Assembly (NCBI GenBank): GCA_024400835.1
Contig: JAKSMC010000004.1
Coordinates: forward strand, 1 to 64,000
DNA length: 64,000 nucleotides
Source: Bacteroidales bacterium
Lineage (GTDB): Bacteria > Bacteroidota > Bacteroidia > Bacteroidales > WCHB1-69
Direction of reading: 5' to 3'
Part shown: piece by piece, positions 1 to 64,000 of the stretch
Position numbering within the stretch: position 1 is the first letter of the stretch
Layout: each line of letters begins with the position of its first letter
The notes under the pieces: generated by a model
Seen by the model: the letters and a program-made list of their open reading frames with translations, nothing else
What the model was told of the DNA's origin: nothing
Database searches by the model: none
Made by a program: the position numbers and the translations under genes

Positions 1-77
1 CGTTATGTTATTCATTTTTAATAAATTATATTATATCGAACTCACGTTAAATATGAACAACTGAAAAGCGTATTAAA

Positions 78-437
78 ATGAAAAGATACATCTTCATATC
101 AATATTGACATTGGCTTTGGCATTTGACTCTTTTGCTCAAAATAGGATGGATTGTAATACAGAAGAGTTGCAAGAGAAACTACAAGGTGTGTGGAGGCAA
201 ACCGAAGGGGATGCTTTAGCAATAGTGGACAATAATGCGTATTTCTTGTATGGAACAGATCAAGGAGCTTTGCAAGATACTCATGGAGAGTTGTTTAGCA
301 TAGTGAAGAATAACAATGGTGAATCCTATTTTATATGGTGGTCAGATATGATAGTTCAAGAATTTGTTCTTGAAAAAGACACCCTGTTGTTGTTGGATCG
401 AAAGGGGCGTTCAGAAACGTATATTAGAGTCAAATAA
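78..437 (+). CDS. Small exported protein, possible orphan immunity factor
   Basis: The 119-residue product begins with a signal peptide (MKRY, hydrophobic core, cleavage after FAQ near residue 21). The mature part has an LQGVW start and a closing DTLLLLDRKG strand pattern that recalls lipocalin-like lipoproteins, but no lipobox Cys is present. It ends 17 bases before the next cassette start. By position it could be the immunity gene of a cassette lying left of the window. I do not recognise a family, so its function is inferred from context only. Confidence 0.55.
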   Translation: MKRYIFISILTLALAFDSFAQNRMDCNTEELQEKLQGVWRQTEGDALAIVDNNAYFLYGTDQGALQDTHGELFSIVKNNNGESYFIWWSDMIVQEFVLEKDTLLLLDRKGRSETYIRVK

Positions 438-442
438 TCCAC

Positions 443-450
443 TATCTTTG
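443..450 (+). promoter_or_regulatory. -7 box of cassette at 455
   Basis: TATCTTTG matches the Bacteroidota -7 consensus TAnnTTTG and ends 4 bases before the ATG at 455. The other cassettes of the island have the same spacing but the variant TATCTTCG. No clear -33 TTG is seen at the usual distance. Confidence 0.5.
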
Positions 451-454
451 CGCT

Positions 455-1129
455 ATGAACAATAGCACGTATGCGTTTGCGGAGAACATGCCGGTGGGGG
501 GTGTGGAATTTGAGGGGTTAGAGGTAGTCGCGGCTTTTAGTAGATCACAAAAAAATCTTGCCATTATTCCAGATGTAAGTAAGGTCAATCCCTCATTGAG
601 TTTCAAATGGGTGTCTGCTGAGATATACTCAAAATTAACACCCTCTCAAAAAAGGAAATATAACTATGGTATATATGTTGAAAATGTTTTTTCCGGTGGA
701 CATGTAGAAGGAAATACCATTATGATGGGTGATCAGAATCATCCCGATGAGATTCCGATCCCACTGGGCGTATATAATATTTTGGAGAACAAAGGTAATG
801 ACAATCCAAGTCATGATAAATTCTTTGTATTAGACCCCAAAGACGATAAACCTTACAATAAAACAGATGATAGGGAAGGTGTCGTTAATGCGTATGGCGA
901 ACAGCGAAGCGGATACAATTTGCATCCTGGAATCGTGAGTCATGGCTGCGTGACAGCTTCAACAAGGGTTTCGGATATGAGTGAGGGAAAAAGATTGCAA
1001 GAATGGGATATCATCTATGAAGCTATTATCAATACAACAATAGAAAAAGTTTCAGATAATAGAGGAAAACACAAATTTATCCCTTTTACAAGACAAATTA
1101 AATTTGGAGAACTCCACGTAATCGAATAA
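455..1129 (+). CDS. Truncated RHS-core cassette with L,D-transpeptidase-like toxin domain
   Basis: The first 23 residues (NSTYAFAEN to EFEGLE) are the last segment of an RHS repeat-associated core. The head seen in the other cassettes is missing, so the core remnant starts directly at the promoter. Residues 30-224 form a separate domain. IPLGVYNIL (102-110) resembles the PTGxYxI strand of L,D-transpeptidases, and His157 is followed by SHGC at 162-165 with Cys165 as likely nucleophile. This HPGxxSHGC spacing is closer to DUF2778/Tlde1 peptidoglycan effectors than to YkuD housekeeping enzymes. The likely target is periplasmic peptidoglycan, which fits the lipoprotein encoded next. There is no signal peptide. 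Family assignment is from motif recognition only. Confidence 0.6.
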   Translation: MNNSTYAFAENMPVGGVEFEGLEVVAAFSRSQKNLAIIPDVSKVNPSLSFKWVSAEIYSKLTPSQKRKYNYGIYVENVFSGGHVEGNTIMMGDQNHPDEIPIPLGVYNILENKGNDNPSHDKFFVLDPKDDKPYNKTDDREGVVNAYGEQRSGYNLHPGIVSHGCVTASTRVSDMSEGKRLQEWDIIYEAIINTTIEKVSDNRGKHKFIPFTRQIKFGELHVIE

Positions 1130-1146
1130 TAAGAATTTACAGTGTC

Positions 1147-1614
1147 ATGAAAAGAAAGGTTTGTTTCATAATCATAGTTGTTTTCTCTGTGTCGTGCAAT
1201 CGTCCAGCACTTGTTATTCCAGACACCTTAGAACTACAACTTCGTAACAGGGATTCCTACCGCCATTATGTTAAACTCGTTAATCGAGCTATGGCAAAGG
1301 ACACTATTGCTCTTCAAGGACTCCTGATGATAGATGACCTAAGTGATGCCGCCAGCTATGAGCACGGCGATATTCTTATTCAGTTGTTGGAAAATCTTGG
1401 AGATGAACAATATAGCAAAGTGCTTTCATCTATACCGACAAAACAGAAAGTTTTTCTTCGAGGTTATTTTGAGGCTGGGATGGATATTCGAAAATTGGAA
1501 TATAAGATTCGGATTGACAAGGAATATCCAATCACGTTCAATGAATTGGAATTTGATGAGAAGGAGAAAAGTATTTTCATCTCAATTTGTGGGTGTATAG
1601 ATAGTTTGAATTAA
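1147..1614 (+). CDS. Lipoprotein, candidate immunity to the 455 toxin
   Basis: The 155-residue product has a lipoprotein signal (MKRKVCFIIIVVFSVSC, lipobox VSC, Cys17). It lies 17 bases after the L,D-transpeptidase-like toxin gene on the same strand. A periplasmic membrane-anchored inhibitor is what a cell-wall-directed toxin would require, so immunity is a reasonable inference. The mature sequence is hydrophilic and matches no family I recognise. The start at 1147 is supported by the complete signal peptide. Confidence 0.6.
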   Translation: MKRKVCFIIIVVFSVSCNRPALVIPDTLELQLRNRDSYRHYVKLVNRAMAKDTIALQGLLMIDDLSDAASYEHGDILIQLLENLGDEQYSKVLSSIPTKQKVFLRGYFEAGMDIRKLEYKIRIDKEYPITFNELEFDEKEKSIFISICGCIDSLN

Positions 1615-1658
1615 TGCTAAAAGTAAAGACAAAATACCATCTTTCTCCAAATTATTTC

Positions 1659-1666
1659 TATCTTCG
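1659..1666 (+). promoter_or_regulatory. -7-like box of cassette at 1671
   Basis: TATCTTCG is followed by CGCC and the ATG at 1671. The same 15-base block precedes every intact cassette in the island. It differs from TAnnTTTG by one base. An identical box lies 20 bases upstream of ettA, which supports promoter function. Confidence 0.5.
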
Positions 1667-1670
1667 CGCC

Positions 1671-2594
1671 ATGATTTCCACAACCACATATCGGCCACAA
1701 TCCTCCCGTTCCGCTAATGGGGGTTATCGGTACTTCTTCAACGGGCAGGAGAGTGACGGGGAGGTGCTTGGGGAAGGGGCAAGTTTAAGTGCAGAATTCT
1801 GGCAATACGACAGTCGGCTTGGCCGGAGATGGAACGTTGACCCCGTTTTCAAGGAGTATGAGAGCCCGTATGCGTGCTTCGCGGGTAACCCAGTGTGGTT
1901 CGCGGATCCTAATGGAGATAGTAGCGTTGTTGATGCCAAAGGGTATATTATTCATTATGACCCAAAAGACAAAGATTTACGCGTTTTTATTAGAGAAAAT
2001 GGCGAATTGAGACAAATCGGAGAATTAGGTAAGACAATTGATGCTAACCCATGGTTTGCCAACCTTCTGAAAGAGAATGCTACTACTTCTAAAAAAATTA
2101 TGAATCCTTGGAAATTTAAAAATAATGTGAAGCAATATGGTGTTTGGGATTATAAATATGCTAGTAAAGGCAATAAAGAAAATGAAAACATCCGTTATCA
2201 CTTGTTAGGCATTGCCTTTTACAGAAAAGACAAAAACAACAAGGACGCTGATTTGCCAGAGACCTATTTCTCGTTTAATGGAATGATAGGAAGAGCCGAA
2301 GATTTGAACAACTTTCACTTTGGTGTTGTTGGCAAAGCATTCGGATGGTTCCCTGAGACCTTTATGCTAAAACAGGCTGGAAAAGCCGAAATGGATAAAT
2401 GGGCGGAAGAAGGGCGGACTGTTCCTGCTGAATGGACCCCAAGAATAGAAGTTGTCAAATTTCGAGGCGGAATGATACCAACCTCTTATACCACAACAAA
2501 GTTACTGCCTCCTTACGGGGATAACCCTATTGACCATGAGTGGATAAAACGCGGATTTGAATATTATAATAATATGACACTATCAAATGACTGA
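1671..2594 (+). CDS. RHS-core cassette with Ntox44-like toxin domain
   Basis: The start at 1671 ([10 protein letters not shown]) is chosen over an in-frame ATG at 1614 because this head is conserved in the other cassettes and sits next to the -7-like box. Residues 1-80 are RHS core ([39 protein letters not shown]). The C-terminal ~220 residues contain WDYK, NNFHFGVVGKAFGW, a QAGKAEM helix and GDNPIDHEWIKRGFEYY. This pattern is like polymorphic toxin type 44 (Ntox44, predicted RNase). No export signal is encoded, as expected for a module normally carried on a full-length Rhs. The domain call is from memory of the family motif. Confidence 0.65.
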   Translation: MISTTTYRPQSSRSANGGYRYFFNGQESDGEVLGEGASLSAEFWQYDSRLGRRWNVDPVFKEYESPYACFAGNPVWFADPNGDSSVVDAKGYIIHYDPKDKDLRVFIRENGELRQIGELGKTIDANPWFANLLKENATTSKKIMNPWKFKNNVKQYGVWDYKYASKGNKENENIRYHLLGIAFYRKDKNNKDADLPETYFSFNGMIGRAEDLNNFHFGVVGKAFGWFPETFMLKQAGKAEMDKWAEEGRTVPAEWTPRIEVVKFRGGMIPTSYTTTKLLPPYGDNPIDHEWIKRGFEYYNNMTLSND

Positions 2595-2597
2595 AAG

Positions 2598-3209
2598 ATG
2601 AACCATATCCCACGTATAATCGTCCTATCAATTCTGATTGTCATAGGTGTCGTAGGTGTAGCTTATGTGGCAATTATGGCGTATATACACTATGATGTAT
2701 TCGGAAAAAGTCCGTCGTATGAAGGGACCAGACAAAATTTCATCAATAATGAGTTATATTTTCAGAAGACAGAAGATTGTTTTCAGAAAATTTTCCAATG
2801 CTGTTCTTCCGTCGATTCAACAATGGAACTCATCAGATTCACTATTGATAATTCTAGCAACAATTTTGTGTTTTTTCAATATTTTTCGATAGAAGACAGA
2901 AGGCAACTTCTATTCCCGATTAGGGATTCTGGACTTGAAATAAGCCAAAATCAAAAAGAAACATTGCAGTCCAACGGCATCACTCCTCAAATGATAGAAA
3001 CACTTTATTCTAATCTAAAAAAAACAAATTGTCGTTCGGTGGAGAAAGATAAACTAAATTCTAACAACACGATATTTATGACTTTTAAAATACTCGATTA
3101 TTGTTCTATTCAATATATGTTTTATCCTCAACCTTTTGAAGAAGATTCCATTAAGAGTCATATCTCCAACACGCCACTCGGTCGGCGAGTAAGGATCTAT
3201 GTCGAATAA
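2598..3209 (+). CDS. Membrane-anchored candidate immunity protein for the 1671 toxin
   Basis: The 203-residue product has one N-terminal membrane segment (about residues 7-29, IIVLSILIVIGVVGVAYV) and a hydrophilic remainder with several Cys (DCFQKIFQCC). It begins 3 bases after the stop of the Ntox44-like cassette, the usual toxin-immunity spacing. No family is recognised, and the immunity role is inferred from position. Confidence 0.55.
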   Translation: MNHIPRIIVLSILIVIGVVGVAYVAIMAYIHYDVFGKSPSYEGTRQNFINNELYFQKTEDCFQKIFQCCSSVDSTMELIRFTIDNSSNNFVFFQYFSIEDRRQLLFPIRDSGLEISQNQKETLQSNGITPQMIETLYSNLKKTNCRSVEKDKLNSNNTIFMTFKILDYCSIQYMFYPQPFEEDSIKSHISNTPLGRRVRIYVE

Positions 3210-3219
3210 TTCTACAAAT

Positions 3220-3241
3220 GTTGTCCAAGTTGTCCAAGTTG
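3220..3241 (+). repeat. GTTGTCCAA tandem repeat upstream of cassette 3276
   Basis: Two perfect copies of the 9-mer GTTGTCCAA (3220-3237) run into a third partial copy. Related GTTGTC elements occur upstream of the leftward cassettes at 7543 and 12832 at a similar distance, so it could be a regulator site. This is an inference from three loci. Confidence 0.4.
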
Positions 3242-3263
3242 TTTTTCATATCTTCAAAAATCC

Positions 3264-3271
3264 TATCTTCG
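3264..3271 (+). promoter_or_regulatory. -7-like box of cassette at 3276
   Basis: TATCTTCG-CGCC-ATG block identical to the one at 1659, here preceded by the AATCC also seen at 4741 and 13886. A TTG 22 bases upstream could act as the -33 element. Confidence 0.5.
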
Positions 3272-3275
3272 CGCC

Positions 3276-4163
3276 ATGATTTCCACAACCACATATCGGC
3301 CACAATCCTCCCGTTCCGCTAATGGGGGTTATCGGTACTTCTTCAACGGACAGGAGAGCGACGGAGAGGTGTATGGAGAGGGGGTGAGTTTGACCGCTGA
3401 ATTCTGGCAGTACGACACGAGGTTGGGCAGGAGGTGGAATGTGGACCCGAAATACAATCCAATATTGAGTTCATATAGTTGTTTTGCGAATAACCCTCTT
3501 TCGTTTAATGATGAAAAGGGTGATACAACATATAGATTCAACAAATATTCTGGTGAATATATAGGAATGTATGATGTGGATCAAGAGGGCCAATATGGAT
3601 CATACGGTTATTCAGAATCAATCTATTATGGGGATAATAAGTATGAATATTGGAAAGGGGAAAAGTTTTACTTTGCTGATCCAGTGGGTGATGCCAAGGA
3701 TATTAGAGATGGGGTGATTACTCAACTTTTTTTTGTCCACGATGAAGATTTGGTATCTGTCTTACGAAATCAAGGTGCTTTCACAGTAGGAAAATGGGGG
3801 GTTGTCAATGAGAGTACGGGGGGAGGATCTTTTGATTACTCTTATTCTATCTTACCTAAGTACTATCCTGAAGCAAATTTCAATCCACAAACCGGGAAAT
3901 CTAACAGCCTGTTCCTACCTGAAGGCGATCAAACAGCGCATAATTTTATGAACTTCGGGAATTATCTATGGGGAATGACAGGTTATGTTGTGGGCTTTAA
4001 TTATGCAACTTTGCAAGTCGGTGCGCACGCTAATAGCCTCTTGAATCCTCGCAAAAATGGATATGACCCTCAAATTGATTCTCAAGATGATCAACTTTCG
4101 ATCAGAAAAGGAATTACTCATTCGAAAAATAAAAATTATCGACAATATCGCAGAAAAAAATGA
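3276..4163 (+). CDS. RHS-core cassette with a second Ntox44-like toxin domain
   Basis: The first ~80 residues are nearly identical to the cassette at 1671 ([35 protein letters not shown]). The C-terminal part (about 90-295) is unrelated in most positions. It keeps AHNFMNFGNYLWGMTGY, a helix ending GAHANSLLN and DSQDDQLSIRKG, and these align by eye with NFHFG and GDNPIDHEWIKRG of its neighbour. It is therefore probably a divergent member of the same toxin superfamily. The tail is strongly basic (KNYRQYRRKK). It overlaps the following lipoprotein gene by 4 bases (ATGA). Confidence 0.6.
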   Translation: MISTTTYRPQSSRSANGGYRYFFNGQESDGEVYGEGVSLTAEFWQYDTRLGRRWNVDPKYNPILSSYSCFANNPLSFNDEKGDTTYRFNKYSGEYIGMYDVDQEGQYGSYGYSESIYYGDNKYEYWKGEKFYFADPVGDAKDIRDGVITQLFFVHDEDLVSVLRNQGAFTVGKWGVVNESTGGGSFDYSYSILPKYYPEANFNPQTGKSNSLFLPEGDQTAHNFMNFGNYLWGMTGYVVGFNYATLQVGAHANSLLNPRKNGYDPQIDSQDDQLSIRKGITHSKNKNYRQYRRKK

Positions 4164-4639
4164 AAAGATTAATTCTAATAATTTGTTCTATTTTTGTTTT
4201 CTATGGGTGTTCTCGTTATAATACTCCAAAAGAAAAATTTGAATCGCTGCAAAATTCGGATTTTTCTGATTTTGTTGACGTGGGAATTGTTTTCAGACCG
4301 CCTGTATATTTTGTACGTTTTCATGACACGACATATATAGTGAGAAAAAACTTTCTCTCAAGTAGAATTAAGTCCATAACTAATTACGACAATCAGCCCG
4401 TAAATTTCAACGGAGAAGACAAAAAATATCTGGAATATCTGTTAAATCTGTTCGATAAACTTGATGTCATGGCTATGTCTGTTGACAAAAAAGGGAATGT
4501 TTTTCTTTCATTCAATCGTAAACGGTGTACATATAGTTATTTAAAATTATCGGCAGCAGGTTCATTGGAAGAGTGTGGATTGCAGTATTACAAAAGGTAC
4601 AATGAAAATTGGTATTATAACGTGGAATGTTCTAAATGA
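4160..4639 (+). CDS. Lipoprotein, candidate immunity to the 3276 toxin
   Basis: The 159-residue product has a lipoprotein signal (MKRLILIICSIFVFYGCS, Cys17). The ATGA overlap with the toxin stop implies translational coupling. The rest is a compact beta-rich sequence with no family I recognise. Immunity is inferred from overlap and size. Confidence 0.55.
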   Translation: MKRLILIICSIFVFYGCSRYNTPKEKFESLQNSDFSDFVDVGIVFRPPVYFVRFHDTTYIVRKNFLSSRIKSITNYDNQPVNFNGEDKKYLEYLLNLFDKLDVMAMSVDKKGNVFLSFNRKRCTYSYLKLSAAGSLEECGLQYYKRYNENWYYNVECSK

Positions 4640-4644
4640 GGAGG

Positions 4645-4713
4645 ATGATTCATTTAAGGGACTTTCTCTTAGCTTTGGTCATCATTATTCTTTCTCCGTT
4701 GCCGTCAAAATAA
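4645..4713 (+). pseudogene. 22-codon hydrophobic ORF, likely signal-peptide relic
   Basis: ATG at 4645 follows GAGGAG and encodes MIHLRDFLLALVIIILSPLP, which looks like an isolated signal peptide or anchor, then stops. It starts just after the lipoprotein stop at 4639. It is probably the surviving 5' end of a lost secreted immunity gene, or a tiny membrane peptide. Confidence 0.25.
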
Positions 4714-4745
4714 CACAGGCATACCTCTTTTAACCCAAATAATCC

Positions 4746-4753
4746 TATCTTCG
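4746..4753 (+). promoter_or_regulatory. Cassette promoter block without an RHS head
   Basis: AATCC-TATCTTCG-CGCC-ATG is identical to the start block at 3259-3278. The ATG at 4758 opens 14 codons (MNSYNIVSLKNKYK) that are not RHS core and run in frame into the lipoprotein at 4800. Only the promoter edge of a cassette survives here. Confidence 0.5.
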
Positions 4754-4799
4754 CGCCATGAATTCATACAACATTGTGTCCCTGAAAAATAAATATAAA

Positions 4800-5270
4800 A
4801 TGAGAACTTACATCATCCCTCTATTTTTACTGTTGACTTCCTGCGCCACATACACGAACAACGTCAGGAACGATTCTATCCCTTATTGTCATTTGGAGAT
4901 AAAGCAGATCGTACTACCCTATTCTAAAGATTATTCATTTGTTGTTACGAATGGATATTTGTTCATTTTTGAATTGAAAACCAGCACACACGAAACCTCT
5001 AACAAGACAATACTTTTAAAAAGGAAATTAACCAAAAATGAAGTACTTGACATTGAATCAGCATTAGTGAAATTGGAGAATATAGAATCCAATTATACAA
5101 ATGATACGTGGATTGATGGTGTTCATTGGGAAATCAATTATGTTTTAGGTGAAATATCCAGAAAAATCATCGTTGAAAATATGGGAGTTGATGAAGTAAC
5201 AAGTCTTTTTGAAAACGTCAACAAGTTTATCCCTGACAATTCACCACCTATAATTATTTGGGAGCCATAA
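4800..5270 (+). CDS. Lipoprotein, orphan immunity-type gene
   Basis: The start at 4800 (MRTYIIPLFLLLTSCATY, lipobox LTSC) gives a proper lipoprotein signal. The in-frame ATG at 4758 would put 14 polar residues in front of it, although it abuts the cassette promoter block and would be the first codon on that transcript. The mature 140-residue domain is unrecognised. It has no toxin partner immediately upstream, so it looks like an immunity gene kept after its toxin was deleted. Confidence 0.55.
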   Translation: MRTYIIPLFLLLTSCATYTNNVRNDSIPYCHLEIKQIVLPYSKDYSFVVTNGYLFIFELKTSTHETSNKTILLKRKLTKNEVLDIESALVKLENIESNYTNDTWIDGVHWEINYVLGEISRKIIVENMGVDEVTSLFENVNKFIPDNSPPIIIWEP

Positions 5271-5454
5271 ATTAATCCTCAAAATTAATTCAAAATATTT
5301 CGGGGTCAAAGTCGAGTTAAGAAGATAAAGGGATTGTTTTGGGACGACAGCTGGGAGACAAACATAACTAATTTTTACTCTTTTGTCAACTTAGTGACAC
5401 TGTACTGCAACGCTGTCAGAGTCTCACCGTCCTTGAAAATGACATTCAAATGTG

Positions 5455-6009
5455 TCAAGAACGGATGGTGGCGTATTCAATTCTAAAATCATGCTTTCTG
5501 ATATAGTCTATGTCTATGTCAATGTCTCTGGAATAGACATATTTATAGCGATTGTCACCTGACTTTACAAATGTATGTTGAGTAATAAAAAACTCAATTA
5601 TTAATATATTGATATTAGGTGGCGTATTACTGCACGTGGGTAATGTCAAAGAGAAATTTCTTTTTAGATTTGTCGTCCCAGACAATTCAAAATAGAAAAG
5701 AGAGCTGGTCGTGTCCAAAAATACGGTCAGACCTGTCGGGTTGAAATAAACCAGCAAAGTATCATTGTGCACTACGCAGCTGTCTATTTTACTCCGAATA
5801 AGTGACAGCATTTCGTCGTTTTCATAGAGTCTTTTCATTGTGGACATAGAAGATGAACCTTGACATTTCTGATTATGGAGGTTTATAGGCAACCAAAAGG
5901 TCTGTTTGTCAATATGTTTGAACGCCAAAGTATAGTTGCTTTGGGCGTTTAAATGGGAGAAAAAAGAAAATATAACAATCGTTAATAAAAAACAAAGATT
6001 ATCTTTCAT
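5455..6009 (-). CDS. Exported protein following a toxin remnant, candidate immunity
   Basis: The start at 6009 (MKDNLCFLLTIVIFSFFSHLNAQ) yields a normal signal peptide; an upstream in-frame start at 6078 would bury it. The stop codon of the toxin remnant at 5999-6148 overlaps this start, the typical cassette arrangement. The 184-residue product ends RIEYATIRS. In a neighbouring frame the minus strand continues coding-like from about 5480 to 5379 (PFLTHLNVIFKDGETLTALQ to KLTKE, then stop), so the 3' end may be frameshifted or recombined. Confidence 0.5.
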   Translation of the reverse strand: MKDNLCFLLTIVIFSFFSHLNAQSNYTLAFKHIDKQTFWLPINLHNQKCQGSSSMSTMKRLYENDEMLSLIRSKIDSCVVHNDTLLVYFNPTGLTVFLDTTSSLFYFELSGTTNLKRNFSLTLPTCSNTPPNINILIIEFFITQHTFVKSGDNRYKYVYSRDIDIDIDYIRKHDFRIEYATIRS

Positions 6010-6148
6010 GATCTTTTCCATCTCTTCTGGGGAGTTTTTGATTCTGCAAAGCAGCATTTTGATATTGAACTTCATCAATTGGAGCTGATTCTGGGGTGAT
6101 TATATGTTTCACATAATAATTCAAAAATTCATCTAATAATTCATGAAA
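5999..6148 (-). pseudogene. C-terminal remnant of a polymorphic toxin
   Basis: An open minus-strand frame encodes about 49 charged residues (FHELLDEFLNYY, HIITPESAPIDE, RRDGKDHER) and stops within the first codons of the gene at 6009. No RHS head precedes it. At 6148/6149 the sequence switches to a fragment of a different immunity gene. It is read as the tail of a toxin cut by recombination, and the toxin type is unknown. Confidence 0.35.
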
Positions 6149-6241
6149 GTCATGGCTATATCTGCATTGTTGTGGACAATAACATATATTATCAAGTCGT
6201 TCGTCAAAAAGAAAGAGTTAGAACAAACATCAGATATGTAA
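6149..6241 (+). pseudogene. Duplicated 3' fragment of a membrane immunity gene
   Basis: Bases 6149-6205 match the reverse complement of 12364-12420 at all but two positions. They encode the same MAISALLWTITYIIKSFVKK segment as the C-terminus of the membrane protein at 12346-12630, in the opposite orientation. From 6206 the sequences diverge and the frame stops at 6241. It is a relic left by recombination between cassettes. Confidence 0.6.
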
Positions 6242-6452
6242 GACATGAGCGTTTTTACTGCTGTTCCAATTGCTATCCATAAATCCAGATTCCTTGACTG
6301 GAAAAATCATATCATCGCGCTGCACGGACCCACTGCTACACCTCGGCCTTGCGTGTTGAAGCCCTTTCTAACACATCATGCCCTTTTTGAGGACACAGAG
6401 ACCCAATTTTCGTATAGCATAATGATGCTGTTGATGCACTATTTCGCTTCTA
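6242..6452. other. Intergenic stretch without a supported gene
   Basis: The only open frame (6245-6460, plus) has no signal, no recognisable domain and composition like random sequence. No RNA, repeat or promoter was seen. It lies between two cassette remnants and is probably decayed cassette or insertion-element DNA. Confidence 0.4.
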
Positions 6453-6644
6453 TCATCTAATAATGCCTACACATATCAATATTATTGCTAATAAAACTGG
6501 TATGGAAACAACCAATATGCCAATCAAATAGTTTTCTTTGTCATAATCGGTGTTGTCAAACACTTCACACTTTAGCTTGGTTTTGCATCCTTTCAGCAGC
6601 CATCGGACAAAAGCCCCGATATTTCGTAATTCTGGATATAACAT
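6453..6644 (-). CDS. Small membrane protein, candidate immunity to the 7543 toxin
   Basis: The 63-residue product has a polar, Cys-containing N-terminal half and one C-terminal membrane segment (LIGILVVSIPVLLAIILICV). It begins 2 bases after the stop of the RHS cassette at 6647. Immunity is inferred from spacing and membrane location; the family is not recognised. Confidence 0.45.
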   Translation of the reverse strand: MLYPELRNIGAFVRWLLKGCKTKLKCEVFDNTDYDKENYLIGILVVSIPVLLAIILICVGIIR

Positions 6645-6646
6645 AA

Positions 6647-7543
6647 TTATTGATTGGATTTAATTGGGGATTCGGGTTGCGACTGTTCTGGTAAAAAATA
6701 GTTATTAATGAATGGTTTGGTGAAATTCAAGTTTTTGAGAAATATATTTGTCTCATCTAACATTTGCCCATTGCTTATATTTAATTGGAAGAGTCTCCCC
6801 GTTTCTGTCTGCCACTTCACGCCGACTGGTAGATCTGTCTGTTTTGGTAGTGTTCCCATGGCTTTGTTTTCTCTTACAAAATTGTTGTATCCTTGCAATC
6901 CTGTTCCAGCGCGAATGATTTGTCCTGAAAATGTCAGACTTTTCAGCATGATTCCTGGAACGAAATCAACAAATGCGTCCATACGCTGCTTTGGTGTCAA
7001 AAAACTGCCTGAGATAGTTTTCCCCAAGAACAAGGAATAAGGTGCGTTCACATAACTATAGCCAAAGTTGGCAAGACTTTTAAAGGTATAATCTACAGTG
7101 TTTTTCGATGGTGTTTCCAGCCAAAGTTCAAATAGAGAAAGTGTTTTGGGTTCCTTTATCTCTCCACAAGGATTCGTTTGGAGCCATGAATCATTTGTCG
7201 TTGCCACATTTGCGTTGTCACTAGCAAAGACAACTTGAATGGATATTTGTTCATTTGCGGTAGTTAAAGGTTTATTAGGAATCCATTCTAACCCCTCCAA
7301 CTCAATTCCATCTATAACTCGATTTTCCGCAAACGCATACGTGCTGTTCCAGGGGAACTTCCCCGCCAATGGATCCACGCTCCAGAACCGCCCGGTGCGG
7401 GTGTCGTGCATACGGTACTCGAAGGCGTGCAGAGCCCCTTCCCCAAGCACCTCCCCGTCGCTCTCCTGCCCGTTGAAGAAGTACCGATAACCCCCATTGG
7501 CGGAACGGGAGGATTGTGGCCGATATGTGGTTGTGGAAATCAT
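6647..7543 (-). CDS. RHS-core cassette with unrecognised C-terminal toxin
   Basis: The start at 7543 matches the conserved [10 protein letters not shown] head next to its promoter block; an upstream in-frame start at 7576 is not conserved. The core is the longest here ([41 protein letters not shown]; residues 1-88) and ends with the same segment found isolated at 455. The C-terminal ~210 residues have a hydrophobic middle ([16 protein letters not shown]) and a polar tail ([15 protein letters not shown]). I recognise no toxin fold. The small membrane gene that follows suggests a membrane or periplasmic target. Confidence 0.6.
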
Positions 7544-7547
7544 GGCG

Positions 7548-7555
7548 CGAAGATA
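7548..7555 (-). promoter_or_regulatory. -7-like box of cassette at 7543
   Basis: Read on the minus strand this is TATCTTCG-CGCC-ATG. TTG lies 18 bases upstream of it, inside a GGGTTG-TC-CAACCC palindrome, and gives the best -33/-7 pair among the cassettes. Confidence 0.55.
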
Positions 7556-7625
7556 AGGTTTTTTCGGGTTGGACAACCCTTAAGATGTGTTTTTTGACGA
7601 CTACGGAGACAACACGGAACAACAG

Positions 7626-8957
7626 TTATTTATAATCATACGCCTCAATCTCGAACGTAAAAGTATCTTTCCCCTCAGGCAAATCGTAGAAATGCACCAT
7701 CACCTCGGGCGTTTGCTGAATGTCTCTTGCCTTCAAATCCTTTTCGTATAATCTGAAGATGTCGTTGACGCACTGTTGCGCTTCTGTTTTCGCTCCTGTC
7801 GGTTTCCCCACAAAAATGGTTATGCGATGGAACCCGCGCTTGCTGCTTGAAAAAAAGGAGGTGATTTGATTTTTTTGACGGTTTTTTAGTTTAGATTGGT
7901 GAGAACTGAAGGCGAGTTTGTCAAAAGTCTCCATGTTTTCCAATCGAACCGTGTCACAGCCCGACATCTCATTGGCATCATACTGTTTTTGGAAAAAGTA
8001 ATAATTTCTGTCTGTCACCTGCAAAATAAAAGAATAAGACATGTCGGCCTTATGGTGAAAGCATTTGGAACTATCCAATTTAAAAACAGCTCCTGTATTG
8101 TCCAACGCCAGCATTTCGGAAGGGGTTACTTCTGTTCCAAATTTGTCAAAAAATCGAAAACAGAACTCCTTTTGTGGATGAGTTACAGTCGGCAAATGAT
8201 TATCGGCAACAGTCACTGTAATGCGACTATTGTATTTCTTCGCCTTGGATTTTTCATCGGCGGGGAGATTACGTTTAAATTCCTCATCCAAAATGTCCTT
8301 GAAATGAAAATATTGGTCGAATTCCTCCGGATGTAATATTTGATAAGGTTCAAACGGATGAATAAGGATCTCAATCTTTGACGAATCTACACCATATTGT
8401 ACCAATATGTTTTTCACGCTATTTATTCTTTGTTTGCACAGTGTCTGGCCTTCTGTGTTATTCTCAAAAAGGCAAAAAGCGTTCAGTTGTATGGTGAAAT
8501 CGTTGGCTTTCTGAATTTTTCCCAACCACCGAGCTGGCTCTGTATAAATAGCATTGAAATTGGTGTCGGGAACTATACTTGCACTGTCGAAAAAAAACAT
8601 CGGCAATTGAGGTTCTGAAAAAATATAGTTCATTCTAACATGAATAGTGGTGTCGGATAAAGTTTTTGACACTTTTACATCAAAGATACTGTCGTAGTAG
8701 TGCGATTTGTGAACTCTAATTCTATGTGTGTTGTCTATGATATTATCCAACACGAAGTGCGCGGCATTTGTTTCATCAAGAGAATGGAAAACTATGGTGT
8801 CATCGATATAAACACTATAGTCTGTCACAATCTCTTCTGTCAAAGAGTCTGTGACAACTAAAGTGAATTTAAGCGATTGTGTTCTTGCTATGTTAGGCAA
8901 TGCCAACAAGAAACTTAATCCAATCCACACCAAGATATTATTTCGATACCTGCTCAT
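7626..8957 (-). CDS. Exported protein with OmpA-like domain, partner of the metalloprotease cassette
   Basis: The 443-residue product has a signal peptide (VWIGLSFLLALPNIARTQ, cleavage near residue 27). A beta-rich N-terminal domain (30-125) is followed by a region at about 135-215 (FFFDSASIVPD, then LCKQRINSVKNILVQYGVDSSKIEI) that has the layout of an OmpA C-terminal peptidoglycan-binding domain. The rest is unrecognised. Its start overlaps the preceding cassette by 20 bases. As an immunity factor it is unusually large, and it might alternatively anchor or display the toxin at the cell wall. Confidence 0.55.
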   Translation of the reverse strand: MSRYRNNILVWIGLSFLLALPNIARTQSLKFTLVVTDSLTEEIVTDYSVYIDDTIVFHSLDETNAAHFVLDNIIDNTHRIRVHKSHYYDSIFDVKVSKTLSDTTIHVRMNYIFSEPQLPMFFFDSASIVPDTNFNAIYTEPARWLGKIQKANDFTIQLNAFCLFENNTEGQTLCKQRINSVKNILVQYGVDSSKIEILIHPFEPYQILHPEEFDQYFHFKDILDEEFKRNLPADEKSKAKKYNSRITVTVADNHLPTVTHPQKEFCFRFFDKFGTEVTPSEMLALDNTGAVFKLDSSKCFHHKADMSYSFILQVTDRNYYFFQKQYDANEMSGCDTVRLENMETFDKLAFSSHQSKLKNRQKNQITSFFSSSKRGFHRITIFVGKPTGAKTEAQQCVNDIFRLYEKDLKARDIQQTPEVMVHFYDLPEGKDTFTFEIEAYDYK

Positions 8958-9945
8958 ATAGGGCCTTCCTTTCTATTTGCTCATTTTCCTTTATTTCTAT
9001 CATATCAGATGGTGTCTCAATAAAATCAGAATTATACGTAGAGGGGATTCCATCCTTAAAACGACCATTATTATACAATTTAAGTATGTTTTCGCAAAAA
9101 TCAATAAAATGAATTGCCCTTATATGAACTCCACCTCCATACTTGAAAAGAACGTCTTGTTCATTTTCGTTGCCTGTCAAATGTTGTCTTAATCCAAACC
9201 CATGAAACATTTCGTGAATAAATTGTTTGGCGCCAATTGCAATCAATCCACCGCCATGATCACCCCATCCCATTGCATCACTTTCCGACTGTCCGGAATA
9301 TTGTTGTAATTCTTGAATATTGTGTACTATTGATGCTATCATACTTCCTCCATACCCAGGCGAATTGTATGAATATTTTTTCCCGGTTTGAGGATCTACT
9401 CCGGTTACTTGACAATTAAGATCACTTATATCTTTAAGGTTATTATCTACTGTTTTGTTATTGCTTAAAGATTCTGTTACGACAAAAGTAACATTAACTG
9501 TCACAATCCAGGGCTTATTGTTCTCGTCGTAGTATGTGTATGAGTTAAAACCTTGTTTGACACCTTCTTTCCACGTGTTATTGGCTTCAATTGCAGCAGC
9601 TCTCGCACCTTCACCATATACAAAGATTATTGACTTTATAACGATTTCGCCACCTCCATTGGCTTTTGGGGTAACTGTAATTATTCCTGCTTTTCCCTTA
9701 GAATCAACAAATAATATTGGCGAATTATATGAAAAAGAATATGGACTTATTCCTGGTAAAAATTCACTTTGAAAATCCACTCCCCACCAGCGTCCCAGTC
9801 TCGTGTCGTACTGTCGGAACTCATACCCAGTTAAACCGCCTTCTCCGTACACCTCCCCGTCGCATTCCTGCCCGTTGAAGAAGTACCGATAACCCCCATT
9901 AGCGGAACGAGGCGAACTTTGCTGATATGTGGTGAAGTGGATCAT
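8938..9945 (-). CDS. RHS-core cassette with zinc-metalloprotease-like toxin domain
   Basis: The head is a diverged copy of the cassette leader (MIHFTTYQQSSPRSANGGY, GQECDGEVYGEGG, YDTRLGRWWGVD). The C-terminal domain carries a metalloprotease signature, HEMFH at 244-248 followed by G251 and H255. This resembles the metzincin motif HExxHxxGxxH but with the third His one residue later. Its ATG overlaps the stop of the lipoprotein gene upstream (ATGA), and the usual TATCTTCG box is absent, so it should be translated from the upstream transcript. It is probably a secreted protease effector; the substrate is unknown. Confidence 0.6.
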   Translation of the reverse strand: MIHFTTYQQSSPRSANGGYRYFFNGQECDGEVYGEGGLTGYEFRQYDTRLGRWWGVDFQSEFLPGISPYSFSYNSPILFVDSKGKAGIITVTPKANGGGEIVIKSIIFVYGEGARAAAIEANNTWKEGVKQGFNSYTYYDENNKPWIVTVNVTFVVTESLSNNKTVDNNLKDISDLNCQVTGVDPQTGKKYSYNSPGYGGSMIASIVHNIQELQQYSGQSESDAMGWGDHGGGLIAIGAKQFIHEMFHGFGLRQHLTGNENEQDVLFKYGGGVHIRAIHFIDFCENILKLYNNGRFKDGIPSTYNSDFIETPSDMIEIKENEQIERKALYEQVSK

Positions 9946-10643
9946 TGCGCAGTAGATTTTTTACGGTCAAACGACATTTTCGTGCCACAATTTCCGTGGT
10001 ATGGTTGCCCCCATCTCATTACATCAAAGTTACACGAAATGATTGAGTCGGAGTTGTGTGGCGTGTAGTACCAGTATGTACCATCTGTGGACAATTTTTC
10101 ACCGTTCACATAATACACAGGGTTAAGGTCCGGATTCGAACTGATATAATTCGGGAGCAGCCGGACAACCCTGTTCCCCTTTTTGTCATAAAACTCACCA
10201 GCATATTCAATTCCAAGCAGTTCTACCTGATAATGGGATTGGTAAAACGACTCTATTTCATATTCTAAAGCGTAAAGCTGCACCACTCGGACCATCAAAG
10301 CAAAATTCTTCGAATCCATTTCCGTCCCGTTAATACCATAAGGCCAATGAATATCGTACCTTTTCATTAGGGAACGGAGTTCTTTGTATTTCTCCCGATA
10401 CGGCTCTTGACTGGCGATCAATTGGTTGCATTTCGCCATAATCTCGTCTGCATATTCGCACCTGCGCATTTTTTCATTACTTTTCGACAATTGATTGCAA
10501 TGGGTGTATCGGTCCTCCACCAGATTGGCGAGCATTATTTCGAGGTCTGATTGTTCAGACTGTTGTTGTGCTTTTTGATTGCAACTTGAAATGATAGCAG
10601 AACACAACACTAATAAAAAAAGTATTGTTGATTTATTTTTCAT
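9942..10643 (-). CDS. Lipoprotein inside the six-gene toxin operon
   Basis: The start at 10643 (MKNKSTILFLLVLCSAIISSCN, lipobox ISSC) is chosen because upstream in-frame starts lack any signal. The 233-residue product has a Gln-rich linker, a helical part (about 30-120) and a beta-rich C-terminus. It overlaps DUF3791 by 11 bases and the RHS metalloprotease cassette by 4. Whether it protects against the ART-like toxin, the protease or an earlier cassette cannot be told. No family is recognised. Confidence 0.55.
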   Translation of the reverse strand: MKNKSTILFLLVLCSAIISSCNQKAQQQSEQSDLEIMLANLVEDRYTHCNQLSKSNEKMRRCEYADEIMAKCNQLIASQEPYREKYKELRSLMKRYDIHWPYGINGTEMDSKNFALMVRVVQLYALEYEIESFYQSHYQVELLGIEYAGEFYDKKGNRVVRLLPNYISSNPDLNPVYYVNGEKLSTDGTYWYYTPHNSDSIISCNFDVMRWGQPYHGNCGTKMSFDRKKSTAQ

Positions 10644-10920
10644 TTGAATGTTTTTTGCTGTACTTGCAGAGTCTTTTCGCGGAACACCCGATTTCGAGTT
10701 GTGAATTTTTCTCTTGGGACATCTCAGCATAAAGCGCGACTGGTCCTTCATGCCAGAGTTTGGTCTCTTCAACCTCCAGTTTTCGGTAGAAATCCGAATT
10801 GTAAATGCGGCGAATGGCCTCCACCACACTTGCACCGGTATCCTCCGACAACATTCCTGCTAACCAGCTCACTTTTGAGGGAAGTATAAGATATAGGTTG
10901 TCTTGAGTGATGTTTGTCAT
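10633..10920 (-). CDS. DUF3791 family protein (second copy), TA-associated
   Basis: The 95-residue product has the DUF3791 pattern (SWLAGMLSEDTGASVVEAIRRIYNSDFYRKLEVEETKLWHEGP). DUF3791 genes regularly flank DUF3990 genes in Bacteroidales and are regarded as toxin-antitoxin components. It overlaps the DUF3990 stop by 4 bases. The basic C-terminal extension after about residue 68 is longer than I expect for the family. Confidence 0.65.
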   Translation of the reverse strand: MTNITQDNLYLILPSKVSWLAGMLSEDTGASVVEAIRRIYNSDFYRKLEVEETKLWHEGPVALYAEMSQEKNSQLEIGCSAKRLCKYSKKHSNEK

Positions 10921-11402
10921 AACAATATTGTTTTGGCTTTGATGAATGATATGGCTTCCAATGCCTTGGGAGTGTGAAAAAGATATTGATCCACCAATTT
11001 GTAAGTCTTCAACTCTGCAATTAGATTCTGTTTGCTGAGCAGACCGCCCTCATAAAGTGCAAACGCGGCATAAACCTTGTCGTTGGCCACGGGACCATAA
11101 ACGACATCGTAATCGTGGGTGAAACCTCTTTCTGTACGGTTTCTCATCACAAAATCAAGCCATTCTTCCGTCGGAGATTCGAAAGACAGACTGTTGAGGT
11201 GCTCTAACGATTCAGTGTTCAAAGAATACTCGTTGACATAGCCTTTGTTTGCAAAAGCCTCCCTCATGCGACGGCGCACCCATTCTTCCGCCTGCTCGAA
11301 AGATGTGGTTGCATAGAAACCAGCGCCATAGTCCAAAGTGCGGTTTGGCACTCTTATTTCTGGTGTCTCGATACGTTCCAAACTCCCGTGATATAGAATC
11401 AT
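10917..11402 (-). CDS. DUF3990 protein, predicted ADP-ribosyltransferase-fold toxin
   Basis: The 161-residue product opens with ILYHGSLERIETPEI and has LDYGAGFYATTSFEQAEEW at about 28-46. This is the characteristic DUF3990 pattern, related to ADP-ribosyltransferase folds (HG near the N-terminus, then GFYxT). It lies between two DUF3791 genes with 4-base overlaps on both sides. The likely role is an ADP-ribosylating toxin of a toxin-antitoxin module. Target unknown. Confidence 0.7.
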   Translation of the reverse strand: MILYHGSLERIETPEIRVPNRTLDYGAGFYATTSFEQAEEWVRRRMREAFANKGYVNEYSLNTESLEHLNSLSFESPTEEWLDFVMRNRTERGFTHDYDVVYGPVANDKVYAAFALYEGGLLSKQNLIAELKTYKLVDQYLFHTPKALEAISFIKAKTILL

Positions 11403-11623
11403 AACATCTGTTTTTGTCTTATATGAATGAATTCGTCAATATCCTCCAAAATCCACTGATGGCTTTGAGTGTGCAGAATTTCATAATTCTCTACCAAGTA
11501 ATCAAGCACGCCATAGTTGTCGAGCAATGCCATTGCCTCGCCACCCGTCAACTGCTTTGCGTGCTTGTACTGTTCCACGCAAAACGACACAAAATACGAT
11601 AAGTCCTGCTGTTTTTTCTCCAT
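11399..11623 (-). CDS. DUF3791 family protein (first copy), candidate antitoxin
   Basis: The start at 11623 (MEKKQQDLSYFVSFC) matches the usual DUF3791 start; an in-frame start at 11665 would lie inside the promoter box. It has the motif FCVEQYKHAKQLTGGEAMALLDNYGVLDYL and a C-terminal DDI/EFI helix. As first gene of the overlapping operon it is well placed to be the antitoxin. Confidence 0.7.
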   Translation of the reverse strand: MEKKQQDLSYFVSFCVEQYKHAKQLTGGEAMALLDNYGVLDYLVENYEILHTQSHQWILEDIDEFIHIRQKQML

Positions 11624-11662
11624 TTTTATTCTTGTTTGTGGAATTTCAAGTTTTTCATGCGG

Positions 11663-11670
11663 CAAAGATA
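11663..11670 (-). promoter_or_regulatory. -7 box of the six-gene operon
   Basis: Minus strand TATCTTTG lies 39 bases upstream of the ATG at 11623. It would drive the whole overlapping series from DUF3791 to the OmpA-like gene, since the internal cassette start at 9945 lacks its own box. No clear -33 TTG. Confidence 0.55.
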
Positions 11671-11700
11671 CATTATTTATCTATATGTTGACATAGGATT

Positions 11701-11715
11701 CCTGGCGCGGAGATA
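11701..11715 (-). other. Relic of a cassette start block
   Basis: On the minus strand the sequence reads TATCTCCG-CGCC-AGG, a copy of TATCTTCG-CGCC-ATG with one change in the box and the start codon destroyed. It lies between the lipoprotein gene at 11729 and the TA operon and marks a lost cassette. Confidence 0.5.
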
Positions 11716-11728
11716 GGAGATTTGTTAA

Positions 11729-12310
11729 TCAAAATCTAATGGTAACCGAATCCATTTTGTTCAGAATTGCATCCGAATAGTCAAACATTTCATGCAACGT
11801 GTCGATTCTGTACGGACAATACGAATTGCCGATAACTGTCAAACTTTCAATTTGACTATCTATTGTAGGTGAGAAAGAAGGGTAATATGTCAATTTTCCT
11901 ATAGCATATCTACCACACGTCCCATTTTCCTCCTCTTTGATTAGTTCCTCGGCAAATTCCTTGTAAAAGAGCAACTTTTTGTCAGATGTGATTATGATCA
12001 TCCTATATTCCGTGTTTTTATTTTTTCCAAACAGACTGGCAAACAATATGTTGTCGCGAATAGGGAAAACTTCTTCTATTGAAATGCCCTGACTGTGACC
12101 ATCAAGACTTGAATTAATCTTTACGGGCCATTTTTCTGCTTCAACGAAACACGGTATAGAATCTTTATATGGCCTCAAAAAATCATATATTTCACCAACT
12201 TTATTTTCTAAAGTTCTGGTTTTTATCAACGAAGTAGGCTGGCACGAAACCAGCATAACAACAACTATTAAAAAACAATTTAGTACAAGACAAAATTTCA
12301 AATTTTTCAT
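11729..12310 (-). CDS. Lipoprotein, candidate immunity protein
   Basis: The 193-residue product has a lipoprotein signal (MKNLKFCLVLNCFLIVVVMLVSCQ, lipobox LVSC). The mature domain is mixed alpha/beta with no family I recognise. It follows the truncated cassette and membrane gene at 12346-12832 after a 35-base gap and could belong to that unit or to the relic at 11701. Confidence 0.5.
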   Translation of the reverse strand: MKNLKFCLVLNCFLIVVVMLVSCQPTSLIKTRTLENKVGEIYDFLRPYKDSIPCFVEAEKWPVKINSSLDGHSQGISIEEVFPIRDNILFASLFGKNKNTEYRMIIITSDKKLLFYKEFAEELIKEEENGTCGRYAIGKLTYYPSFSPTIDSQIESLTVIGNSYCPYRIDTLHEMFDYSDAILNKMDSVTIRF

Positions 12311-12345
12311 TATTTTGCTGATATATAGTAGGTTATCAACAAATT

Positions 12346-12630
12346 TTATTGGTGACTTTTTTTAACGAACGACTTGATAATGTATGTTATTGTCCACAAC
12401 AATGCAGATATAGCCATGACCAATAATCTAACATTCTGCTTCTGATGGATCACCTGCTTCTCTTTGGCATACAATGCAGGGCACGACAGGATATTGCTCT
12501 CAACCTCGTACTTTTCTGTCACCAATAGACTTAAATACGCATTGAATTCTATTAGAAACAACACGATTAAAACAACGAGTATCACATTCAACACTATGTG
12601 AAGAGTCCTGCTATTTACTTTTCTTTGCAT
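12346..12630 (-). CDS. Two-helix membrane protein, candidate immunity
   Basis: The 94-residue product has two membrane segments (about 11-30 and 68-86) separated by a polar loop with one Cys. It starts inside the truncated RHS cassette (20-base overlap). Its last 20 residues are duplicated, inverted, at 6149. The architecture suits immunity to a pore-forming or membrane-targeting toxin, but the toxin portion is no longer present upstream. Confidence 0.55.
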   Translation of the reverse strand: MQRKVNSRTLHIVLNVILVVLIVLFLIEFNAYLSLLVTEKYEVESNILSCPALYAKEKQVIHQKQNVRLLVMAISALLWTITYIIKSFVKKSHQ

Positions 12631-12832
12631 TTTCTTTTATGTTTTTAGTGCAATCATAGATGCGGGAGGGGCCATCAGAGGATGCGTATTTGTCCATTAT
12701 TGCATCAATCATCAATTGCAAACCGCCTTCCCCGTACACCTCATTATCACTCTCCTGCCCGTTGAAGAGGTACCGATAACCCCCATTGGCGGAACGGGAG
12801 GATTGTGGCCGATATGTGGTTGTGGAAATCAT
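12611..12832 (-). CDS. Truncated RHS cassette with 36-residue tail
   Basis: The 73-residue product has the full 37-residue leader ([18 protein letters not shown] to DNEVYGEGG). It then jumps to a short polar tail (LQLMIDAIMDKYASSDG to KENAKKSK), with no RGRWxVDP core and no toxin domain. It may be an internal deletion that kept only the end of a toxin. The reading frame and its overlap with the membrane gene are intact, so it may still be translated. Confidence 0.5.
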   Translation of the reverse strand: MISTTTYRPQSSRSANGGYRYLFNGQESDNEVYGEGGLQLMIDAIMDKYASSDGPSRIYDCTKNIKENAKKSK

Positions 12833-12836
12833 GGCG

Positions 12837-12844
12837 CGAAGATA
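12837..12844 (-). promoter_or_regulatory. -7-like box of cassette at 12832
   Basis: Minus strand TATCTTCG-CGCC-ATG block as in the other cassettes. No TTG at -33 spacing. A GTTGTT...TTGTCGTC stretch lies about 55-70 bases further upstream. Confidence 0.45.
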
Positions 12845-12914
12845 GTGAATTTTAGGGTTAGAGAGACATATAAATTGATTTTTGAAGACGACAAGAACAA
12901 CTATGACAAGGTTG

Positions 12915-13538
12915 TCAATTTCTGTTGTTCAGATGCCGTCTGGCATACTCTTTCTTATAGCGTTTCAGTACTCTGTTGGCATCAGGAGCGTTTAGGTGGT
13001 GTGGATTGTAGGGCTTCCATTCTCCATTCTTCCACATAAATCCTGCATACTCCACTTGTGGATTCCGGCAATCGTAGATTCGAACAGTGGACAACTTGCC
13101 ATAACCATATCTGGTGGCACAAGAAAAATCTCTTCCTCGATAACTAATTTTCCAACTTTCAAGTTCAACAAATCCAAACATATCATAATAGATGTATTGG
13201 GAATCCGTACATTCCCCCAAACAATAATGCTTTTCATTTCCCAATCTGCCATTTGAATGAAAAGTTACTGCTTTGCCATGAAGCAATCCGTTCAAATAGT
13301 TGCATTGTTTGTATAACTGCCCACTAGGATAATACTTTTGCACTATCGAATCATACCCTAACGTATCATATAATATCTTGGTGTGATTGAAGAAATCTGC
13401 CTCTATTTTATTACGACTTTCAGCAAGGCTCAGCTCAAACATCTGACTTCTCGATAAGGAATCCTGCGTTTGTGCCGTAAGGTCAATTACTGCACAAAAC
13501 AAAAAGAGAAACAGAGAGAGAGAGTTTGATATTCTCAT
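12915..13538 (-). CDS. Exported YwqK-type MORN-repeat antitoxin
   Basis: The start at 13538 (MRISNSLSLFLFLFCAVIDLTAQ) gives a signal peptide; the upstream in-frame start at 13574 does not. The mature protein contains MORN-variant repeats (YYPSGQLYKQCNYLNGLLHG, then FHSNGRLGNEKHY, then YYDMFGFVELE). These are the hallmark of the YwqK family, annotated as toxin-antitoxin antitoxins and frequent next to polymorphic toxins. It follows the decayed cassette at 13585-13873, whose toxin it presumably neutralised. Confidence 0.6.
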   Translation of the reverse strand: MRISNSLSLFLFLFCAVIDLTAQTQDSLSRSQMFELSLAESRNKIEADFFNHTKILYDTLGYDSIVQKYYPSGQLYKQCNYLNGLLHGKAVTFHSNGRLGNEKHYCLGECTDSQYIYYDMFGFVELESWKISYRGRDFSCATRYGYGKLSTVRIYDCRNPQVEYAGFMWKNGEWKPYNPHHLNAPDANRVLKRYKKEYARRHLNNRN

Positions 13539-13584
13539 TATTTTTTCAAAAAGCACATTGACACTCGTAGTCATAATCGAATAT

Positions 13585-13873
13585 TTAATAATTATCTTCC
13601 CACATAAGAGCTTCTTTACCAGAAGGATTCAATTCCTGTCCATTCTCATCTTTTAGATGGCCAGATTGGGCAGATTGATAGCCATTTTCCTCCAACCACT
13701 CTGTGTATTTGTCTGGAAACATCACTTCATAATAAATATGTCCAGAATTCAGCGGTTAAACTCACCCCTTCCCCGTACACCTCATTATCGCTCTCCTGCC
13801 CGTTGAAGAAGTACCGATAACCCCCATTGGCGGAACGGGAGGATTGTGGCCGATATGTGGTTGTGGAAATCAT
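13585..13873 (-). pseudogene. Frameshifted RHS cassette
   Basis: From ATG 13873 the minus strand encodes the intact leader through GEGVSLTAEFW, then TYLL and a TGA at 13727-13729 (48 residues). In another frame the strand continues as a coding-like toxin tail (YYEVMFPDKYTEWLEENGY, then GHLKDENGQELNPSGKEAL) ending TAA at 13585-13587. Head and tail are joined out of frame, so the cassette cannot make a head-tail protein. The YwqK-type gene follows 46 bases later. Confidence 0.65.
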
Positions 13874-13877
13874 GGCG

Positions 13878-13885
13878 CGAAGATA
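13878..13885 (-). promoter_or_regulatory. -7-like box of the frameshifted cassette
   Basis: Minus strand AATCC-TATCTTCG-CGCC-ATG. The five bases before the box are the same as at 3264 and 4746. Confidence 0.45.
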
Positions 13886-13916
13886 GGATTAATTTCGATA
13901 ATAGAAATGATTTTGA

Positions 13917-14822
13917 TTAATATTTGAGGACAACTAAAATTTGGTACTTTCCCAGAATAGATTTGAGTTCATAGTAACTTTGAGTATTCCTCAATTCATT
14001 TAGAAATATTTCTGTGTCAAATCCTTCGTATGACAAAGGTGACAGCTTGAAAAAGTGCAAATTGGTCATTATCCCTTCGGTGTTCAATAATGCGAGAATG
14101 CCTAATTCTATAACAATCTGCCGGTCTGAATAGTCAGGGTATCGTTCGCGCAGCCGATGTTGTTCCACAAACCAGCGTACTTGTTCGTCATCATCCAACA
14201 ATGCGAATATGTACTGCTTAAGTTCCGAATATGAAATGAGAGGCGATGAATCAAATAGCTGCTTGTGCCCGTGCTTTTTGCAGGAAATGGTTTTGGTGGG
14301 AACATGTCCCAAAATGCCGTGCCATGAATAAGGGCAATAATCCGTCGGGGATATTCCGGTTTCTCGAACATATTGTAACCCGTGCAATTTCACTGTATCC
14401 CACCATTGGAGGTAACTGCGGTAAACTTCATTGATGGTGGAATCCATACTGAAATGCGGTGAACCGCAACGAGCGTAAGTGAAATCCAACAAGCGTTTTT
14501 GGGTACTGTCGTTGAGCAGTGCATAAACAGTGTTCCCGTTATCCACTTTGTAAAGACGGAAAATAATCTCCATTTCATGCAACTGATTGGAACTGTAGGT
14601 GCCATAACAATACTTGCCTGAAAGAGCCCCTCGAGATGTTTCCTTCTCATCCAGCTTGTAGAAAGGCTCGTCATTAACAGGAGACACATCTGGGCTCTTG
14701 TGGGCTGCCACCAACGCACGATAGCACTTTTCCAATTGCTTTTCCTCGTTCTGCTGGGCAAAACAGGTTAGTTTACAAAAAAACAAGCAAGAAATAATAA
14801 CAACTATATTAACGTATTTCAT
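13917..14822 (-). CDS. Exported protein of unknown function in the cassette island
   Basis: The 301-residue product has a signal peptide (MKYVNIVVIISCLFFCKLTCFAQ). The mature part is mixed, with a Cys/His segment (HGILGHVPTKTISCKKHGHK, about 165-185) and a helical C-terminus. No family is recognised. It lies upstream of the decayed cassette on the same strand and could be an immunity-type gene of a further lost cassette. Confidence 0.5.
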   Translation of the reverse strand: MKYVNIVVIISCLFFCKLTCFAQQNEEKQLEKCYRALVAAHKSPDVSPVNDEPFYKLDEKETSRGALSGKYCYGTYSSNQLHEMEIIFRLYKVDNGNTVYALLNDSTQKRLLDFTYARCGSPHFSMDSTINEVYRSYLQWWDTVKLHGLQYVRETGISPTDYCPYSWHGILGHVPTKTISCKKHGHKQLFDSSPLISYSELKQYIFALLDDDEQVRWFVEQHRLRERYPDYSDRQIVIELGILALLNTEGIMTNLHFFKLSPLSYEGFDTEIFLNELRNTQSYYELKSILGKYQILVVLKY

Positions 14823-14860
14823 TACGACAATGGGGAAAGGTTAGGATAATATTCTCTATT

Positions 14861-15130
14861 TCAATCATCTTGTATTAACTCTGACACTAATGTAAAAAAC
14901 AAACCTCCACACAACGAAAAACAAACGATTTTAGACATGTGTTCATAAACGTATTGCCACGTATTATGAGTGGGTTTAGAATAAGTGGCAGTTTTCCATC
15001 TACTATCTCCACTGCCACTTTTATAATGAATCACTAAGATAGCGAATGAAAGTAACAAAAAGAACATGTATTTTTTAACGAGACGTCTGATTTTCTTTTT
15101 CTGTTGATTGCGTTTGATTGGGTTTTTCAT
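14861..15130 (-). CDS. Small two-helix membrane protein
   Basis: The start at 15130 (MKNPIKRNQQKKKIRRL) gives a basic N-terminus followed by a membrane segment (MFFLLLSFAILVI), a polar loop and a second one (IVCFSLCGGLFFTLV), 89 residues in all. The in-frame start at 15205 would add 25 residues. Function unknown; it closes the island at the right. Confidence 0.4.
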   Translation of the reverse strand: MKNPIKRNQQKKKIRRLVKKYMFFLLLSFAILVIHYKSGSGDSRWKTATYSKPTHNTWQYVYEHMSKIVCFSLCGGLFFTLVSELIQDD

Positions 15131-15345
15131 TGCTTTGTTCTGGCCTCGAAAAAAACAAGGCATTTTTTTGTTGTTAAATGAGTTGCAAAAATACAATAAT
15201 TTCAATAAGTTGCATTTCTTTCATTTTATTGTTTTTGTGTCGTACACATAATTCTCTACGGTTGAGTAATTATGTTTCCAAAAATTGCGGACAATTGAAT
15301 TTGGCGTTTCTTGAAAAATCATTCGCTGCTTTCGTGCAAAAAGTG

Positions 15346-15353
15346 TACTTTTG
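15346..15353 (+). promoter_or_regulatory. -7 box upstream of the SGNH protein
   Basis: TACTTTTG matches TAnnTTTG and lies 18 bases before the ATG at 15372. The -33 element is not clear. Confidence 0.5.
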
Positions 15354-15371
15354 CTGGCTTAATATTGTATT

Positions 15372-17411
15372 ATGAAGAAACACACACTCCTTCTTCTTTG
15401 CTTTATCTTCGCGCTGTCCGCCGCCTTTGCAGACGGGCCGTTCCGCGTGCACCGCTTCGACAGTTTCAAAAACCTGCCAGTTGATTCTACCCATATCGTC
15501 TTTTTGGGCAACAGCATCACGGATATGCACGATTGGGCGGAGGCGTTCAACAATCCGCACATTCTGAACCGGGGCGTGTCCGGAGCACTGTCGTCCGAAA
15601 TTCTCGAGAATCTGGACCCGATTGTGTCCGGTCATCCCAAGGCTGTCTTCCTGATGATTGGCACCAACGACCTCGGCTCTGGCATTGCGCCGGCGCAGGT
15701 GGCCGACAACATACGGCAGATTGTCAAGCGATTCCGCAAGGAGTCGCCCGAGACGAAGCTCTACTTGCAGAGTATCCTGCCCAGCACTGTGGGCACGCGC
15801 ACCCTTGAGAACGAGCGCGCCACCAATGACCTTATCCGGCAGATTGCCCGAGAGTATAAGGCGGTATATGTGGATTTGTGGGATGCGCTTTTCGATATCT
15901 GTATGGACCATAATAATACGCTTGACGGATTGCACCTCAAGGCTTCCGGCTATAAAATATGGTGCGACATCATTTCCAAATATGTGGGCTCCGATTGCGT
16001 CTATCCGGGCAAAACCTTCGAATTCCAAAATGCCGGAAACCTCTGGGGCTCCAATGCGATGCGAGCCACCTATTTCAGTGTGCTTCCCGTACGAAAAAAC
16101 GACATACTCTTCTTCGGTGACGAAATGGTGAAATGCGGAGAGTGGCGCGAACTGCTGCACGGTTTGGATATCAAAAACCGAGGCACCGGCTGGGGCTATG
16201 ATGGTACAAGCAACAGTATCGCCACGGTGAAGGGGATTGTGAAGGCTGCCTTCAACAATACCGTTGGGAAGAATGAGGAACCACAGGCTATCTTACTTTA
16301 TACTGGAACTGGCAATGTGAACAGTGACGAACCTCTGAAAAGTGTGAAAACGCAGTATGCCATTCTGGTGCAGAGAATGATGAAGTACGCTCCGAACCGT
16401 AAAATCTATCTCGTGAGCCTTTTGCCGACTGAAGACAAAAACGACAGAATAATACAGTTCAATAGTTTCTTACAGCAAGTATGCCATGCTTACGATCAGT
16501 TGGAATACATAGACATCTATACGCCCTTAGTAAAAGATGGAGTTGCGAATCCTGAGTTTTTCTCGGGCAATTACTTGATGGATGAAGGATATCAAAAAGT
16601 GGCACACCTGATTGGCAATTGTCTGAAGGAAACTCCGCCCCTGACTCAAAAAAAAGAGGCAAATAATAGTAAGGTACGTAAACAAGATGACAAAGACATT
16701 CGTAATCAACGAGCCCTTTTGAAAAGAGCGTATAAGACTCAATCGGATGTCTTGTTGCAGAAGTTTTTTGAGAATTGGTCGAAGGCTTACAAACCCGATA
16801 CGGCAACAACGGATCCCTACATTGCTGAGGCCTACAAAGTGTTCTACGCTTTTTATGATCCGTTAGCTCCTGATGGCACAGGCCTTAATGGACCTCAAAC
16901 CCCGTCAGCCCATTATAATGAATCCCAATATTTTGTGGTTCGTCCTAAGTTGGAATGGCTGGGAATTGTCGATAGCATCATTGTCTCCTTTGACCCATTC
17001 CATATTGATTGTGAAAAACAAAATTGCTGCCTTTTTTATTACAAAAATGCAGAGATGTGGGATTCCAATATGGTTTTCTTTGCACCGATTTCTCATTCTA
17101 AATATCTCTATCTGACAGATGATTATCAAGAGGTTTTAGATGACTTCTTATTCGTTAAGAATAAAGACGAACAGAAATCACGAGCTGATTTTTTGAATCA
17201 TTATGTGTATTTTTACAAGTGGTGGTATTGGGAAAAGTACAAATATGAAACAGATCCGGAAGCTATTACTATGACGCTGGATTTTGATATGAAACGGGCC
17301 TATATACGCTATGATTGTTATCACCGATACTATCGAGGGTATGCTTATTTGGAAAAACGCGATGGCCAGTGGACGGTGGTGCGAAGGATATGCGATGTAT
17401 GTGTGGATTAA
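15372..17411 (+). CDS. Exported SGNH hydrolase with a second, inactive SGNH-like domain
   Basis: The 679-residue product has a signal peptide (residues 1-20). The first domain (about 40-205) has all SGNH blocks: GNS at 46-48 (Ser48), the NRGVSG glycine, GTND at 97-100, and DGLHL with Asp185/His188. The second domain (about 242-420) keeps the fold pattern but has GDE in place of GDS, TGTGN for GTND and no D-x-x-H, so it should be inactive and perhaps binding. Residues ~435-679 form a further domain shared with the next gene (NWSKAYxPDTxTTDPY, WDSNMVFFAP, KRAYIRY). The first domain resembles sialate O-acetylesterase/GDSL lipases; the substrate is unknown. Confidence 0.75.
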   Translation: MKKHTLLLLCFIFALSAAFADGPFRVHRFDSFKNLPVDSTHIVFLGNSITDMHDWAEAFNNPHILNRGVSGALSSEILENLDPIVSGHPKAVFLMIGTNDLGSGIAPAQVADNIRQIVKRFRKESPETKLYLQSILPSTVGTRTLENERATNDLIRQIAREYKAVYVDLWDALFDICMDHNNTLDGLHLKASGYKIWCDIISKYVGSDCVYPGKTFEFQNAGNLWGSNAMRATYFSVLPVRKNDILFFGDEMVKCGEWRELLHGLDIKNRGTGWGYDGTSNSIATVKGIVKAAFNNTVGKNEEPQAILLYTGTGNVNSDEPLKSVKTQYAILVQRMMKYAPNRKIYLVSLLPTEDKNDRIIQFNSFLQQVCHAYDQLEYIDIYTPLVKDGVANPEFFSGNYLMDEGYQKVAHLIGNCLKETPPLTQKKEANNSKVRKQDDKDIRNQRALLKRAYKTQSDVLLQKFFENWSKAYKPDTATTDPYIAEAYKVFYAFYDPLAPDGTGLNGPQTPSAHYNESQYFVVRPKLEWLGIVDSIIVSFDPFHIDCEKQNCCLFYYKNAEMWDSNMVFFAPISHSKYLYLTDDYQEVLDDFLFVKNKDEQKSRADFLNHYVYFYKWWYWEKYKYETDPEAITMTLDFDMKRAYIRYDCYHRYYRGYAYLEKRDGQWTVVRRICDVCVD

Positions 17412-17441
17412 GATGTTTGCTAATTTGAAAGTTTTGATGAA

Positions 17442-18596
17442 ATGCGTTATATTGCCGTAATATTATTCCTCTTTGTGTTGCTTTTGCCCGATATGACGGT
17501 GCAAGGGCAATCCCCTCGTCGGGGTATGATAAAAACACATCATATATCTCGAAAGGAAAAGCGGGAACAATACGATTATCAGTGCGAAATGCAAAACCGC
17601 CTCACAGCAAAAACCATCAATGGACATTATATTCCGAAAGATTTTGCCGACTGCTTCAAACAACTGGACAGCCTGCTGACAGACAAACAGATCCGTGCCA
17701 TCCAATCGCTGTCGAATCGACGTGATGTGGAATGGTTTGATATGAGTGTCGGCCTTTGGATACGTAATCATTGGGGACTTTGGGAAGGCTCTCGTTTGTC
17801 GCAATATTTGTCTCATTACAAGTTGACTGCGCCCATCTTTCAATCAAATGCAATCTTACAATATTATTATGACTATCTGCACGGCGATTTCGAACTCCAA
17901 TTCCAACGCGATCTTTTAAATACCGCTTATGAGAACCATTCAGACACGCTGTTGCAGGAGTTTTTTGAGAACTGGTCGAAGGCCTATCAGCCTGACACAA
18001 CGACAACGGACCCCTACGTAGCGGAAGCCTACAAAGTGTTTTACGCTTTTTATGATACGTTATTTGTTAAGGAACATTATGGGGAATCCCAATATTTTGT
18101 GATAGAGCCGAAGTTGCATTGGCTGGGGATTGTGGATAGCATTTGTTTGGATGAGGGCAGTGAAGAACAATTCGTTGAATCGCGGCCGCTTTTTACATTC
18201 AACAAATATTATGTTAATTCAGTGATGTGGGATTCCAATATGGTTTTTTTCGCTCCGATTAAACATTCCAAATGTCTTTACCTCACCGATGAATATCGGG
18301 AACTGTTAGATGATTTTTTCCCGGAAGGTGCGCATTTTTCAAGAGAGGAATTGGAACAAAAACCTCGTGCCGAATTTTTGAGTCGCTATGTCTATTTTTA
18401 CAAATGGTCTTATTGGACGAAATACCATTATGAGACAGATCCAGAAGTGACGGATATAACGCTGGATGTGGAGATGAAACGGGCCTATATCCGATATTCC
18501 TGGCTGCATCGAAACATTTTGGGCTATGCTTTTATGGAAAAACGCGATGGTCAGTGGATGCTGGTACGTATGGGCGGCGATGTGCTTGTGGATTGA
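17442..18596 (+). CDS. Exported protein sharing the C-terminal domain of the SGNH protein
   Basis: The 384-residue product has a signal peptide (MRYIAVILFLFVLLLPDMTVQGQ). Residues ~55-160 are specific to this protein. Residues ~165-384 are clearly homologous to the C-terminus of the preceding protein (LLQEFFENWSKAYQPDT, YVAEAYKVFYAFYD, YGESQYFV, MWDSNMVFFAPIKHSK, YVYFYKWSYWTKYHYETDPE). The tandem arrangement, 30 bases apart, points to duplication of this domain. I do not recognise the family. Confidence 0.65.
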   Translation: MRYIAVILFLFVLLLPDMTVQGQSPRRGMIKTHHISRKEKREQYDYQCEMQNRLTAKTINGHYIPKDFADCFKQLDSLLTDKQIRAIQSLSNRRDVEWFDMSVGLWIRNHWGLWEGSRLSQYLSHYKLTAPIFQSNAILQYYYDYLHGDFELQFQRDLLNTAYENHSDTLLQEFFENWSKAYQPDTTTTDPYVAEAYKVFYAFYDTLFVKEHYGESQYFVIEPKLHWLGIVDSICLDEGSEEQFVESRPLFTFNKYYVNSVMWDSNMVFFAPIKHSKCLYLTDEYRELLDDFFPEGAHFSREELEQKPRAEFLSRYVYFYKWSYWTKYHYETDPEVTDITLDVEMKRAYIRYSWLHRNILGYAFMEKRDGQWMLVRMGGDVLVD

Positions 18597-18648
18597 GAAT
18601 AATAGTTTTAAAGTGTGAAAACCGATTCGCGCTGTGAAAAGTGCAGAT

Positions 18649-18692
18649 ATAAAAAAAGTTCCAAACCGGCAAACGGTTTGAAACTTTTTTTA
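18649..18692. terminator. Bidirectional terminator between 17442 gene and pckA
   Basis: Stem AAAGTTcCAAACCG / CGGTTTGaAACTTT around a GCAAA loop, with an A-tract on the left and a T-tract on the right. It can terminate the rightward gene and the leftward pckA, which converge here. Confidence 0.8.
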
Positions 18693-18713
18693 TAAACTAA
18701 ACTGATTTTCGAC

Positions 18714-20336
18714 TTACAGTTCAGGACCAAACTTGATAAGGTCCTGACCTTGTTTGGTGTCGCTGAAGTTTTCGAAGTTCTTGATGAAGGAAGCGGCCAA
18801 AGTCTTGGCGTTTTCTGCGTAAGCGGCTTTGTCGGCCCAGCTGTTTTCCGGATTGAGGATGCTGTCTTCCACGCCGGTGATGTGTTTCGGGATGCGCAAG
18901 TTGAACGGTTTCACGATTTCCGTTTCGCAGTTCAAGAGCTCGCCGTTGAGGATGGCGGTGATGATGGCGCGGGTAGCCTTCAGGGAGATTCTTTCGCCTA
19001 CGCCGTAGCCGCCGCCTGTCCAGCCCGTGTTCACCAAGTATGCGGTTGCATTGTGCTGGTCGAGTTTCTTGGCTAGTTCTTCAGCATACTTTGTCGGGTG
19101 CAGCAAGAGGAATGCGGCGCCGAAGCAGGAAGAGAATGTAGGCTGTGGAGTTACGATGCCGCGTTCTGTACCAGCCAATTTTGCGGTGTAACCACTCAGA
19201 TAGTAGTACATCGTCTGTTCGCGGTTGAGAACGGAAACAGGAGGAAGCACGCCGAATGCGTCAGCAGACAAGAAGATGATCTTGCTCGGATGTGTGCCGC
19301 GGGATACCGGCTTTACAATATTATTAATATGGTAGATAGGGTAGGAGACGCGGGTGTTCTCGGTCTTCTCTGCGGAGTCGAAATCGATGTTGCCTTCAGC
19401 ATCAATTACGAGGTTCTCAAGCAGAGCGTCACGTTTGATGGCGTGGAAAATGTCGGGTTCTTTAGCTTCGCTGAGGTTGATACATTTAGCGTAGCAGCCG
19501 CCTTCGAAGTTGAACACGCCGTTGTCGTCCCAGCCGTGCTCGTCGTCACCGATGAGTGCGCGGTTTGGGTCGGTGGACAGAGTGGTCTTACCTGTACCGG
19601 ACAAGCCGAAGAAGATGGCGGTGTCACCGTCTTTGCCTTGGTTGGCGGAGCAGTGCATAGCAGCCATGCCGTTGAGCGGCAGGAAGTAGTTCATCACGGA
19701 GAAGATACCCTTCTTCATTTCGCCACCGTACCAGGTGCCGCCGATGAGGGCCATTCGCTCTGTGAGGTTGAAAGCAACATAGACTTCGCTGTGCAAGCCC
19801 ATCTCCTTCCAATCAGGGTTGGTGGTCTTGCCGGCGTTCAAAACGACGAAGTCAGGAGTGAAGTCCTTGAGTTCTTCATCGCTCGGACGGATGAACATGT
19901 TCTTGACGAAATGTGCCTGCCAAGCCACTTCGGAGACAAAACGCACTTTCATACGGGAGTCTTCGTTGGCACCACAGTAACCGTCCATAACGTAAACCTT
20001 CTTGCCAGTGAGTTGCTTCTGGGTGAGGCCTTTGAGGTGTTCCCAGGTCTTGTGGTCGATAGGCTTGTTGTCGGAACCTTTCTTGTTAGGATCTGCCCAC
20101 CAAACGTTGTTCTTGGTGTTCTCATCCATAACGATGTATTTGTCTTTAGGAGAACGGCCGGTGAAGATACCGGTATCTACGGACAAAGCGCCTGACTTGG
20201 TCAGATATGCCTTTTCGTAGCCGGTGAGTTCAGGGTTGGTTTCGTGTTTGTACAGTTCGTCGTAGGACAAATTGTGATAGATTTCAACGGGCTCGAGGAC
20301 GCCGAGGTCTTTGAGTTGTTCTTTTAAGTCTTTCAT
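18714..20336 (-). CDS. pckA: Phosphoenolpyruvate carboxykinase (ATP)
   Basis: The 540-residue product catalyses oxaloacetate + ATP to PEP + CO2 (EC 4.1.1.49). In anaerobic Bacteroidales it often runs in the carboxylating direction toward succinate. It has [10 protein letters not shown] near the N-terminus, the [15 protein letters not shown] block, kinase-1 loop [11 protein letters not shown] (about 245-255), metal motif IGDDEHGW and the C-terminal TGWTGGGYG. Length is standard. It is monocistronic between a terminator and its own promoter. Confidence 0.95.
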
Positions 20337-20391
20337 GCTGTGATAGTTTTATTATTACTTATTAATTATTGTCAGTTTTAAAAATAGGCCG

Positions 20392-20399
20392 CAAAGATA
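20392..20399 (-). promoter_or_regulatory. -7 box of pckA
   Basis: Minus strand TATCTTTG lies 55 bases upstream of the pckA ATG. No obvious -33 TTG. Confidence 0.6.
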
Positions 20400-20459
20400 C
20401 GAAAAAGATAGTCTGAATTTTTGAGGCTGTTATTGTCGTGTCATTGCTTTGTGTAAATG

Positions 20460-21806
20460 TTAGATTTTGGAAAGTTCGCCCACGAGTCTGTCGATGTCGC
20501 CGGCGCCGATGGTGAGGAGCACGTCGGGTTTGTTGGCTTGCAGGTAGGCGGTGAGCTCGTGTTTCTGCAAGACGCATTTGTTCTCACTCTCTATGAGGGA
20601 GAGCAGATATTCGGAAGTGACACCCGGAATGGGCTTCTCGCGTGCCGGATATATGGGCAGCAGGATGGTCTCATCGGGAATGGAGAGCACTTCGGCAAAC
20701 TCCTTGGCGAAGTCCTGGGTGCGGCTGTAAAGGTGCGGCTGGAACACGGCGCAGATGCGTTTGTCCGGATATATTTTGCGCACGGCGGTGATGAACGAAC
20801 GCATCTCTTCCGGATGGTGCGCGTAATCGTCAATGTAGATGAAGTCCTCGCGGTCAACAATGTAGTCGAAGCGGCGTTTGACACCGGCGAATGTGCTCAG
20901 CTTGGCCGCTATGTTCTGGTCTGTGACTACGTCGCAGACAGCAGGGTTGCGTTTGGACTCTTCCAGCAGCGCGCCTACAGCTGCGGTGGCATTGAGGACG
21001 TTGTACAAGCCGTTGGCGCGCAGCTTTAACCCGTGGAATTCGCGGTCAGGCGTGTGCAGGTCGAAGGTGGCCTGGTTCGGCGCTAACGTGATGTTGTAGG
21101 CGTGGTAGTCTGCCTCGGGGCTTGTGCCATATACCAACTTGCAGGGGTGGTTGACTTCGTGTGCGACGGATTCTTCCACGAGCAGCGTGGCGGCCTGGTT
21201 GGCGTATTGGTTGAAGGCGGCGACGAGGTTGTCGCGTGTGCCGTAGATGTCGAGGTGGTCGGCGTCCATCGAGGTGATGATGGCCACGGAAGGATGCAGC
21301 GTCAGGAAGGAACGGTCAAATTCGTCGGCTTCGGCCACGGCCATGACAGGGCGGCTGCCGAGCACGAGGTTGTCGTTGAAATTCTTGGCGATGCCGCCGA
21401 TGAATGCGGCAATGCTGACCTCTGGGGCGAGCAGGTGCGAAACCATTGAGGTGGTGGTGGTCTTGCCGTGTGTGCCGGCAACGGCTATGGACGGCATCTT
21501 CTCGGTGAGCTGGCCCAGCACTTGCGAGCGCTTGAACATCGGGACGCAGTGCTCGACGAAGTGTTGGAACTCGAGATTCGTCTTGGGCACGGCGGGTGTG
21601 TAAACCACAAAGTCGATGTCTGCGGGAATCTTCTCGCAGTTGTCGTCAAAATGGATGACCGCGCCTTTCTCCGTCAGCATATTGGTGATGGGGGAGGGCG
21701 TGAGGTCATATCCGAAAACTTCGGCACCTTCGGATAGGAAATATTGTGCGATGGCACTCATGCCGATACCGCCGATGCCGAGGAAGTATAGTCTGTTATT
21801 TTTCAT
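20460..21806 (-). CDS. murC: UDP-N-acetylmuramate--L-alanine ligase
   Basis: MurC adds L-Ala to UDP-MurNAc in peptidoglycan synthesis (EC 6.3.2.8). The 448-residue product has the N-terminal nucleotide-sugar site GIGGIGMSAIA (10-20), ATP loop GTHGKTTTTS (about 112), EADEFDRSF and DADHLDIYG in the central domain, and YAHHPEE in the ligase C-domain. GIGGIGMS rather than GxGGxAM argues for MurC over Mpl. Its start overlaps the stop of the PorE-like gene by 11 bases, so the two are coupled; this is outside the usual dcw cluster. Confidence 0.9.
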   Translation of the reverse strand: MKNNRLYFLGIGGIGMSAIAQYFLSEGAEVFGYDLTPSPITNMLTEKGAVIHFDDNCEKIPADIDFVVYTPAVPKTNLEFQHFVEHCVPMFKRSQVLGQLTEKMPSIAVAGTHGKTTTTSMVSHLLAPEVSIAAFIGGIAKNFNDNLVLGSRPVMAVAEADEFDRSFLTLHPSVAIITSMDADHLDIYGTRDNLVAAFNQYANQAATLLVEESVAHEVNHPCKLVYGTSPEADYHAYNITLAPNQATFDLHTPDREFHGLKLRANGLYNVLNATAAVGALLEESKRNPAVCDVVTDQNIAAKLSTFAGVKRRFDYIVDREDFIYIDDYAHHPEEMRSFITAVRKIYPDKRICAVFQPHLYSRTQDFAKEFAEVLSIPDETILLPIYPAREKPIPGVTSEYLLSLIESENKCVLQKHELTAYLQANKPDVLLTIGAGDIDRLVGELSKI

Positions 21807-23805
21807 AAATCAAGAAAACGGTTCTTCTGTTCTTGGCGCGTCCTATCTCGGTGCTGTTGTCCGCGATGGGCTGTGTCTCGCCATAACCTTTGTAGCGCAG
21901 CCGGCTGGCGGGAATGCCTTTGGCAACAACATAGTCGTATACGGATTTGGCACGCTGTTGTGAAAGTTTCATGTTGGCATCATCATTGCCTACATTGTCA
22001 GTGTGGCCTTGGATTTCGACCTTGACAGTAGGGTTGTCCTTTAGAAATTCAATGAAGAGCGCCAACACTATTTTGGAGTTCGGGGTCAAGGTGAAGGAGT
22101 TGGTCTCGTAGTAGATGTCACGCAGGTCACAAACCTTGCCGGTTTCGACTGCTTTGACTTCTGCATTCTTGGTCACAATTGGCTCCTTGAGTTGCTCCGG
22201 AGTGATGACCTGTGAGTCATAGGAGTGCCCCTCTTTTTTGACGGTGACAATCAAGGGCTGAGGATTGTCTTGTTTGATTTCCGTGGCGACGGCGTAAGTG
22301 TTGTTGGCGGCGCTTACCACGCCGGTGGATACCACATTGGCTGCGGTGTCGCGGATTTCCACAGTGGCACCTTCCAGGTCGCCGTCATCAGCGGTGACTT
22401 CGCCTTTGACAATGGCCATGGTGTGCGGACGAGCCTCTTCGTATAGCTCGAACTCGTAGAAATTCCAATCGGCATTGTCGATTTTGCGCGAACAGAAGTA
22501 GCCTGTCTTACCATCCAAACTGACAAAGAAGTTGACATCGTCACCATCGGAATTGATAGGATAACCGATGTTTTTCGGATGCTCCCAATTTCCCTTTTCG
22601 TTAAGTTTTGAATAGAAGATGTCTTGTCCGCCAATGCATTCGTGGCCGTTGGAGGAGAAATAGAGTGTTTTGCTGTCGGTGTGGAGGAAAGGAGAACGTT
22701 CGTCTCTTTCGGTGTTGATGGTTGGGCCGAGGTTGACGGGCTTCCTCCAAGTGCCGTCGCTGTTTCGCTGCGAGAACCAGATGTCAGATCCGCCAAGACC
22801 GCCAGGACGGTCGGAGGCGAAGAATAGGATTCTGCCGTCGGAACTCAGGGAAGGCTGAGACTCCCAGGAATCTTTGCGGTTGATGTTGGGGCCGAGACTC
22901 TGTGGTCTGCTCCATTCGCCGTCCTTGTATTCAGAGAAATAAAGGTCGTAGTTGTTGTATTTGACGTTGTTGATGGTTGTCGGCAGCAACATTGCGAAGA
23001 TGATAAGGTCGTTCGTGATGTTGATGGTGGGGCTGCCTTCGCCCTTCGCAGTGTTGAAGGGCTCGTCCAGGGCTTTGCCTGCGGGGAATTTGCCGTTTTT
23101 CTTCTGACTGCAGCTGAAGAATTCCTTGAGGTATTTGTCGCCTGGCCCGAAAGGCGTTTCATCGACCACCTCCTTGCGACGGGTGAAATAGAAGTATTCG
23201 CCGTCAGGGGAGAGCGTGCCTAAGTATTCGTCCGCTTTGGTGGAGATGCCTTCGACCTGCTTGGGCTCGAAAGGCACGGGATTGTTGAGCACTTCGTTGA
23301 AGAATTTGGCCCTGCGCAAAATAGTTTCCGCTTCAAAGAGTGTGGAATCTGATGGTGAGGAAAACATGTCCGGGTTTTCGATAATCACCTGCGCGAACTT
23401 GATGGCTTCGGGAAAGCGCTCGTTGAAGTAGGCGAGTTTGGCAGCATAGAGGTTGTGCTTGATTTTGAAATATGGGCACACATCGTTGATTCTGCCGAAA
23501 GCGGCTAAGGCCTTGTCCAAATCGGAATGATTGGTGGTGCGGGGCCTGTAGTTGTTGGCTTCCATCGGACGATAGTATCCGAGGGCATAGTAGTAGTTGA
23601 CCTCTAAATACTCGGGGTGCTCTTCCAAGATTTCATCATAGATGTCAAAGGCTTCGTCCTTTTTGCCTTTGTTCTGTAGGTCGCGGGCCTTTTTGTAAAG
23701 TTTTTCGCTTTCCTTGTCCATAGTTTGCTGGCAAGGATCGTCGTCCTGCGCGAATGCGGGCAACGTTAGCATAGCCAAAAGGAAAAGATAGAGCAGACGT
23801 TTCAT
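21796..23805 (-). CDS. PorE-like protein: TPR, PD40 propeller, CRD and OmpA domains
   Basis: The start at 23805 (MKRLLYLFLLAMLTLPAFAQ) gives a signal peptide; the in-frame ATG at 23862 does not. Domain order in the 669-residue product is TPR (about 25-130), PD40/WD40-like repeats (about 180-440; SPDGEYFYFTRR, SSDGRILFFASDRPGG, TLYFSSNGHECIGGQD), a carboxypeptidase-regulatory domain (about 455-540) and an OmpA peptidoglycan-binding domain (about 555-669; IQGHTDNVG, LSQQRAKSVYDY). This is the architecture of PorE, a periplasmic component of the type IX secretion system, although similar OmpA/PD40 proteins exist outside T9SS. No lipobox is seen, unlike what I recall for PorE. Confidence 0.75.
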   Translation of the reverse strand: MKRLLYLFLLAMLTLPAFAQDDDPCQQTMDKESEKLYKKARDLQNKGKKDEAFDIYDEILEEHPEYLEVNYYYALGYYRPMEANNYRPRTTNHSDLDKALAAFGRINDVCPYFKIKHNLYAAKLAYFNERFPEAIKFAQVIIENPDMFSSPSDSTLFEAETILRRAKFFNEVLNNPVPFEPKQVEGISTKADEYLGTLSPDGEYFYFTRRKEVVDETPFGPGDKYLKEFFSCSQKKNGKFPAGKALDEPFNTAKGEGSPTINITNDLIIFAMLLPTTINNVKYNNYDLYFSEYKDGEWSRPQSLGPNINRKDSWESQPSLSSDGRILFFASDRPGGLGGSDIWFSQRNSDGTWRKPVNLGPTINTERDERSPFLHTDSKTLYFSSNGHECIGGQDIFYSKLNEKGNWEHPKNIGYPINSDGDDVNFFVSLDGKTGYFCSRKIDNADWNFYEFELYEEARPHTMAIVKGEVTADDGDLEGATVEIRDTAANVVSTGVVSAANNTYAVATEIKQDNPQPLIVTVKKEGHSYDSQVITPEQLKEPIVTKNAEVKAVETGKVCDLRDIYYETNSFTLTPNSKIVLALFIEFLKDNPTVKVEIQGHTDNVGNDDANMKLSQQRAKSVYDYVVAKGIPASRLRYKGYGETQPIADNSTEIGRAKNRRTVFLIYEK

Positions 23806-23819
23806 GATGAAAAGATGAG

Positions 23820-23852
23820 GATATGGAGAGATGCAACGCATCTCTCCATATC
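23820..23852. promoter_or_regulatory. Perfect 15-bp hairpin upstream of the PorE-like gene
   Basis: Left arm 23820-23834 is the exact reverse complement of right arm 23838-23852, with the 3-base loop AAC. It lies 14 bases upstream of the PorE-like ATG and 19 bases after the tpiA stop, in the presumed transcript. There is no T-run in either direction, so it is not a classic terminator; an mRNA processing or stability element is more likely. Confidence 0.6.
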
Positions 23853-23871
23853 GATTATTCAATAAGTTGGA

Positions 23872-24654
23872 TTAGTTTTCGTGAAGAACGGTTTCGCCGG
23901 CTTCGATGATTTTCACAAAGTCGTCGGGCTTGAGGGAGGCGCCGCCGATGAGGCCGCCGTCAACGTTCTGTTGGGAGAAGAGTTCGAGGGCGTTCTTGGC
24001 GTTGCAACTGCCGCCATAGAGGATGTAGGTGTTGACAGCCATTTCGGTGCCGAATTTCTTTTCGATGAGGGAACGGATGAAGGCGAGCATCTCCTCAGCC
24101 TGTGCGGGAGTGGCAGTTTCGCCGGTGCCGATAGCCCAGATGGGTTCATAGGCAATCATCGTGCGTTCCATCTGTTCCGGTGTGAGGTTGTAGATGGATT
24201 CTTCAATCTGCTTTTGAACAACGTTGAAATGGTTCTCGGATTTGCGCTCTTCCAAAGATTCACCGCAGCACATCACCGGTACGATGTCGTTTTCGAGCAG
24301 ACGGAGCATCTTGTTGAGCACGATAGCATTGGTTTCGCCGAAGTATTTTCTTCTTTCAGAGTGACCGACGATGCAGAAGGCAACGTCCATGTCAGCCAAC
24401 ATTTTGGCGGAAACTTCGCCCGTGTAGGCGCCGTTTTCGAATTCACTGACATTCTGCATGCCTGCATAGAAATGGGAATTCTCGTCGTTGGCGTGGTCGG
24501 TGACCAACTCTGCGTAAATCATTGGCGGGCAGAGCACGACTTCAGTTTCCAAATTGTATTCGTCCAGTTTGTCTTCGATTTGGCAGATAAGGTCTTCTGC
24601 TTCGTCAAAGCTCTTGTTCATTTTCCAGTTTCCGATAACGATTTTAGGTTTCAT
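23872..24654 (-). CDS. tpiA: Triosephosphate isomerase
   Basis: Interconverts dihydroxyacetone phosphate and glyceraldehyde 3-phosphate (EC 5.3.1.1). The product is 260 residues, starting MKPKIVIGNWKMNKS with the active-site Asn/Lys. It has the catalytic His in FCIVGHSERRKYFGE, Glu in AYEPIWAIGTG and phosphate loops GGSCNAKN and DGGLIGGASLK. The start at 24654 is an ATG; a TTG two codons upstream is less likely. The gene lies upstream of the PorE-like gene and murC on the same strand. Confidence 0.95.
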   Translation of the reverse strand: MKPKIVIGNWKMNKSFDEAEDLICQIEDKLDEYNLETEVVLCPPMIYAELVTDHANDENSHFYAGMQNVSEFENGAYTGEVSAKMLADMDVAFCIVGHSERRKYFGETNAIVLNKMLRLLENDIVPVMCCGESLEERKSENHFNVVQKQIEESIYNLTPEQMERTMIAYEPIWAIGTGETATPAQAEEMLAFIRSLIEKKFGTEMAVNTYILYGGSCNAKNALELFSQQNVDGGLIGGASLKPDDFVKIIEAGETVLHEN

Positions 24655-24698
24655 ATTCAATGTTTTAAAATTAATAATACACTATTTAAAAAGGGCTG

Positions 24699-24706
24699 CA
24701 AACGTA
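24699..24706 (-). promoter_or_regulatory. -7 box of tpiA
   Basis: Minus strand TACGTTTG fits TAnnTTTG, 44 bases upstream of the ATG. It faces away from the rightward promoter at 24885. Confidence 0.5.
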
Positions 24707-24796
24707 CATAAAAAAATCGAATCCCAAGTCGTGTTTTTTTCCTTCCGACTATTATTTTTGGAAACTATCCTGTTCGTAGAAGAAATATTCGGGGGC

Positions 24797-24853
24797 AATG
24801 GTCAATGTTAAAAGTTTCAGGTTTAAAGTTTGCACGGTCAATGCCAAAGTTTC
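24797..24853. repeat. Heptad-period repeat array between tpiA and the aminopeptidase gene
   Basis: Seven-base units such as AATGGTC, AATGTTA, AAAGTTT, CAGGTTT, AAAGTTT run through the divergent promoter region, with one 8-base step near GCACGGTC. Same class as the arrays at 27806 and 28570. Confidence 0.55.
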
Positions 24854-24884
24854 ATCATGGCAGAAAACAAATCTGAAAATTGTT

Positions 24885-24892
24885 TACCTTTG
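24885..24892 (+). promoter_or_regulatory. -7 box of the aminopeptidase P gene
   Basis: TACCTTTG, 21 bases before the ATG at 24914. An in-frame start at 24830 lies upstream of this box and so would not be on the transcript, which decides the start. Confidence 0.6.
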
Positions 24893-24913
24893 CAGCCTCA
24901 AATTTTCAGCCTT

Positions 24914-26200
24914 ATGCGATACAAACCACTACCATCTAAGTTTTATGCCCGGAACCGCAAGAATGTGGTGGGCGAAATGGCCAAGAAATCCATTGCCGTA
25001 TTAGTCTCACATGACGAATATCCGCGTTGCGGCGACACTACGCAGCCCTTCCGTCAGAATTCCGACCTGCTCTATCTCTGCGGTATCGACCAGGAAGACA
25101 CCTATCTGACGCTTGCTCCTTGGCACCCCAATCCGGCATATCGGGAAATCCTTTTCATCAAGAATCCTTCTCCTGAAAAGATTGTATGGTTCGGACATCG
25201 CTTGAGCAAGGAACAGGCTTCACAGCTTTCTGGCATCAAGACGGTGATGTTTGCAGAAGAATTTGAGGGCGTGCTCAATGACCTGATGATGCACGCCGAG
25301 CACGTCTATCTGCACATCCCGGAGGACCCGCGTATCAAACCGGACTATCCGACGCACGAGGTCCGCTTTGCCAAACAGCTGAAAAGCGACTATCCGCTGC
25401 ACGACTTCTGCCGCCTGGCTCCGATTCTTTATCCGCTGCGCTCGGTGAAGTCCAAAGAGGAACTGGCTGCTCTCAAGTATGCCTGCGATATTACCCGTCG
25501 CGCATTCGAACGCGCTCTGACTGCCATCAAACCAGGCAAATATGAGTATGAAATAGAGGCTGAAATGACCTACGAAATGATTCGTAACGGCGCTACTACG
25601 CACTCTTTCGCTCCGATTATCGCAGCCGGACCAGATACCTGCATCCTTCACTATATAAAGAATGACAAAGTGATGAAGGACGGTGACTTACTGCTGATGG
25701 ACTTCGGTGCGGAGTATGCCAATTATGCTGGTGACTGCTCACGTACTGTTCCGGTGAATGGCAAATTCACACCGAGACAGAAACAGGTGTATGAGGCTGT
25801 GCTTTCCATTTATAAGGAAACGATTCCGAGATTCAAACCCGGTATGACCATTCATAAAATCAATGACTTTGTCTTCAAAAGAATGGATGAAGAATTGATA
25901 AAGCTTGGTTTATATACGCGTGAAGATGTTGAAAAACAGGACCCTGCACATCCTTTGTTCAAGAAGTACTATATGCACAACACCAGCCATTTCATCGGAT
26001 TGGACGTGCATGATGTAGGACAACGCGACTGGGTTTTCCAAACGGGCAATGTGCTGAGTTGCGAGCCTGGCATCTATATCGCCGAAGAAGGCATCGGTGT
26101 CCGCATCGAGACTGATGTCGTCGTCGGTGACAAACCTCTCGACCTCATGGCCGGCACTCCAGTCGAAGTCGAAGAAATTGAATCCCTGATGCAGAAATAA
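24914..26200 (+). CDS. pepP: Aminopeptidase P family protein (M24B)
   Basis: Predicted to remove N-terminal residues preceding proline. The 428-residue product has an aminopeptidase P N-terminal domain (residues ~1-150, FRQNSDLLYLCGIDQ) and a pita-bread M24 domain. Metal ligands are visible as MDFGAEYANYAGDCSRT (two Asp), HFIGLDVHDVG (His), CEPGIYI (Glu) and RIETDVVV (Glu). All five are present. Bacteroidales commonly carry this cytosolic form. The gene symbol is by family resemblance. Confidence 0.85.
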   Translation: MRYKPLPSKFYARNRKNVVGEMAKKSIAVLVSHDEYPRCGDTTQPFRQNSDLLYLCGIDQEDTYLTLAPWHPNPAYREILFIKNPSPEKIVWFGHRLSKEQASQLSGIKTVMFAEEFEGVLNDLMMHAEHVYLHIPEDPRIKPDYPTHEVRFAKQLKSDYPLHDFCRLAPILYPLRSVKSKEELAALKYACDITRRAFERALTAIKPGKYEYEIEAEMTYEMIRNGATTHSFAPIIAAGPDTCILHYIKNDKVMKDGDLLLMDFGAEYANYAGDCSRTVPVNGKFTPRQKQVYEAVLSIYKETIPRFKPGMTIHKINDFVFKRMDEELIKLGLYTREDVEKQDPAHPLFKKYYMHNTSHFIGLDVHDVGQRDWVFQTGNVLSCEPGIYIAEEGIGVRIETDVVVGDKPLDLMAGTPVEVEEIESLMQK

Positions 26201-26261
26201 TTCTACCTATCTGATAATCAGATTGCCGCCTTATTTTTACAAAAATCGCTCACATCTCCAT

Positions 26262-26285
26262 TTCATCTCTTCATCCCTTCATCCC
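26262..26285 (+). repeat. Octad repeat TTCATCYC before the 26287 gene
   Basis: Three 8-base units (TTCATCTC, TTCATCCC, TTCATCCC) end one base before the ATG of the P-loop NTPase gene, with a looser CACATCTC unit before them. It occupies the position of the ribosome binding region. Confidence 0.5.
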
Positions 26286-26286
26286 C

Positions 26287-27294
26287 ATGTCTCTCCTCAC
26301 CCAAATATCCTCCCTTCGTAGTCTCTCCATCGTCGGTATGGCCAAAAATACGGGCAAGACGGTGTGCTTGAACTATGTTCTGGAACAGCTGCGACAAACG
26401 GATAGGGTAGTGGCGGTTACTTCCATTGGCTTGGATGGTGAAAAGACGGATCAGGTGACGCAGACGGAAAAACCTGAAATAGAGTTGACTGAAGGCATGT
26501 ACTTCGTTACATCGGAGTACCACTATCGTCAGCGGCAACTGCTGTCCGAAATTTGCCAGGTTTCTGACGAATATACTTCATTAGGTCGTTTGGTGACGGC
26601 TCGAGTGTTGCAGAAGGGCAAGGTTATCCTGACGGGTCCTGCTTCTACAGCGCGTGTTCGTGCGCTTATCGAGCAGATGGACGACTTGGGCGTTGACCTC
26701 ACTATCGTGGATGGCGCACTCTCCAGAAAAAGTCCGGCGTCGCCTGCTATTACGGAGGGCCTTATTCTGACGACGGGCGCGGCTATCGCTCCCGATATGG
26801 CGTCGGTCGTGGCCAAAACGAAGTTCGTTTACAAGCTGACCCAACTTCCAGTATTCGAATCTGCACTTCATGACGAGCTGCTCTTTGCCGAGCCTGGAAT
26901 CTGTGCCATTGAACAGGACATCCTTTATCGTCTGCCGATTGCTTCGCCACTGCTTTTTACCAAGTGCAAAGACAAGCTGTTCAGCCATGGAAACACGCTG
27001 TTTGTGAGTGGTATTGTAACGGACAATATGCTGGACTACTTACGCATTCAGCCGAATGTTAAGGATGTATGTCTGGTGGTTAAGGATTTTACGAAAATAT
27101 TTGTTACCCCCATGTCGTTGGCCGGTTTCTTGCAAAAAGGAGGAAGGCTTATGGTCTTGCAACGTCCCAACCTGTTGGCAATCTGCATCAACCCTGTCTC
27201 TCCGATGGGCTATACAATGGATTCGGACGCGCTGTGCCGAGCACTTCAGTCGGAGATAGAAGTGCCAGTGTATGATGTGATGAAAGTTGAATGA
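26287..27294 (+). CDS. P-loop NTPase resembling KamB
   Basis: The 335-residue product starts SLRSLSIVGMAKNTGKTVCLNYVL with a Walker A (GMAKNTGKT, 17-25). It also has TGPASTARVRALIE, a Walker B-like LTIVDGALSRKSPASP (about 137-152) and TGAAIAPDMASVV. This pattern recalls KamB, a predicted NTPase linked to reactivation of lysine 5,6-aminomutase in lysine fermenters, but no lysine-fermentation genes are in the window. The family assignment is from memory and tentative; a GTP/ATP-dependent accessory role is the safe reading. Confidence 0.45.
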   Translation: MSLLTQISSLRSLSIVGMAKNTGKTVCLNYVLEQLRQTDRVVAVTSIGLDGEKTDQVTQTEKPEIELTEGMYFVTSEYHYRQRQLLSEICQVSDEYTSLGRLVTARVLQKGKVILTGPASTARVRALIEQMDDLGVDLTIVDGALSRKSPASPAITEGLILTTGAAIAPDMASVVAKTKFVYKLTQLPVFESALHDELLFAEPGICAIEQDILYRLPIASPLLFTKCKDKLFSHGNTLFVSGIVTDNMLDYLRIQPNVKDVCLVVKDFTKIFVTPMSLAGFLQKGGRLMVLQRPNLLAICINPVSPMGYTMDSDALCRALQSEIEVPVYDVMKVE

Positions 27295-27311
27295 GTTCTG
27301 CCCAGTGACTT

Positions 27312-27776
27312 TTAGTAGGAGTATAGAGAACGGTTGTTCATGTGGATTCTCCAGTGATTGCCGTCCGCATCGTCGTAGTCGTAAATCAATTCTCGTTTGG
27401 TAAGTTTGTAGATATCAGCAGTATATTCGTATCTACGTCCCATGAAGTTGACTCTGGAAATTTCCAGTTTGGTGTTGTCGTCATTGAAATACCAGAAACC
27501 GTTGATGGAATATCGGATTTGTCCGTTCACATAGTTCATGACCTCTAATGGATGGTCGGCATAGAAATTGTAGAATGCGCCGGGCTGGTTGGCGTAATAA
27601 TCTGTGGTGTCGATTTCCACGCCGTTCAAGTAGGTGTGGGTGATTTGCCATGGGCCGACGATTCTGTATTCTGGTCCGTTGATGTTGCCGCCGGTGGCGC
27701 CGCCTCCCGGATAACAGGAAACAGACAAAATGGCGCAAAGGCTGATGAGGGCGATGATGGGGACGATGCGTTTCAT
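27312..27776 (-). CDS. Lipocalin-like lipoprotein
   Basis: The 154-residue product has a lipoprotein signal (IALISLCAILSVSCY, Cys near 21). The mature part runs IVGPWQITHTYLNGVEI ... YFNDDNTKLEISRV ... YTADIYKLTKRELIYDY, a W-x-I beta-strand pattern typical of Bacteroidales lipocalin-like lipoproteins. The final codons converge on the 3' end of the P-loop NTPase gene, 17 bases away. Ligand unknown. Confidence 0.6.
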   Translation of the reverse strand: MKRIVPIIALISLCAILSVSCYPGGGATGGNINGPEYRIVGPWQITHTYLNGVEIDTTDYYANQPGAFYNFYADHPLEVMNYVNGQIRYSINGFWYFNDDNTKLEISRVNFMGRRYEYTADIYKLTKRELIYDYDDADGNHWRIHMNNRSLYSY

Positions 27777-27805
27777 AAAGTTTCAGGAGGAGTCTGTGGT
27801 TGGAG

Positions 27806-27875
27806 GTTTAAAGTTTAAGGTTTAAAGTTTAAATGGCTAACGGCTAAAAGTAGTAAAAGTCAACGGTCAAAGTCT
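27806..27875. repeat. Ten-unit heptad array downstream of the sirtuin gene
   Basis: Strict 7-base steps: GTTTAAA, GTTTAAG, GTTTAAA, GTTTAAA, TGGCTAA, CGGCTAA, AAGTAGT, AAAAGTC, AACGGTC, AAAGTCT. It fills the gap between two leftward genes and covers the last codons of the sirtuin gene. Confidence 0.7.
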
Positions 27876-28553
27876 AATTCCCAGTTCGTCGAACAGCTTT
27901 CGCATACCCGAGGTGGCCACGTCTTTGATGAAATGGACGTTTGGGCGGCTGGCTTGCACGTCTTTGGGGTCAATGAAGTAGATGGGCGTGTTGGCGGGGG
28001 CGTACATGATCAGTCCGGCAGCGGGATAGACGTTCAGTGAGGTGCCGATGATGACCATGATGTCGGCCTGTTCTACGGCGGCGATGGCCTCGTCCATCAT
28101 GGGCACGGCCTCGCCGAACCAAACGATGAAGGGACGCATGCGCGCGCCGTCGGGGGTGCGCTCGTCATAGCCGATGGCACGGTAGCCGATGTCTTGCACG
28201 TGCCGTTTGCCGTTCTCACTGCATGCCTTGGTGGCTTCACCGTGCAAGTGGATGATTTTCGTCGAACCGCCTCGCTCGTGCAGGTCGTCAATGTTCTGTG
28301 TGACCACGGTGACATCATAAAAATCTTCTAACTTGGCCACCAACTTGTGTGCGTCGTTCGGGCCGGTTTTGGCCAACTCTGCGCGGCGGGCGTTGTAGAA
28401 ATCCGTCATGAGGTCTGGATTGCGGTACCATGCATCGATGGTTGCCACGTCTTCCACGTTATAGTTTTCCCAGAGACCGTCGCTGTCTCTAAATGTCTTG
28501 ATGCCGCTTTCTGCGCTGATGCCAGCGCCGGTGAGAACTACTAATTTCTGCAT
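27867..28553 (-). CDS. cobB: NAD-dependent protein deacylase (sirtuin)
   Basis: The 228-residue product has Rossmann motif GAGISAESGIKTFRD, TQNIDDLHE and catalytic His in IHLHGE, then IGTSLNVYPAAG near the C-terminus. FYNAR (about 52-56) supplies the Tyr-x-x-Arg pair of class III sirtuins that act on succinyl/malonyl-lysine. The four Cys that bind structural zinc in most sirtuins are absent (a single Cys in KACSENG), so this is the zinc-less subtype. The last codons lie within the heptad array. Confidence 0.88.
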   Translation of the reverse strand: MQKLVVLTGAGISAESGIKTFRDSDGLWENYNVEDVATIDAWYRNPDLMTDFYNARRAELAKTGPNDAHKLVAKLEDFYDVTVVTQNIDDLHERGGSTKIIHLHGEATKACSENGKRHVQDIGYRAIGYDERTPDGARMRPFIVWFGEAVPMMDEAIAAVEQADIMVIIGTSLNVYPAAGLIMYAPANTPIYFIDPKDVQASRPNVHFIKDVATSGMRKLFDELGIRL

Positions 28554-28569
28554 GATTGGGGCGTTAGGA

Positions 28570-28625
28570 GTTTAAAGTTTAATGTTTAATGTTTAAGGTT
28601 TAAAGTTTAAAGTGTGAAGTGAGAA
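28570..28625. repeat. Eight-unit heptad array between pfkA and cobB
   Basis: GTTTAAA, GTTTAAT, GTTTAAT, GTTTAAG, GTTTAAA, GTTTAAA, GTGTGAA, GTGAGAA in register. It ends 8 bases from the pfkA stop and begins 16 bases from the cobB start. Confidence 0.75.
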
Positions 28626-28633
28626 ATGGATGG

Positions 28634-29740
28634 CTATTCATCTCCGAAGCACATGCCGACGCTCTTGGCGGCGTGTACGAGAAAGTCTTTGTCCGGTTGT
28701 ACGAGATGCGGTTGTTTGAGTGCTTCTTCGATAGGGACGTATGAGATGTCAGGGTGGTGGTAGACCACGAGGTTGCCGTATTTTTGTTCTTTGACGAGTT
28801 CGAAAGCTTTGACGCCGAACTGTGTGGCGAGGATTCTATCGTAGGCCACGGGGGTGCCGCCGCGCTGCAGGTGTCCGAGCACGGTGACGCGCACGTCGTG
28901 TTCGATGCCGAGGTCGAGGAGCTCCTGACGGAGCACGTCGCCGACACCGCCGAGTTTGATGTGGCGATCGCCTACGGCTGTAGGCGCGCTGCCGGTGACT
29001 TTGCCGTCAGCCTTTTTGGCGCCTTCGGCGATGACGATGTTGCAGAAACCCAAGCCGTTCTTGTAGCGGGTTTCAATCTTTTTGGCAATGACCTTGGGAT
29101 CGTATGGGATTTCGGGAATGATGCAGACTTCGGCGCCGCCTGCGATAGCGGTGTGCAGGGCAATCCAGCCTGCGTCACGGCCCATTACTTCCATGATGAA
29201 CACGCGGCTGTGGCTGTCAGCCGTGGTCACCAGTTTGTCGAAAGCCTCAGTTGCGATTTGCACGGCTGTCTGGAAACCGAACGTGAAATCCGTGGATGAG
29301 AGGTCGTTGTCGATGGTCTTGGGCACGCCGACCACATTGATGCCGAGGTCCATAAGCTGTTTGGAAATGGCCTGCGAGCCGTCGCCGCCGATGTTGATGA
29401 TGGCGTCGAACCCCATTTCGTCCAGACGTTTCTTCATCAGTTGGGAACGGTCTTGGATGTCCCAGGAGCCGTCAGCTTTTTTCACGGGGAAGTGGAATGG
29501 ACCGCCTTTGTTGGTGGTTTTGATGATGGTGCCGCCTTTGACATGCAGGCCGGAGACCATTTGGTCGGTGAGTTCCACAATCTCGATTTCGTCTTTCAGA
29601 ATGCCGTTGAAAGATTCAATACATCCGTAAATCTTCCATTCTTCTTCCTCTTGGTGAGCGCGTTTGACGATGCCGCGGATTACCGCGTTGAGTCCCGGGC
29701 AGTCGCCGCCGCCAGTCGCAATAAGTATTTTATGTGCCAT
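28634..29740 (-). CDS. pfkA: 6-phosphofructokinase
   Basis: Phosphorylates fructose 6-phosphate in glycolysis. The start at 29740 (MAHKILIATGGGDCPGLN) replaces a longer frame opening at 29767, which reads into the promoter. The 368-residue product has GGDGS (phosphoryl-donor site), PKTIDND and the MGRDAGWIAL fructose-phosphate motif. Gly in GGDGS points to ATP, while Lys in PKTIDND is the residue seen in PPi enzymes. This combination is known from group III ATP-PFKs, so ATP is the likely donor but PPi use cannot be excluded. Confidence 0.9.
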   Translation of the reverse strand: MAHKILIATGGGDCPGLNAVIRGIVKRAHQEEEEWKIYGCIESFNGILKDEIEIVELTDQMVSGLHVKGGTIIKTTNKGGPFHFPVKKADGSWDIQDRSQLMKKRLDEMGFDAIINIGGDGSQAISKQLMDLGINVVGVPKTIDNDLSSTDFTFGFQTAVQIATEAFDKLVTTADSHSRVFIMEVMGRDAGWIALHTAIAGGAEVCIIPEIPYDPKVIAKKIETRYKNGLGFCNIVIAEGAKKADGKVTGSAPTAVGDRHIKLGGVGDVLRQELLDLGIEHDVRVTVLGHLQRGGTPVAYDRILATQFGVKAFELVKEQKYGNLVVYHHPDISYVPIEEALKQPHLVQPDKDFLVHAAKSVGMCFGDE

Positions 29741-29764
29741 GTCGTCTTTGTTTTTTAGAGGGCG

Positions 29765-29772
29765 CAAAGATA
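29765..29772 (-). promoter_or_regulatory. -7 box of pfkA
   Basis: Minus strand TATCTTTG, 24 bases upstream of the ATG at 29740. This position rules out the longer reading frame as the start. Confidence 0.6.
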
Positions 29773-29863
29773 CAAAAAATGAAGATTGCAGCGCGTCTTT
29801 TTGCGGTGAAATGTGGGGAGAAACTGCTTATATAATATAGTTGTATTTTTTTGGTTTTTGGGG

Positions 29864-29894
29864 TTGTGATGTAAAGACAAATTTTGTATTTTTG
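29864..29894 (+). promoter_or_regulatory. Promoter of rplY
   Basis: TTG at 29864-29866, a 20-base spacer and TATTTTTG at 29887-29894. This is a textbook Bacteroidota -33/-7 pair, 49 bases upstream of the rplY ATG. Confidence 0.7.
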
Positions 29895-29943
29895 CCGCCT
29901 CAAAAAATCAACCTTATTTATTAACTAAAATTCAAAAAAAAGA

Positions 29944-30537
29944 ATGAAATCAGTATCTATTAGCGGTTCTCTTCGCGAGAACGTAGGGAAAAAAGATGCA
30001 AAGGCTCAACGTGGTCAAGGCATGATTCCGTGTGTTATTTACGGCGGTAAAGAACAAAAACTCTTCGTTGTTGAAGAAAGACAATTCCAAAAATTGCTCT
30101 ACACTCCGGAAGTGCAATATGTTGAACTTAATATTGATGGTGCTGCTTACACAGCAATCGTACAAGATTCCCAATACCATCCTATTACCGACAAACTGCT
30201 TCACGTCGACTTCCTCGAAGTAGTAGACGGCAAGCCCATCACTATCGAAATCCCGTTCAAACTCACCGGTACTTCTCCTGGCGTCTTGAAGGGCGGTTTC
30301 CTCAAGAAAAGAGTTAGAAAACTCAAAGTTCGCGGTCTGCTCGCAAACGTTCCCGAATGCATTACCGCTGACATCTCCAATATGGAATTGAACGATGTTA
30401 TCAAAGTTTCCGACATCCAAGTCGAAAACCTCACCATCGTTGACAATGCTAACAAGGTCCTCGCAGCAGTTCTCCCGACTCGTAACGTCGTCGCTGAAGA
30501 AGCATCTGATGAGGCTGCTGAAGGCGCTGAAGCATAA
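29944..30537 (+). CDS. rplY: 50S ribosomal protein L25/general stress protein Ctc
   Basis: Binds 5S rRNA. The 197-residue product is the long CTC/TL5 form: an L25 domain (about 1-90, RGQGMIPCVIYGG, DSQYHPITDKLLHVDF) followed by the TL5 C-terminal beta domain (about 95-180) and an acidic Ala/Glu-rich tail. The start MKSVSISGS follows a typical A-rich leader. It lies 35 bases before the PpiD-like gene and is probably cotranscribed with it. Confidence 0.92.
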   Translation: MKSVSISGSLRENVGKKDAKAQRGQGMIPCVIYGGKEQKLFVVEERQFQKLLYTPEVQYVELNIDGAAYTAIVQDSQYHPITDKLLHVDFLEVVDGKPITIEIPFKLTGTSPGVLKGGFLKKRVRKLKVRGLLANVPECITADISNMELNDVIKVSDIQVENLTIVDNANKVLAAVLPTRNVVAEEASDEAAEGAEA

Positions 30538-30572
30538 TCCATCGTTTTGTAAATCTATAAACATAATAAATT

Positions 30573-32738
30573 ATGGCAGCAATTGGCTCAATTCGTAAAC
30601 ACGGTGTCGCCCTGATGATTATCATCGGCCTCGCTCTGCTTGCGTTCATTTTGGGTGACCTTTCCCAGGTTACGCGTACTTTCTCCAACAAAAACACCAT
30701 GGCTCGTATCGATGGTAAAAGAATGGACAAAGTATACAGTGAACAATACGAACAGAACACCGCGTTGATGAGACTTATTCAGAATAAGTCCTCATTCGAT
30801 GAAAATGAAACCTACCAGATTCACGAAATGACCTGGAGACAGATGCTTCAGGATCAGGTGATCGACAAGCAACTCGCCAAACTCGGCCTCTCTTTCAACG
30901 ACCAAATGGTTGAAGATTTCAAGGCTGACATGGTTGCATCCCTCAGCACTCAGAATCCTAACCAATTCCTCATGCAGTTCGCTCAGGCTCTGGCTCAACA
31001 GTACGGTCCTGAAAACGCAATGGCTATCATCTCCAATATCGATGAATATGCCAACAACGAACAAGCTAAGGAACTCTACGGCGCTTATCAGGCTATCGTG
31101 AGATTCGCTCTCTCCGCTGAAAAGTCCAACCGCTACTTCTCTTTGGCTCAGAATTCTGTTTACTTCTCCGATCCTTTAGCTAAGAAACTCGCTGGCGACA
31201 ACAAACTCGCCATGGTCTCTTTGATGGCTATCAACCCTCAGGCTCCTGCTTTCAACAACGTCGTTGCTGAAGTGAGCGACAAGGAGGTCAAAGATTTCTA
31301 CAAAACACATAAAGACGACCTCTTCCATGTGTATGAAAGAAACTGCGATCTCGACGTGGCTGTGTTCCCCATCAACCCGACAGCTTCCGACCTCAAGGCT
31401 ATCGAAGACAGCGTACGTGCTGACTTCCAGAAATTCACAGAATCCGACCTCCTTGCTTATAGCACTGAAAAAGGTAACGGCTCCGTGGATAGCACATTCT
31501 ACAAAGCTGAAGATATCCAACTCGACGTCCTTGACAGTCTGATCTTCAAGGTTCCTGTTGGCAGCTATATCGAACCGTTCGCTTACGAGAACACAAAATG
31601 GTATTTCGGTAAAGTTTACGGCGGCGCCGCTCGTCCTGACTCTGTTCAAGTCGCTACTGTGGAACTCCCGTTCAAAACTTCTCAGAACACCAGCGCTACT
31701 CGCACAAAGAAAGAAGCAAGACTTCTCGCTGACAGCCTCAAGAACGTAATCGCTAGCAACCAGGCTTCTATCTATGCTCTTCAGAGTACGTATATGCCTA
31801 ACCGCGATAAGAACGCTGACACTACTTTCTGGATCCCTGAACGTGGTACTATTCCTACACTGTACAATGAACTTATCGCTACTCCTGATGGCGGCGTTTA
31901 CGTTTACAAAGCTCCGAACGGTTACATCGTATTCCAAGTAGTTTCCCGTACAGCTGCTATCGACAAGAGACAATTCGTTTTGTATGATTACAACATCGAA
32001 GCTTCTGATGCTACAGTAAACAAAATCAAATCTCAGGCTAACCAGTTCGCTGCTTCCATTTCTTCTGCTGATGAATTGGTGAGCACAGCTGCTAAGAAGG
32101 GTATCCAAACTGTAAGGGGTACTAACGTGCTCTCTATGGCTTCTACTATCCAACAACTCCCGAACTGCCGCGACATCGTCAGCTGGGCATTCTCCGATGA
32201 CGTTGAGGAAGACGCTATTTCCGACGTTATTAATGTCGAAAGAATGTATTTCGCAGTTGCTTCCCTGAGAAACATGCGCGAAATCGGATCCCAGAAGTTC
32301 AAAGATGTTAAGAAAGACGTTAAAGACCTTCTCGTTGCTGAAAAGAAAACACAAATGGTTGCTGAACAAGTCAACAGTGCTCTCTCTTCTTCCAACATGC
32401 AGGCTGTTGCTCAACAATACAACACCCAGGTTATGGATAGCGTGTTCTTGAGCTTCACGGGTGATGCTTACCAAAACCGCAACATCGGTGGCAAGGCTAT
32501 CGGACAAATCTTCGCTCTGCCTACCAACAAGCCGACTGCAGTTAATGATAAGAATATGGTATTCGTCGTTAACGTAGCTGAAATGAACAGCAATCCCGCT
32601 TCCAAGGGCTATATGATGGAAAAGAACATCCTTCGTAACGAAGTCCTCGGTCGCGAACGTAACGAAATGACGCTTGTCAACTATCTCATCACAAAGGCAA
32701 ACGTTCTTGATAACCGTACAAGATTCTATCAGAAATAA
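30573..32738 (+). CDS. PpiD/SurA-like membrane-anchored peptidyl-prolyl isomerase
   Basis: The 721-residue product has an N-terminal membrane anchor (about 11-29, GVALMIIIGLALLAFILGD), a SurA-type N-terminal helical domain (IDGKRMDKVYSEQYEQN, then WRQMLQDQVIDKQLAKLG) and, in the middle, a parvulin-like region (about 230-480, SDKEVKDFYKTHKDDLF, then PDGGVYVYKAPNGYIVFQV). This is the standard layout of Bacteroidota PpiD-like periplasmic foldases that escort outer membrane proteins. A strong terminator follows. Confidence 0.8.
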   Translation: MAAIGSIRKHGVALMIIIGLALLAFILGDLSQVTRTFSNKNTMARIDGKRMDKVYSEQYEQNTALMRLIQNKSSFDENETYQIHEMTWRQMLQDQVIDKQLAKLGLSFNDQMVEDFKADMVASLSTQNPNQFLMQFAQALAQQYGPENAMAIISNIDEYANNEQAKELYGAYQAIVRFALSAEKSNRYFSLAQNSVYFSDPLAKKLAGDNKLAMVSLMAINPQAPAFNNVVAEVSDKEVKDFYKTHKDDLFHVYERNCDLDVAVFPINPTASDLKAIEDSVRADFQKFTESDLLAYSTEKGNGSVDSTFYKAEDIQLDVLDSLIFKVPVGSYIEPFAYENTKWYFGKVYGGAARPDSVQVATVELPFKTSQNTSATRTKKEARLLADSLKNVIASNQASIYALQSTYMPNRDKNADTTFWIPERGTIPTLYNELIATPDGGVYVYKAPNGYIVFQVVSRTAAIDKRQFVLYDYNIEASDATVNKIKSQANQFAASISSADELVSTAAKKGIQTVRGTNVLSMASTIQQLPNCRDIVSWAFSDDVEEDAISDVINVERMYFAVASLRNMREIGSQKFKDVKKDVKDLLVAEKKTQMVAEQVNSALSSSNMQAVAQQYNTQVMDSVFLSFTGDAYQNRNIGGKAIGQIFALPTNKPTAVNDKNMVFVVNVAEMNSNPASKGYMMEKNILRNEVLGRERNEMTLVNYLITKANVLDNRTRFYQK

Positions 32739-32762
32739 TTTTATCCGATAAATAAAAAAAAT

Positions 32763-32814
32763 CAGCGAGGATTAAACTTTTAAGAAGAAGTGCTATCCTC
32801 GCTGCTTTTTTTTT
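32763..32814 (+). terminator. Terminator after the PpiD-like gene
   Basis: CAGCGAGGAT (32763-32772) pairs with ATCCTCGCTG (32795-32804), followed by a nine-T run. It ends 11 bases before the TonB-receptor ATG, so part of it could sit in that gene's leader. Confidence 0.8.
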
Positions 32815-32825
32815 CAAAAAATTTT

Positions 32826-35471
32826 ATGAAACAACAATTAACCTATTTATTGAAGATGCTTCCCACTTTGTTTTTCATGACAATGCTGGGAATGACCTAT
32901 GCCCAACCTGAGATGCAACGCACCCAAGGTTCCAACCATACCAGCGGTGTGGTGATGGGCAGTATCGTGGATGCCAGCGGCGTGCCTTTGCAATATGCAT
33001 CCGTAAACGTAAAAAAAGTGACCGACTCCACAACCGTCCAATATGGCATTACGGATGCGGATGGCAAATTCATGCTGGAAAATATTCCTTTTGGCCAGTA
33101 CTTCGTAGAAATACAGTATGTAGGCTATCAGAAGTCGACATCTTCTCCTTTCACAATTTCCAAAGAGAATGCAGTCTACAAGATCTCCAAGTACAAGATG
33201 ACGGACAAGAACTCCGAACTCGGCGAGGTCGTCATCCGTGCGCAAAAGGATATGCTGCAGACCAACTTGGATAAAACCGTCTTCAACGTCGAATCCAGCA
33301 TTAATGCAACGGGCCAGACCGCAGTGGAAGTGCTGGAGGAGATTCCCTCAGTCTCTGTTGACTTGGAAGGCAACGTCAGTTTGCGCGGTAGCGAAAACGT
33401 CACGATTCTGGTGGACGGACGCGCTACGAACCTTACCCTTGACCAGATTCCTGCGGACATCATTGAGAGCATCGAGGTCATTACGAATCCTTCGGCTCGT
33501 CTGGAACCCGACGGTATGGCCGGCATCCTAAATGTCGTCTTGAAGAAGAAAAAAGAATCAGGTTTCAACGGCATGGCGACCATCGGCGCATCTTCCTCCT
33601 GTGTCTATCATGATAACAAACACAATATCTTCCTGAGCGGTTATAACGGGAACCTCAGTTTCAACTACCGTTATGACAAAATCAACCTCTTCGTAAGCTA
33701 CGGCTATCGCAGCCACTCTCACCGCAACGGCGGTACGATGTGGCGTGACTCCTGGTTCGGCACTGGCGACGACCGTGAGTTCTCCCGTATGGAACAGGAA
33801 AATTTCGGTAACAATCATGGTGGCTTCCACAATGCTTCTTTGGCATTCGATTACTATATTAATAAATATAATACATTAACATTTAACCTCGGCGGTCACT
33901 TCGGACGTATGGACCGACTCAGCGACCTCTTCTCCTCCACAGTGAATACTACGTTGCTGGATACTTCTTTCTGCTATACTCAGAATGGCGGGAACAACAA
34001 CAAATTCAACAGCGTAGAGGCTTCTGTAAACTACAAGAAGACTTTTGAAATGCCGGGCCGTGAGCTTACTGCCGATATCTTCTTTACCCAAAGAGGAGGA
34101 CATGCCAATAACGAACTCTTCCAACAGCATTTGGAAGGACTGGATAATTTCTACCAGACTACCTTTACGGAAGACAAGAACAGAGATGCTTCCGCACAAA
34201 TCGACTTTGTCACTCCGCTTGGCAATGGCGGTCGTGTTGAAACGGGCTACAAACTTTCCTATCGCGGGGTCGGCCAGGACTACCATCTCTTCTCCGGCAT
34301 TAGCCAAGAAGATACTACGGAGGATTTAACCCAGCGTAATAACTTCCAATATACCGAGCTCCTGAATGCACTCTATTTCATCTATTCCAATACTTTCTGG
34401 AAAAAACTGCAACTCCAAGTCGGTCTCCGTGGCGAAATATCCTATACTGTTTCCGATTTGAAATCTGCAGACATGGTCTATTCCTATTGGAACTATTGCT
34501 CTGAAAATGATGATTTCGGAAAGACGTTCTGTAAGAATTTCTTTTATCCTACAGTGCATTTGAAATACGAAATCACTCCGGAACACTCACTGCAGTTCAG
34601 TTTCTCCCGTCGCGTACAACGTCCGCGTATTCATCAGCTGAACCCGTTTATTGACTATTCAGACAAAGAAAACCTCATTTGCGGTAACCCTACCTTGAAA
34701 CCGGAATTTGCGAATTCCTTGGAATTGGGCTATATGTACACGCACAAACAGACCTCTCTCACGTTGACGGCATTCTATCGCAGAAGAACCGATTTGGCTA
34801 CGCGTTATACGGAAATCCTCTATGATTCTATCGAAAACCGTACCTATACGATGACTTCTTACGAGAACTTGAACAAGAGCCAGAACTTCGGTTTCGAGAT
34901 CTTCTTCGGTCAGCGTGTGAAGAAATTCTGGAAAATCAATGTCACGGGCAGTTTCTATAGAAACCTTATAGACAGCGACAACTTATTAGATGAGAACCTT
35001 TCCCGCGACTGGGCATGGAACGCCGGTATCAATCAGACTTTCACCGTGGGTAAGAATTTTGACATCCAACTCAATTTCAGATACCGTTCTTCCACATTGA
35101 CGGCCGGCAGTATGGGCTGGGGTATGAACGGCATAGGCCAAGGCCGCAAGTCCGCACTGTATCGCCTTAATCTCGGCGTGAAGAAGGGCTTCTTGGACAA
35201 CTCCCTGGTTGTCAGCTTGAATGTCAGAAACATGCTCTATTTTATCCCCAAAGTTCGCCAAATGCAGGTCGCTTCCTGGCAGAACTGCTTCGTCAATGAC
35301 GAACTCTACGAACCTAACATGGAGGATATGAGCGGTTACTATTCTTATAGTATCCGTGAAAATGAAGGATTCAACATTTCTCTGAACCTCACCTACAAAC
35401 TCAACAACTACCGCAATCGCCCGCAGAAGATTTCTTCTGATGACGAATACGAAGGAATGGGAGGAGAGTAG
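32826..35471 (+). CDS. TonB-dependent receptor-type outer membrane protein
   Basis: The start at 32826 (MKQQLTYLLKMLPTLFFMTMLGMTYAQ) gives a signal peptide; an upstream frame opening at 32790 lies in the terminator. The 881-residue product has a carboxypeptidase-regulatory/CarboxypepD_reg-like domain (about 38-125, GSIVDASGVPLQYASV, DADGKFMLENIPFG) and a plug domain (about 135-235, VLEEIPSVSVDLEGNVSLRG, ILVDGR). A barrel of about 640 residues (outer membrane beta-barrel family) follows. No SusD partner follows, so it is not a standard Sus pair; the ligand is unknown. Confidence 0.8.
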   Translation: MKQQLTYLLKMLPTLFFMTMLGMTYAQPEMQRTQGSNHTSGVVMGSIVDASGVPLQYASVNVKKVTDSTTVQYGITDADGKFMLENIPFGQYFVEIQYVGYQKSTSSPFTISKENAVYKISKYKMTDKNSELGEVVIRAQKDMLQTNLDKTVFNVESSINATGQTAVEVLEEIPSVSVDLEGNVSLRGSENVTILVDGRATNLTLDQIPADIIESIEVITNPSARLEPDGMAGILNVVLKKKKESGFNGMATIGASSSCVYHDNKHNIFLSGYNGNLSFNYRYDKINLFVSYGYRSHSHRNGGTMWRDSWFGTGDDREFSRMEQENFGNNHGGFHNASLAFDYYINKYNTLTFNLGGHFGRMDRLSDLFSSTVNTTLLDTSFCYTQNGGNNNKFNSVEASVNYKKTFEMPGRELTADIFFTQRGGHANNELFQQHLEGLDNFYQTTFTEDKNRDASAQIDFVTPLGNGGRVETGYKLSYRGVGQDYHLFSGISQEDTTEDLTQRNNFQYTELLNALYFIYSNTFWKKLQLQVGLRGEISYTVSDLKSADMVYSYWNYCSENDDFGKTFCKNFFYPTVHLKYEITPEHSLQFSFSRRVQRPRIHQLNPFIDYSDKENLICGNPTLKPEFANSLELGYMYTHKQTSLTLTAFYRRRTDLATRYTEILYDSIENRTYTMTSYENLNKSQNFGFEIFFGQRVKKFWKINVTGSFYRNLIDSDNLLDENLSRDWAWNAGINQTFTVGKNFDIQLNFRYRSSTLTAGSMGWGMNGIGQGRKSALYRLNLGVKKGFLDNSLVVSLNVRNMLYFIPKVRQMQVASWQNCFVNDELYEPNMEDMSGYYSYSIRENEGFNISLNLTYKLNNYRNRPQKISSDDEYEGMGGE

Positions 35472-35499
35472 GGGATTATGCGCTTTTCGTTTAGGACTT

Positions 35500-35534
35500 C
35501 TTTAAACTTTAAACCTTAAACTTTAAACCATAAA
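35500..35534 (+). repeat. Five-unit heptad array downstream of the TonB receptor
   Basis: CTTTAAA, CTTTAAA, CCTTAAA, CTTTAAA, CCATAAA. Read in the direction of transcription it is the same unit as the arrays following cobB and pfkA on the minus strand. Confidence 0.7.
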
Positions 35535-35564
35535 TCACCTATCCCCAAATTATTTAATAGAACT

Positions 35565-35598
35565 AAAAAACGAGTGACTTTGTGTTACTCGTTTTTTT
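35565..35598. terminator. Terminator hairpin overlapping the 35627 promoter
   Basis: AAAAAACGAGTGAC / GTTACTCGTTTTTTT with a short TTTGT loop, a stem of nine pairs including one G-U, flanked by A- and T-tracts. The loop holds the TTTG of the next promoter. Confidence 0.65.
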
Positions 35599-35607
35599 GT
35601 ATTTTTG
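35580..35607 (+). promoter_or_regulatory. Promoter of the 35627 gene
   Basis: TTG at 35580-35582, 17-base spacer and TATTTTTG at 35600-35607, 19 bases before the ATG at 35627. The -33 element is inside the loop of the terminator hairpin. Confidence 0.6.
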
Positions 35608-35626
35608 CGGCTTCAAAAAATGTACT

Positions 35627-36337
35627 ATGGCTAAGAAACTTTTTGCCCTTATGCTTCTGGCTCTGCTTTTCTGCCAGGGCCTGTTTGCACAAAATGCGGA
35701 AACCCCGTATACTGGAACTGAAAATAAAGATAAAAAGCCTGTCGTGTTTCGCGACCGTTTGATTATGGACATCTACCATACTTTTTGGATGGGGATGCCT
35801 ACGTCAGTGGAGCACATGAAGTTCGACCCGGGCTTCAACGTGTCTGCCTTCTGGGATTTTAAAATCAAACAGAAGCCTCTCGCCGTTGGCTTGGGCGTGG
35901 GTGTCTCTTATTATACCCAATACAGCAATGCTATGCTGAAGTACGATCCTACTTCGGAGCTGATGAAGTATTTCATCCTTCCTTCATCGGTTGAATACGA
36001 TCTTTTGAAGATGAATTACCTGAATGTGAACATTCCGGTGGAGTTCAGATATAGGAATGACAATGGCTTCAAATTCTCAGTGGGCGCACGCGTCGGACTT
36101 GTTTGCGAGGTCTCCCAGAAATACAAAGGTGATGATCCTTCCAATCCGAGTGACACTTTGCGCATCAAGAACCTGCGCATTGAAAACAGAATGAAGTACA
36201 ACGTCGATGTCTATACCCGTATCGGTTGGAAATTCATCGATGCTTACTACTCTTTCCAGCTTACCCCGCTGTTCGAAGCTGGCAAGGGCCCGAAAATCTA
36301 CCCGATGTCCGTTGGTATCTCTCTGAGTTTGTTCTAA
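35627..36337 (+). CDS. Outer membrane beta-barrel protein (PorT-like family)
   Basis: The start at 35627 (MAKKLFALMLLALLFCQGLFAQ) yields a signal peptide and follows the promoter; the upstream frame from 35582 does not. The mature ~214 residues alternate polar and hydrophobic strands (GFNVSAFWDFKIK, LAVGLGVGVSYY, LNVNIPVEFRYR, FKFSVGARVGL) and end with an aromatic Leu-Phe C-terminus (VGISLSLF), as in small 8-stranded barrels. The specific function is unknown; it could be structural or a PorT-like secretion component. Confidence 0.6.
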   Translation: MAKKLFALMLLALLFCQGLFAQNAETPYTGTENKDKKPVVFRDRLIMDIYHTFWMGMPTSVEHMKFDPGFNVSAFWDFKIKQKPLAVGLGVGVSYYTQYSNAMLKYDPTSELMKYFILPSSVEYDLLKMNYLNVNIPVEFRYRNDNGFKFSVGARVGLVCEVSQKYKGDDPSNPSDTLRIKNLRIENRMKYNVDVYTRIGWKFIDAYYSFQLTPLFEAGKGPKIYPMSVGISLSLF

Positions 36338-36392
36338 CAAATACCAGCGCCTACTCCGTCACACCGATTATTAACCCCTTAGCATAAACACT

Positions 36393-37760
36393 ATGACCGC
36401 TTTCTACCTTATGATCATCCTCTTCATCGTAGGATACGCGTGTATTGCCTTGGAGCATCCGCTGAAAATTAACAAGACCGCATTCGCACTGCTTTTGGGC
36501 GTGCTGATTTGGTTGGTATATATCCTCACAGGTCCTGCTATTTTTGATGCCACAGGCTTCGGTGCAGGATGGCAGGCTTTCCAACAGGCTAATCCTGATG
36601 CCCATTTTTCAGACTTTATCACCAAACACGAACTTATCGAACATCTGGGTGATATCGCTGAAATCCTTTTTTATCTGATGGGCGCCATGACTGTCGTGGA
36701 ATTGATAGACTCCCACGGCGGATTCAGCATCATTACTGATAAAATCACAACGAAAAGCAAGGTGAAACTGCTTTGGATTCTCTCTCTTATCACATTCTTC
36801 CTTTCTGCCTTGTTGGACAACCTTACCACGGCTATCGTTATGGTGGCTCTCTTGCGCAAACTGCTGCCGGAGAAACAAGACAGATGGTTTTTTGGAGGTA
36901 TGGTCATCCTGGCTGCCAATTCCGGTGGCGCGTGGTCCCCAATCGGTGATGTCACGACCATCATGCTCTGGATTGCCGGCAATATCAGCACCGGAACAGT
37001 CATCGCACAGTGCATCGTTCCGAGCCTTATCTCTATGGTCATCCCACTGGTTGTACTCTCTTTCATTGAAAAGGGTGAAATCGACGAGACCAAACGTCAA
37101 CAGCAGGCAGCTGCAACCGTTGACATTCCCAAGTGGCGCCGAAACCTTATTTTCTGGATGGGCATTGGCGCTCTTATCTTCGTCCCGGTATTTAAAACGC
37201 TTACGCATTTGAAACCCTATATGGGCATCATGCTCGGCCTCTCAGTACTTTGGATTACAACGGAAATTATCGACAGAAAATCCAAGGAGAAAATTGCCCG
37301 CCTTTCTATCACAAACGTGCTCACCCGTATCGATTTGCCCAGCATCCTCTTCTTCTTAGGCATCCTCTTGGCAGTTGCTGGTTTGCAAAGTGCCGGACAT
37401 CTCTCTCTGCTGGCAGGAGGTATGGATACGGCTTTCAATAGCAACTACTACCTCATTGACATCGTGATTGGCGCTCTTTCATCCATCGTCGACAATGTTC
37501 CGTTGGTGGCAGGTGTGATGGGTATGTATGACCTTACCGCTTTCCCGCCCGACAGCATGCTGTGGGTGTTCCTGTCATACTGCGCCGGTACAGGCGGCAG
37601 CCTCCTCATCATCGGCTCCGCTGCCGGTGTCGCCGTTATGGGTATGGAAAAAATAGACTTCATTTGGTATCTCAAACACATCACTCCGTATGCGCTTTTA
37701 GGTTACCTTGCCGGTGCCGGCGCATTTATCCTGATGGACAAACTGATTTTTATGGTATAA
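36393..37760 (+). CDS. nhaD: Na+/H+ antiporter, NhaD type
   Basis: The 455-residue, roughly 12-helix membrane protein exchanges Na+/Li+ for H+. Recognisable ion-transporter blocks are ILFYLMGAMTVVELIDSHGGF (about 88-108), FFLSALLDNLTTAIVMVAL (the DNLTT motif) and NSGGAWSPIGDVTTIMLW, with a symmetric C-terminal half (SIVDNVPLVAG, GTGGSLLIIGSAAGV). Length and motifs are typical of Bacteroidota NhaD. A terminator follows at once. Confidence 0.88.
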   Translation: MTAFYLMIILFIVGYACIALEHPLKINKTAFALLLGVLIWLVYILTGPAIFDATGFGAGWQAFQQANPDAHFSDFITKHELIEHLGDIAEILFYLMGAMTVVELIDSHGGFSIITDKITTKSKVKLLWILSLITFFLSALLDNLTTAIVMVALLRKLLPEKQDRWFFGGMVILAANSGGAWSPIGDVTTIMLWIAGNISTGTVIAQCIVPSLISMVIPLVVLSFIEKGEIDETKRQQQAAATVDIPKWRRNLIFWMGIGALIFVPVFKTLTHLKPYMGIMLGLSVLWITTEIIDRKSKEKIARLSITNVLTRIDLPSILFFLGILLAVAGLQSAGHLSLLAGGMDTAFNSNYYLIDIVIGALSSIVDNVPLVAGVMGMYDLTAFPPDSMLWVFLSYCAGTGGSLLIIGSAAGVAVMGMEKIDFIWYLKHITPYALLGYLAGAGAFILMDKLIFMV

Positions 37761-37764
37761 CAGA

Positions 37765-37793
37765 AAAGGCCGCTCGTATGAGTGGCTTTTTTT
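37765..37793 (+). terminator. Terminator after nhaD
   Basis: AAAGGCCGCTC and GAGTGGCTTT pair around GTAT (one G-U within the core), followed by seven Ts. Confidence 0.75.
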
Positions 37794-37839
37794 GTTGAAA
37801 AGCATTACTCCGAAGTCGGTCGGCCAATGTTTTTTTGTG

Positions 37840-37847
37840 TATCTTTG
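37840..37847 (+). promoter_or_regulatory. -7 box of the M3 peptidase gene
   Basis: TATCTTTG, 32 bases before the ATG at 37880. It overlaps the in-frame start at 37835, which therefore cannot be the translation start. Confidence 0.6.
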
Positions 37848-37879
37848 CGCCCTCGTTTGTAAATTTAAAACCCGAAAAT

Positions 37880-40003
37880 ATGAAACGTAACATCTGCATC
37901 ATGACTATGGTAGTCGCTACGGCTTTGCTTACCAGCGGCTGTAAGGACAAAAACGAAGAAACGGTTTTGAAAGACAATCCGTTCATGGAAGAATGGGACA
38001 CCCCGTATGGCGTTCCTCCTTTCGATAAAATCAAGCCTGAACATTATCTGCCCGCTTTTGAAGAGGGCATGAAACAGCAAAAGGAAAACATCGATGCCAT
38101 TGTCAACAACACGGAAGACCCCACTTTCGAGAATACCATTATTCCGTTGGAATACAGCGACGAACTGCTGAACAAGGTGAGTATGGTGTTCTTCAACCTT
38201 ACCGAATGCTGCAATGATGAGGAAATGGAAAAACTGGCTGATACCATTATGCCGCTCGTCACTCAACACGGCGACGATGTCATGCTGAATGAGAAACTTT
38301 TCCAGAAAGTCAAAACGGTATATGATAACCGTGAGAAAGAGAAACTGAATCCCGAACAACTTCGTCTGCTCGAAGAAACCTACAAGGGCTTTGTTCGCGG
38401 TGGCGCCAACGTTCCGGCTGAAAAGCAGGCTCGTTTCCGCGAAATCAACACCAAACTGGCCTCTCTTACCCAGAAGTTCGGCAACAATGTGCTGAAAGCA
38501 ACCAATGCTTACACTTTGGTGGTTGACGATGTGAAGAAATTGGACGGCCTTACCGAACAACAACTCCAGAATGCCAAGGAACTCGGCAACGAGAATGCCA
38601 AGACAAAAGGCAAATATGTCTTCACACTCGATATGCCGACACTCGAACCGTTCCTGATGAACTGCAAAAACCGCGAACTCCGCAAGCAGATCTGGACGGC
38701 ATACTCCAATCGCTGTCTGGGCGGTGAATTCGACAACTCCAAAATTATTGACGAAATCGCCAACCTCCGTCTTGAAAAGGCTCAGATTCTCGGCTTTGAC
38801 AATTATGCAAACTATTCCTTGGATGACGCTATGGCTAAGAACGCTGACAATGTCTATGCTTTGTTGAAACAGGTCTGGACACCGGCACTGGCCAAAGCTA
38901 AAGAAGAAGCTGCTCAATATCAGAAGATGATTGACAAAGAACGTGGCGGCTTCAAACTCGAACCATACGACTGGCGCTATTACAGCGAAAAACTCCGTAA
39001 GGAAAAATATGACCTCAATGATGAAGACATCCGTCCGTATTTCGCTTTGGATACCGCACAACAGGGACTCTTCATGGTTTGCAACAAACTTTACGGCCTG
39101 ACTTTCAAAGAGAATAAGGATATCCCTGTTTATCAGAAGGATGTGAAAGTTTACGAAGTCATTGACAACAACGAAGTGATCGCTATCGTCTATATGGACT
39201 TCTTCCCACGTGCTTCCAAACGCAGTGGCGCCTGGATGACCAATTTCCGCGAACAATATTATTCCCGCGAGGGTAAGAACATCATCCCCGTCGTCTCTTT
39301 GGTCTTCAACTTCACCAAACCTTCTGGTGACAAACCCGCAATGCTGAACATCGACGAACTGCAGACTATGTTCCACGAATTCGGCCATGCCCTGCACAGC
39401 ATCCTTTCCCGTTGCCACTATAGATCCCTCTCCGGCACCAATGTTCCGCGTGACTACGTTGAAATGCCTTCACAGTTTATGGAGCATTTCTCCACCGAAC
39501 CGGAAGTTCTCAAGATGTATGCTCACCATTACAAGACCGGTGAGACGATTCCTGACGCTTTGATTGCCAAGATGGAGGCCGCTGCCACCTATGGACAGGG
39601 CTTTATCAATACTGAGTTGCTGGCCGCTTCTTTGCTGGATATGGATTACCATACTATTACATCTAAGAAGACTTTCAAGCAACCCGACTACGAAAAACAG
39701 CAACTGGAGAAAATCGGTCTTATCCCGTCTATTATCTCACGTTACAAGAGCCCTTATTTCCAGCATATCTTCTCTGGCGGTTATGGAGCCGGCTACTACA
39801 GCTACACTTGGGCTGCAGTGTTGGATAATGACGCTTTCGAGGCTTTCAAAGAGAACGGCATTTTCGACCAAGCTACGGCTACTGCCTTCCGTACCAATAT
39901 TCTGGAACGCGGCAACACGGACGACGCTATGAATCTTTACGTCGCATTCCGTGGCAAAGAGCCTTCCATCGAACCGCTGCTTAGAAACAGAGGCTTGAAA
40001 TAA
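37880..40003 (+). CDS. M3 family metallopeptidase (Dcp-like lipoprotein)
   Basis: The 707-residue product starts MKRNICIMTMVVATALLTSGCK, a lipoprotein signal (lipobox TSGC). The M3 zinc site FHEFGHALH has its first His at about residue 499, followed by YVEMPSQFMEHF with the third ligand region. EEWDTPYGVPPFDKIKPEHYLPAFE near the N-terminus is typical of peptidyl-dipeptidase Dcp/oligopeptidase A. It probably trims short peptides in the periplasm or at the membrane surface, suiting a peptide-fermenting lifestyle. Confidence 0.88.
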   Translation: MKRNICIMTMVVATALLTSGCKDKNEETVLKDNPFMEEWDTPYGVPPFDKIKPEHYLPAFEEGMKQQKENIDAIVNNTEDPTFENTIIPLEYSDELLNKVSMVFFNLTECCNDEEMEKLADTIMPLVTQHGDDVMLNEKLFQKVKTVYDNREKEKLNPEQLRLLEETYKGFVRGGANVPAEKQARFREINTKLASLTQKFGNNVLKATNAYTLVVDDVKKLDGLTEQQLQNAKELGNENAKTKGKYVFTLDMPTLEPFLMNCKNRELRKQIWTAYSNRCLGGEFDNSKIIDEIANLRLEKAQILGFDNYANYSLDDAMAKNADNVYALLKQVWTPALAKAKEEAAQYQKMIDKERGGFKLEPYDWRYYSEKLRKEKYDLNDEDIRPYFALDTAQQGLFMVCNKLYGLTFKENKDIPVYQKDVKVYEVIDNNEVIAIVYMDFFPRASKRSGAWMTNFREQYYSREGKNIIPVVSLVFNFTKPSGDKPAMLNIDELQTMFHEFGHALHSILSRCHYRSLSGTNVPRDYVEMPSQFMEHFSTEPEVLKMYAHHYKTGETIPDALIAKMEAAATYGQGFINTELLAASLLDMDYHTITSKKTFKQPDYEKQQLEKIGLIPSIISRYKSPYFQHIFSGGYGAGYYSYTWAAVLDNDAFEAFKENGIFDQATATAFRTNILERGNTDDAMNLYVAFRGKEPSIEPLLRNRGLK

Positions 40004-40024
40004 TATTCTAAAATGATTTTAAGG

Positions 40025-40073
40025 TTAAACGATTATACGATTATGCGCCCAGGTGCTTCGTATAATCGTTTAA
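40025..40073. terminator. Perfect 16-bp inverted repeat before ligA
   Basis: TTAAACGATTATACGA (40025-40040) and its exact complement at 40058-40073 enclose a 17-base loop and are followed by TTTTCT. The left arm is made of 8-base units (TTAAACGA, TTATACGA, TTATGCGC). It probably terminates the M3 peptidase transcript; the arms end 12 bases before the ligA start. Confidence 0.6.
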
Positions 40074-42128
<2,055 letters not shown>

Positions 42129-42193
42129 AAGGCCTATTGCCGAAAACAGATATATATTCAACTTTACCATGTTAAAAAAAAGCATGTTAGTAG

Positions 42194-42223
42194 TTGGATA
42201 TAAAGAAAAAAATACTATCTTTG
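42194..42223 (+). promoter_or_regulatory. Promoter ahead of the possible RNA and ribosomal operon
   Basis: TTG at 42194-42196, a 19-base spacer and TATCTTTG at 42216-42223. The match is near ideal and transcription should start around 42229. Confidence 0.75.
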
Positions 42224-42228
42224 CACGC

Positions 42229-42403
42229 TTTTTAGAAGTGAAATGAAAGAGCACTGCCGAGAGGCCTTTGACGTGGCTCTAACTACTTGATTTCACGGAC
42301 TGTATTGAAATATTGCAAAGATATGTGCGGGAGGTTTTCTTATAGTTATGAATGATAGAATAGTGGCATTTTCCTTCGAAAAGTGCGCTATTTTTTTTTT
42401 TTT
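42229..42403 (+). ncRNA. Possible structured RNA or ribosomal operon leader
   Basis: Between a strong promoter and rpmD lie about 175 bases without an ORF. GTGAAAT (42238-42244) pairs with ATTTCAC (42290-42296) and encloses AGAGCAC / GTgGCTCT (42248-42254 with 42273-42280) and a small GCC-GAGA-GGC hairpin. The 3' end has an imperfect hairpin (about 42358-42390) followed by 13 Ts, like a terminator or attenuator. It could be an independent small RNA or an attenuating leader of the r-protein operon. I do not recognise a known RNA family. Confidence 0.45.
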
Positions 42404-42445
42404 GATAATATCTAATAATTAAAATAACAAACAAAAATTGTAGGG

Positions 42446-42625
42446 ATGAAAAAGATTAAAATCACACAAGTAAAAAGCGCGGTTGACAGATGCACCCGCC
42501 AAAAAAGATCTTTAGAAGCATTAGGTTTACGTAAAATGCACCAAACAGTGGAACATGAGGCAACACCTCAAATCCTCGGCATCGTGGATTCCATCAAACA
42601 TTTGGTAACCGTAGAAGAATTATAA
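42446..42625 (+). CDS. rpmD: 50S ribosomal protein L30
   Basis: The 59-residue product MKKIKITQVKSAVD ... LEALGLRKMHQTV ... VDSIKHLVTVEEL is a standard bacterial L30. It is the first gene of the ribosomal block here. rpsE and the other usual upstream spc genes are absent, since ligA and the RNA region precede it. A 31-base gap separates it from rplO. Confidence 0.93.
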   Translation: MKKIKITQVKSAVDRCTRQKRSLEALGLRKMHQTVEHEATPQILGIVDSIKHLVTVEEL

Positions 42626-42656
42626 GATTTAATAACTATTGAAATTAAGGAAAGAA

Positions 42657-43127
42657 ATGAATTTGAACAACTTAAAACCAGCAGCAAACGCAACTCATAG
42701 TGAAAGAAGAATTGGTAGAGGTCAAGGTTCCGGTAAGGGTGGTACTTCTACACGTGGTAACAAAGGTGCACAGGCTCGTTCAGGTTACAGCCGTAAGATC
42801 GGTTTCGAAGGCGGCCAAATGCCTATCTACCGTATCCTTCCGAAGAGAGGTTTCAAGAATATTAACCGTGTTGAATATAACGCTATCAACATCAGCACTC
42901 TCCAAGTGCTTGCTGAAAAGAACATTACCGATGTAAACCTCGAAGTTCTCGTCGCTAACGGTCTCGCAAAGAAAAGCGATCGCATTGCAATCCTCGCAAA
43001 GGGCGAACTCAATGCAAAAGTCAATGTGACAGCTGACAAATTTTCTGCTAAAGCTAAGGAAGCTATCGAAAAGGTCGGTGGTACCGCAACCCTTCTTCAC
43101 GCTCCCGCTGAAACCACTGCAGAATAA
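42657..43127 (+). CDS. rplO: 50S ribosomal protein L15
   Basis: The start at 42657 (MNLNNLKPAANATHSERR) matches the family; an upstream in-frame start at 42639 adds six residues without support. The 156-residue product has the glycine/basic N-terminus (RIGRGQGSGKGGTSTRGNKG) and the L15 C-terminal core, with a short Ala/Glu-rich tail. L15 is a late-assembly 23S rRNA binder. Confidence 0.95.
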   Translation: MNLNNLKPAANATHSERRIGRGQGSGKGGTSTRGNKGAQARSGYSRKIGFEGGQMPIYRILPKRGFKNINRVEYNAINISTLQVLAEKNITDVNLEVLVANGLAKKSDRIAILAKGELNAKVNVTADKFSAKAKEAIEKVGGTATLLHAPAETTAE

Positions 43128-43151
43128 TTATCACTTTAAACAAAATTTCAA

Positions 43152-44510
43152 ATGAAAAAATTTATAGAAACGATAAAGAACATTTTCAGAATCGAAGATC
43201 TTCGTAAGAGAATCCTCTACACCCTCTTCATCATTCTGATTTACCGTTTTGGTGCGCATGTGGTGCTCCCCGGTATCAACCCCGGCGGCCTCTCCGCATT
43301 CTCCAGCGCTGCCCAAAAGGGTCTTCTCGGCATGCTGGACCTCTTCTCCGGTGGTGCATTCTCCAATGCCTCTATCTTCGCATTGGGTATCATGCCGTAC
43401 ATCTCCGCATCCATCGTTGTCCAATTGCTGACCTTGGCAGTTCCTTACTTCCAACGTCTCCAAAAGGAAGGTGAAAGCGGTCGTAAGAAAATCAACCAGA
43501 TTACCCGTTACCTCACAGTCCTCGTGTTGGCTATCCAGGCTCCTGCTTACATCGCAAACCTCGTAAACCAATTCCCGGCTGCTATCGCTCCTTCCATGCT
43601 CGAACACCACATCCTCGGTTTCTCAGCATTCGGATTCACAGCATTCATCCTCTTGATCTCCGCAACCCTCTTCATCATGTGGTTGGGTGAAAGAATCACA
43701 GACAATGGTATCGGTAATGGTATCTCTATGATCATTATGATTGGTATTATCGCTCGTTTCCCGTACGCTCTCAAAGCTGAGTTCGTCGCTCGTATTAGCG
43801 AAATGAACGGTGGCCCTATCGTATTCATCATCGAAATCGTCCTGATGATGGTCATCATCGGTCTCTGTATCCTCCTCGTTCAAGGTACTCGCCGCCTCCC
43901 TGTCCAATACGCTAAACGCGTTGTCGGCAACAAACAATATGGTGGCGTCCGCAACTACCTTCCTCTTAAGGTCAATGCAGCAGGCGTTATGCCGATCATC
44001 TTCGCTCAGGCTATCATGTTTATCCCGTTGACCTTCGTCAACATCACCACTGAATCTACCTCCGGTTTCTGGAGCAGCTTCATTGATTACAACAGATTCG
44101 GCTACAATGCTGTATTCTTCATCCTCATTATCCTCTTCACCTATTTCTATACGGCTATCACCATCAATCCTCAGCAGATTGCTGAAGACCTGAAGAAGAA
44201 CGGCGGTTTCATTCCTGGTACAAAACCTGGCAAACAAACTGCTGAACTCATCGATACCATCATGTCCCGCATCACACTTCCGGGCTCCATCTTCTTGGGT
44301 ATTGTTGCTGTTCTTCCGGCTATCGTCCGTATGTTCGGTGTCAACCAACAGTTCGCTCAATTCTTCGGCGGTACTTCCCTGCTGATTATGGTAGGCGTTG
44401 TTTTGGATACCCTCCAACAAATCGAAAGCCACTTGTTGATGAGACATTACGATGGTCTGACAAAATCCGGTAGAATCAAAGGCCGCATGGGTGGCGTTTA
44501 CGGAGGCTAA
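43152..44510 (+). CDS. secY: Preprotein translocase subunit SecY
   Basis: The 452-residue product, about ten membrane segments, is the channel of the Sec translocon. It has the LRKRILYTLFIILIYRFGAHV start, plug/TM2 region (ALGIMPYISASIVVQLLT), the cytoplasmic loop RLPVQYAKRVVGNKQYGG and the conserved GGTSLLIMVGVVLDTLQQIESHL near the end. It is in the usual place between rplO and map. Confidence 0.95.
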   Translation: MKKFIETIKNIFRIEDLRKRILYTLFIILIYRFGAHVVLPGINPGGLSAFSSAAQKGLLGMLDLFSGGAFSNASIFALGIMPYISASIVVQLLTLAVPYFQRLQKEGESGRKKINQITRYLTVLVLAIQAPAYIANLVNQFPAAIAPSMLEHHILGFSAFGFTAFILLISATLFIMWLGERITDNGIGNGISMIIMIGIIARFPYALKAEFVARISEMNGGPIVFIIEIVLMMVIIGLCILLVQGTRRLPVQYAKRVVGNKQYGGVRNYLPLKVNAAGVMPIIFAQAIMFIPLTFVNITTESTSGFWSSFIDYNRFGYNAVFFILIILFTYFYTAITINPQQIAEDLKKNGGFIPGTKPGKQTAELIDTIMSRITLPGSIFLGIVAVLPAIVRMFGVNQQFAQFFGGTSLLIMVGVVLDTLQQIESHLLMRHYDGLTKSGRIKGRMGGVYGG

Positions 44511-44535
44511 TAAATTATAGTATATATATATTAGA

Positions 44536-45333
44536 ATGTTCCGCAGAATTAAATATAAGAACGAAGCAGACTTTGAGAAGCTGAGACAGAGCGCTCACGT
44601 TGTGGCTGTCACTCTCGCAGAGGTCGCAAAGTGTATCAAACCGGGCGTGCCCCTTTTGTACCTCGACCAAATCGGAGAACAGTGCATCCGTGACCACCAT
44701 GCCGTCCCTTCCTTCAAGGGCTATGAAGGCTATCCGGCTTCTCTTTGCCTCTCCGTTAATGACGTTGTTGTTCACGGCATCCCCAAACAGGGTGACTATC
44801 TCACCGACGGTGATATCATCTCTGTTGACTGTGGCGCTTTGCTCAACGGATTTCACGGTGATTTCGCTTATACTTTCGCTGTCGGTGAGGTTGCTGAAGA
44901 CGTAAGACTCCTTATGGAACGCACTAAGCAATCTCTTAACGAAGCTATCAAGGTCGCCGTTGCCGGCAAGACCGTTGGTGACATCGGCTATACAGTGGAA
45001 AGCTATGTGGGACAATTCAACTACGGCGTGGTTCGCGAACTCTGCGGTCACGGTATCGGTAGAGACATGCACGAAAGACCTGATGTCTGCAACTATGGTC
45101 GCCCTAACACTGGAGACCGCCTGCAACACGGCATGTGCATCTGTATTGAGCCGATGATTACTTTGGGCAAACGTAATATCTATATGGAGAATGACGGTTG
45201 GACCATCCGCACGAAGGATCACAAACCCGCTGCTCATTACGAGCACCAAATGATTATCACTGACAAAGGTACTGAAGTTATCTCTTCTTACAAATTAATC
45301 GGTGAAGTATTAGGAACGACAGAACTTTATTAA
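44536..45333 (+). CDS. map: Methionine aminopeptidase, type I
   Basis: Removes the initiator Met from nascent proteins (EC 3.4.11.18). The 265-residue product has all five metal ligands visible: [18 protein letters not shown] (two Asp), [10 protein letters not shown] (His), CIEPMI (Glu) and HYEHQMIIT (Glu). In Bacteroidota map commonly lies between secY and infA in the spc/alpha region, as here. Confidence 0.94.
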
Positions 45334-45344
45334 AAAACATCAAT

Positions 45345-45566
45345 ATGCCAAAACAATCCTCATTCGATTTAGACGGTATCGTAACAGAAGCGCTCGGTAA
45401 TGGTCTTTACCGCGTTCAATTGGAAAGCGGTCATGAAATCATTGCCCACCTTTCTGGCAAAATGCGTTTGCACTACATCAAGATATTGCCTGGTGACAAA
45501 GTGCAGATTGCAATGTCTCCTTATGACCTCACCAAGGGAAGAATCACCTTCAGATACAAAGCATAA
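45345..45566 (+). CDS. infA: Translation initiation factor IF-1
   Basis: The 73-residue single OB-fold protein has [32 protein letters not shown] and [18 protein letters not shown], the classic IF-1 signature. It binds the A site of the 30S subunit. It begins 11 bases after map. Confidence 0.96.
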
Positions 45567-45627
45567 TCATTAGCGCCTACGGGCACAAAAAGAATAGAAA
45601 TTAATAAATAATAAACATTACAAAACA

Positions 45628-45744
45628 ATGAAAGTAAGAACATCAGTTAAAAAGAGATCCGAAGACTGTATCGTGGTGAAACGCCACGGAGTGGTTTATG
45701 TGATTAACAAGAAGAATCCTAAAATGAAACAACGTCAAGGCTAG
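45628..45744 (+). CDS. rpmJ: 50S ribosomal protein L36, zinc-free form
   Basis: The 38-residue product [21 protein letters not shown] ... NPKMKQRQG is L36. The CxxC...C...H zinc ribbon of the canonical protein is reduced to one Cys at position 14, so it is a C-minus, zinc-independent form as I recall for Bacteroidota. The ATG at 45628 is preceded by an A/T-rich leader with no Shine-Dalgarno. Confidence 0.95.
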
Positions 45745-45797
45745 GATTTCCGAGAAAGTAAATAATTATTAATTAACTAAATAAATATCAAAGTAAT

Positions 45798-46172
45798 ATG
45801 GCAAGAATTGCAGGTATTGATTTACCGAAAAACAAACATGGCGAAATCGGCTTGACTTACATTTACGGAATCGGCAGAAGCACTGCGCAAAAGATTCTCA
45901 CAAAGGCCGGTATCAGCTGGGAAAAGAAGGTAAATGAATGGAACGACGATGAATTGGCAGTAATCCGTGGATTGGTTAACGAGATGAAGGTGGAAGGACC
46001 ACTGAGATCCGAAGAACAAATGAACATCAAACGATTGATGGATATTGGCTGTTACAGAGGCATTCGTCACCGTTTGGGTTTACCGGTTCGTGGTCAGAGC
46101 ACCAAGAACAACGCCCGTACACGTAAGGGTCGTAAGAAAACTGTTGCAAACAAGAAGAAAGCAACCAAGTAG
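45798..46172 (+). CDS. rpsM: 30S ribosomal protein S13
   Basis: The 124-residue product [25 protein letters not shown] ... [22 protein letters not shown] is standard S13, with a helix-two-turn-helix core and a basic tail. It contacts the 50S subunit and the P-site tRNA. Confidence 0.96.
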
Positions 46173-46210
46173 TTATTAATCATCATTACGGATAGAGAAA
46201 ACATATAATT

Positions 46211-46600
46211 ATGGCAAAGAATACTAAAACATCCAAAAAGAAAGTTGTCAGAATTGATGCTTCTGGTAAAGCATTCATTTATGCATCTTTTAATAATGTT
46301 ATTGTTTCCCTTACCAACAACGACGGTCAGGTGATTTCCTGGTCTTCCGCTGGTAAAATGGGATACCGTGGTTCTAAGAAGAACACTCCGTATGCAGCTC
46401 AGATGGTCGCTCAAGACTGTGCAAAGGTTGCTTACGACCTCGGTCTTCGCAAAGTGAAAGTATACGTTAAAGGTCCGGGACAAGGTCGTGAATCTGCTAT
46501 CAGATCTATCAACACGACGGGCATCATCGTTGAAGAAATCACCGATGTTACTCCGCTTCCTCACAATGGTTGCCGTCCTCCGAAACACAGAAGAGTATAA
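46211..46600 (+). CDS. rpsK: 30S ribosomal protein S11
   Basis: The 129-residue product has the S11 core [44 protein letters not shown] and the C-terminal [11 protein letters not shown]. It forms part of the platform of the small subunit. It lies between rpsM and rpsD as usual. Confidence 0.96.
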
Positions 46601-46641
46601 TTTGAATATCATATTGTTTTAAAAATAGAAAATTTAGAATT

Positions 46642-47247
46642 ATGGCAAGATATACAGGACCTAAAACTAGAATCGCAAGAAAATTCAAGGAACCGATCTA
46701 CGGTCCCGATAAAAATTTCGAAAGAAAGAACTATGCTCCGGGTCAGCATGGTCAAAGCAGAAGACGTTCCAAACTCTCTGAGTATGGTATGCAGCTTCAG
46801 GAAAAACAAAAAGCAAAATACACATACGGTATGCTCGAACGCCAGTTCCGTAAGATTTTCCAATTGGCAGCTCGTAAGAAAGGTGTCACCGGTCAGAATT
46901 TGATGCAACTCATCGAATCCCGTCTCGACAACGTCGTATTCCGTTTGGGTATCGCTCCTTCCCGCGCAGCAGCTCGTCAGCTCGTCAGCCATCGTCACAT
47001 TTCTGTGAACGGCCAGATCTGCAACGTTCCTTCTCGTCTCCTCGTTCCTGGTGACACTGTAGAAGTACGTGAACGCTCACAAGCTATGGAAGTCATCACC
47101 AACTCTTTGAGTGGCAAAGCAATGAACCACGCTTGGTTGGAATGGGATGGCAACCTCATGGTTGGTAAATTCATGAACTACCCGCAGAGAGAAGAAATTC
47201 CTGAGACAATTAACGAACAAGCAATCGTCGAATTGTACTCTAAATAG
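46642..47247 (+). CDS. rpsD: 30S ribosomal protein S4
   Basis: The 201-residue product starts [15 protein letters not shown], has an S4 RNA-binding domain (about 92-155, [27 protein letters not shown]) and lacks N-terminal zinc Cys residues, the C-minus form. It is a primary 16S binder. In many bacteria S4 autoregulates the alpha operon; no such site is evident here. Confidence 0.95.
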
Positions 47248-47257
47248 TGATCCCTAA

Positions 47258-47320
47258 TCTGTGACCTGTGAATTGTGTAATGCAACTCACAGCTCACAGT
47301 TCACAGCTCACAGTTCACAT
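47258..47320. repeat. Nine-unit heptad array between rpsD and rpoA
   Basis: TCTGTGA, CCTGTGA, ATTGTGT, AATGCAA, CTCACAG, CTCACAG, TTCACAG, CTCACAG, TTCACAT. The first units are complementary to the last, so the transcript can fold into a long imperfect hairpin. It is inserted in an otherwise compact ribosomal operon, 31 bases before rpoA. Confidence 0.75.
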
Positions 47321-47350
47321 CGATCATTAATAACATTAAAAACAAATAAA

Positions 47351-48346
47351 ATGGCAATATTAACATTTCAAAAACCGGATAAGGTCATCATGAATGAGGC
47401 CGACGATTTTCACGGCATATTTGAATTTCGTCCGTTGCAACAGGGCTACGGCGTTACCGTAGGTAATGCTCTCCGCCGCGTGCTGCTCTCTTCATTGGAA
47501 GGCTATGCCATTACTTCTGTTAAAATCACGGGCGTTGCTCAGCAATTCTCTTCAATACCCGGCGTTATGGAAGATGTTATCGACATCGTCCTTAACCTCA
47601 AACAGGTTCGTTTCAAGAATAAAATTGAAAATAATAACGCTGAGAAAGCTACCATCGTAATTACTGGTCAAGATAAGTTCACGGCCGGTGACATGAACCG
47701 CTATCTCAACTTTTTCCAAGTTCTCAATCCTGATCAGTTGATCTGCCGTATGGATCCCACCGTACGTCTCGAAATGGAAATCACGATTGACAAAGGCCGC
47801 GGCTATGTGCCAGTTGAAGACAACCGCACACTGCACGAAGGCATCGATGTTATCGCTATCGATTCCATTCACACTCCGATCAAGAATGTGAAATATTACA
47901 TCGAACCGTACCGTGTTGAACAGAAGACCGACTTCGAAAAACTCATCATGGAAATCGAAACCGATGGTTCCATCCATCCGAAAGAAGCGTTGAAAGAGGC
48001 TGCTAAAATCCTCATCCAACATTTCGCTCTTTTCTCTGATGACAAAATCACGTTGGACACTCCTGAACAACCAGCAGCAAGTGAAGACTTCGATGAAGAC
48101 TCTATGCTCATCCGCCAAGTCCTCAAATCCAAGCTCATTGACATGGACCTCTCTGTTCGCGCATTGAACTGCCTGAAGTCCGCAGAGCTTGAAACTCTCG
48201 GTGACCTTGTGGCTATCCATAAGGCTGACCTTTTGAAATTCCGTAACTTTGGTAAGAAATCCCTCCTCGAGTTGGAAAATCTTGTCAAATCCAAAGGTTT
48301 GGAATTCGGTATGAATATTCAAAAATATAAATTAGATAAGGATTAA
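47351..48346 (+). CDS. rpoA: RNA polymerase subunit alpha
   Basis: The start at 47351 ([12 protein letters not shown]) is the family start; an in-frame ATG at 47261 would encode the repeat array. The 331-residue product has the assembly domain (residues ~1-230; [27 protein letters not shown]) and the alpha-CTD (about 262-325; [39 protein letters not shown]). Complete. Confidence 0.97.
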
Positions 48347-48351
48347 GAACA

Positions 48352-48843
48352 ATGAGACACGCTAAAAGTATCAATCATTTAGGAAGAACAGATGCCCATA
48401 GAAAGGCTATGATGTCCAATATGGCTACATCTCTCATCATGCATAAAAGAATTTCCACGACTTTGGCAAAGGCAAAAGAACTGAGAAAATATGTTGAACC
48501 TCTGGTGACACGTAGCAAAAACGATACTACTCATTCCAGACGTATGGTTTTCTCTCAGCTTCAAAACAAATTTGCCGTTACCGAACTCTTCAGAGAAATC
48601 GCTCCGAAGATCGCTGCTCGCCCGGGTGGTTACACACGTATCCTCAAAACCGGCTTCCGTAAAGGCGATAACGCTGAGATGTGCATCATCGAATTCGTTG
48701 ACTATAACGAAACTTACACCGTAGAAGGTGGTAAGAAGAAAACAACAAGAACAAGACGTAGCAGCAAGAAAGCTGCTGCTGAAGTCGCTGAAACCGTCGC
48801 AGAAGTTGCTGAAACTGCTGCTGAGGCTCCCGCTGCTGAATAG
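48352..48843 (+). CDS. rplQ: 50S ribosomal protein L17
   Basis: The 163-residue product has the L17 core ([44 protein letters not shown]). The core ends near residue 117 and is followed by a ~45-residue basic then Ala/Glu-rich tail ([19 protein letters not shown]). It is the last gene of the block, five bases after rpoA, followed by a strong terminator. Confidence 0.95.
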
Positions 48844-48869
48844 TTCTTTAGTCAACTGTCTACTTATAC

Positions 48870-48907
48870 AAAGCGAGGAAATCCATGAGATTCCCTCGCT
48901 TTTTTTA
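48870..48907 (+). terminator. Terminator of the ribosomal operon
   Basis: AAAGCGAGG (48870-48878) pairs with CCTCGCTTT (48894-48902) and a T-run follows. Confidence 0.85.
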
Positions 48908-48959
48908 TCTGTGATATTTCAGAATTACTGTTGTCTTCTTCGCTGCTAAGAACGAATTC

Positions 48960-49865
48960 TTAATAGAGTATCTGCAGGATTTCGCGGTCGTTGATGATGA
49001 TCTCCTTGGGCAACTTCTGATTGAGGCCGAAAGGCAGGATCTGACGGATAATCTTGACATTTCTTGTATATTCGTCAAAGACTATGAAACTGAATATTAG
49101 CCCGTCGTATTTGCAATATTTTGAATGGTTTATTTCATTACGACAGCGGATGGGGTCTTCTCCAAAACATTCTGTAGAATCGCTCCTCTTTAAAAAGGTT
49201 TCGGGACAACAGTATTCTTTGCCACTTTCTTTTCGAAGTGTTACTACGATGCTGTCGGCAGGTTGCTGGTTGTGCGAATAATAGATGGTGGCTACGCGCA
49301 CGTTTCCTGCGGTCGTGTCTTTCGCTTGGAAATATTGGTAGTAGTGGTTGACAACACCAACATAATAGTAGTCGTTGTTTCGGGATATTTCGAAATAATC
49401 ATTGTCAAATTGTAGGAAAGGACGATTCTCTTTCCAGGTGGACAGAACGCCCCTGGTAGGTTCGGCGCAGCAGCCGTGTGAAAGCGCAATCAGATATCTA
49501 CGGTATGAATCATAATAGAACTCGTCGCACTTTGCGGTGTGCTGAAAGGCTCCCTTCTTAGAACAATTCGGATAGAAAACCAAGGTGACACTGTCGCATT
49601 TCGTCCCTCCTTCCATAAAATTATTGTAATGCCGGTAGTGTTTGACGGTTTTGATCAGATAGGTGGATGTGTCATCCAGAAAGTCGCCGGTTAATTCGTA
49701 GGTGATATTGTCATATGCGAGCTCTGGCGGACCTTTTTTGCCCATTAGGCGTATATCGGCTCTTACTTTGTCTTTGGCTTTGAAAATAGGCTTGTTCTGA
49801 GCGTCTGCTGTCAAAACCAATACGAAGGAAAACAGGACGATTAGAAAGTGCTTGGCTGAAGACAT
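48960..49865 (-). CDS. Exported protein of unknown function
   Basis: The 301-residue product has a signal peptide (MSSAKHFLIVLFSFVLVLTADAQ). The mature protein is rich in Tyr and Cys (FYPNCSKKGAF, HTAKCDEFYYDSY, SHGCCAEPTRG, YCCPETFL) and reads as a beta-rich secreted domain. I do not recognise a family. It is followed by the operon terminator on the opposite strand and preceded by a heptad array and ettA. Confidence 0.55.
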   Translation of the reverse strand: MSSAKHFLIVLFSFVLVLTADAQNKPIFKAKDKVRADIRLMGKKGPPELAYDNITYELTGDFLDDTSTYLIKTVKHYRHYNNFMEGGTKCDSVTLVFYPNCSKKGAFQHTAKCDEFYYDSYRRYLIALSHGCCAEPTRGVLSTWKENRPFLQFDNDYFEISRNNDYYYVGVVNHYYQYFQAKDTTAGNVRVATIYYSHNQQPADSIVVTLRKESGKEYCCPETFLKRSDSTECFGEDPIRCRNEINHSKYCKYDGLIFSFIVFDEYTRNVKIIRQILPFGLNQKLPKEIIINDREILQILY

Positions 49866-49892
49866 GATGATAAGAGAGCGAGATGAATGATT

Positions 49893-49920
49893 TTGAAACC
49901 TGAAACTTGAAACCTGAAAC
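49893..49920. repeat. Heptad array downstream of ettA
   Basis: TTGAAAC, CTGAAAC, TTGAAAC, CTGAAAC. The identical 28-base array recurs at 52890-52917 downstream of pepD, in the same orientation relative to the gene it follows. Confidence 0.75.
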
Positions 49921-49928
49921 GAGAGCCT

Positions 49929-51608
49929 CTATATAATGGTAATCTTCTTGTAGTGTATGCGTTTCGGGGCAACGTTGCCGAGGCGCATTTTCTTATTTTC
50001 CTCGTATTCAGTGTAGCTGCCTTCGAAGAAATAGACTTGGGAATCGCCTTCAAAGGCGAGAATGTGCGTGCAGATGCGGTCGAGGAACCAGCGGTCGTGG
50101 GAGATGACTACGGCGCAGCCTGCGAAGTTCTCAAGACCTTCTTCCAGTGCGCGCAGCGTGTTGACGTCGATGTCGTTGGTCGGTTCGTCTAAGAGCAGTA
50201 CGTTGGCTTCGGATTTCAGTGTCAGGGCGAGGTGCAGACGGTTGCGTTCACCGCCGGAGAGCACACCTGCCTTCTTGTTCTGTTCCGTTCCGCTGAAGTT
50301 GAAACGTGACAGATAGGCACGCGAGTTGATAAGGCGGCCGCCCATCATAATCTGCTCGTTGCCTTCGGATACCACTTCCCAGACGCTCTTTTCGGGATCA
50401 ATGACCGTGTGCTGTTGGTCAATGTAGCCGATCTTCACGGTTTCGCCCACTTTGAATTCGCCGCTGTCGGGTTTGTCCAAGCCCATAATGAGACGGAAGA
50501 GGGTGGTCTTACCGGCACCGTTCGGGCCGATGACGCCGACAATGCCGTTCGGCGGAAGGCGGAAGTTCAGGTCGTCATAGAGCAGTTTGTCTCCATAGGC
50601 CTTGCTCACGTGGATGGCCTCGATGACATTGTTACCGAGGCGTGGGCCGTTGGGAATGAAGATCTGCAGCGTCTCTTCCTTCTCCTTCACGTCCTCGTTG
50701 AGCAATTTGTCATAGGCGTTCAAACGGGCTTTGGACTTTGCCTGGCGGGCTTTCGGGGCCATACGCACCCATTCCAATTCGCGTTCGAGGGTCTTCATAC
50801 GTTTGCTTTCCTGTTTGGCCTCCATGGCCAGACGGTTGGATTTCTGTTCCAACCAGGACGAGTAGTTGCCTTGCCAGGGAATGCCCTCGCCGCGGTCGAG
50901 TTCGAGGATCCAGCCAGCCACATTGTCGAGGAAGTAGCGGTCGTGAGTGACGGCGATGACCGTGCCCTTATATTGTTGGAGGTGCATTTCCAGCCACTGT
51001 ACAGATTCGGCATCCAAGTGGTTGGTCGGCTCGTCCAGGAGCAGGATGTCCGGCTCGGTGAGTAGCAGACGGCACAAAGCCACGCGGCGGCGCTCGCCTC
51101 CGGATAGGTTCTTCACAGGCGTGTCGCCTTCGGGACAGCGCAAGGCGTCCATCGCACGCTCCAACTTGTTGTCCAGTTCCCAGGCATCGTATTGGTCAAT
51201 GAGTTCTGTGAGTTCGCCCTGACGCTCGATGAGTTTGTTCATCTCGTCGTCGCTCATAGGTTCTGCGAACTTCATATTCACCTCTTCGTACTCTTTGAGC
51301 ACATCCACGATTTTCTGTACGCCTTGTTGCACAACCTCTTTGACGGTTAGGTTGTCGTCCAATTCGGGTTCCTGCGGCAGATAGCCGATGGAGTAGCCGG
51401 GTGAGAAGACCACTTCGCCCTGATAGGATTTGTCAATGCCGGCGATAATCTTCAATAGGGAAGACTTGCCCGCGCCGTTCAGACCGAGCACGCCGATTTT
51501 GGCGCCGTAGAAAAATGAGAGGTAGATGTTCTTTAAAACTTGCTTTTGAGGAGGGAACGTCTTGCTGACGTTGACCATAGAAAAGATGATTTTTTTATCG
51601 TCTGCCAT
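49929..51608 (-). CDS. ettA: ABC-F ATPase EttA, energy-dependent translational throttle
   Basis: The 559-residue product is a soluble ABC-F protein that binds the ribosomal E site and gates elongation by ATP/ADP ratio. It has two ATPase domains: Walker A GLNGAGKSS (about 40) and GPNGAGKTT (about 355), signatures LSGGERRRVAL and LSGGERNRLHL, and Walker B LLLDEPTNHLD and LLLDEPTNDID. The linker with WVRMAPKARQAKSKARL (about 270-290) matches EttA. Length fits the E. coli protein (about 555). Confidence 0.93.
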   Translation of the reverse strand: MADDKKIIFSMVNVSKTFPPQKQVLKNIYLSFFYGAKIGVLGLNGAGKSSLLKIIAGIDKSYQGEVVFSPGYSIGYLPQEPELDDNLTVKEVVQQGVQKIVDVLKEYEEVNMKFAEPMSDDEMNKLIERQGELTELIDQYDAWELDNKLERAMDALRCPEGDTPVKNLSGGERRRVALCRLLLTEPDILLLDEPTNHLDAESVQWLEMHLQQYKGTVIAVTHDRYFLDNVAGWILELDRGEGIPWQGNYSSWLEQKSNRLAMEAKQESKRMKTLERELEWVRMAPKARQAKSKARLNAYDKLLNEDVKEKEETLQIFIPNGPRLGNNVIEAIHVSKAYGDKLLYDDLNFRLPPNGIVGVIGPNGAGKTTLFRLIMGLDKPDSGEFKVGETVKIGYIDQQHTVIDPEKSVWEVVSEGNEQIMMGGRLINSRAYLSRFNFSGTEQNKKAGVLSGGERNRLHLALTLKSEANVLLLDEPTNDIDVNTLRALEEGLENFAGCAVVISHDRWFLDRICTHILAFEGDSQVYFFEGSYTEYEENKKMRLGNVAPKRIHYKKITII

Positions 51609-51628
51609 AGTGATTTAATTTGAGGGCG

Positions 51629-51636
51629 CGAAGATA
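51629..51636 (-). promoter_or_regulatory. -7 box of ettA
   Basis: Minus strand TATCTTCG-CGCCC, 20 bases upstream of the ATG. It is the same variant box as in the RHS cassettes but at a normal distance from the start codon. Confidence 0.6.
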
Positions 51637-51644
51637 CAAAAATA

Positions 51645-51684
51645 ATGTGGTAATGCGATAATTTGATAATTCGGTAATGTGTTA
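51645..51684. repeat. Five-unit octad array upstream of ettA
   Basis: ATGTGGTA, ATGCGATA, ATTTGATA, ATTCGGTA, ATGTGTTA in 8-base register, starting 8 bases upstream of the ettA -7 box, so it covers the -33 region. Confidence 0.65.
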
Positions 51685-51704
51685 CGCAGACAATATAAAA
51701 TTGA

Positions 51705-51848
51705 TTTGCGGCAACCCCCTCCTTCCTGAGTGTGTTCAGTGTCAGCCGCGTTGTAGGTTTGGCGCGGAATGCCGCCAGAAACACCCTGACCAAACTGGTT
51801 TACAACGTGTGCCGATATGAGCAAATAGTACGATTAGGAATGAATTAA
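51705..51848 (+). pseudogene. 3' relic of an insertion-sequence transposase
   Basis: The plus strand encodes an open tail ending VVGLARNAARNTLTKLVYNV then CRYEQIVRL and a stop at 51846-51848. LVYNxxRYEQxxRL is the usual C-terminal end of IS4/IS5-type DDE transposases in Bacteroidota. The rest of the element is absent; the frame is blocked by TGA at 51702-51704. The rest of the 51,609-52,063 gap holds the ettA promoter and octads on the left and the box at 51929 on the right. Confidence 0.5.
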
Positions 51849-51928
51849 ATTGTGTAACATATTGATATACAATAATTATACCCCCCCGTAAAATAATGAT
51901 GAAAAGTTAGAAAATAGAAGAAAATTTA

Positions 51929-51936
51929 TATCTTTG
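51929..51936 (+). promoter_or_regulatory. -7 box upstream of the 52064 gene
   Basis: TATCTTTG with CCGC after it, about 128 bases before the ATG at 52064. The long leader in between shows no ORF. Confidence 0.5.
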
Positions 51937-52063
51937 CCGCGTTGTTCACTTTGAATTTTGGCTAACGGACTTCACGAAGTTCAGAGGGATGGCGCGAAAA
52001 TGTTAAAATAGAAATCCCCTATAGTTAAACGGTTGAAAAAATACAAAGTTGAGGAGGAATTGT

Positions 52064-52669
52064 ATGGTAAAAAAAATCAAAATTTTATTGTTCTGTTGTT
52101 GCAGCTTTATGGCAATTAAAGCGCAAGCCCAATGTAATTGTGACAGTATTCGAGAGATTTTAAGTCACACAAGGATTTGTGTAGAATATAGCCCGTACAA
52201 ATGCATTGTGGGTCCTTTTCACACTTTGTTTTACCCCAAGGACACGTTCCTGCTTGTCACAAATTATAGTTTTGAAGACTGTCTAAGAATTTGTGACGAT
52301 GAGTTCCCCTATCCAATATGTAAGTTGTGTTCAGATGGTGAAATTCAATATCATTATCATCTTAATGGTTTAGAACTTCCGTGGGACACTATTGAGAAAT
52401 TAGATTTTTCAAAAAATTGGAAAAAAGATTTGTTGCCAAAGGGTCTTTATACTCCAATTTTCAGTGAAAAAGGGAAGAAAGAGTGCATAGTAGGATTCGA
52501 TTTGTTTCTAACAACATTCGTTCCGATATACTTAAATGGCTCACTTGTCCCATTTGAGCAGTGTGAAACTGTGCTAAATCAGATACATTCAAATGATGTC
52601 ATTTCGGTGCAGCGTGCCGAAAGAAAATATAGAAGGAAGAATGATAGAATTGATATTGTCACAAAGTGA
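52064..52669 (+). CDS. Exported Cys-rich protein of unknown function
   Basis: The start at 52064 (MVKKIKILLFCCCSFMAIKAQA) gives a signal peptide and is preceded by GAGGAGGAATT, an unusually good Shine-Dalgarno for this phylum. The 201-residue product has about ten Cys, including CNCDSI, CLRICDDEF, CKLCSDG near the N-terminus. It also has an energy-transducer-like strand (PYPICKLCSDGEIQYHYHLNG). No family is recognised. It lies beside a transposase relic and may be a recent arrival. Confidence 0.5.
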   Translation: MVKKIKILLFCCCSFMAIKAQAQCNCDSIREILSHTRICVEYSPYKCIVGPFHTLFYPKDTFLLVTNYSFEDCLRICDDEFPYPICKLCSDGEIQYHYHLNGLELPWDTIEKLDFSKNWKKDLLPKGLYTPIFSEKGKKECIVGFDLFLTTFVPIYLNGSLVPFEQCETVLNQIHSNDVISVQRAERKYRRKNDRIDIVTK

Positions 52670-52737
52670 GATGATTATGCTTTCGGAAATATGCGTACTT
52701 TTGACACCTCGTTAAACCTCAGTCATAGACCTTCAAG

Positions 52738-52800
52738 ATGAATATCACCTTCGACAATTATAATGTTGACAGCCTGTACTACGTGTGCCTGACTTCTTGA
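52738..52800 (+). other. 20-codon ORF between a -7 box and a terminator
   Basis: TACTTTTG (52696-52703) precedes ATG 52738, which encodes MNITFDNYNVDSLYYVCLTS, and a terminator follows at 52804. It may be a small gene or the remnant of a larger one. Support is positional only. Confidence 0.2.
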
Positions 52801-52803
52801 TAC

Positions 52804-52838
52804 GAAAAAAACGGCTGACTCTCGCCAGCCGTTTTGAT
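52804..52838. terminator. Bidirectional terminator between 52064 gene and pepD
   Basis: AAAACGGCTG (52808-52817) pairs with CAGCCGTTTT (52826-52835), A-rich on the left and T-rich on the right. Confidence 0.8.
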
Positions 52839-52889
52839 ATGCACTTTTAATTTTTTTATAAAGTTCCAAAAGATTTGCAAGTACGCTGC

Positions 52890-52917
52890 TTGAAACCTGA
52901 AACTTGAAACCTGAAAC
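52890..52917. repeat. Heptad array downstream of pepD
   Basis: TTGAAAC, CTGAAAC, TTGAAAC, CTGAAAC, identical to 49893-49920. It ends 2 bases from the pepD stop codon. Confidence 0.75.
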
Positions 52918-52919
52918 AA

Positions 52920-54380
52920 TTATTTCACAGGAACGTTTTTCAGGACTTCGGTGAGGAAGTCGAAGAACTTGCCGACGCTCTCGATGTTGACTCTTTCAAC
53001 CGGGGAGTGCGGGTGTTCGATCGTTGGACCGAAGGAAACCATATCCCAGTCAGGATAGCAGGCGCCGAAGAGACCGCATTCCAAACCTGCGTGGATAGCC
53101 ATGATCTTGGGCTCTGTTTTGAATTTCTTCTTATAGACTTCTCTGCAGGTGTTCATAATCGGGGATTCCATGTTGGGTTTCCAGCCAGGATAAGCGCCTG
53201 TGAGTTCGAGACCGCATTCTGCGAGTTCCGCAATGGCCGTCATTCTGTCGCCAAGGGCATCTTTGGCACTGTCAACGGAGCTGCGGAGCAGACATTTAGC
53301 GCTCATTACACCGTTTTCAGCTTTGAAGTTGGCCACATTGTTGGAGGTCTCAACAAGATTTTCCATAGAGTCGCTCATACGGAGTACGCCGTTAGGAATA
53401 GCGAAGATCATACCGAGGAATTGTCTGACGGCTTTTTCGCGGATAACTTTGGTCGGTGTGTCAACAGCCTTCACGCTGATGGCGAGATTCTCTTCGGTAG
53501 CTGCAAATTCTGCTTTGACCATCGTTTCGAATTTTTTAGCGAAGTTCTTGAAAGCGGTAGCTTTCTTAGCCGGGACAGCGAGGATGGCGGTTGCTTCGCG
53601 CGGAATGGCGTTGCGCAAGCCACCACCGTCGATGGAGGCGATGCAGGCATCAAAGTCGTTGATGGCCTTGGTCAGGAAGCGGACGGCAATCTTGTTGGCG
53701 TTGGCACGTCCCAAGTTGATGTCCATGCCGGAGTGACCACCGTGAAGACCCGTGACGATGAATTTGAAACCCTTCATATCTTCAGGAGTAGCAACTGTTG
53801 TGTACTTGCGTTCGAAGTTGGCATCCAAACCGCCGGCGCAGCCTACGTAGAGTTCGCCCTCTGTCTCAGAGTCGAGGTTGATGAGAATCTTGCCCTTTAC
53901 AAAGCCCTTCTTCAAGCCTTCAGCGCCAGTCATACCAGTCTCTTCGTCAACGGTAACGAGGATTTCCAGCGGACCGTGTTTGACGCCTTTGGTGGTAGCG
54001 CAAGCCATAGCGGCACATACGCCTACACCGTTGTCGGCACCTAATGTGGTCTTGTTGGCACGTACCCAGCCGTTGTCGATGATCGGCTCGATGGGATCCT
54101 TCAGGAAATCGTGCTTTTTGTCGCTGTCGGCTTGCGGAACCATATCAATGTGGCCTTGCAAGATAACAGGAGTTCTGTCTTCCATACCTTTGGTTGCAGG
54201 AATGGTGAACAGCAAGTTGCCGGTTTTGTCTTGTTCAACTTGGATGTTGTGTTCTTTAGCCCAACCTTTGGCCCAAGCCAAGGCAGCTTCTTCGTGTTTG
54301 GAAGGATGCGGAGCGTCGCAAAGATTTCCAAAATTTTCCCACAAATCGTGCGGGTAGAGTTTTAAAAGTTCAGTGTTCAT
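52920..54380 (-). CDS. pepD: Aminoacyl-histidine dipeptidase (M20 family)
   Basis: Cleaves Xaa-His (carnosine-type) and other dipeptides. The 486-residue product starts LYPHDLWENFGNLCDAPHPSKHEE and has the first metal motif LQGHIDMVPQ (His and Asp, about 79-84), the bridging Asp in TTLGADNGVGVC (about 118), catalytic Glu pair DEETGMTGAEG (about 149) and the late His in GPTIEHPHSP. All fit the PepD subfamily. It is monocistronic. Confidence 0.92.
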   Translation of the reverse strand: MNTELLKLYPHDLWENFGNLCDAPHPSKHEEAALAWAKGWAKEHNIQVEQDKTGNLLFTIPATKGMEDRTPVILQGHIDMVPQADSDKKHDFLKDPIEPIIDNGWVRANKTTLGADNGVGVCAAMACATTKGVKHGPLEILVTVDEETGMTGAEGLKKGFVKGKILINLDSETEGELYVGCAGGLDANFERKYTTVATPEDMKGFKFIVTGLHGGHSGMDINLGRANANKIAVRFLTKAINDFDACIASIDGGGLRNAIPREATAILAVPAKKATAFKNFAKKFETMVKAEFAATEENLAISVKAVDTPTKVIREKAVRQFLGMIFAIPNGVLRMSDSMENLVETSNNVANFKAENGVMSAKCLLRSSVDSAKDALGDRMTAIAELAECGLELTGAYPGWKPNMESPIMNTCREVYKKKFKTEPKIMAIHAGLECGLFGACYPDWDMVSFGPTIEHPHSPVERVNIESVGKFFDFLTEVLKNVPVK

Positions 54381-54400
54381 TTTTTATTGGGTTTAAAATG

Positions 54401-54435
54401 TTAGTGATCTGTGATTGGTGAACAGTGGTCTGTTG
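54401..54435. repeat. Heptad array between pepD and the BatA-like gene
   Basis: TTAGTGA, TCTGTGA, TTGGTGA, ACAGTGG, TCTGTTG. The units resemble those at 59270-59304 and, inverted, the array before rpoA. Confidence 0.65.
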
Positions 54436-54477
54436 TGCTGGCGGTTCGGTTATGGGAGAATGCCCCAATCAGGCCGC

Positions 54478-56532
54478 TTATTCTTCGTTTTTGTTGATTT
54501 TCGGTTTTCCCCAGAATCGGAGCAGGATGATTTCAGCCAAGAAGCAGAGCAGGGAGAAAATGATGAAGTATTTCCAGAGTGATTTGCCGTTCAGCTTGTC
54601 GGTGATGCTCTTGGCTATATTCTTAGTGTCGGCGCTGATGACGTCGATGTTCTGGTCGGAAGATTTGGCCATTTTCTTGAGTTCGCTTTCGTCGTAGCAC
54701 TCTAAGTTGGATTCTTTGCGGTTTTGGTTGAAGGCCAGTGTGCCGATGACGGCGCCGTCCTTGATGATGTCGTAAAGGCCGCTTTCGTGGACTTGGTCGT
54801 GGAAATACAAGGCAGTCTCATTGCCGATACGGCGCTGTTCGGGGATGAATTCCTCTTTGTTGTTGCGAGATCTCAGGGTGAGCACGTTGTCCATGTTCTC
54901 AGTTTTGAGCGCGATGGTCTGCATATTGTCAACGCCGATGATGTTGTATAGTTTGCTTTGCATAGCGCTCATAATGCCGATGTTGTGCATAGGTACGAAG
55001 AAGAGTGCGTGGCGGTGTGCATTGCCGTAGTCGTCGTTCATAGCCACGGCGGAAAGGATCACTTTGCCCTTCTCGATCGGATAGGCGGATAGCAGGGGAG
55101 AACCGTTTTCCAAAGACATAATGACTTCGCTGCCGTTGCCGCCGCTGATTTCGTAGTGCTGCAGTGTGACAGGCATGTCAAGTTGGCCCTTCTGGTCTTC
55201 CAGAGCGCCTTTGAAATAGAGGCTCTCGGTATTGATGTTGCCGCATTTGAGTTCCTTTTTAGAAAGGGCTCCATAGGCACCGGCGCCTATGCTACTCAGG
55301 AAACTGCGGTAGGTGTTGTCCAACTCCTTGGGCGGGAATACGAGCAATGTGCCGCCGCTTTTGACGAACTTGCTGAGCTCGTCGGCCAGACCGGAAGAGA
55401 TGGTCGGTACTTCGCTGAGCACGATGACTTCGCATTGCTTGAGCTGTGTGTAGTTGACCTGGTTGTAGGCCATGGCATTGTAGTTGAACACAGAGTCTTT
55501 GCCGTAGAGCGCGTACAGGAAGCGGTTCGGCTCTTTGTCTTCGATGACGGCGATGTTGGTGTTATCGGTTACTTCGTAAGTGAAGAAAAGTTGGTCGTCG
55601 AATGTGATTGGTGCGTCTTCGAGAACCACGCGGCCGCATTGCGTGCCGATGTTTTCGATGTTGTAAACCATGCGACAGTCCACGAAACTGTTGGCGGGGA
55701 TGTCCAGTGCCGCGATAGATTTTTGCTTTTCGTTGATGTAGAGTTTAACAGGGAGTTTCTCAACATCCTCTTTGCCGTAATTGTGGATGCGGGCGAAGAA
55801 AGTGACCTGGTTGCCGACTTTGAAAACAGGGGAGAGGAACCAGCAGCTATCTACGGAAACATTGTTGCGGTCTTCGTTCGGCATAGGAATCAGGAACGTG
55901 GCGGTGGCACTGTCCGTCTTCAGCTGCGCGATGTTGAAGTTGTTTTTCTGATAATCGGAAATATAGTAGTGAACGACGTTCCCTTTGCTGGAGTTGGTGC
56001 AGGTGTTCTTCTCGAATGTGAGAATGTCCTTCAGCGAATGACTGTTGGAAGAGACCTGGACTTTGTCGAGCATTTCGAGGATTTGGTCTTTGTTGAGAAT
56101 GTGCGATTCCTCGCCGGAGAAGTCCTGTGTGGTAAGTACGAAGTCGTCGGAAAAGCCGAATGCGTTGACGATGCTCTTGGCAGCGTCAACGGCATCGTAA
56201 AGCATAGAGCCGTCTTTGCTGTTGGCTTCCATAGAGTAGGAGTTGTCGAGGAAGATGGTCACGAGGTTGCCCTTTTTGCTTTTCTTCTTGTCAGTGGGAA
56301 TAAAAGGTTGGGCAAAAGCGAAGACCAGGGCGGCGATGCCGAGGATTCGGAGGGCGAGAACCACAAGTTGCTGAATAGTCTGTTCACGACGGGTCTTCTT
56401 CTTGATTTCGTCCAACATTTTGACGTTGGAGAAATAGATGGTTTTGTAACGTCTGAAGTTGAACAGATGTATGATAATCGGCACGAGGATGGCGACGAGG
56501 CCGATGAGTAATAGCGGATTAGTAAATGCCAT
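54478..56532 (-). CDS. BatA/VWA domain membrane protein
   Basis: The 684-residue product opens with the aerotolerance-type N-terminal domain of two membrane segments (about 6-22 and 57-77; FTNPLLLIGLVAILVPIIIHLFNFRRYK, a hallmark of BatA N-termini). A von Willebrand A-like region follows with a MIDAS DNSYS motif (about 93-97). A glutamine-amidotransferase-like segment and a single C-terminal membrane helix (WKYFIIFSLLCFLAEIILL) complete it. Such proteins occur widely in Bacteroidota and probably scaffold envelope complexes; the exact role is unknown. Confidence 0.78.
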   Translation of the reverse strand: MAFTNPLLLIGLVAILVPIIIHLFNFRRYKTIYFSNVKMLDEIKKKTRREQTIQQLVVLALRILGIAALVFAFAQPFIPTDKKKSKKGNLVTIFLDNSYSMEANSKDGSMLYDAVDAAKSIVNAFGFSDDFVLTTQDFSGEESHILNKDQILEMLDKVQVSSNSHSLKDILTFEKNTCTNSSKGNVVHYYISDYQKNNFNIAQLKTDSATATFLIPMPNEDRNNVSVDSCWFLSPVFKVGNQVTFFARIHNYGKEDVEKLPVKLYINEKQKSIAALDIPANSFVDCRMVYNIENIGTQCGRVVLEDAPITFDDQLFFTYEVTDNTNIAVIEDKEPNRFLYALYGKDSVFNYNAMAYNQVNYTQLKQCEVIVLSEVPTISSGLADELSKFVKSGGTLLVFPPKELDNTYRSFLSSIGAGAYGALSKKELKCGNINTESLYFKGALEDQKGQLDMPVTLQHYEISGGNGSEVIMSLENGSPLLSAYPIEKGKVILSAVAMNDDYGNAHRHALFFVPMHNIGIMSAMQSKLYNIIGVDNMQTIALKTENMDNVLTLRSRNNKEEFIPEQRRIGNETALYFHDQVHESGLYDIIKDGAVIGTLAFNQNRKESNLECYDESELKKMAKSSDQNIDVISADTKNIAKSITDKLNGKSLWKYFIIFSLLCFLAEIILLRFWGKPKINKNEE

Positions 56533-56569
56533 GTTTCAATTGAACGATTGTACAATATTAAAAGGGCGG

Positions 56570-56577
56570 CAAAGATA
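56570..56577 (-). promoter_or_regulatory. -7 box of the BatA-like gene
   Basis: Minus strand TATCTTTG, 37 bases upstream of the ATG at 56532. An 8-base-period stretch (GAACGATT, GTACAATA) lies between box and start. Confidence 0.6.
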
Positions 56578-56741
56578 CAAAAAATGCGGTTGAAACGTAC
56601 CCGATGTGATGTGCGTCGAAGCGTTTCATCCCGTTTACGTCAGGGAGACGTGTCGCCATTGCATTCTGGCACGTCTTTACGGGGGGCACGATGCTATTTC
56701 GTTTATTTGATTTTACACACTCATTAAACCCGAAAATTGTC

Positions 56742-56749
56742 TACCTTTG
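56742..56749 (+). promoter_or_regulatory. -7 box of the COG0523 GTPase gene
   Basis: TACCTTTG-CCGCCC, 23 bases before the ATG at 56773. It lies downstream of the in-frame start at 56737, excluding that start. No Zur-like palindrome was recognised around it. Confidence 0.6.
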
Positions 56750-56772
56750 CCGCCCTAAAAAAACTGACGAAA

Positions 56773-58032
56773 ATGATTAACGAAACACCTGTGTTGCTGC
56801 TCACTGGATATCTGGGCAGCGGTAAGACAACTTTAGTGAACAGAATTCTTTCCAACCGTCGCGGCATAAAGTTCGCCGTGATTGTGAACGATATCGGGGA
56901 GGTGAATATCGATGCCGACCTTATCCAAAAAGGCGGTGTCGTGAATCAGAAGGACGACAGCCTGGTCGCTCTGCAGAACGGCTGTATATGCTGCACTTTG
57001 AAGATGGACTTGGTGGAACAACTCCATGACCTCACCAGCCAACATTGCTTTGACTACATCGTGATTGAGGCCAGCGGCATCTGCGAACCCGAACCTATTG
57101 CGCAGACGATTTGCTCTATGCCCCGCATGGCGTACGATTTTGAAAAAGACGGTATGCCCAAACTCGACTGCATCGTTACGGTGGTTGACGCCCTCCGTAT
57201 GCAGGATGAGTTCGGCTGTGGCGAAAATCTTATGAAGAAGAACCTCGAGGAAGATGATATCGAAAATCTGATTATCCAACAACTCGAATTCTGTAATATC
57301 GTATTGGTTAACAAGGCTTCCGAGGTATCTCCTAAAGAACTGGGCCGGGTTAAGGAAATTATACGTGCTATCCAAACCAAGGCTGAAATCATCACCTGCG
57401 ATTTCGGAGATGTGGATTTTGACAAAGTCCTTCATACGAAGATGTTCGACTATGAAGATGTGGCTACTTCCGCCGCTTGGATTCAGGGCGTGGAAAAATA
57501 TCATGAGGAGGATGAAGACGAAGATCATGAGGAACATCATCATGACCACGACCACGACCATGATGAGCACCACCATGACCATGACGATGATGACGATGAA
57601 CATGAGCACGGACATCATCACCACCATCACCATCATGACCACGATCATGAGGAGGGTGAAGCCGAAGAATACGGTATCGGTACCTTTGTGTATTACCGCC
57701 GCGAACCGTTCAACTTGAGAGATTTTGACGAATTTGTGTCACGACTCCCGAAGAGCGTGATTCGTGCCAAAGGTGTTTGCTATTTCCGTTCGGAATACGA
57801 CACCTGCTATCTCTTCGAGCAAGCAGGCAAACAGTTGCTGCTGCGTGATGCCGGCCTCTGGTATGCTACGATGCCTGCCAATGAGTTGGCTCAGATGATG
57901 GCTCAGGAACCGGGACTTCGTCGCGATTGGGACGAGCGTTTTGGCGACCGTATGCAGAAAATCGTATTCATCGGACAGAAGATGGATAAAGAGGCTATTA
58001 CTGCGGCTCTTGACTTGTGCTTGGCGGAGTAG
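56773..58032 (+). CDS. COG0523-family metallochaperone GTPase with long His-rich insert
   Basis: The 419-residue product has a CobW/COG0523 G domain: Walker A GYLGSGKTTLVN, NDIGEVNIDADL, the metal-binding CxCC in NGCICCTL (about 74-81), IEASGICEPEP, and LVNKASE as the guanine-specificity site. Between the G domain and the CobW C-terminal domain (about 300-415) lies an insert at ~245-297 made mainly of His, Asp and Glu. Such inserts bind Zn, Co or Ni. A zinc chaperone (ZNG1/ZigA-like) role is likely but the metal is not determinable. Confidence 0.85.
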   Translation: MINETPVLLLTGYLGSGKTTLVNRILSNRRGIKFAVIVNDIGEVNIDADLIQKGGVVNQKDDSLVALQNGCICCTLKMDLVEQLHDLTSQHCFDYIVIEASGICEPEPIAQTICSMPRMAYDFEKDGMPKLDCIVTVVDALRMQDEFGCGENLMKKNLEEDDIENLIIQQLEFCNIVLVNKASEVSPKELGRVKEIIRAIQTKAEIITCDFGDVDFDKVLHTKMFDYEDVATSAAWIQGVEKYHEEDEDEDHEEHHHDHDHDHDEHHHDHDDDDDEHEHGHHHHHHHHDHDHEEGEAEEYGIGTFVYYRREPFNLRDFDEFVSRLPKSVIRAKGVCYFRSEYDTCYLFEQAGKQLLLRDAGLWYATMPANELAQMMAQEPGLRRDWDERFGDRMQKIVFIGQKMDKEAITAALDLCLAE

Positions 58033-58049
58033 GCTCGTGTTGAGAGATG

Positions 58050-58082
58050 AAAAAAGGGAGCAACGTCGTTGTTCCCTTTTTT
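58050..58082. terminator. Bidirectional terminator between COG0523 gene and rlmI
   Basis: AAAAAAGGGA-g-CAACG and CGTTG-t-TCCCTTTTTT form a nearly perfect palindrome, A-rich left and T-rich right, serving both converging genes. Confidence 0.85.
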
Positions 58083-58084
58083 GT

Positions 58085-59266
58085 TTATTCGATAGCTAAT
58101 AAAAGTCCTTTCAAGTAATTGCCTTCCGGATGGTAGATGCTGACCGGGTGGTCGATGGCGTGCTGCATCTGATGGACAATCCGGACATTTTTGTGCTCCA
58201 AGGCAGCAGCGGAAAACGCAATAGTCTTGAAATCGTCAATGCTGATAGCTTGTGAGCAGGAGAAGGTGAAGAGCAGACCGCCGGGCTGGAGCTTTTCCAT
58301 GGCTTTGCGATTGATGTTGCGGTAACCTTTGATGCCCTGTTCCTTCACGCGATGGTGCTTGGCAAATGCCGGTGGGTCAAGGACAATGAGGTCGTAGGCG
58401 TGGTCGGGCATGTTCTCCAAGAACTTGAAGACGTCTTCACAGTAAGAGGAATGCCTTCTGACAGCATCTTCGCCGAGGAGCGCGATGTTGGCGTCCGTGA
58501 GCTCGATGGCCTTGCGGGAGATGTCAACCGAGTCAACATGCTCGGCACCACCGCGCAGCGCGTATGCCGAAAAGCCTCCGGAGTAGCAAAACATGTTGAG
58601 TACCCGGTGACCTTTTGCCAGCTCGCCAACCATTTTCCGACTGTCTCGCTGGTCAAGGAAGAAGCCCGTCTTCTGGCCCCCTTGGACGTCAATGTTGAAG
58701 CCGATGCCGTTTTCCCTGCCGATGATCTTGCTGACTTCTCCGTAAAGCAGTTCGTCTTCTGCTTTGGTATCTTCAGCGTCGGTTAGCGTAAGCCCGCTCT
58801 TGTTGTAGATGGACTTGATGTCTGGAAACAGCTCTCGTAGAATCTGTACGAAAGTATCCTTGAGCAAGAACATGCCGTAAGCGTGGAATTGCATTACGGC
58901 ATTGCCGTCGTATATGTCGATGATGAGCCCTGGGAGACCGTCTCCTTCACCGTTTACCAATCGGAACATGGTGGTCTCTGGGTTGTTGATCAGGCCGATG
59001 GACTGGCGGAAAGCCAAAGCTTTTTGCACTTTTTCCTTCCAAAATCCATAGTTCGGTTCTACTGGCTCGAAACTGAACACGCGAACGGCAATGGAATTGT
59101 CGTGGAAATGTCCGATAGCTAAGAAATTACCGCTGTTGTCGCATACCTCGACGATGTCACCGTTCTGGATGTTTTTGTCCACTTTGGCTACGGCCCCGGA
59201 AAACACCCAAGGATGGAAGCGAAGCAGGGATTTCTCTTTGCCTTTATATAGGATTACTTTCTTCAT
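58085..59266 (-). CDS. rlmI: Class I SAM-dependent rRNA methyltransferase, RlmI type
   Basis: The 393-residue product has an N-terminal PUA domain (about 1-75; GKEKSLLRFHPWVFSGAV), a middle domain (FRLVNGEGDGLPGLIIDIYDG) and a Rossmann methyltransferase with VLNMFCYSGGFSAYALRGGA, VDSVDISRKAIE, IVLDPPAFAKHH and the catalytic-Cys region FSCSQAI. E. coli RlmI makes m5C1962 in 23S rRNA. The DPPAF motif and Cys match that family. Confidence 0.88.
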   Translation of the reverse strand: MKKVILYKGKEKSLLRFHPWVFSGAVAKVDKNIQNGDIVEVCDNSGNFLAIGHFHDNSIAVRVFSFEPVEPNYGFWKEKVQKALAFRQSIGLINNPETTMFRLVNGEGDGLPGLIIDIYDGNAVMQFHAYGMFLLKDTFVQILRELFPDIKSIYNKSGLTLTDAEDTKAEDELLYGEVSKIIGRENGIGFNIDVQGGQKTGFFLDQRDSRKMVGELAKGHRVLNMFCYSGGFSAYALRGGAEHVDSVDISRKAIELTDANIALLGEDAVRRHSSYCEDVFKFLENMPDHAYDLIVLDPPAFAKHHRVKEQGIKGYRNINRKAMEKLQPGGLLFTFSCSQAISIDDFKTIAFSAAALEHKNVRIVHQMQHAIDHPVSIYHPEGNYLKGLLLAIE

Positions 59267-59269
59267 TTA

Positions 59270-59304
59270 TTAGAGATCTGTGATCAGTGAATGGTGATCT
59301 GTAT
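59270..59304. repeat. Heptad array upstream of rlmI
   Basis: TTAGAGA, TCTGTGA, TCAGTGA, ATGGTGA, TCTGTAT, between the rlmI start and the DUF819 gene stop, both leftward. Clearly related to the array at 54401. Confidence 0.7.
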
Positions 59305-59373
59305 TGGATTGGTGTTGTTTGCGATGAACTGTTGGATGACAAGAGTTTGGGAACTTGTTCGGTAGGTTGTCGA

Positions 59374-60582
59374 TTAGAATAGCGGTAATCCCAAAATCGT
59401 TGCGAAAATGGAGCCCAAGTAGTTGCCGACGGCATAGCCGACCAAGCCGATGGCGATACCGCTGATGAGCACTTTGCGGTTGCCGATGGCTTCTACCACT
59501 GGCGGAACGAATGGAGGTGAACAAAGCAGGCTGATGTAGCTTGCTGTGAACAGGTCACCGCTGACTTTGAAGCAACGGCAGATGATGATGTAAATTACCA
59601 TGGAAACAACCAGTGCGAACAGGATGAACCACATAATGGTCAATGACGAACTGTCGATTTTGGTGATGTCGAATTTGGTGGCGACAACGATACTGAAAAT
59701 AAGGATGAAGAACATACCGAGTTCGAAGGTCTTGGGCAGTTCTCTGATTTTTTTGCTGAAGGAGGCAATGATTGCCAATGTCGTAATGGTGAGGATGACA
59801 ATCAGCTCGTTGATTTTACCTACGATGAGAAGGGAAAGCCCTGCGCCGATAGCAAGCATGCCGATGGAGAGCAAGAGGCCGAGCATCATTCTGCCGAAAG
59901 TGTGGAGTTGGAGCATGCCGCGGTAATTCTCGAAAGTGCCTTCGGCTACTTTGTCGAGTTCGTTCTCGTTGTCGAGTGTCGTTTCATCTTTGGCAGGCAT
60001 GAGTTTGCGGAAGATTTTGTAACCGCCGGCCATGATGAAGATGATGAGGGGCAATGTGACAATTTCTTCGAATGCCAAGGTGATGTTGTAGGTGTTGGGA
60101 TCTGCATGGACGATGTTGCTGAGAGCCGTGAAGTTCAGGGTTCCGCCCGTATAGATACCGGTCATCATGACGGCAACTTTCTTGAACTCGTCCTCTGTAC
60201 CGTAGCCCACGTTTTTGAATACCACATAGCCGAGTACGATAGCCACGCATACTGCGAAGATGCCGCCGACAAGGGCAATCAGAGTTTTCTTGAGGGATTT
60301 GGTCCAGAGCTTGAAATCGGAGTTGAACAGCATCAATGGGATGGCCAATGGAACGCAGACACTCATCAATGTACTTTGAATGGAGGAAAACGTGTCATAG
60401 GCTGGGGCACCTTCGGTTGGGAGGAACCCAGCTGCTGTGTTGAGTAATGCGATGATGATACCGACAGCGTATGCCAATATCACGGTCCCGATTTTCTGGG
60501 CCCATTTGTACTTGTTGAATAGCAGAATGATTATCACCGGGAAGATGATGTATCCTGCAATCATAAGAGTTGAACTTGTCAT
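59374..60582 (-). CDS. DUF819 family membrane protein
   Basis: The 402-residue product has about ten to twelve membrane segments with GIYTGGTLNFTALSNIVHAD (about 150-169) and a second re-entrant-like segment near the end (ASYISLLCSPPFVPPVVEAIGN). Both are characteristic of DUF819 (YjcL-like) proteins. A transport role is generally assumed for the family; the substrate is unknown. It is upstream of rlmI on the same strand, separated by the heptad array. Confidence 0.8.
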   Translation of the reverse strand: MTSSTLMIAGYIIFPVIIILLFNKYKWAQKIGTVILAYAVGIIIALLNTAAGFLPTEGAPAYDTFSSIQSTLMSVCVPLAIPLMLFNSDFKLWTKSLKKTLIALVGGIFAVCVAIVLGYVVFKNVGYGTEDEFKKVAVMMTGIYTGGTLNFTALSNIVHADPNTYNITLAFEEIVTLPLIIFIMAGGYKIFRKLMPAKDETTLDNENELDKVAEGTFENYRGMLQLHTFGRMMLGLLLSIGMLAIGAGLSLLIVGKINELIVILTITTLAIIASFSKKIRELPKTFELGMFFILIFSIVVATKFDITKIDSSSLTIMWFILFALVVSMVIYIIICRCFKVSGDLFTASYISLLCSPPFVPPVVEAIGNRKVLISGIAIGLVGYAVGNYLGSIFATILGLPLF

Positions 60583-60612
60583 AGGATAATGTTATTTATT
60601 ATTATTGATTTT

Positions 60613-62469
60613 TCAAATTTTTTGTGGCGATTTGAGTAAATATAGTATGTTGCTGTCTTTGTAATAGATGTCCTCGCGATATTGGATTTGGTCGTCGGAA
60701 CCAACAAAGCAGGTGTAGTATTCGATATAAAGCGGCATTTTATGCTTCAAAGATATGCCGGTAGGCTTAAGTTGCTTTGGCGTCACGCTTGCTGCAAGTT
60801 CTTCTTCTGTCATGGAAGCCCTGCGGATGGAGTCGCGTTTCTGTTTTTCCTCTAGGAATTTGATGCCGGCTTGAGAAATGGGTTCCATACCGACGAGCAT
60901 GTTGAGTTGGTCGACTTTCAGACTGTCGTATTCGTTGATGCCGTAAATGATGGCGGCCAGCTCGAACGGGTTCTCCACGCGGATGCAGCCGTGACTGAGC
61001 GCACGCACGCGACGCTTGAAGGCGCCTTTGTTGTTGGTGTCGTGCAAATATACGGATTCGCTGTTGGGAAAGTCGAACTTGATTTGCCCAAGTGCGTTGT
61101 AACGCCCGGAGGTCTGTATGAGACGATAGGGGATGTTGTTCTGGCTGACTTGTGTCCAATCGATGGATTCTGGGTCGACACGACCGCCGGTGCGGGCGTC
61201 TTTGATGTAGAGCCGTTCGCGGTTGACAACTCCGGTGTTGCTCCGGCAGAGCTTGTAGTAGTATTCGTTTTTGAGAATGTCATACGGAATGCTCCACTCA
61301 GGGTTGAGGACGAGACGGCTGATTTCGCTGTGCAACAGCGGGGATTCGGCTTTGAAGGCTTTCACCAAGCCGTTTTTGGTTCGAGAAGGATCCACTGCGG
61401 GATTCTGGGTTTTGCCGCAGCAGATTCTGGTTTGGAAAACCGTCTTGCCGTCAACAATGGTCTTGAGCGTGAAGTCCGGAATGTTGACTGCAATGAAAGT
61501 GTCTTGTTTGGCGGGTGTCACCTGCCAACGCAGGCGCTCCATGTTAACCGCTATTTTGTCAACGTAGTAGGAAATCGGGCGGTTGAGCTTGGTGATGGTC
61601 TCTATGTCGAGGCTGTCACTTTCCGGAATGGCGTTGTTGCGGCGGAATTTGTTGATGCCGGCCAGCATCTTGTCTGTCAGCACCGTGGTGTCTCGGAAGC
61701 TCTTGGGCAGCTCGCCCGTGAGTTTCAGCCGCTTGCATACGGACTTGAGCGCGTTGGATTGAGCGCCTTTGAATACGACTTGCTCCGGTATTGCTGTAAC
61801 CACGCTGTCTTGGAGCGGTCTCAATCGCTTCAACTCTTTTTGCAATACGCGATATTCGTGGCTCTTAGGTTGATGCTCTTTCAGTGCTGAGGGCAGGTCC
61901 TTTAGGTCTTGTAGTGCCTGACAGATAAATGCCGTGTCGGCCTGCAGATTGGTCATCAGCCATTTGCCCCCGTTGGCTCTCTTTGGGTCTGTGGCTCCGT
62001 ACGTGAGTGCCTCCACATACCGTAAGTATGCGTCGGTGAGCTTCATTTCCAAGTTGCAGAGCGTGTCATAGATGGAACTGTCGTTTTTAGTTTGGTGATT
62101 TTTCAGCCTTTCTAATGTTTGCGCAATGGCCGGGTATCCGAAAAAGGTGTCCGTGATGCCGTGCTCGTCGGCATTGGCTAAATGCAGCAGCAAAGTGTCA
62201 ATGCGACTTTCCTGAATGCCGCGGAGCGTCCAATAGGGCTCGTAATTGTTGTCTTTGTAAAATTGGTTTATCAGCCCGGCACTTTGATCGAGTGTGTCGG
62301 GCACCGAGTCGAGCCGGCTGGCAAAGAAGGCGTGATACTCTTTTTTGTGGAAGGCACTGTAGTGGTCAAACCAATGCGGAGCCCGTTCTGCAATGCTGTT
62401 TTTGTTTATGCAGGCAGGCAGCAGTATGATGGTTGTGACAATAAGAAGAAAATGTATTTTTCTTACCAT
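60613..62469 (-). CDS. LdtD/YcbB-like L,D-transpeptidase lipoprotein
   Basis: The start at 62469 (MVRKIHFLLIVTTIILLPACIN, lipobox LPAC) gives a lipoprotein signal; an in-frame ATG at 62493 lies in the promoter box. The 618-residue product has the scaffold domain (HGITDTFFGYPAIAQTL), a peptidoglycan-binding-like region (about 240-290) and the YkuD catalytic domain with VYLHDTN and LSHGCIRVENP, nucleophile Cys at about 495. It makes 3-3 peptidoglycan crosslinks or anchors proteins to the wall. Length is normal for the family. Confidence 0.88.
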   Translation of the reverse strand: MVRKIHFLLIVTTIILLPACINKNSIAERAPHWFDHYSAFHKKEYHAFFASRLDSVPDTLDQSAGLINQFYKDNNYEPYWTLRGIQESRIDTLLLHLANADEHGITDTFFGYPAIAQTLERLKNHQTKNDSSIYDTLCNLEMKLTDAYLRYVEALTYGATDPKRANGGKWLMTNLQADTAFICQALQDLKDLPSALKEHQPKSHEYRVLQKELKRLRPLQDSVVTAIPEQVVFKGAQSNALKSVCKRLKLTGELPKSFRDTTVLTDKMLAGINKFRRNNAIPESDSLDIETITKLNRPISYYVDKIAVNMERLRWQVTPAKQDTFIAVNIPDFTLKTIVDGKTVFQTRICCGKTQNPAVDPSRTKNGLVKAFKAESPLLHSEISRLVLNPEWSIPYDILKNEYYYKLCRSNTGVVNRERLYIKDARTGGRVDPESIDWTQVSQNNIPYRLIQTSGRYNALGQIKFDFPNSESVYLHDTNNKGAFKRRVRALSHGCIRVENPFELAAIIYGINEYDSLKVDQLNMLVGMEPISQAGIKFLEEKQKRDSIRRASMTEEELAASVTPKQLKPTGISLKHKMPLYIEYYTCFVGSDDQIQYREDIYYKDSNILYLLKSPQKI

Positions 62470-62490
62470 AGGCTTTCCGAAAAGAGGCGG

Positions 62491-62498
62491 CAAATATA
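62491..62498 (-). promoter_or_regulatory. -7 box of the L,D-transpeptidase gene
   Basis: Minus strand TATATTTG-CCGCC, 21 bases upstream of the ATG at 62469. Confidence 0.55.
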
Positions 62499-62607
62499 CA
62501 AATATTGTGATAATGTATTAATACATAAATTAGATGGTGAAATTGCTTCCTCCATCTAATTTGTATGCCTGGTCTTTTTTCGGATAATAGAACCTTGTAG
62601 TTGAAGA

Positions 62608-64000
62608 TTAAATTTTGTAAGTCTTTGCAGGTGTGCGCTTTTTGGCGGGTTCGTCTGTGTCAGAAGGCACGGACTGCTGCTTGCCCGGAGTGACTTCTAT
62701 TTGATAATCCTGCGAGGAGATGGTCTTATAACTGCCGGTGTCGTAATTATAGTAGTTGTATGTGGCGCTGGGAATTAGGAATGTGCCTTCGGAACGAGGG
62801 ATAATGGTGTACTTGAAAATCTTCGATCCGCTGATGATGTCACCCTTGGCAGAAATATGTCCGGACACCCGTGGATAGGTGACATCGCAGTCGCTCGGAA
62901 AGTCGATGTTCAAGTCGTCGGCGCTGATGTGGTGGATGTTGCCAGTGCCGGAAACTGTCACAGTGAGTGTGATGGGCTCATTGACACGTGCCGTGGTCTT
63001 GCTCAGCGAGGAGCTGATGGTGAAATTGCCGACGATTTCCGTCTCTGAAGAGCGGGCATTGGGGAGCGCTTTAACTTTGACGGGCAGTTCGTTGGACGAC
63101 AGCGTGATGTCTTTGCTTTTGTAGGTCTGGTAGGTGCCCCAGAACGGGTCTCTGACCGTAGCGGGCACGCGGATGCGCAGCGTGAGGTCTAACTTGGGAA
63201 TGGAAAGCTTGCCGGTTTTGGTGGGGTAGAAGGCCGTCTGCTTGATGGTGTACACCGTGTATGTCTTGCCATTGATGGTCTCTGTTGACTGTTCGCGGTG
63301 GTCGAGCTCGAGGGCGTTGGCCCAGAATGCCTCGGAAGGCGCGAAGATGGCCTTCTCAATGCTGTACCCGTTGTTGTTGCCCTTGATGTACAACTTGTGC
63401 GTGACGACGATGCCCTCGCCTTGGAAAGCTTCCATGTTGTTGGCAAAGGCTTTGATGAACATATCGTCTTTTCCGATTTTATCATCGATCTGGGCCTTTT
63501 CTGTCTTGGAACGTTCCTGTGGCCGTGTCTGTTGCGGCATGCCTGGCCATTGCGGAAAATCTGAGAAACCCTGGAAATCTGGGAACTCGAAGTTGAACCA
63601 ACTGCCGGACTGTTCCGGTTCTTCCTGAGGTTGGCTCTTCGGCGCCTTTACGACGCTGACGGCCACGAGGTTGCTCTTGACCAATCGTCCGTCAATGGAA
63701 ATGGTGACGCCTGGAATGGTGTAAGACCCTTCCTTGTTGCAGGACAGGTAATAGGTGTACGTATAAGTTGTGCTTTGCTCGGTTTGGCCGTTCATAATGG
63801 AAATGGACATGCTTGAACCGACGCTCGGACCGCTGATGACTTCGAATTTGCCGAAATCAGAAGAAATGATTTCTCCCTGCTCCGATGTCGTCACGGTGTA
63901 TTTGAATCGTTGGCCAACAGCCACCTCTTGTGGGGCTTTGGCTTCGCAAGTTTCGTCATTTTGTGCTTGGATGGCGTTGATTCCAATGAATAACAGAATC
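62608..64000 (-). CDS. batD: BatD-like protein, 5' end beyond the window
   Basis: At least 464 residues are encoded, and the frame stays open to the right edge, which encodes the end of a signal peptide (LLFIGINAIQAQ). The first domain (VAVGQRFKYTVTT, FEVISGPSVGSSMSI, YYLSCNKEGSYTIPGVTI) and a repeated domain (ARVNEPITLTVTVSGTGNIHHIS, FKYTIIPRSEGTFLIPSATYNYYN) are the Ig-like units of BatD (oxygen-tolerance) proteins. The gene ends with a basic tail rather than the C-terminal membrane helix found in many BatD proteins. The remaining Bat genes, if present, lie outside. Confidence 0.8.
   Translation of the reverse strand, partial: ILLFIGINAIQAQNDETCEAKAPQEVAVGQRFKYTVTTSEQGEIISSDFGKFEVISGPSVGSSMSISIMNGQTEQSTTYTYTYYLSCNKEGSYTIPGVTISIDGRLVKSNLVAVSVVKAPKSQPQEEPEQSGSWFNFEFPDFQGFSDFPQWPGMPQQTRPQERSKTEKAQIDDKIGKDDMFIKAFANNMEAFQGEGIVVTHKLYIKGNNNGYSIEKAIFAPSEAFWANALELDHREQSTETINGKTYTVYTIKQTAFYPTKTGKLSIPKLDLTLRIRVPATVRDPFWGTYQTYKSKDITLSSNELPVKVKALPNARSSETEIVGNFTISSSLSKTTARVNEPITLTVTVSGTGNIHHISADDLNIDFPSDCDVTYPRVSGHISAKGDIISGSKIFKYTIIPRSEGTFLIPSATYNYYNYDTGSYKTISSQDYQIEVTPGKQQSVPSDTDEPAKKRTPAKTYKI

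Follow-up and report, generated by a model that had tools for sequence, protein, structure and literature searches.

What kind of RNA stands at the head of a ribosomal protein operon that starts in its middle? In the window (the 64,000 nt stretch of the Bacteroidales contig JAKSMC010000004.1, assembly GCA_024400835.1, analyzed here), the gap between ligA (40086-42128) and rpmD (42446-42625) holds a promoter, an RNA of ~175 nt, and a hairpin followed by a 13-T tract. The original prediction, made from the window alone, had placed exactly these elements before rpmD, and all of them are present there (Table 1). The -7 box follows TAnnTTTG, the Bacteroidetes consensus as quoted in PMC7366714. Across the 48 aligned loci described below, TAnnTTTGC was exact in 47 and carried one mismatch in the other (L120), and the 5' end of the leader probably lies within a few bases after 42223. 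We found no plus-strand open reading frame of 35 codons or more inside the leader. Folding the window copy as a single sequence gave a stability not above that of shuffled sequences (z -0.24), and the leader hairpin at 42359-42392 was absent from the output of a generic terminator scan.

Table 1. Features of the ligA-rpmD gap and the genes that follow it (positions in the window)
Feature	Position	Strand	Details	Basis
Promoter	42194..42223	+	TTGG 42194-42197; TAnnTTTG box TATCTTTG 42216-42223	
Leader RNA	42224..42403	+	~175 nt	Match to model R1, 42223-42399; 48-locus alignment
Proposed antiterminator P1	42228..42383	+	42228-42238 with 42374-42383; competes for the terminator 3' arm	
Hairpin H1	42238..42296	+	42238-42244 with 42290-42296 (GUGAAAU : AUUUCAC)	
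Proposed antiterminator P3	42279..42367	+	42279-42285 with 42361-42367; competes for the terminator 5' arm	
Nearly invariant core	42281..42299	+	AACUACUUGAUUUCACGGA; candidate binding site	15/19 columns invariant
Hairpin P4	42298..42347	+	42298-42304 with 42341-42347	
Intrinsic terminator	42359..42403	+	Hairpin 42359-42392; 13 T 42391-42403	
Downstream genes	42446..48843	+	rpmD-rplO-secY-map-infA-rpmJ-rpsM-rpsK-rpsD-rpoA-rplQ	NCBIfam equivalogs for 9/11

Several other features of the region were observed. A minus-strand open reading frame of 51 codons (42279-42434) overlaps the leader, and a minus-strand TATCTTTG box at 42323 falls within that frame. A short AGGCCT hairpin lies at the ligA stop codon (42121-42135) and is terminator-like on the minus strand. 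Many of the window's TAnnTTTG sites, on both strands, run on as a GC-rich GCxGCC/GCACGC and then a run of T or A; the first bases of the leader may therefore be a general promoter feature. A search for tRNA and tmRNA genes in the window returned none.

The genes around the RNA were named by NCBIfam equivalogs (ligA and then rpmD, rplO, secY, map, infA, rpsM, rpsD, rpoA, and rplQ), and rpmJ and rpsK were identified by reading their translations together with the gene order. The order of the rpmD-rplQ block is kept in relatives. We located rpsE (Pfam PF00333) on contig 3, at the end of the other half of the spc operon, preceded by reading frames that we read as rplF and rplR. The only rpmD match of the genome is the one in the window, and the expectation that the upstream spc genes lie elsewhere was thus borne out.

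The RNA recurs in relatives. A DNA search of 60 of them returned the leader together with rpmD from 27 of the 35 same-genus genomes, at 72-80% identity (counting G019, whose match comes in two pieces). A covariance model, R1, was built on 28 loci and matched 52 of the 104 genomes of the family, in 6 of its 17 genera; across the order, it matched 5 of 393 sampled genomes, every one of them in the window's family. Both of these large searches were run with stricter filters, under which weak matches are lost. Within the window's own genus, the RNA is present in all 32 genomes in which rpmD was matched, and the seven genomes lacking it are likewise without an rpmD match. A pattern scan of named genomes returned 18 stretches; every title reads uncultured Bacteroidales or Bacteroidetes, and six name a ruminant's stomach. 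From the 52 family matches, we assembled an alignment of 48 loci (A2) that leaves out G428, G429, G430, and G032. The conservation within the genus and the two-sided compensatory changes among relatives confirm that the RNA in the window is real beyond chance.

We then asked which helices the alignment supports. On A2, the hairpins H1 and P4 and the terminator were jointly paired in 90.7% of cells, compared with 37-49% when their arms were slid by 1-3 columns, and their covariation score was 0.140 in register and 0.032-0.063 when slid. Two-sided changes were found in 24 cells versus 10.0 in shuffles, although sliding the arms by -1 gave 25. Pairs with a two-sided change numbered six, versus 4.5 in shuffles, a count that 67 of 500 shuffles reached; further pair types (21) were not above the shuffled value of 21.4. 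Taken helix by helix, the terminator was paired in 90.5% of cells with two-sided changes at 4 of its 13 pairs, P4 in 85.4% with two-sided changes at 2 of 7 pairs, and H1 in 96.1%, H1 being almost invariant and having no two-sided change. RNAalifold on the 28 own-genus loci returned zero two-sided changes, so the evidence for covariation comes from other genera.

A permutation of arms among clades, in which the pairing energy of each clade's own arms was compared with that of other clades' arms, singled out the same two helices. The counts that follow are not strict probabilities, because the subgroups of the window's genus (g1a-g1d) were drawn by eye after the alignment had been viewed, and the loci are related rather than independent: the terminator (8 of 362880 permutations as good) and P4 (481/362880) stand out, P2 (2365/362880) and P3 (16721/362880) are weakly supported, and P1 (33924/362880) and H1 (237024/362880) are unsupported. 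Covariation thus supports the predicted RNA structure for the terminator and P4, and the outcome that would have spoken against a structured RNA, an absence of covariation in relatives, did not occur.

In all 48 loci examined, rpmD lies downstream on the same strand. For 28 of these loci, rpmD formed part of the DNA query. Among the 20 further loci, 19 of them from other genera, tblastn found rpmD after the RNA in 19; the remaining locus lies close to a contig end, and rpmD was recognized there by its start sequence. The distance from the end of the T tract to the ATG is 33-46 nt in the first 28 loci. In the 19 further loci with the start pattern, 34-44 nt separate the end of the model match from the ATG; at L124, rpmD was missed by this pattern and found by tblastn. 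Upstream, the neighboring genes fell into 26 families among the 44 loci in which a reading frame was found, and ligA was the neighbor in 4 of the 48. The varied upstream neighbors and the constant rpmD indicate that the RNA travels with rpmD, not with the preceding gene.

The RNA is also tied to the break in the operon. We found rpmD in 89 of the 104 family genomes, 50 of the 89 having the RNA. At the 39 rpmD loci without a model match, rpsE lies 15-75 nt before rpmD in 19 and does not in 20. The rpsE query found nothing in 643-1400 nt of upstream DNA at any of the 48 aligned RNA loci, whereas the same query finds 19 of the 39 comparison loci. Hence, the RNA is present in 48 of the 68 examined loci without rpsE upstream and in 0 of the 19 with it, a count that leaves out G428-G430, which have both the RNA and rpmD. 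In a SecY tree of 28 rows, the split loci form one group of 21 (support 100/99), consistent with a single split. The 20 split-operon relatives without a model match live without the full RNA; by eye, all 20 have a TAnnTTTG-type site no more than 330 nt before rpmD, and in g210 and g209 faint remnants of the RNA scored at the expected place (E 0.0022 to 1.1). That a structured RNA heads a shortened ribosomal operon is supported on three counts: its conservation, its linkage to rpmD, and its covariation.

Could the upstream part of this RNA hold the terminator open? The two proposed antiterminator helices, P1 and P3, were paired in 85.0% of cells (34-51% when slid) and had 13 two-sided cells versus 7.4 in shuffles, with one slide reaching 17; P3 by itself was paired in 89.6% of cells and showed no two-sided change. 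On average, the upstream RNA gained -14.1 kcal/mol by pairing with the terminator arms, compared with -7.7 kcal/mol for dinucleotide shuffles, and 46 of 48 leaders did better than their shuffles. As the alignment opens with bases of the -7 box or just after it, the calculation was rerun without the first 5 nt; the energies were then -12.0 versus -7.5 kcal/mol, and 44 of 48 leaders paired better than shuffles. In this rerun, no more than 5% of shuffles attained the gain of the real leader in 19 of the 48 cases, and the best fold was free of the terminator in 35 of the 48. For the window copy so trimmed, the antiterminator pairing was not above shuffles (40 of 60 as good). The whole antiterminator paired about equally well with its own and with other clades' terminators (62458 of 362880 permutations; 319 of 720 at the genus level), so this complementarity represents conserved sequence and not demonstrated co-evolution. 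Across the family as a whole, an antiterminator appears likely.

We also looked for a promoter beyond the terminator. Between the terminator and codon 20 of rpmD, an exact second TAnnTTTG was found at only 4 of 48 loci, all four of which share a site beginning 13 nt upstream of the ATG. A promoter-like site with one mismatch lies near rpmD in 40 of 48 leaders, a frequency that we took to be chance in AT-rich DNA. Unless a promoter was missed, polymerase must pass this terminator to transcribe an essential operon, a situation that calls for regulation.

We propose that the RNA is probably a cis-acting 5' leader, an attenuator, of the downstream half of the spc-alpha block. The proposal builds on features that the comparison of loci establishes, namely the promoter motif, the conserved RNA, the compensatory changes in the terminator and P4, the linkage to rpmD, and the restriction to split-operon loci. 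Beyond these, we infer that termination is conditional, with an ON fold and a sensor. One promoter would give rise to the ~175 nt RNA, and polymerase would either stop at the terminator, ~40 nt before rpmD, or continue into rpmD and on through rplQ. The OFF state would consist of H1, P4, and the terminator. When the switch is ON, the 3' arm of the terminator would be held by the leader's 5' end (P1) and the 5' arm of the terminator by the GYAACU segment (P3). The invariant core would be the binding place of the sensor, most likely a ribosomal protein of the operon.

The original prediction had left the choice between an attenuator and an independent small RNA. A trans-acting small RNA, for example, a divergent 6S RNA, with rpmD read by leak-through or from an unseen promoter, would fit the fixed size of ~175 nt, the RNA's own promoter and terminator, and the invariant core, and the RNA ends are able to pair together in several loci. 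Size and pairing ends are likenesses to 6S RNA in particular, and the lack of a match to RF00013 or RF01685 in the genome or the window is a weak test, since RF00013 was silent in the Bacteroides control and RF01685 in every control. The new RNA, by contrast, is linked to a single gene in a single operon arrangement: it keeps its place before rpmD in 48 of 48 loci despite a changing upstream neighbor, it was found at split-operon loci alone, and the stretch after its terminator lacks a convincing second promoter. The attenuator is favored on these grounds, and we consider a small RNA unlikely.

A structured 5' UTR might instead carry a constitutive, partly efficient terminator that sets the level of the operon without sensing anything. 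The terminator is indeed the best supported helix, and the 20 split relatives manage without a model match; however, a 19 nt core with 15 invariant columns exceeds what a fixed-rate terminator needs, and the pairing of both terminator arms with the upstream RNA exceeds that in shuffles, so that this reading, too, appears improbable to us. Attenuation through a translated leader peptide is very hard to credit: a 15-codon reading frame occurs in several own-genus leaders, including that of the window, but it is not conserved across leaders: its ATG is present in 29 of 48, and the predicted peptides have 2 to 37 residues.

If the RNA is an attenuator, its core is the natural place to look for what it senses. 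The core, AACU-NNN-UUGAUUUCACGGA, keeps 15 of its 19 columns invariant across 48 loci and 6 genera. This invariance exceeds the needs of pairing and suggests a bound protein, and it is reasonable to suppose that the sensed ligand is a ribosomal protein. By the rule of Eckert and Weinberg 2020 (PMC7247131), the best guess at a ligand is a product of the operon that serves other known leaders as ligand; by that analogy, our guess would be S4. A 24-base stretch with the core did not resemble E. coli rRNA more than shuffles did (40 of 60 as good for 16S and 60 of 60 for 23S), and a search for 16S in the window's own genome gave no match. The known S4 leader of the class, S4-Bacteroidia (RF03139), was found in an outgroup family (L211, 2739-2771, minus strand) in a 112 nt gap before rpsD. 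It was found in 0 of 11 scanned operon stretches of the window's family, 10 of which reach rpsD, and the rpsK-rpsD gaps there are 27-45 nt. Because RF03139 is missing from intact operons as well as from split ones, its loss alone does not link S4 with the new RNA.

We compared the leader with known RNAs. Rfam gave no family match over the whole window, eight matches at chance level (E 2.2-9) for the leader at a permissive threshold, and nothing for the leader in seven loci with the RNA; the novelty suggested originally, Bacteroidales motifs included, held in this comparison. RF03139 is not the same RNA: it spans 34 positions and lies between rpsK and rpsD in the outgroup, while the new RNA precedes rpmD, and it had no match in the window or in the loci with the RNA. 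Bacteroidales-1 (RF01693) has a similar length (179 model positions) and comes from the same bacterial order, but the conserved sequence of its members differs by eye from that of the new RNA. Its model had no match in the genome, although it does match Bacteroides ihuae and 26 of 119 genomes of the order. Ribosomal leaders as described in PMC7247131, S4-Bacteroidia among them, are likewise structured, covarying RNAs 5' of ribosomal protein operons, and conditional terminators are among the mechanisms listed there; the present RNA differs in sitting before rpmD, a gene without a leader in Table 1 of that source. In the excerpts covered by our literature search, no description of a leader before rpmD was found. 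The kind of element, a ribosomal leader with a terminator, is already known, and this leader before rpmD is new.

A wider scenario can be drawn, which we offer tentatively and regard as rather doubtful. The spc operon would have broken between rpsE and rpmD in one ancestor, and the orphaned half would have gained an RNA switch that senses a ribosomal protein (S4 or another product) and tunes eleven genes, including those for SecY, IF1, and RNA polymerase alpha. All this would have taken place in a family whose scanned operons gave no match to the usual S4 leader before rpsD. The leader itself would be a datable birth of a regulatory RNA, as the operon split looks single and the RNA lies only on the split side; its origin can be placed on a tree. 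It would also give uncultured Bacteroidales a leader of the rpmD block that had not been described before, one through which a ribosomal attenuator would control RNA polymerase alpha and SecY.

Two observations concern rpmD loci without the RNA. In genus g218 (L179-L189, no model match), the DNA before rpmD has conserved sequences of its own, for example AACTCCGAAAA or AGTTCCGAAA followed by TAGTAATAACTTAATA, and no T tract; judged by eye, these are possibly another type of leader. At two loci with an intact operon (L163 and L172, genomes G431 and G443), the 69-75 nt gap between rpsE and rpmD contains a promoter-like TAGATTTGCACG site and then a T run just before rpmD; an internal promoter may predate the split.
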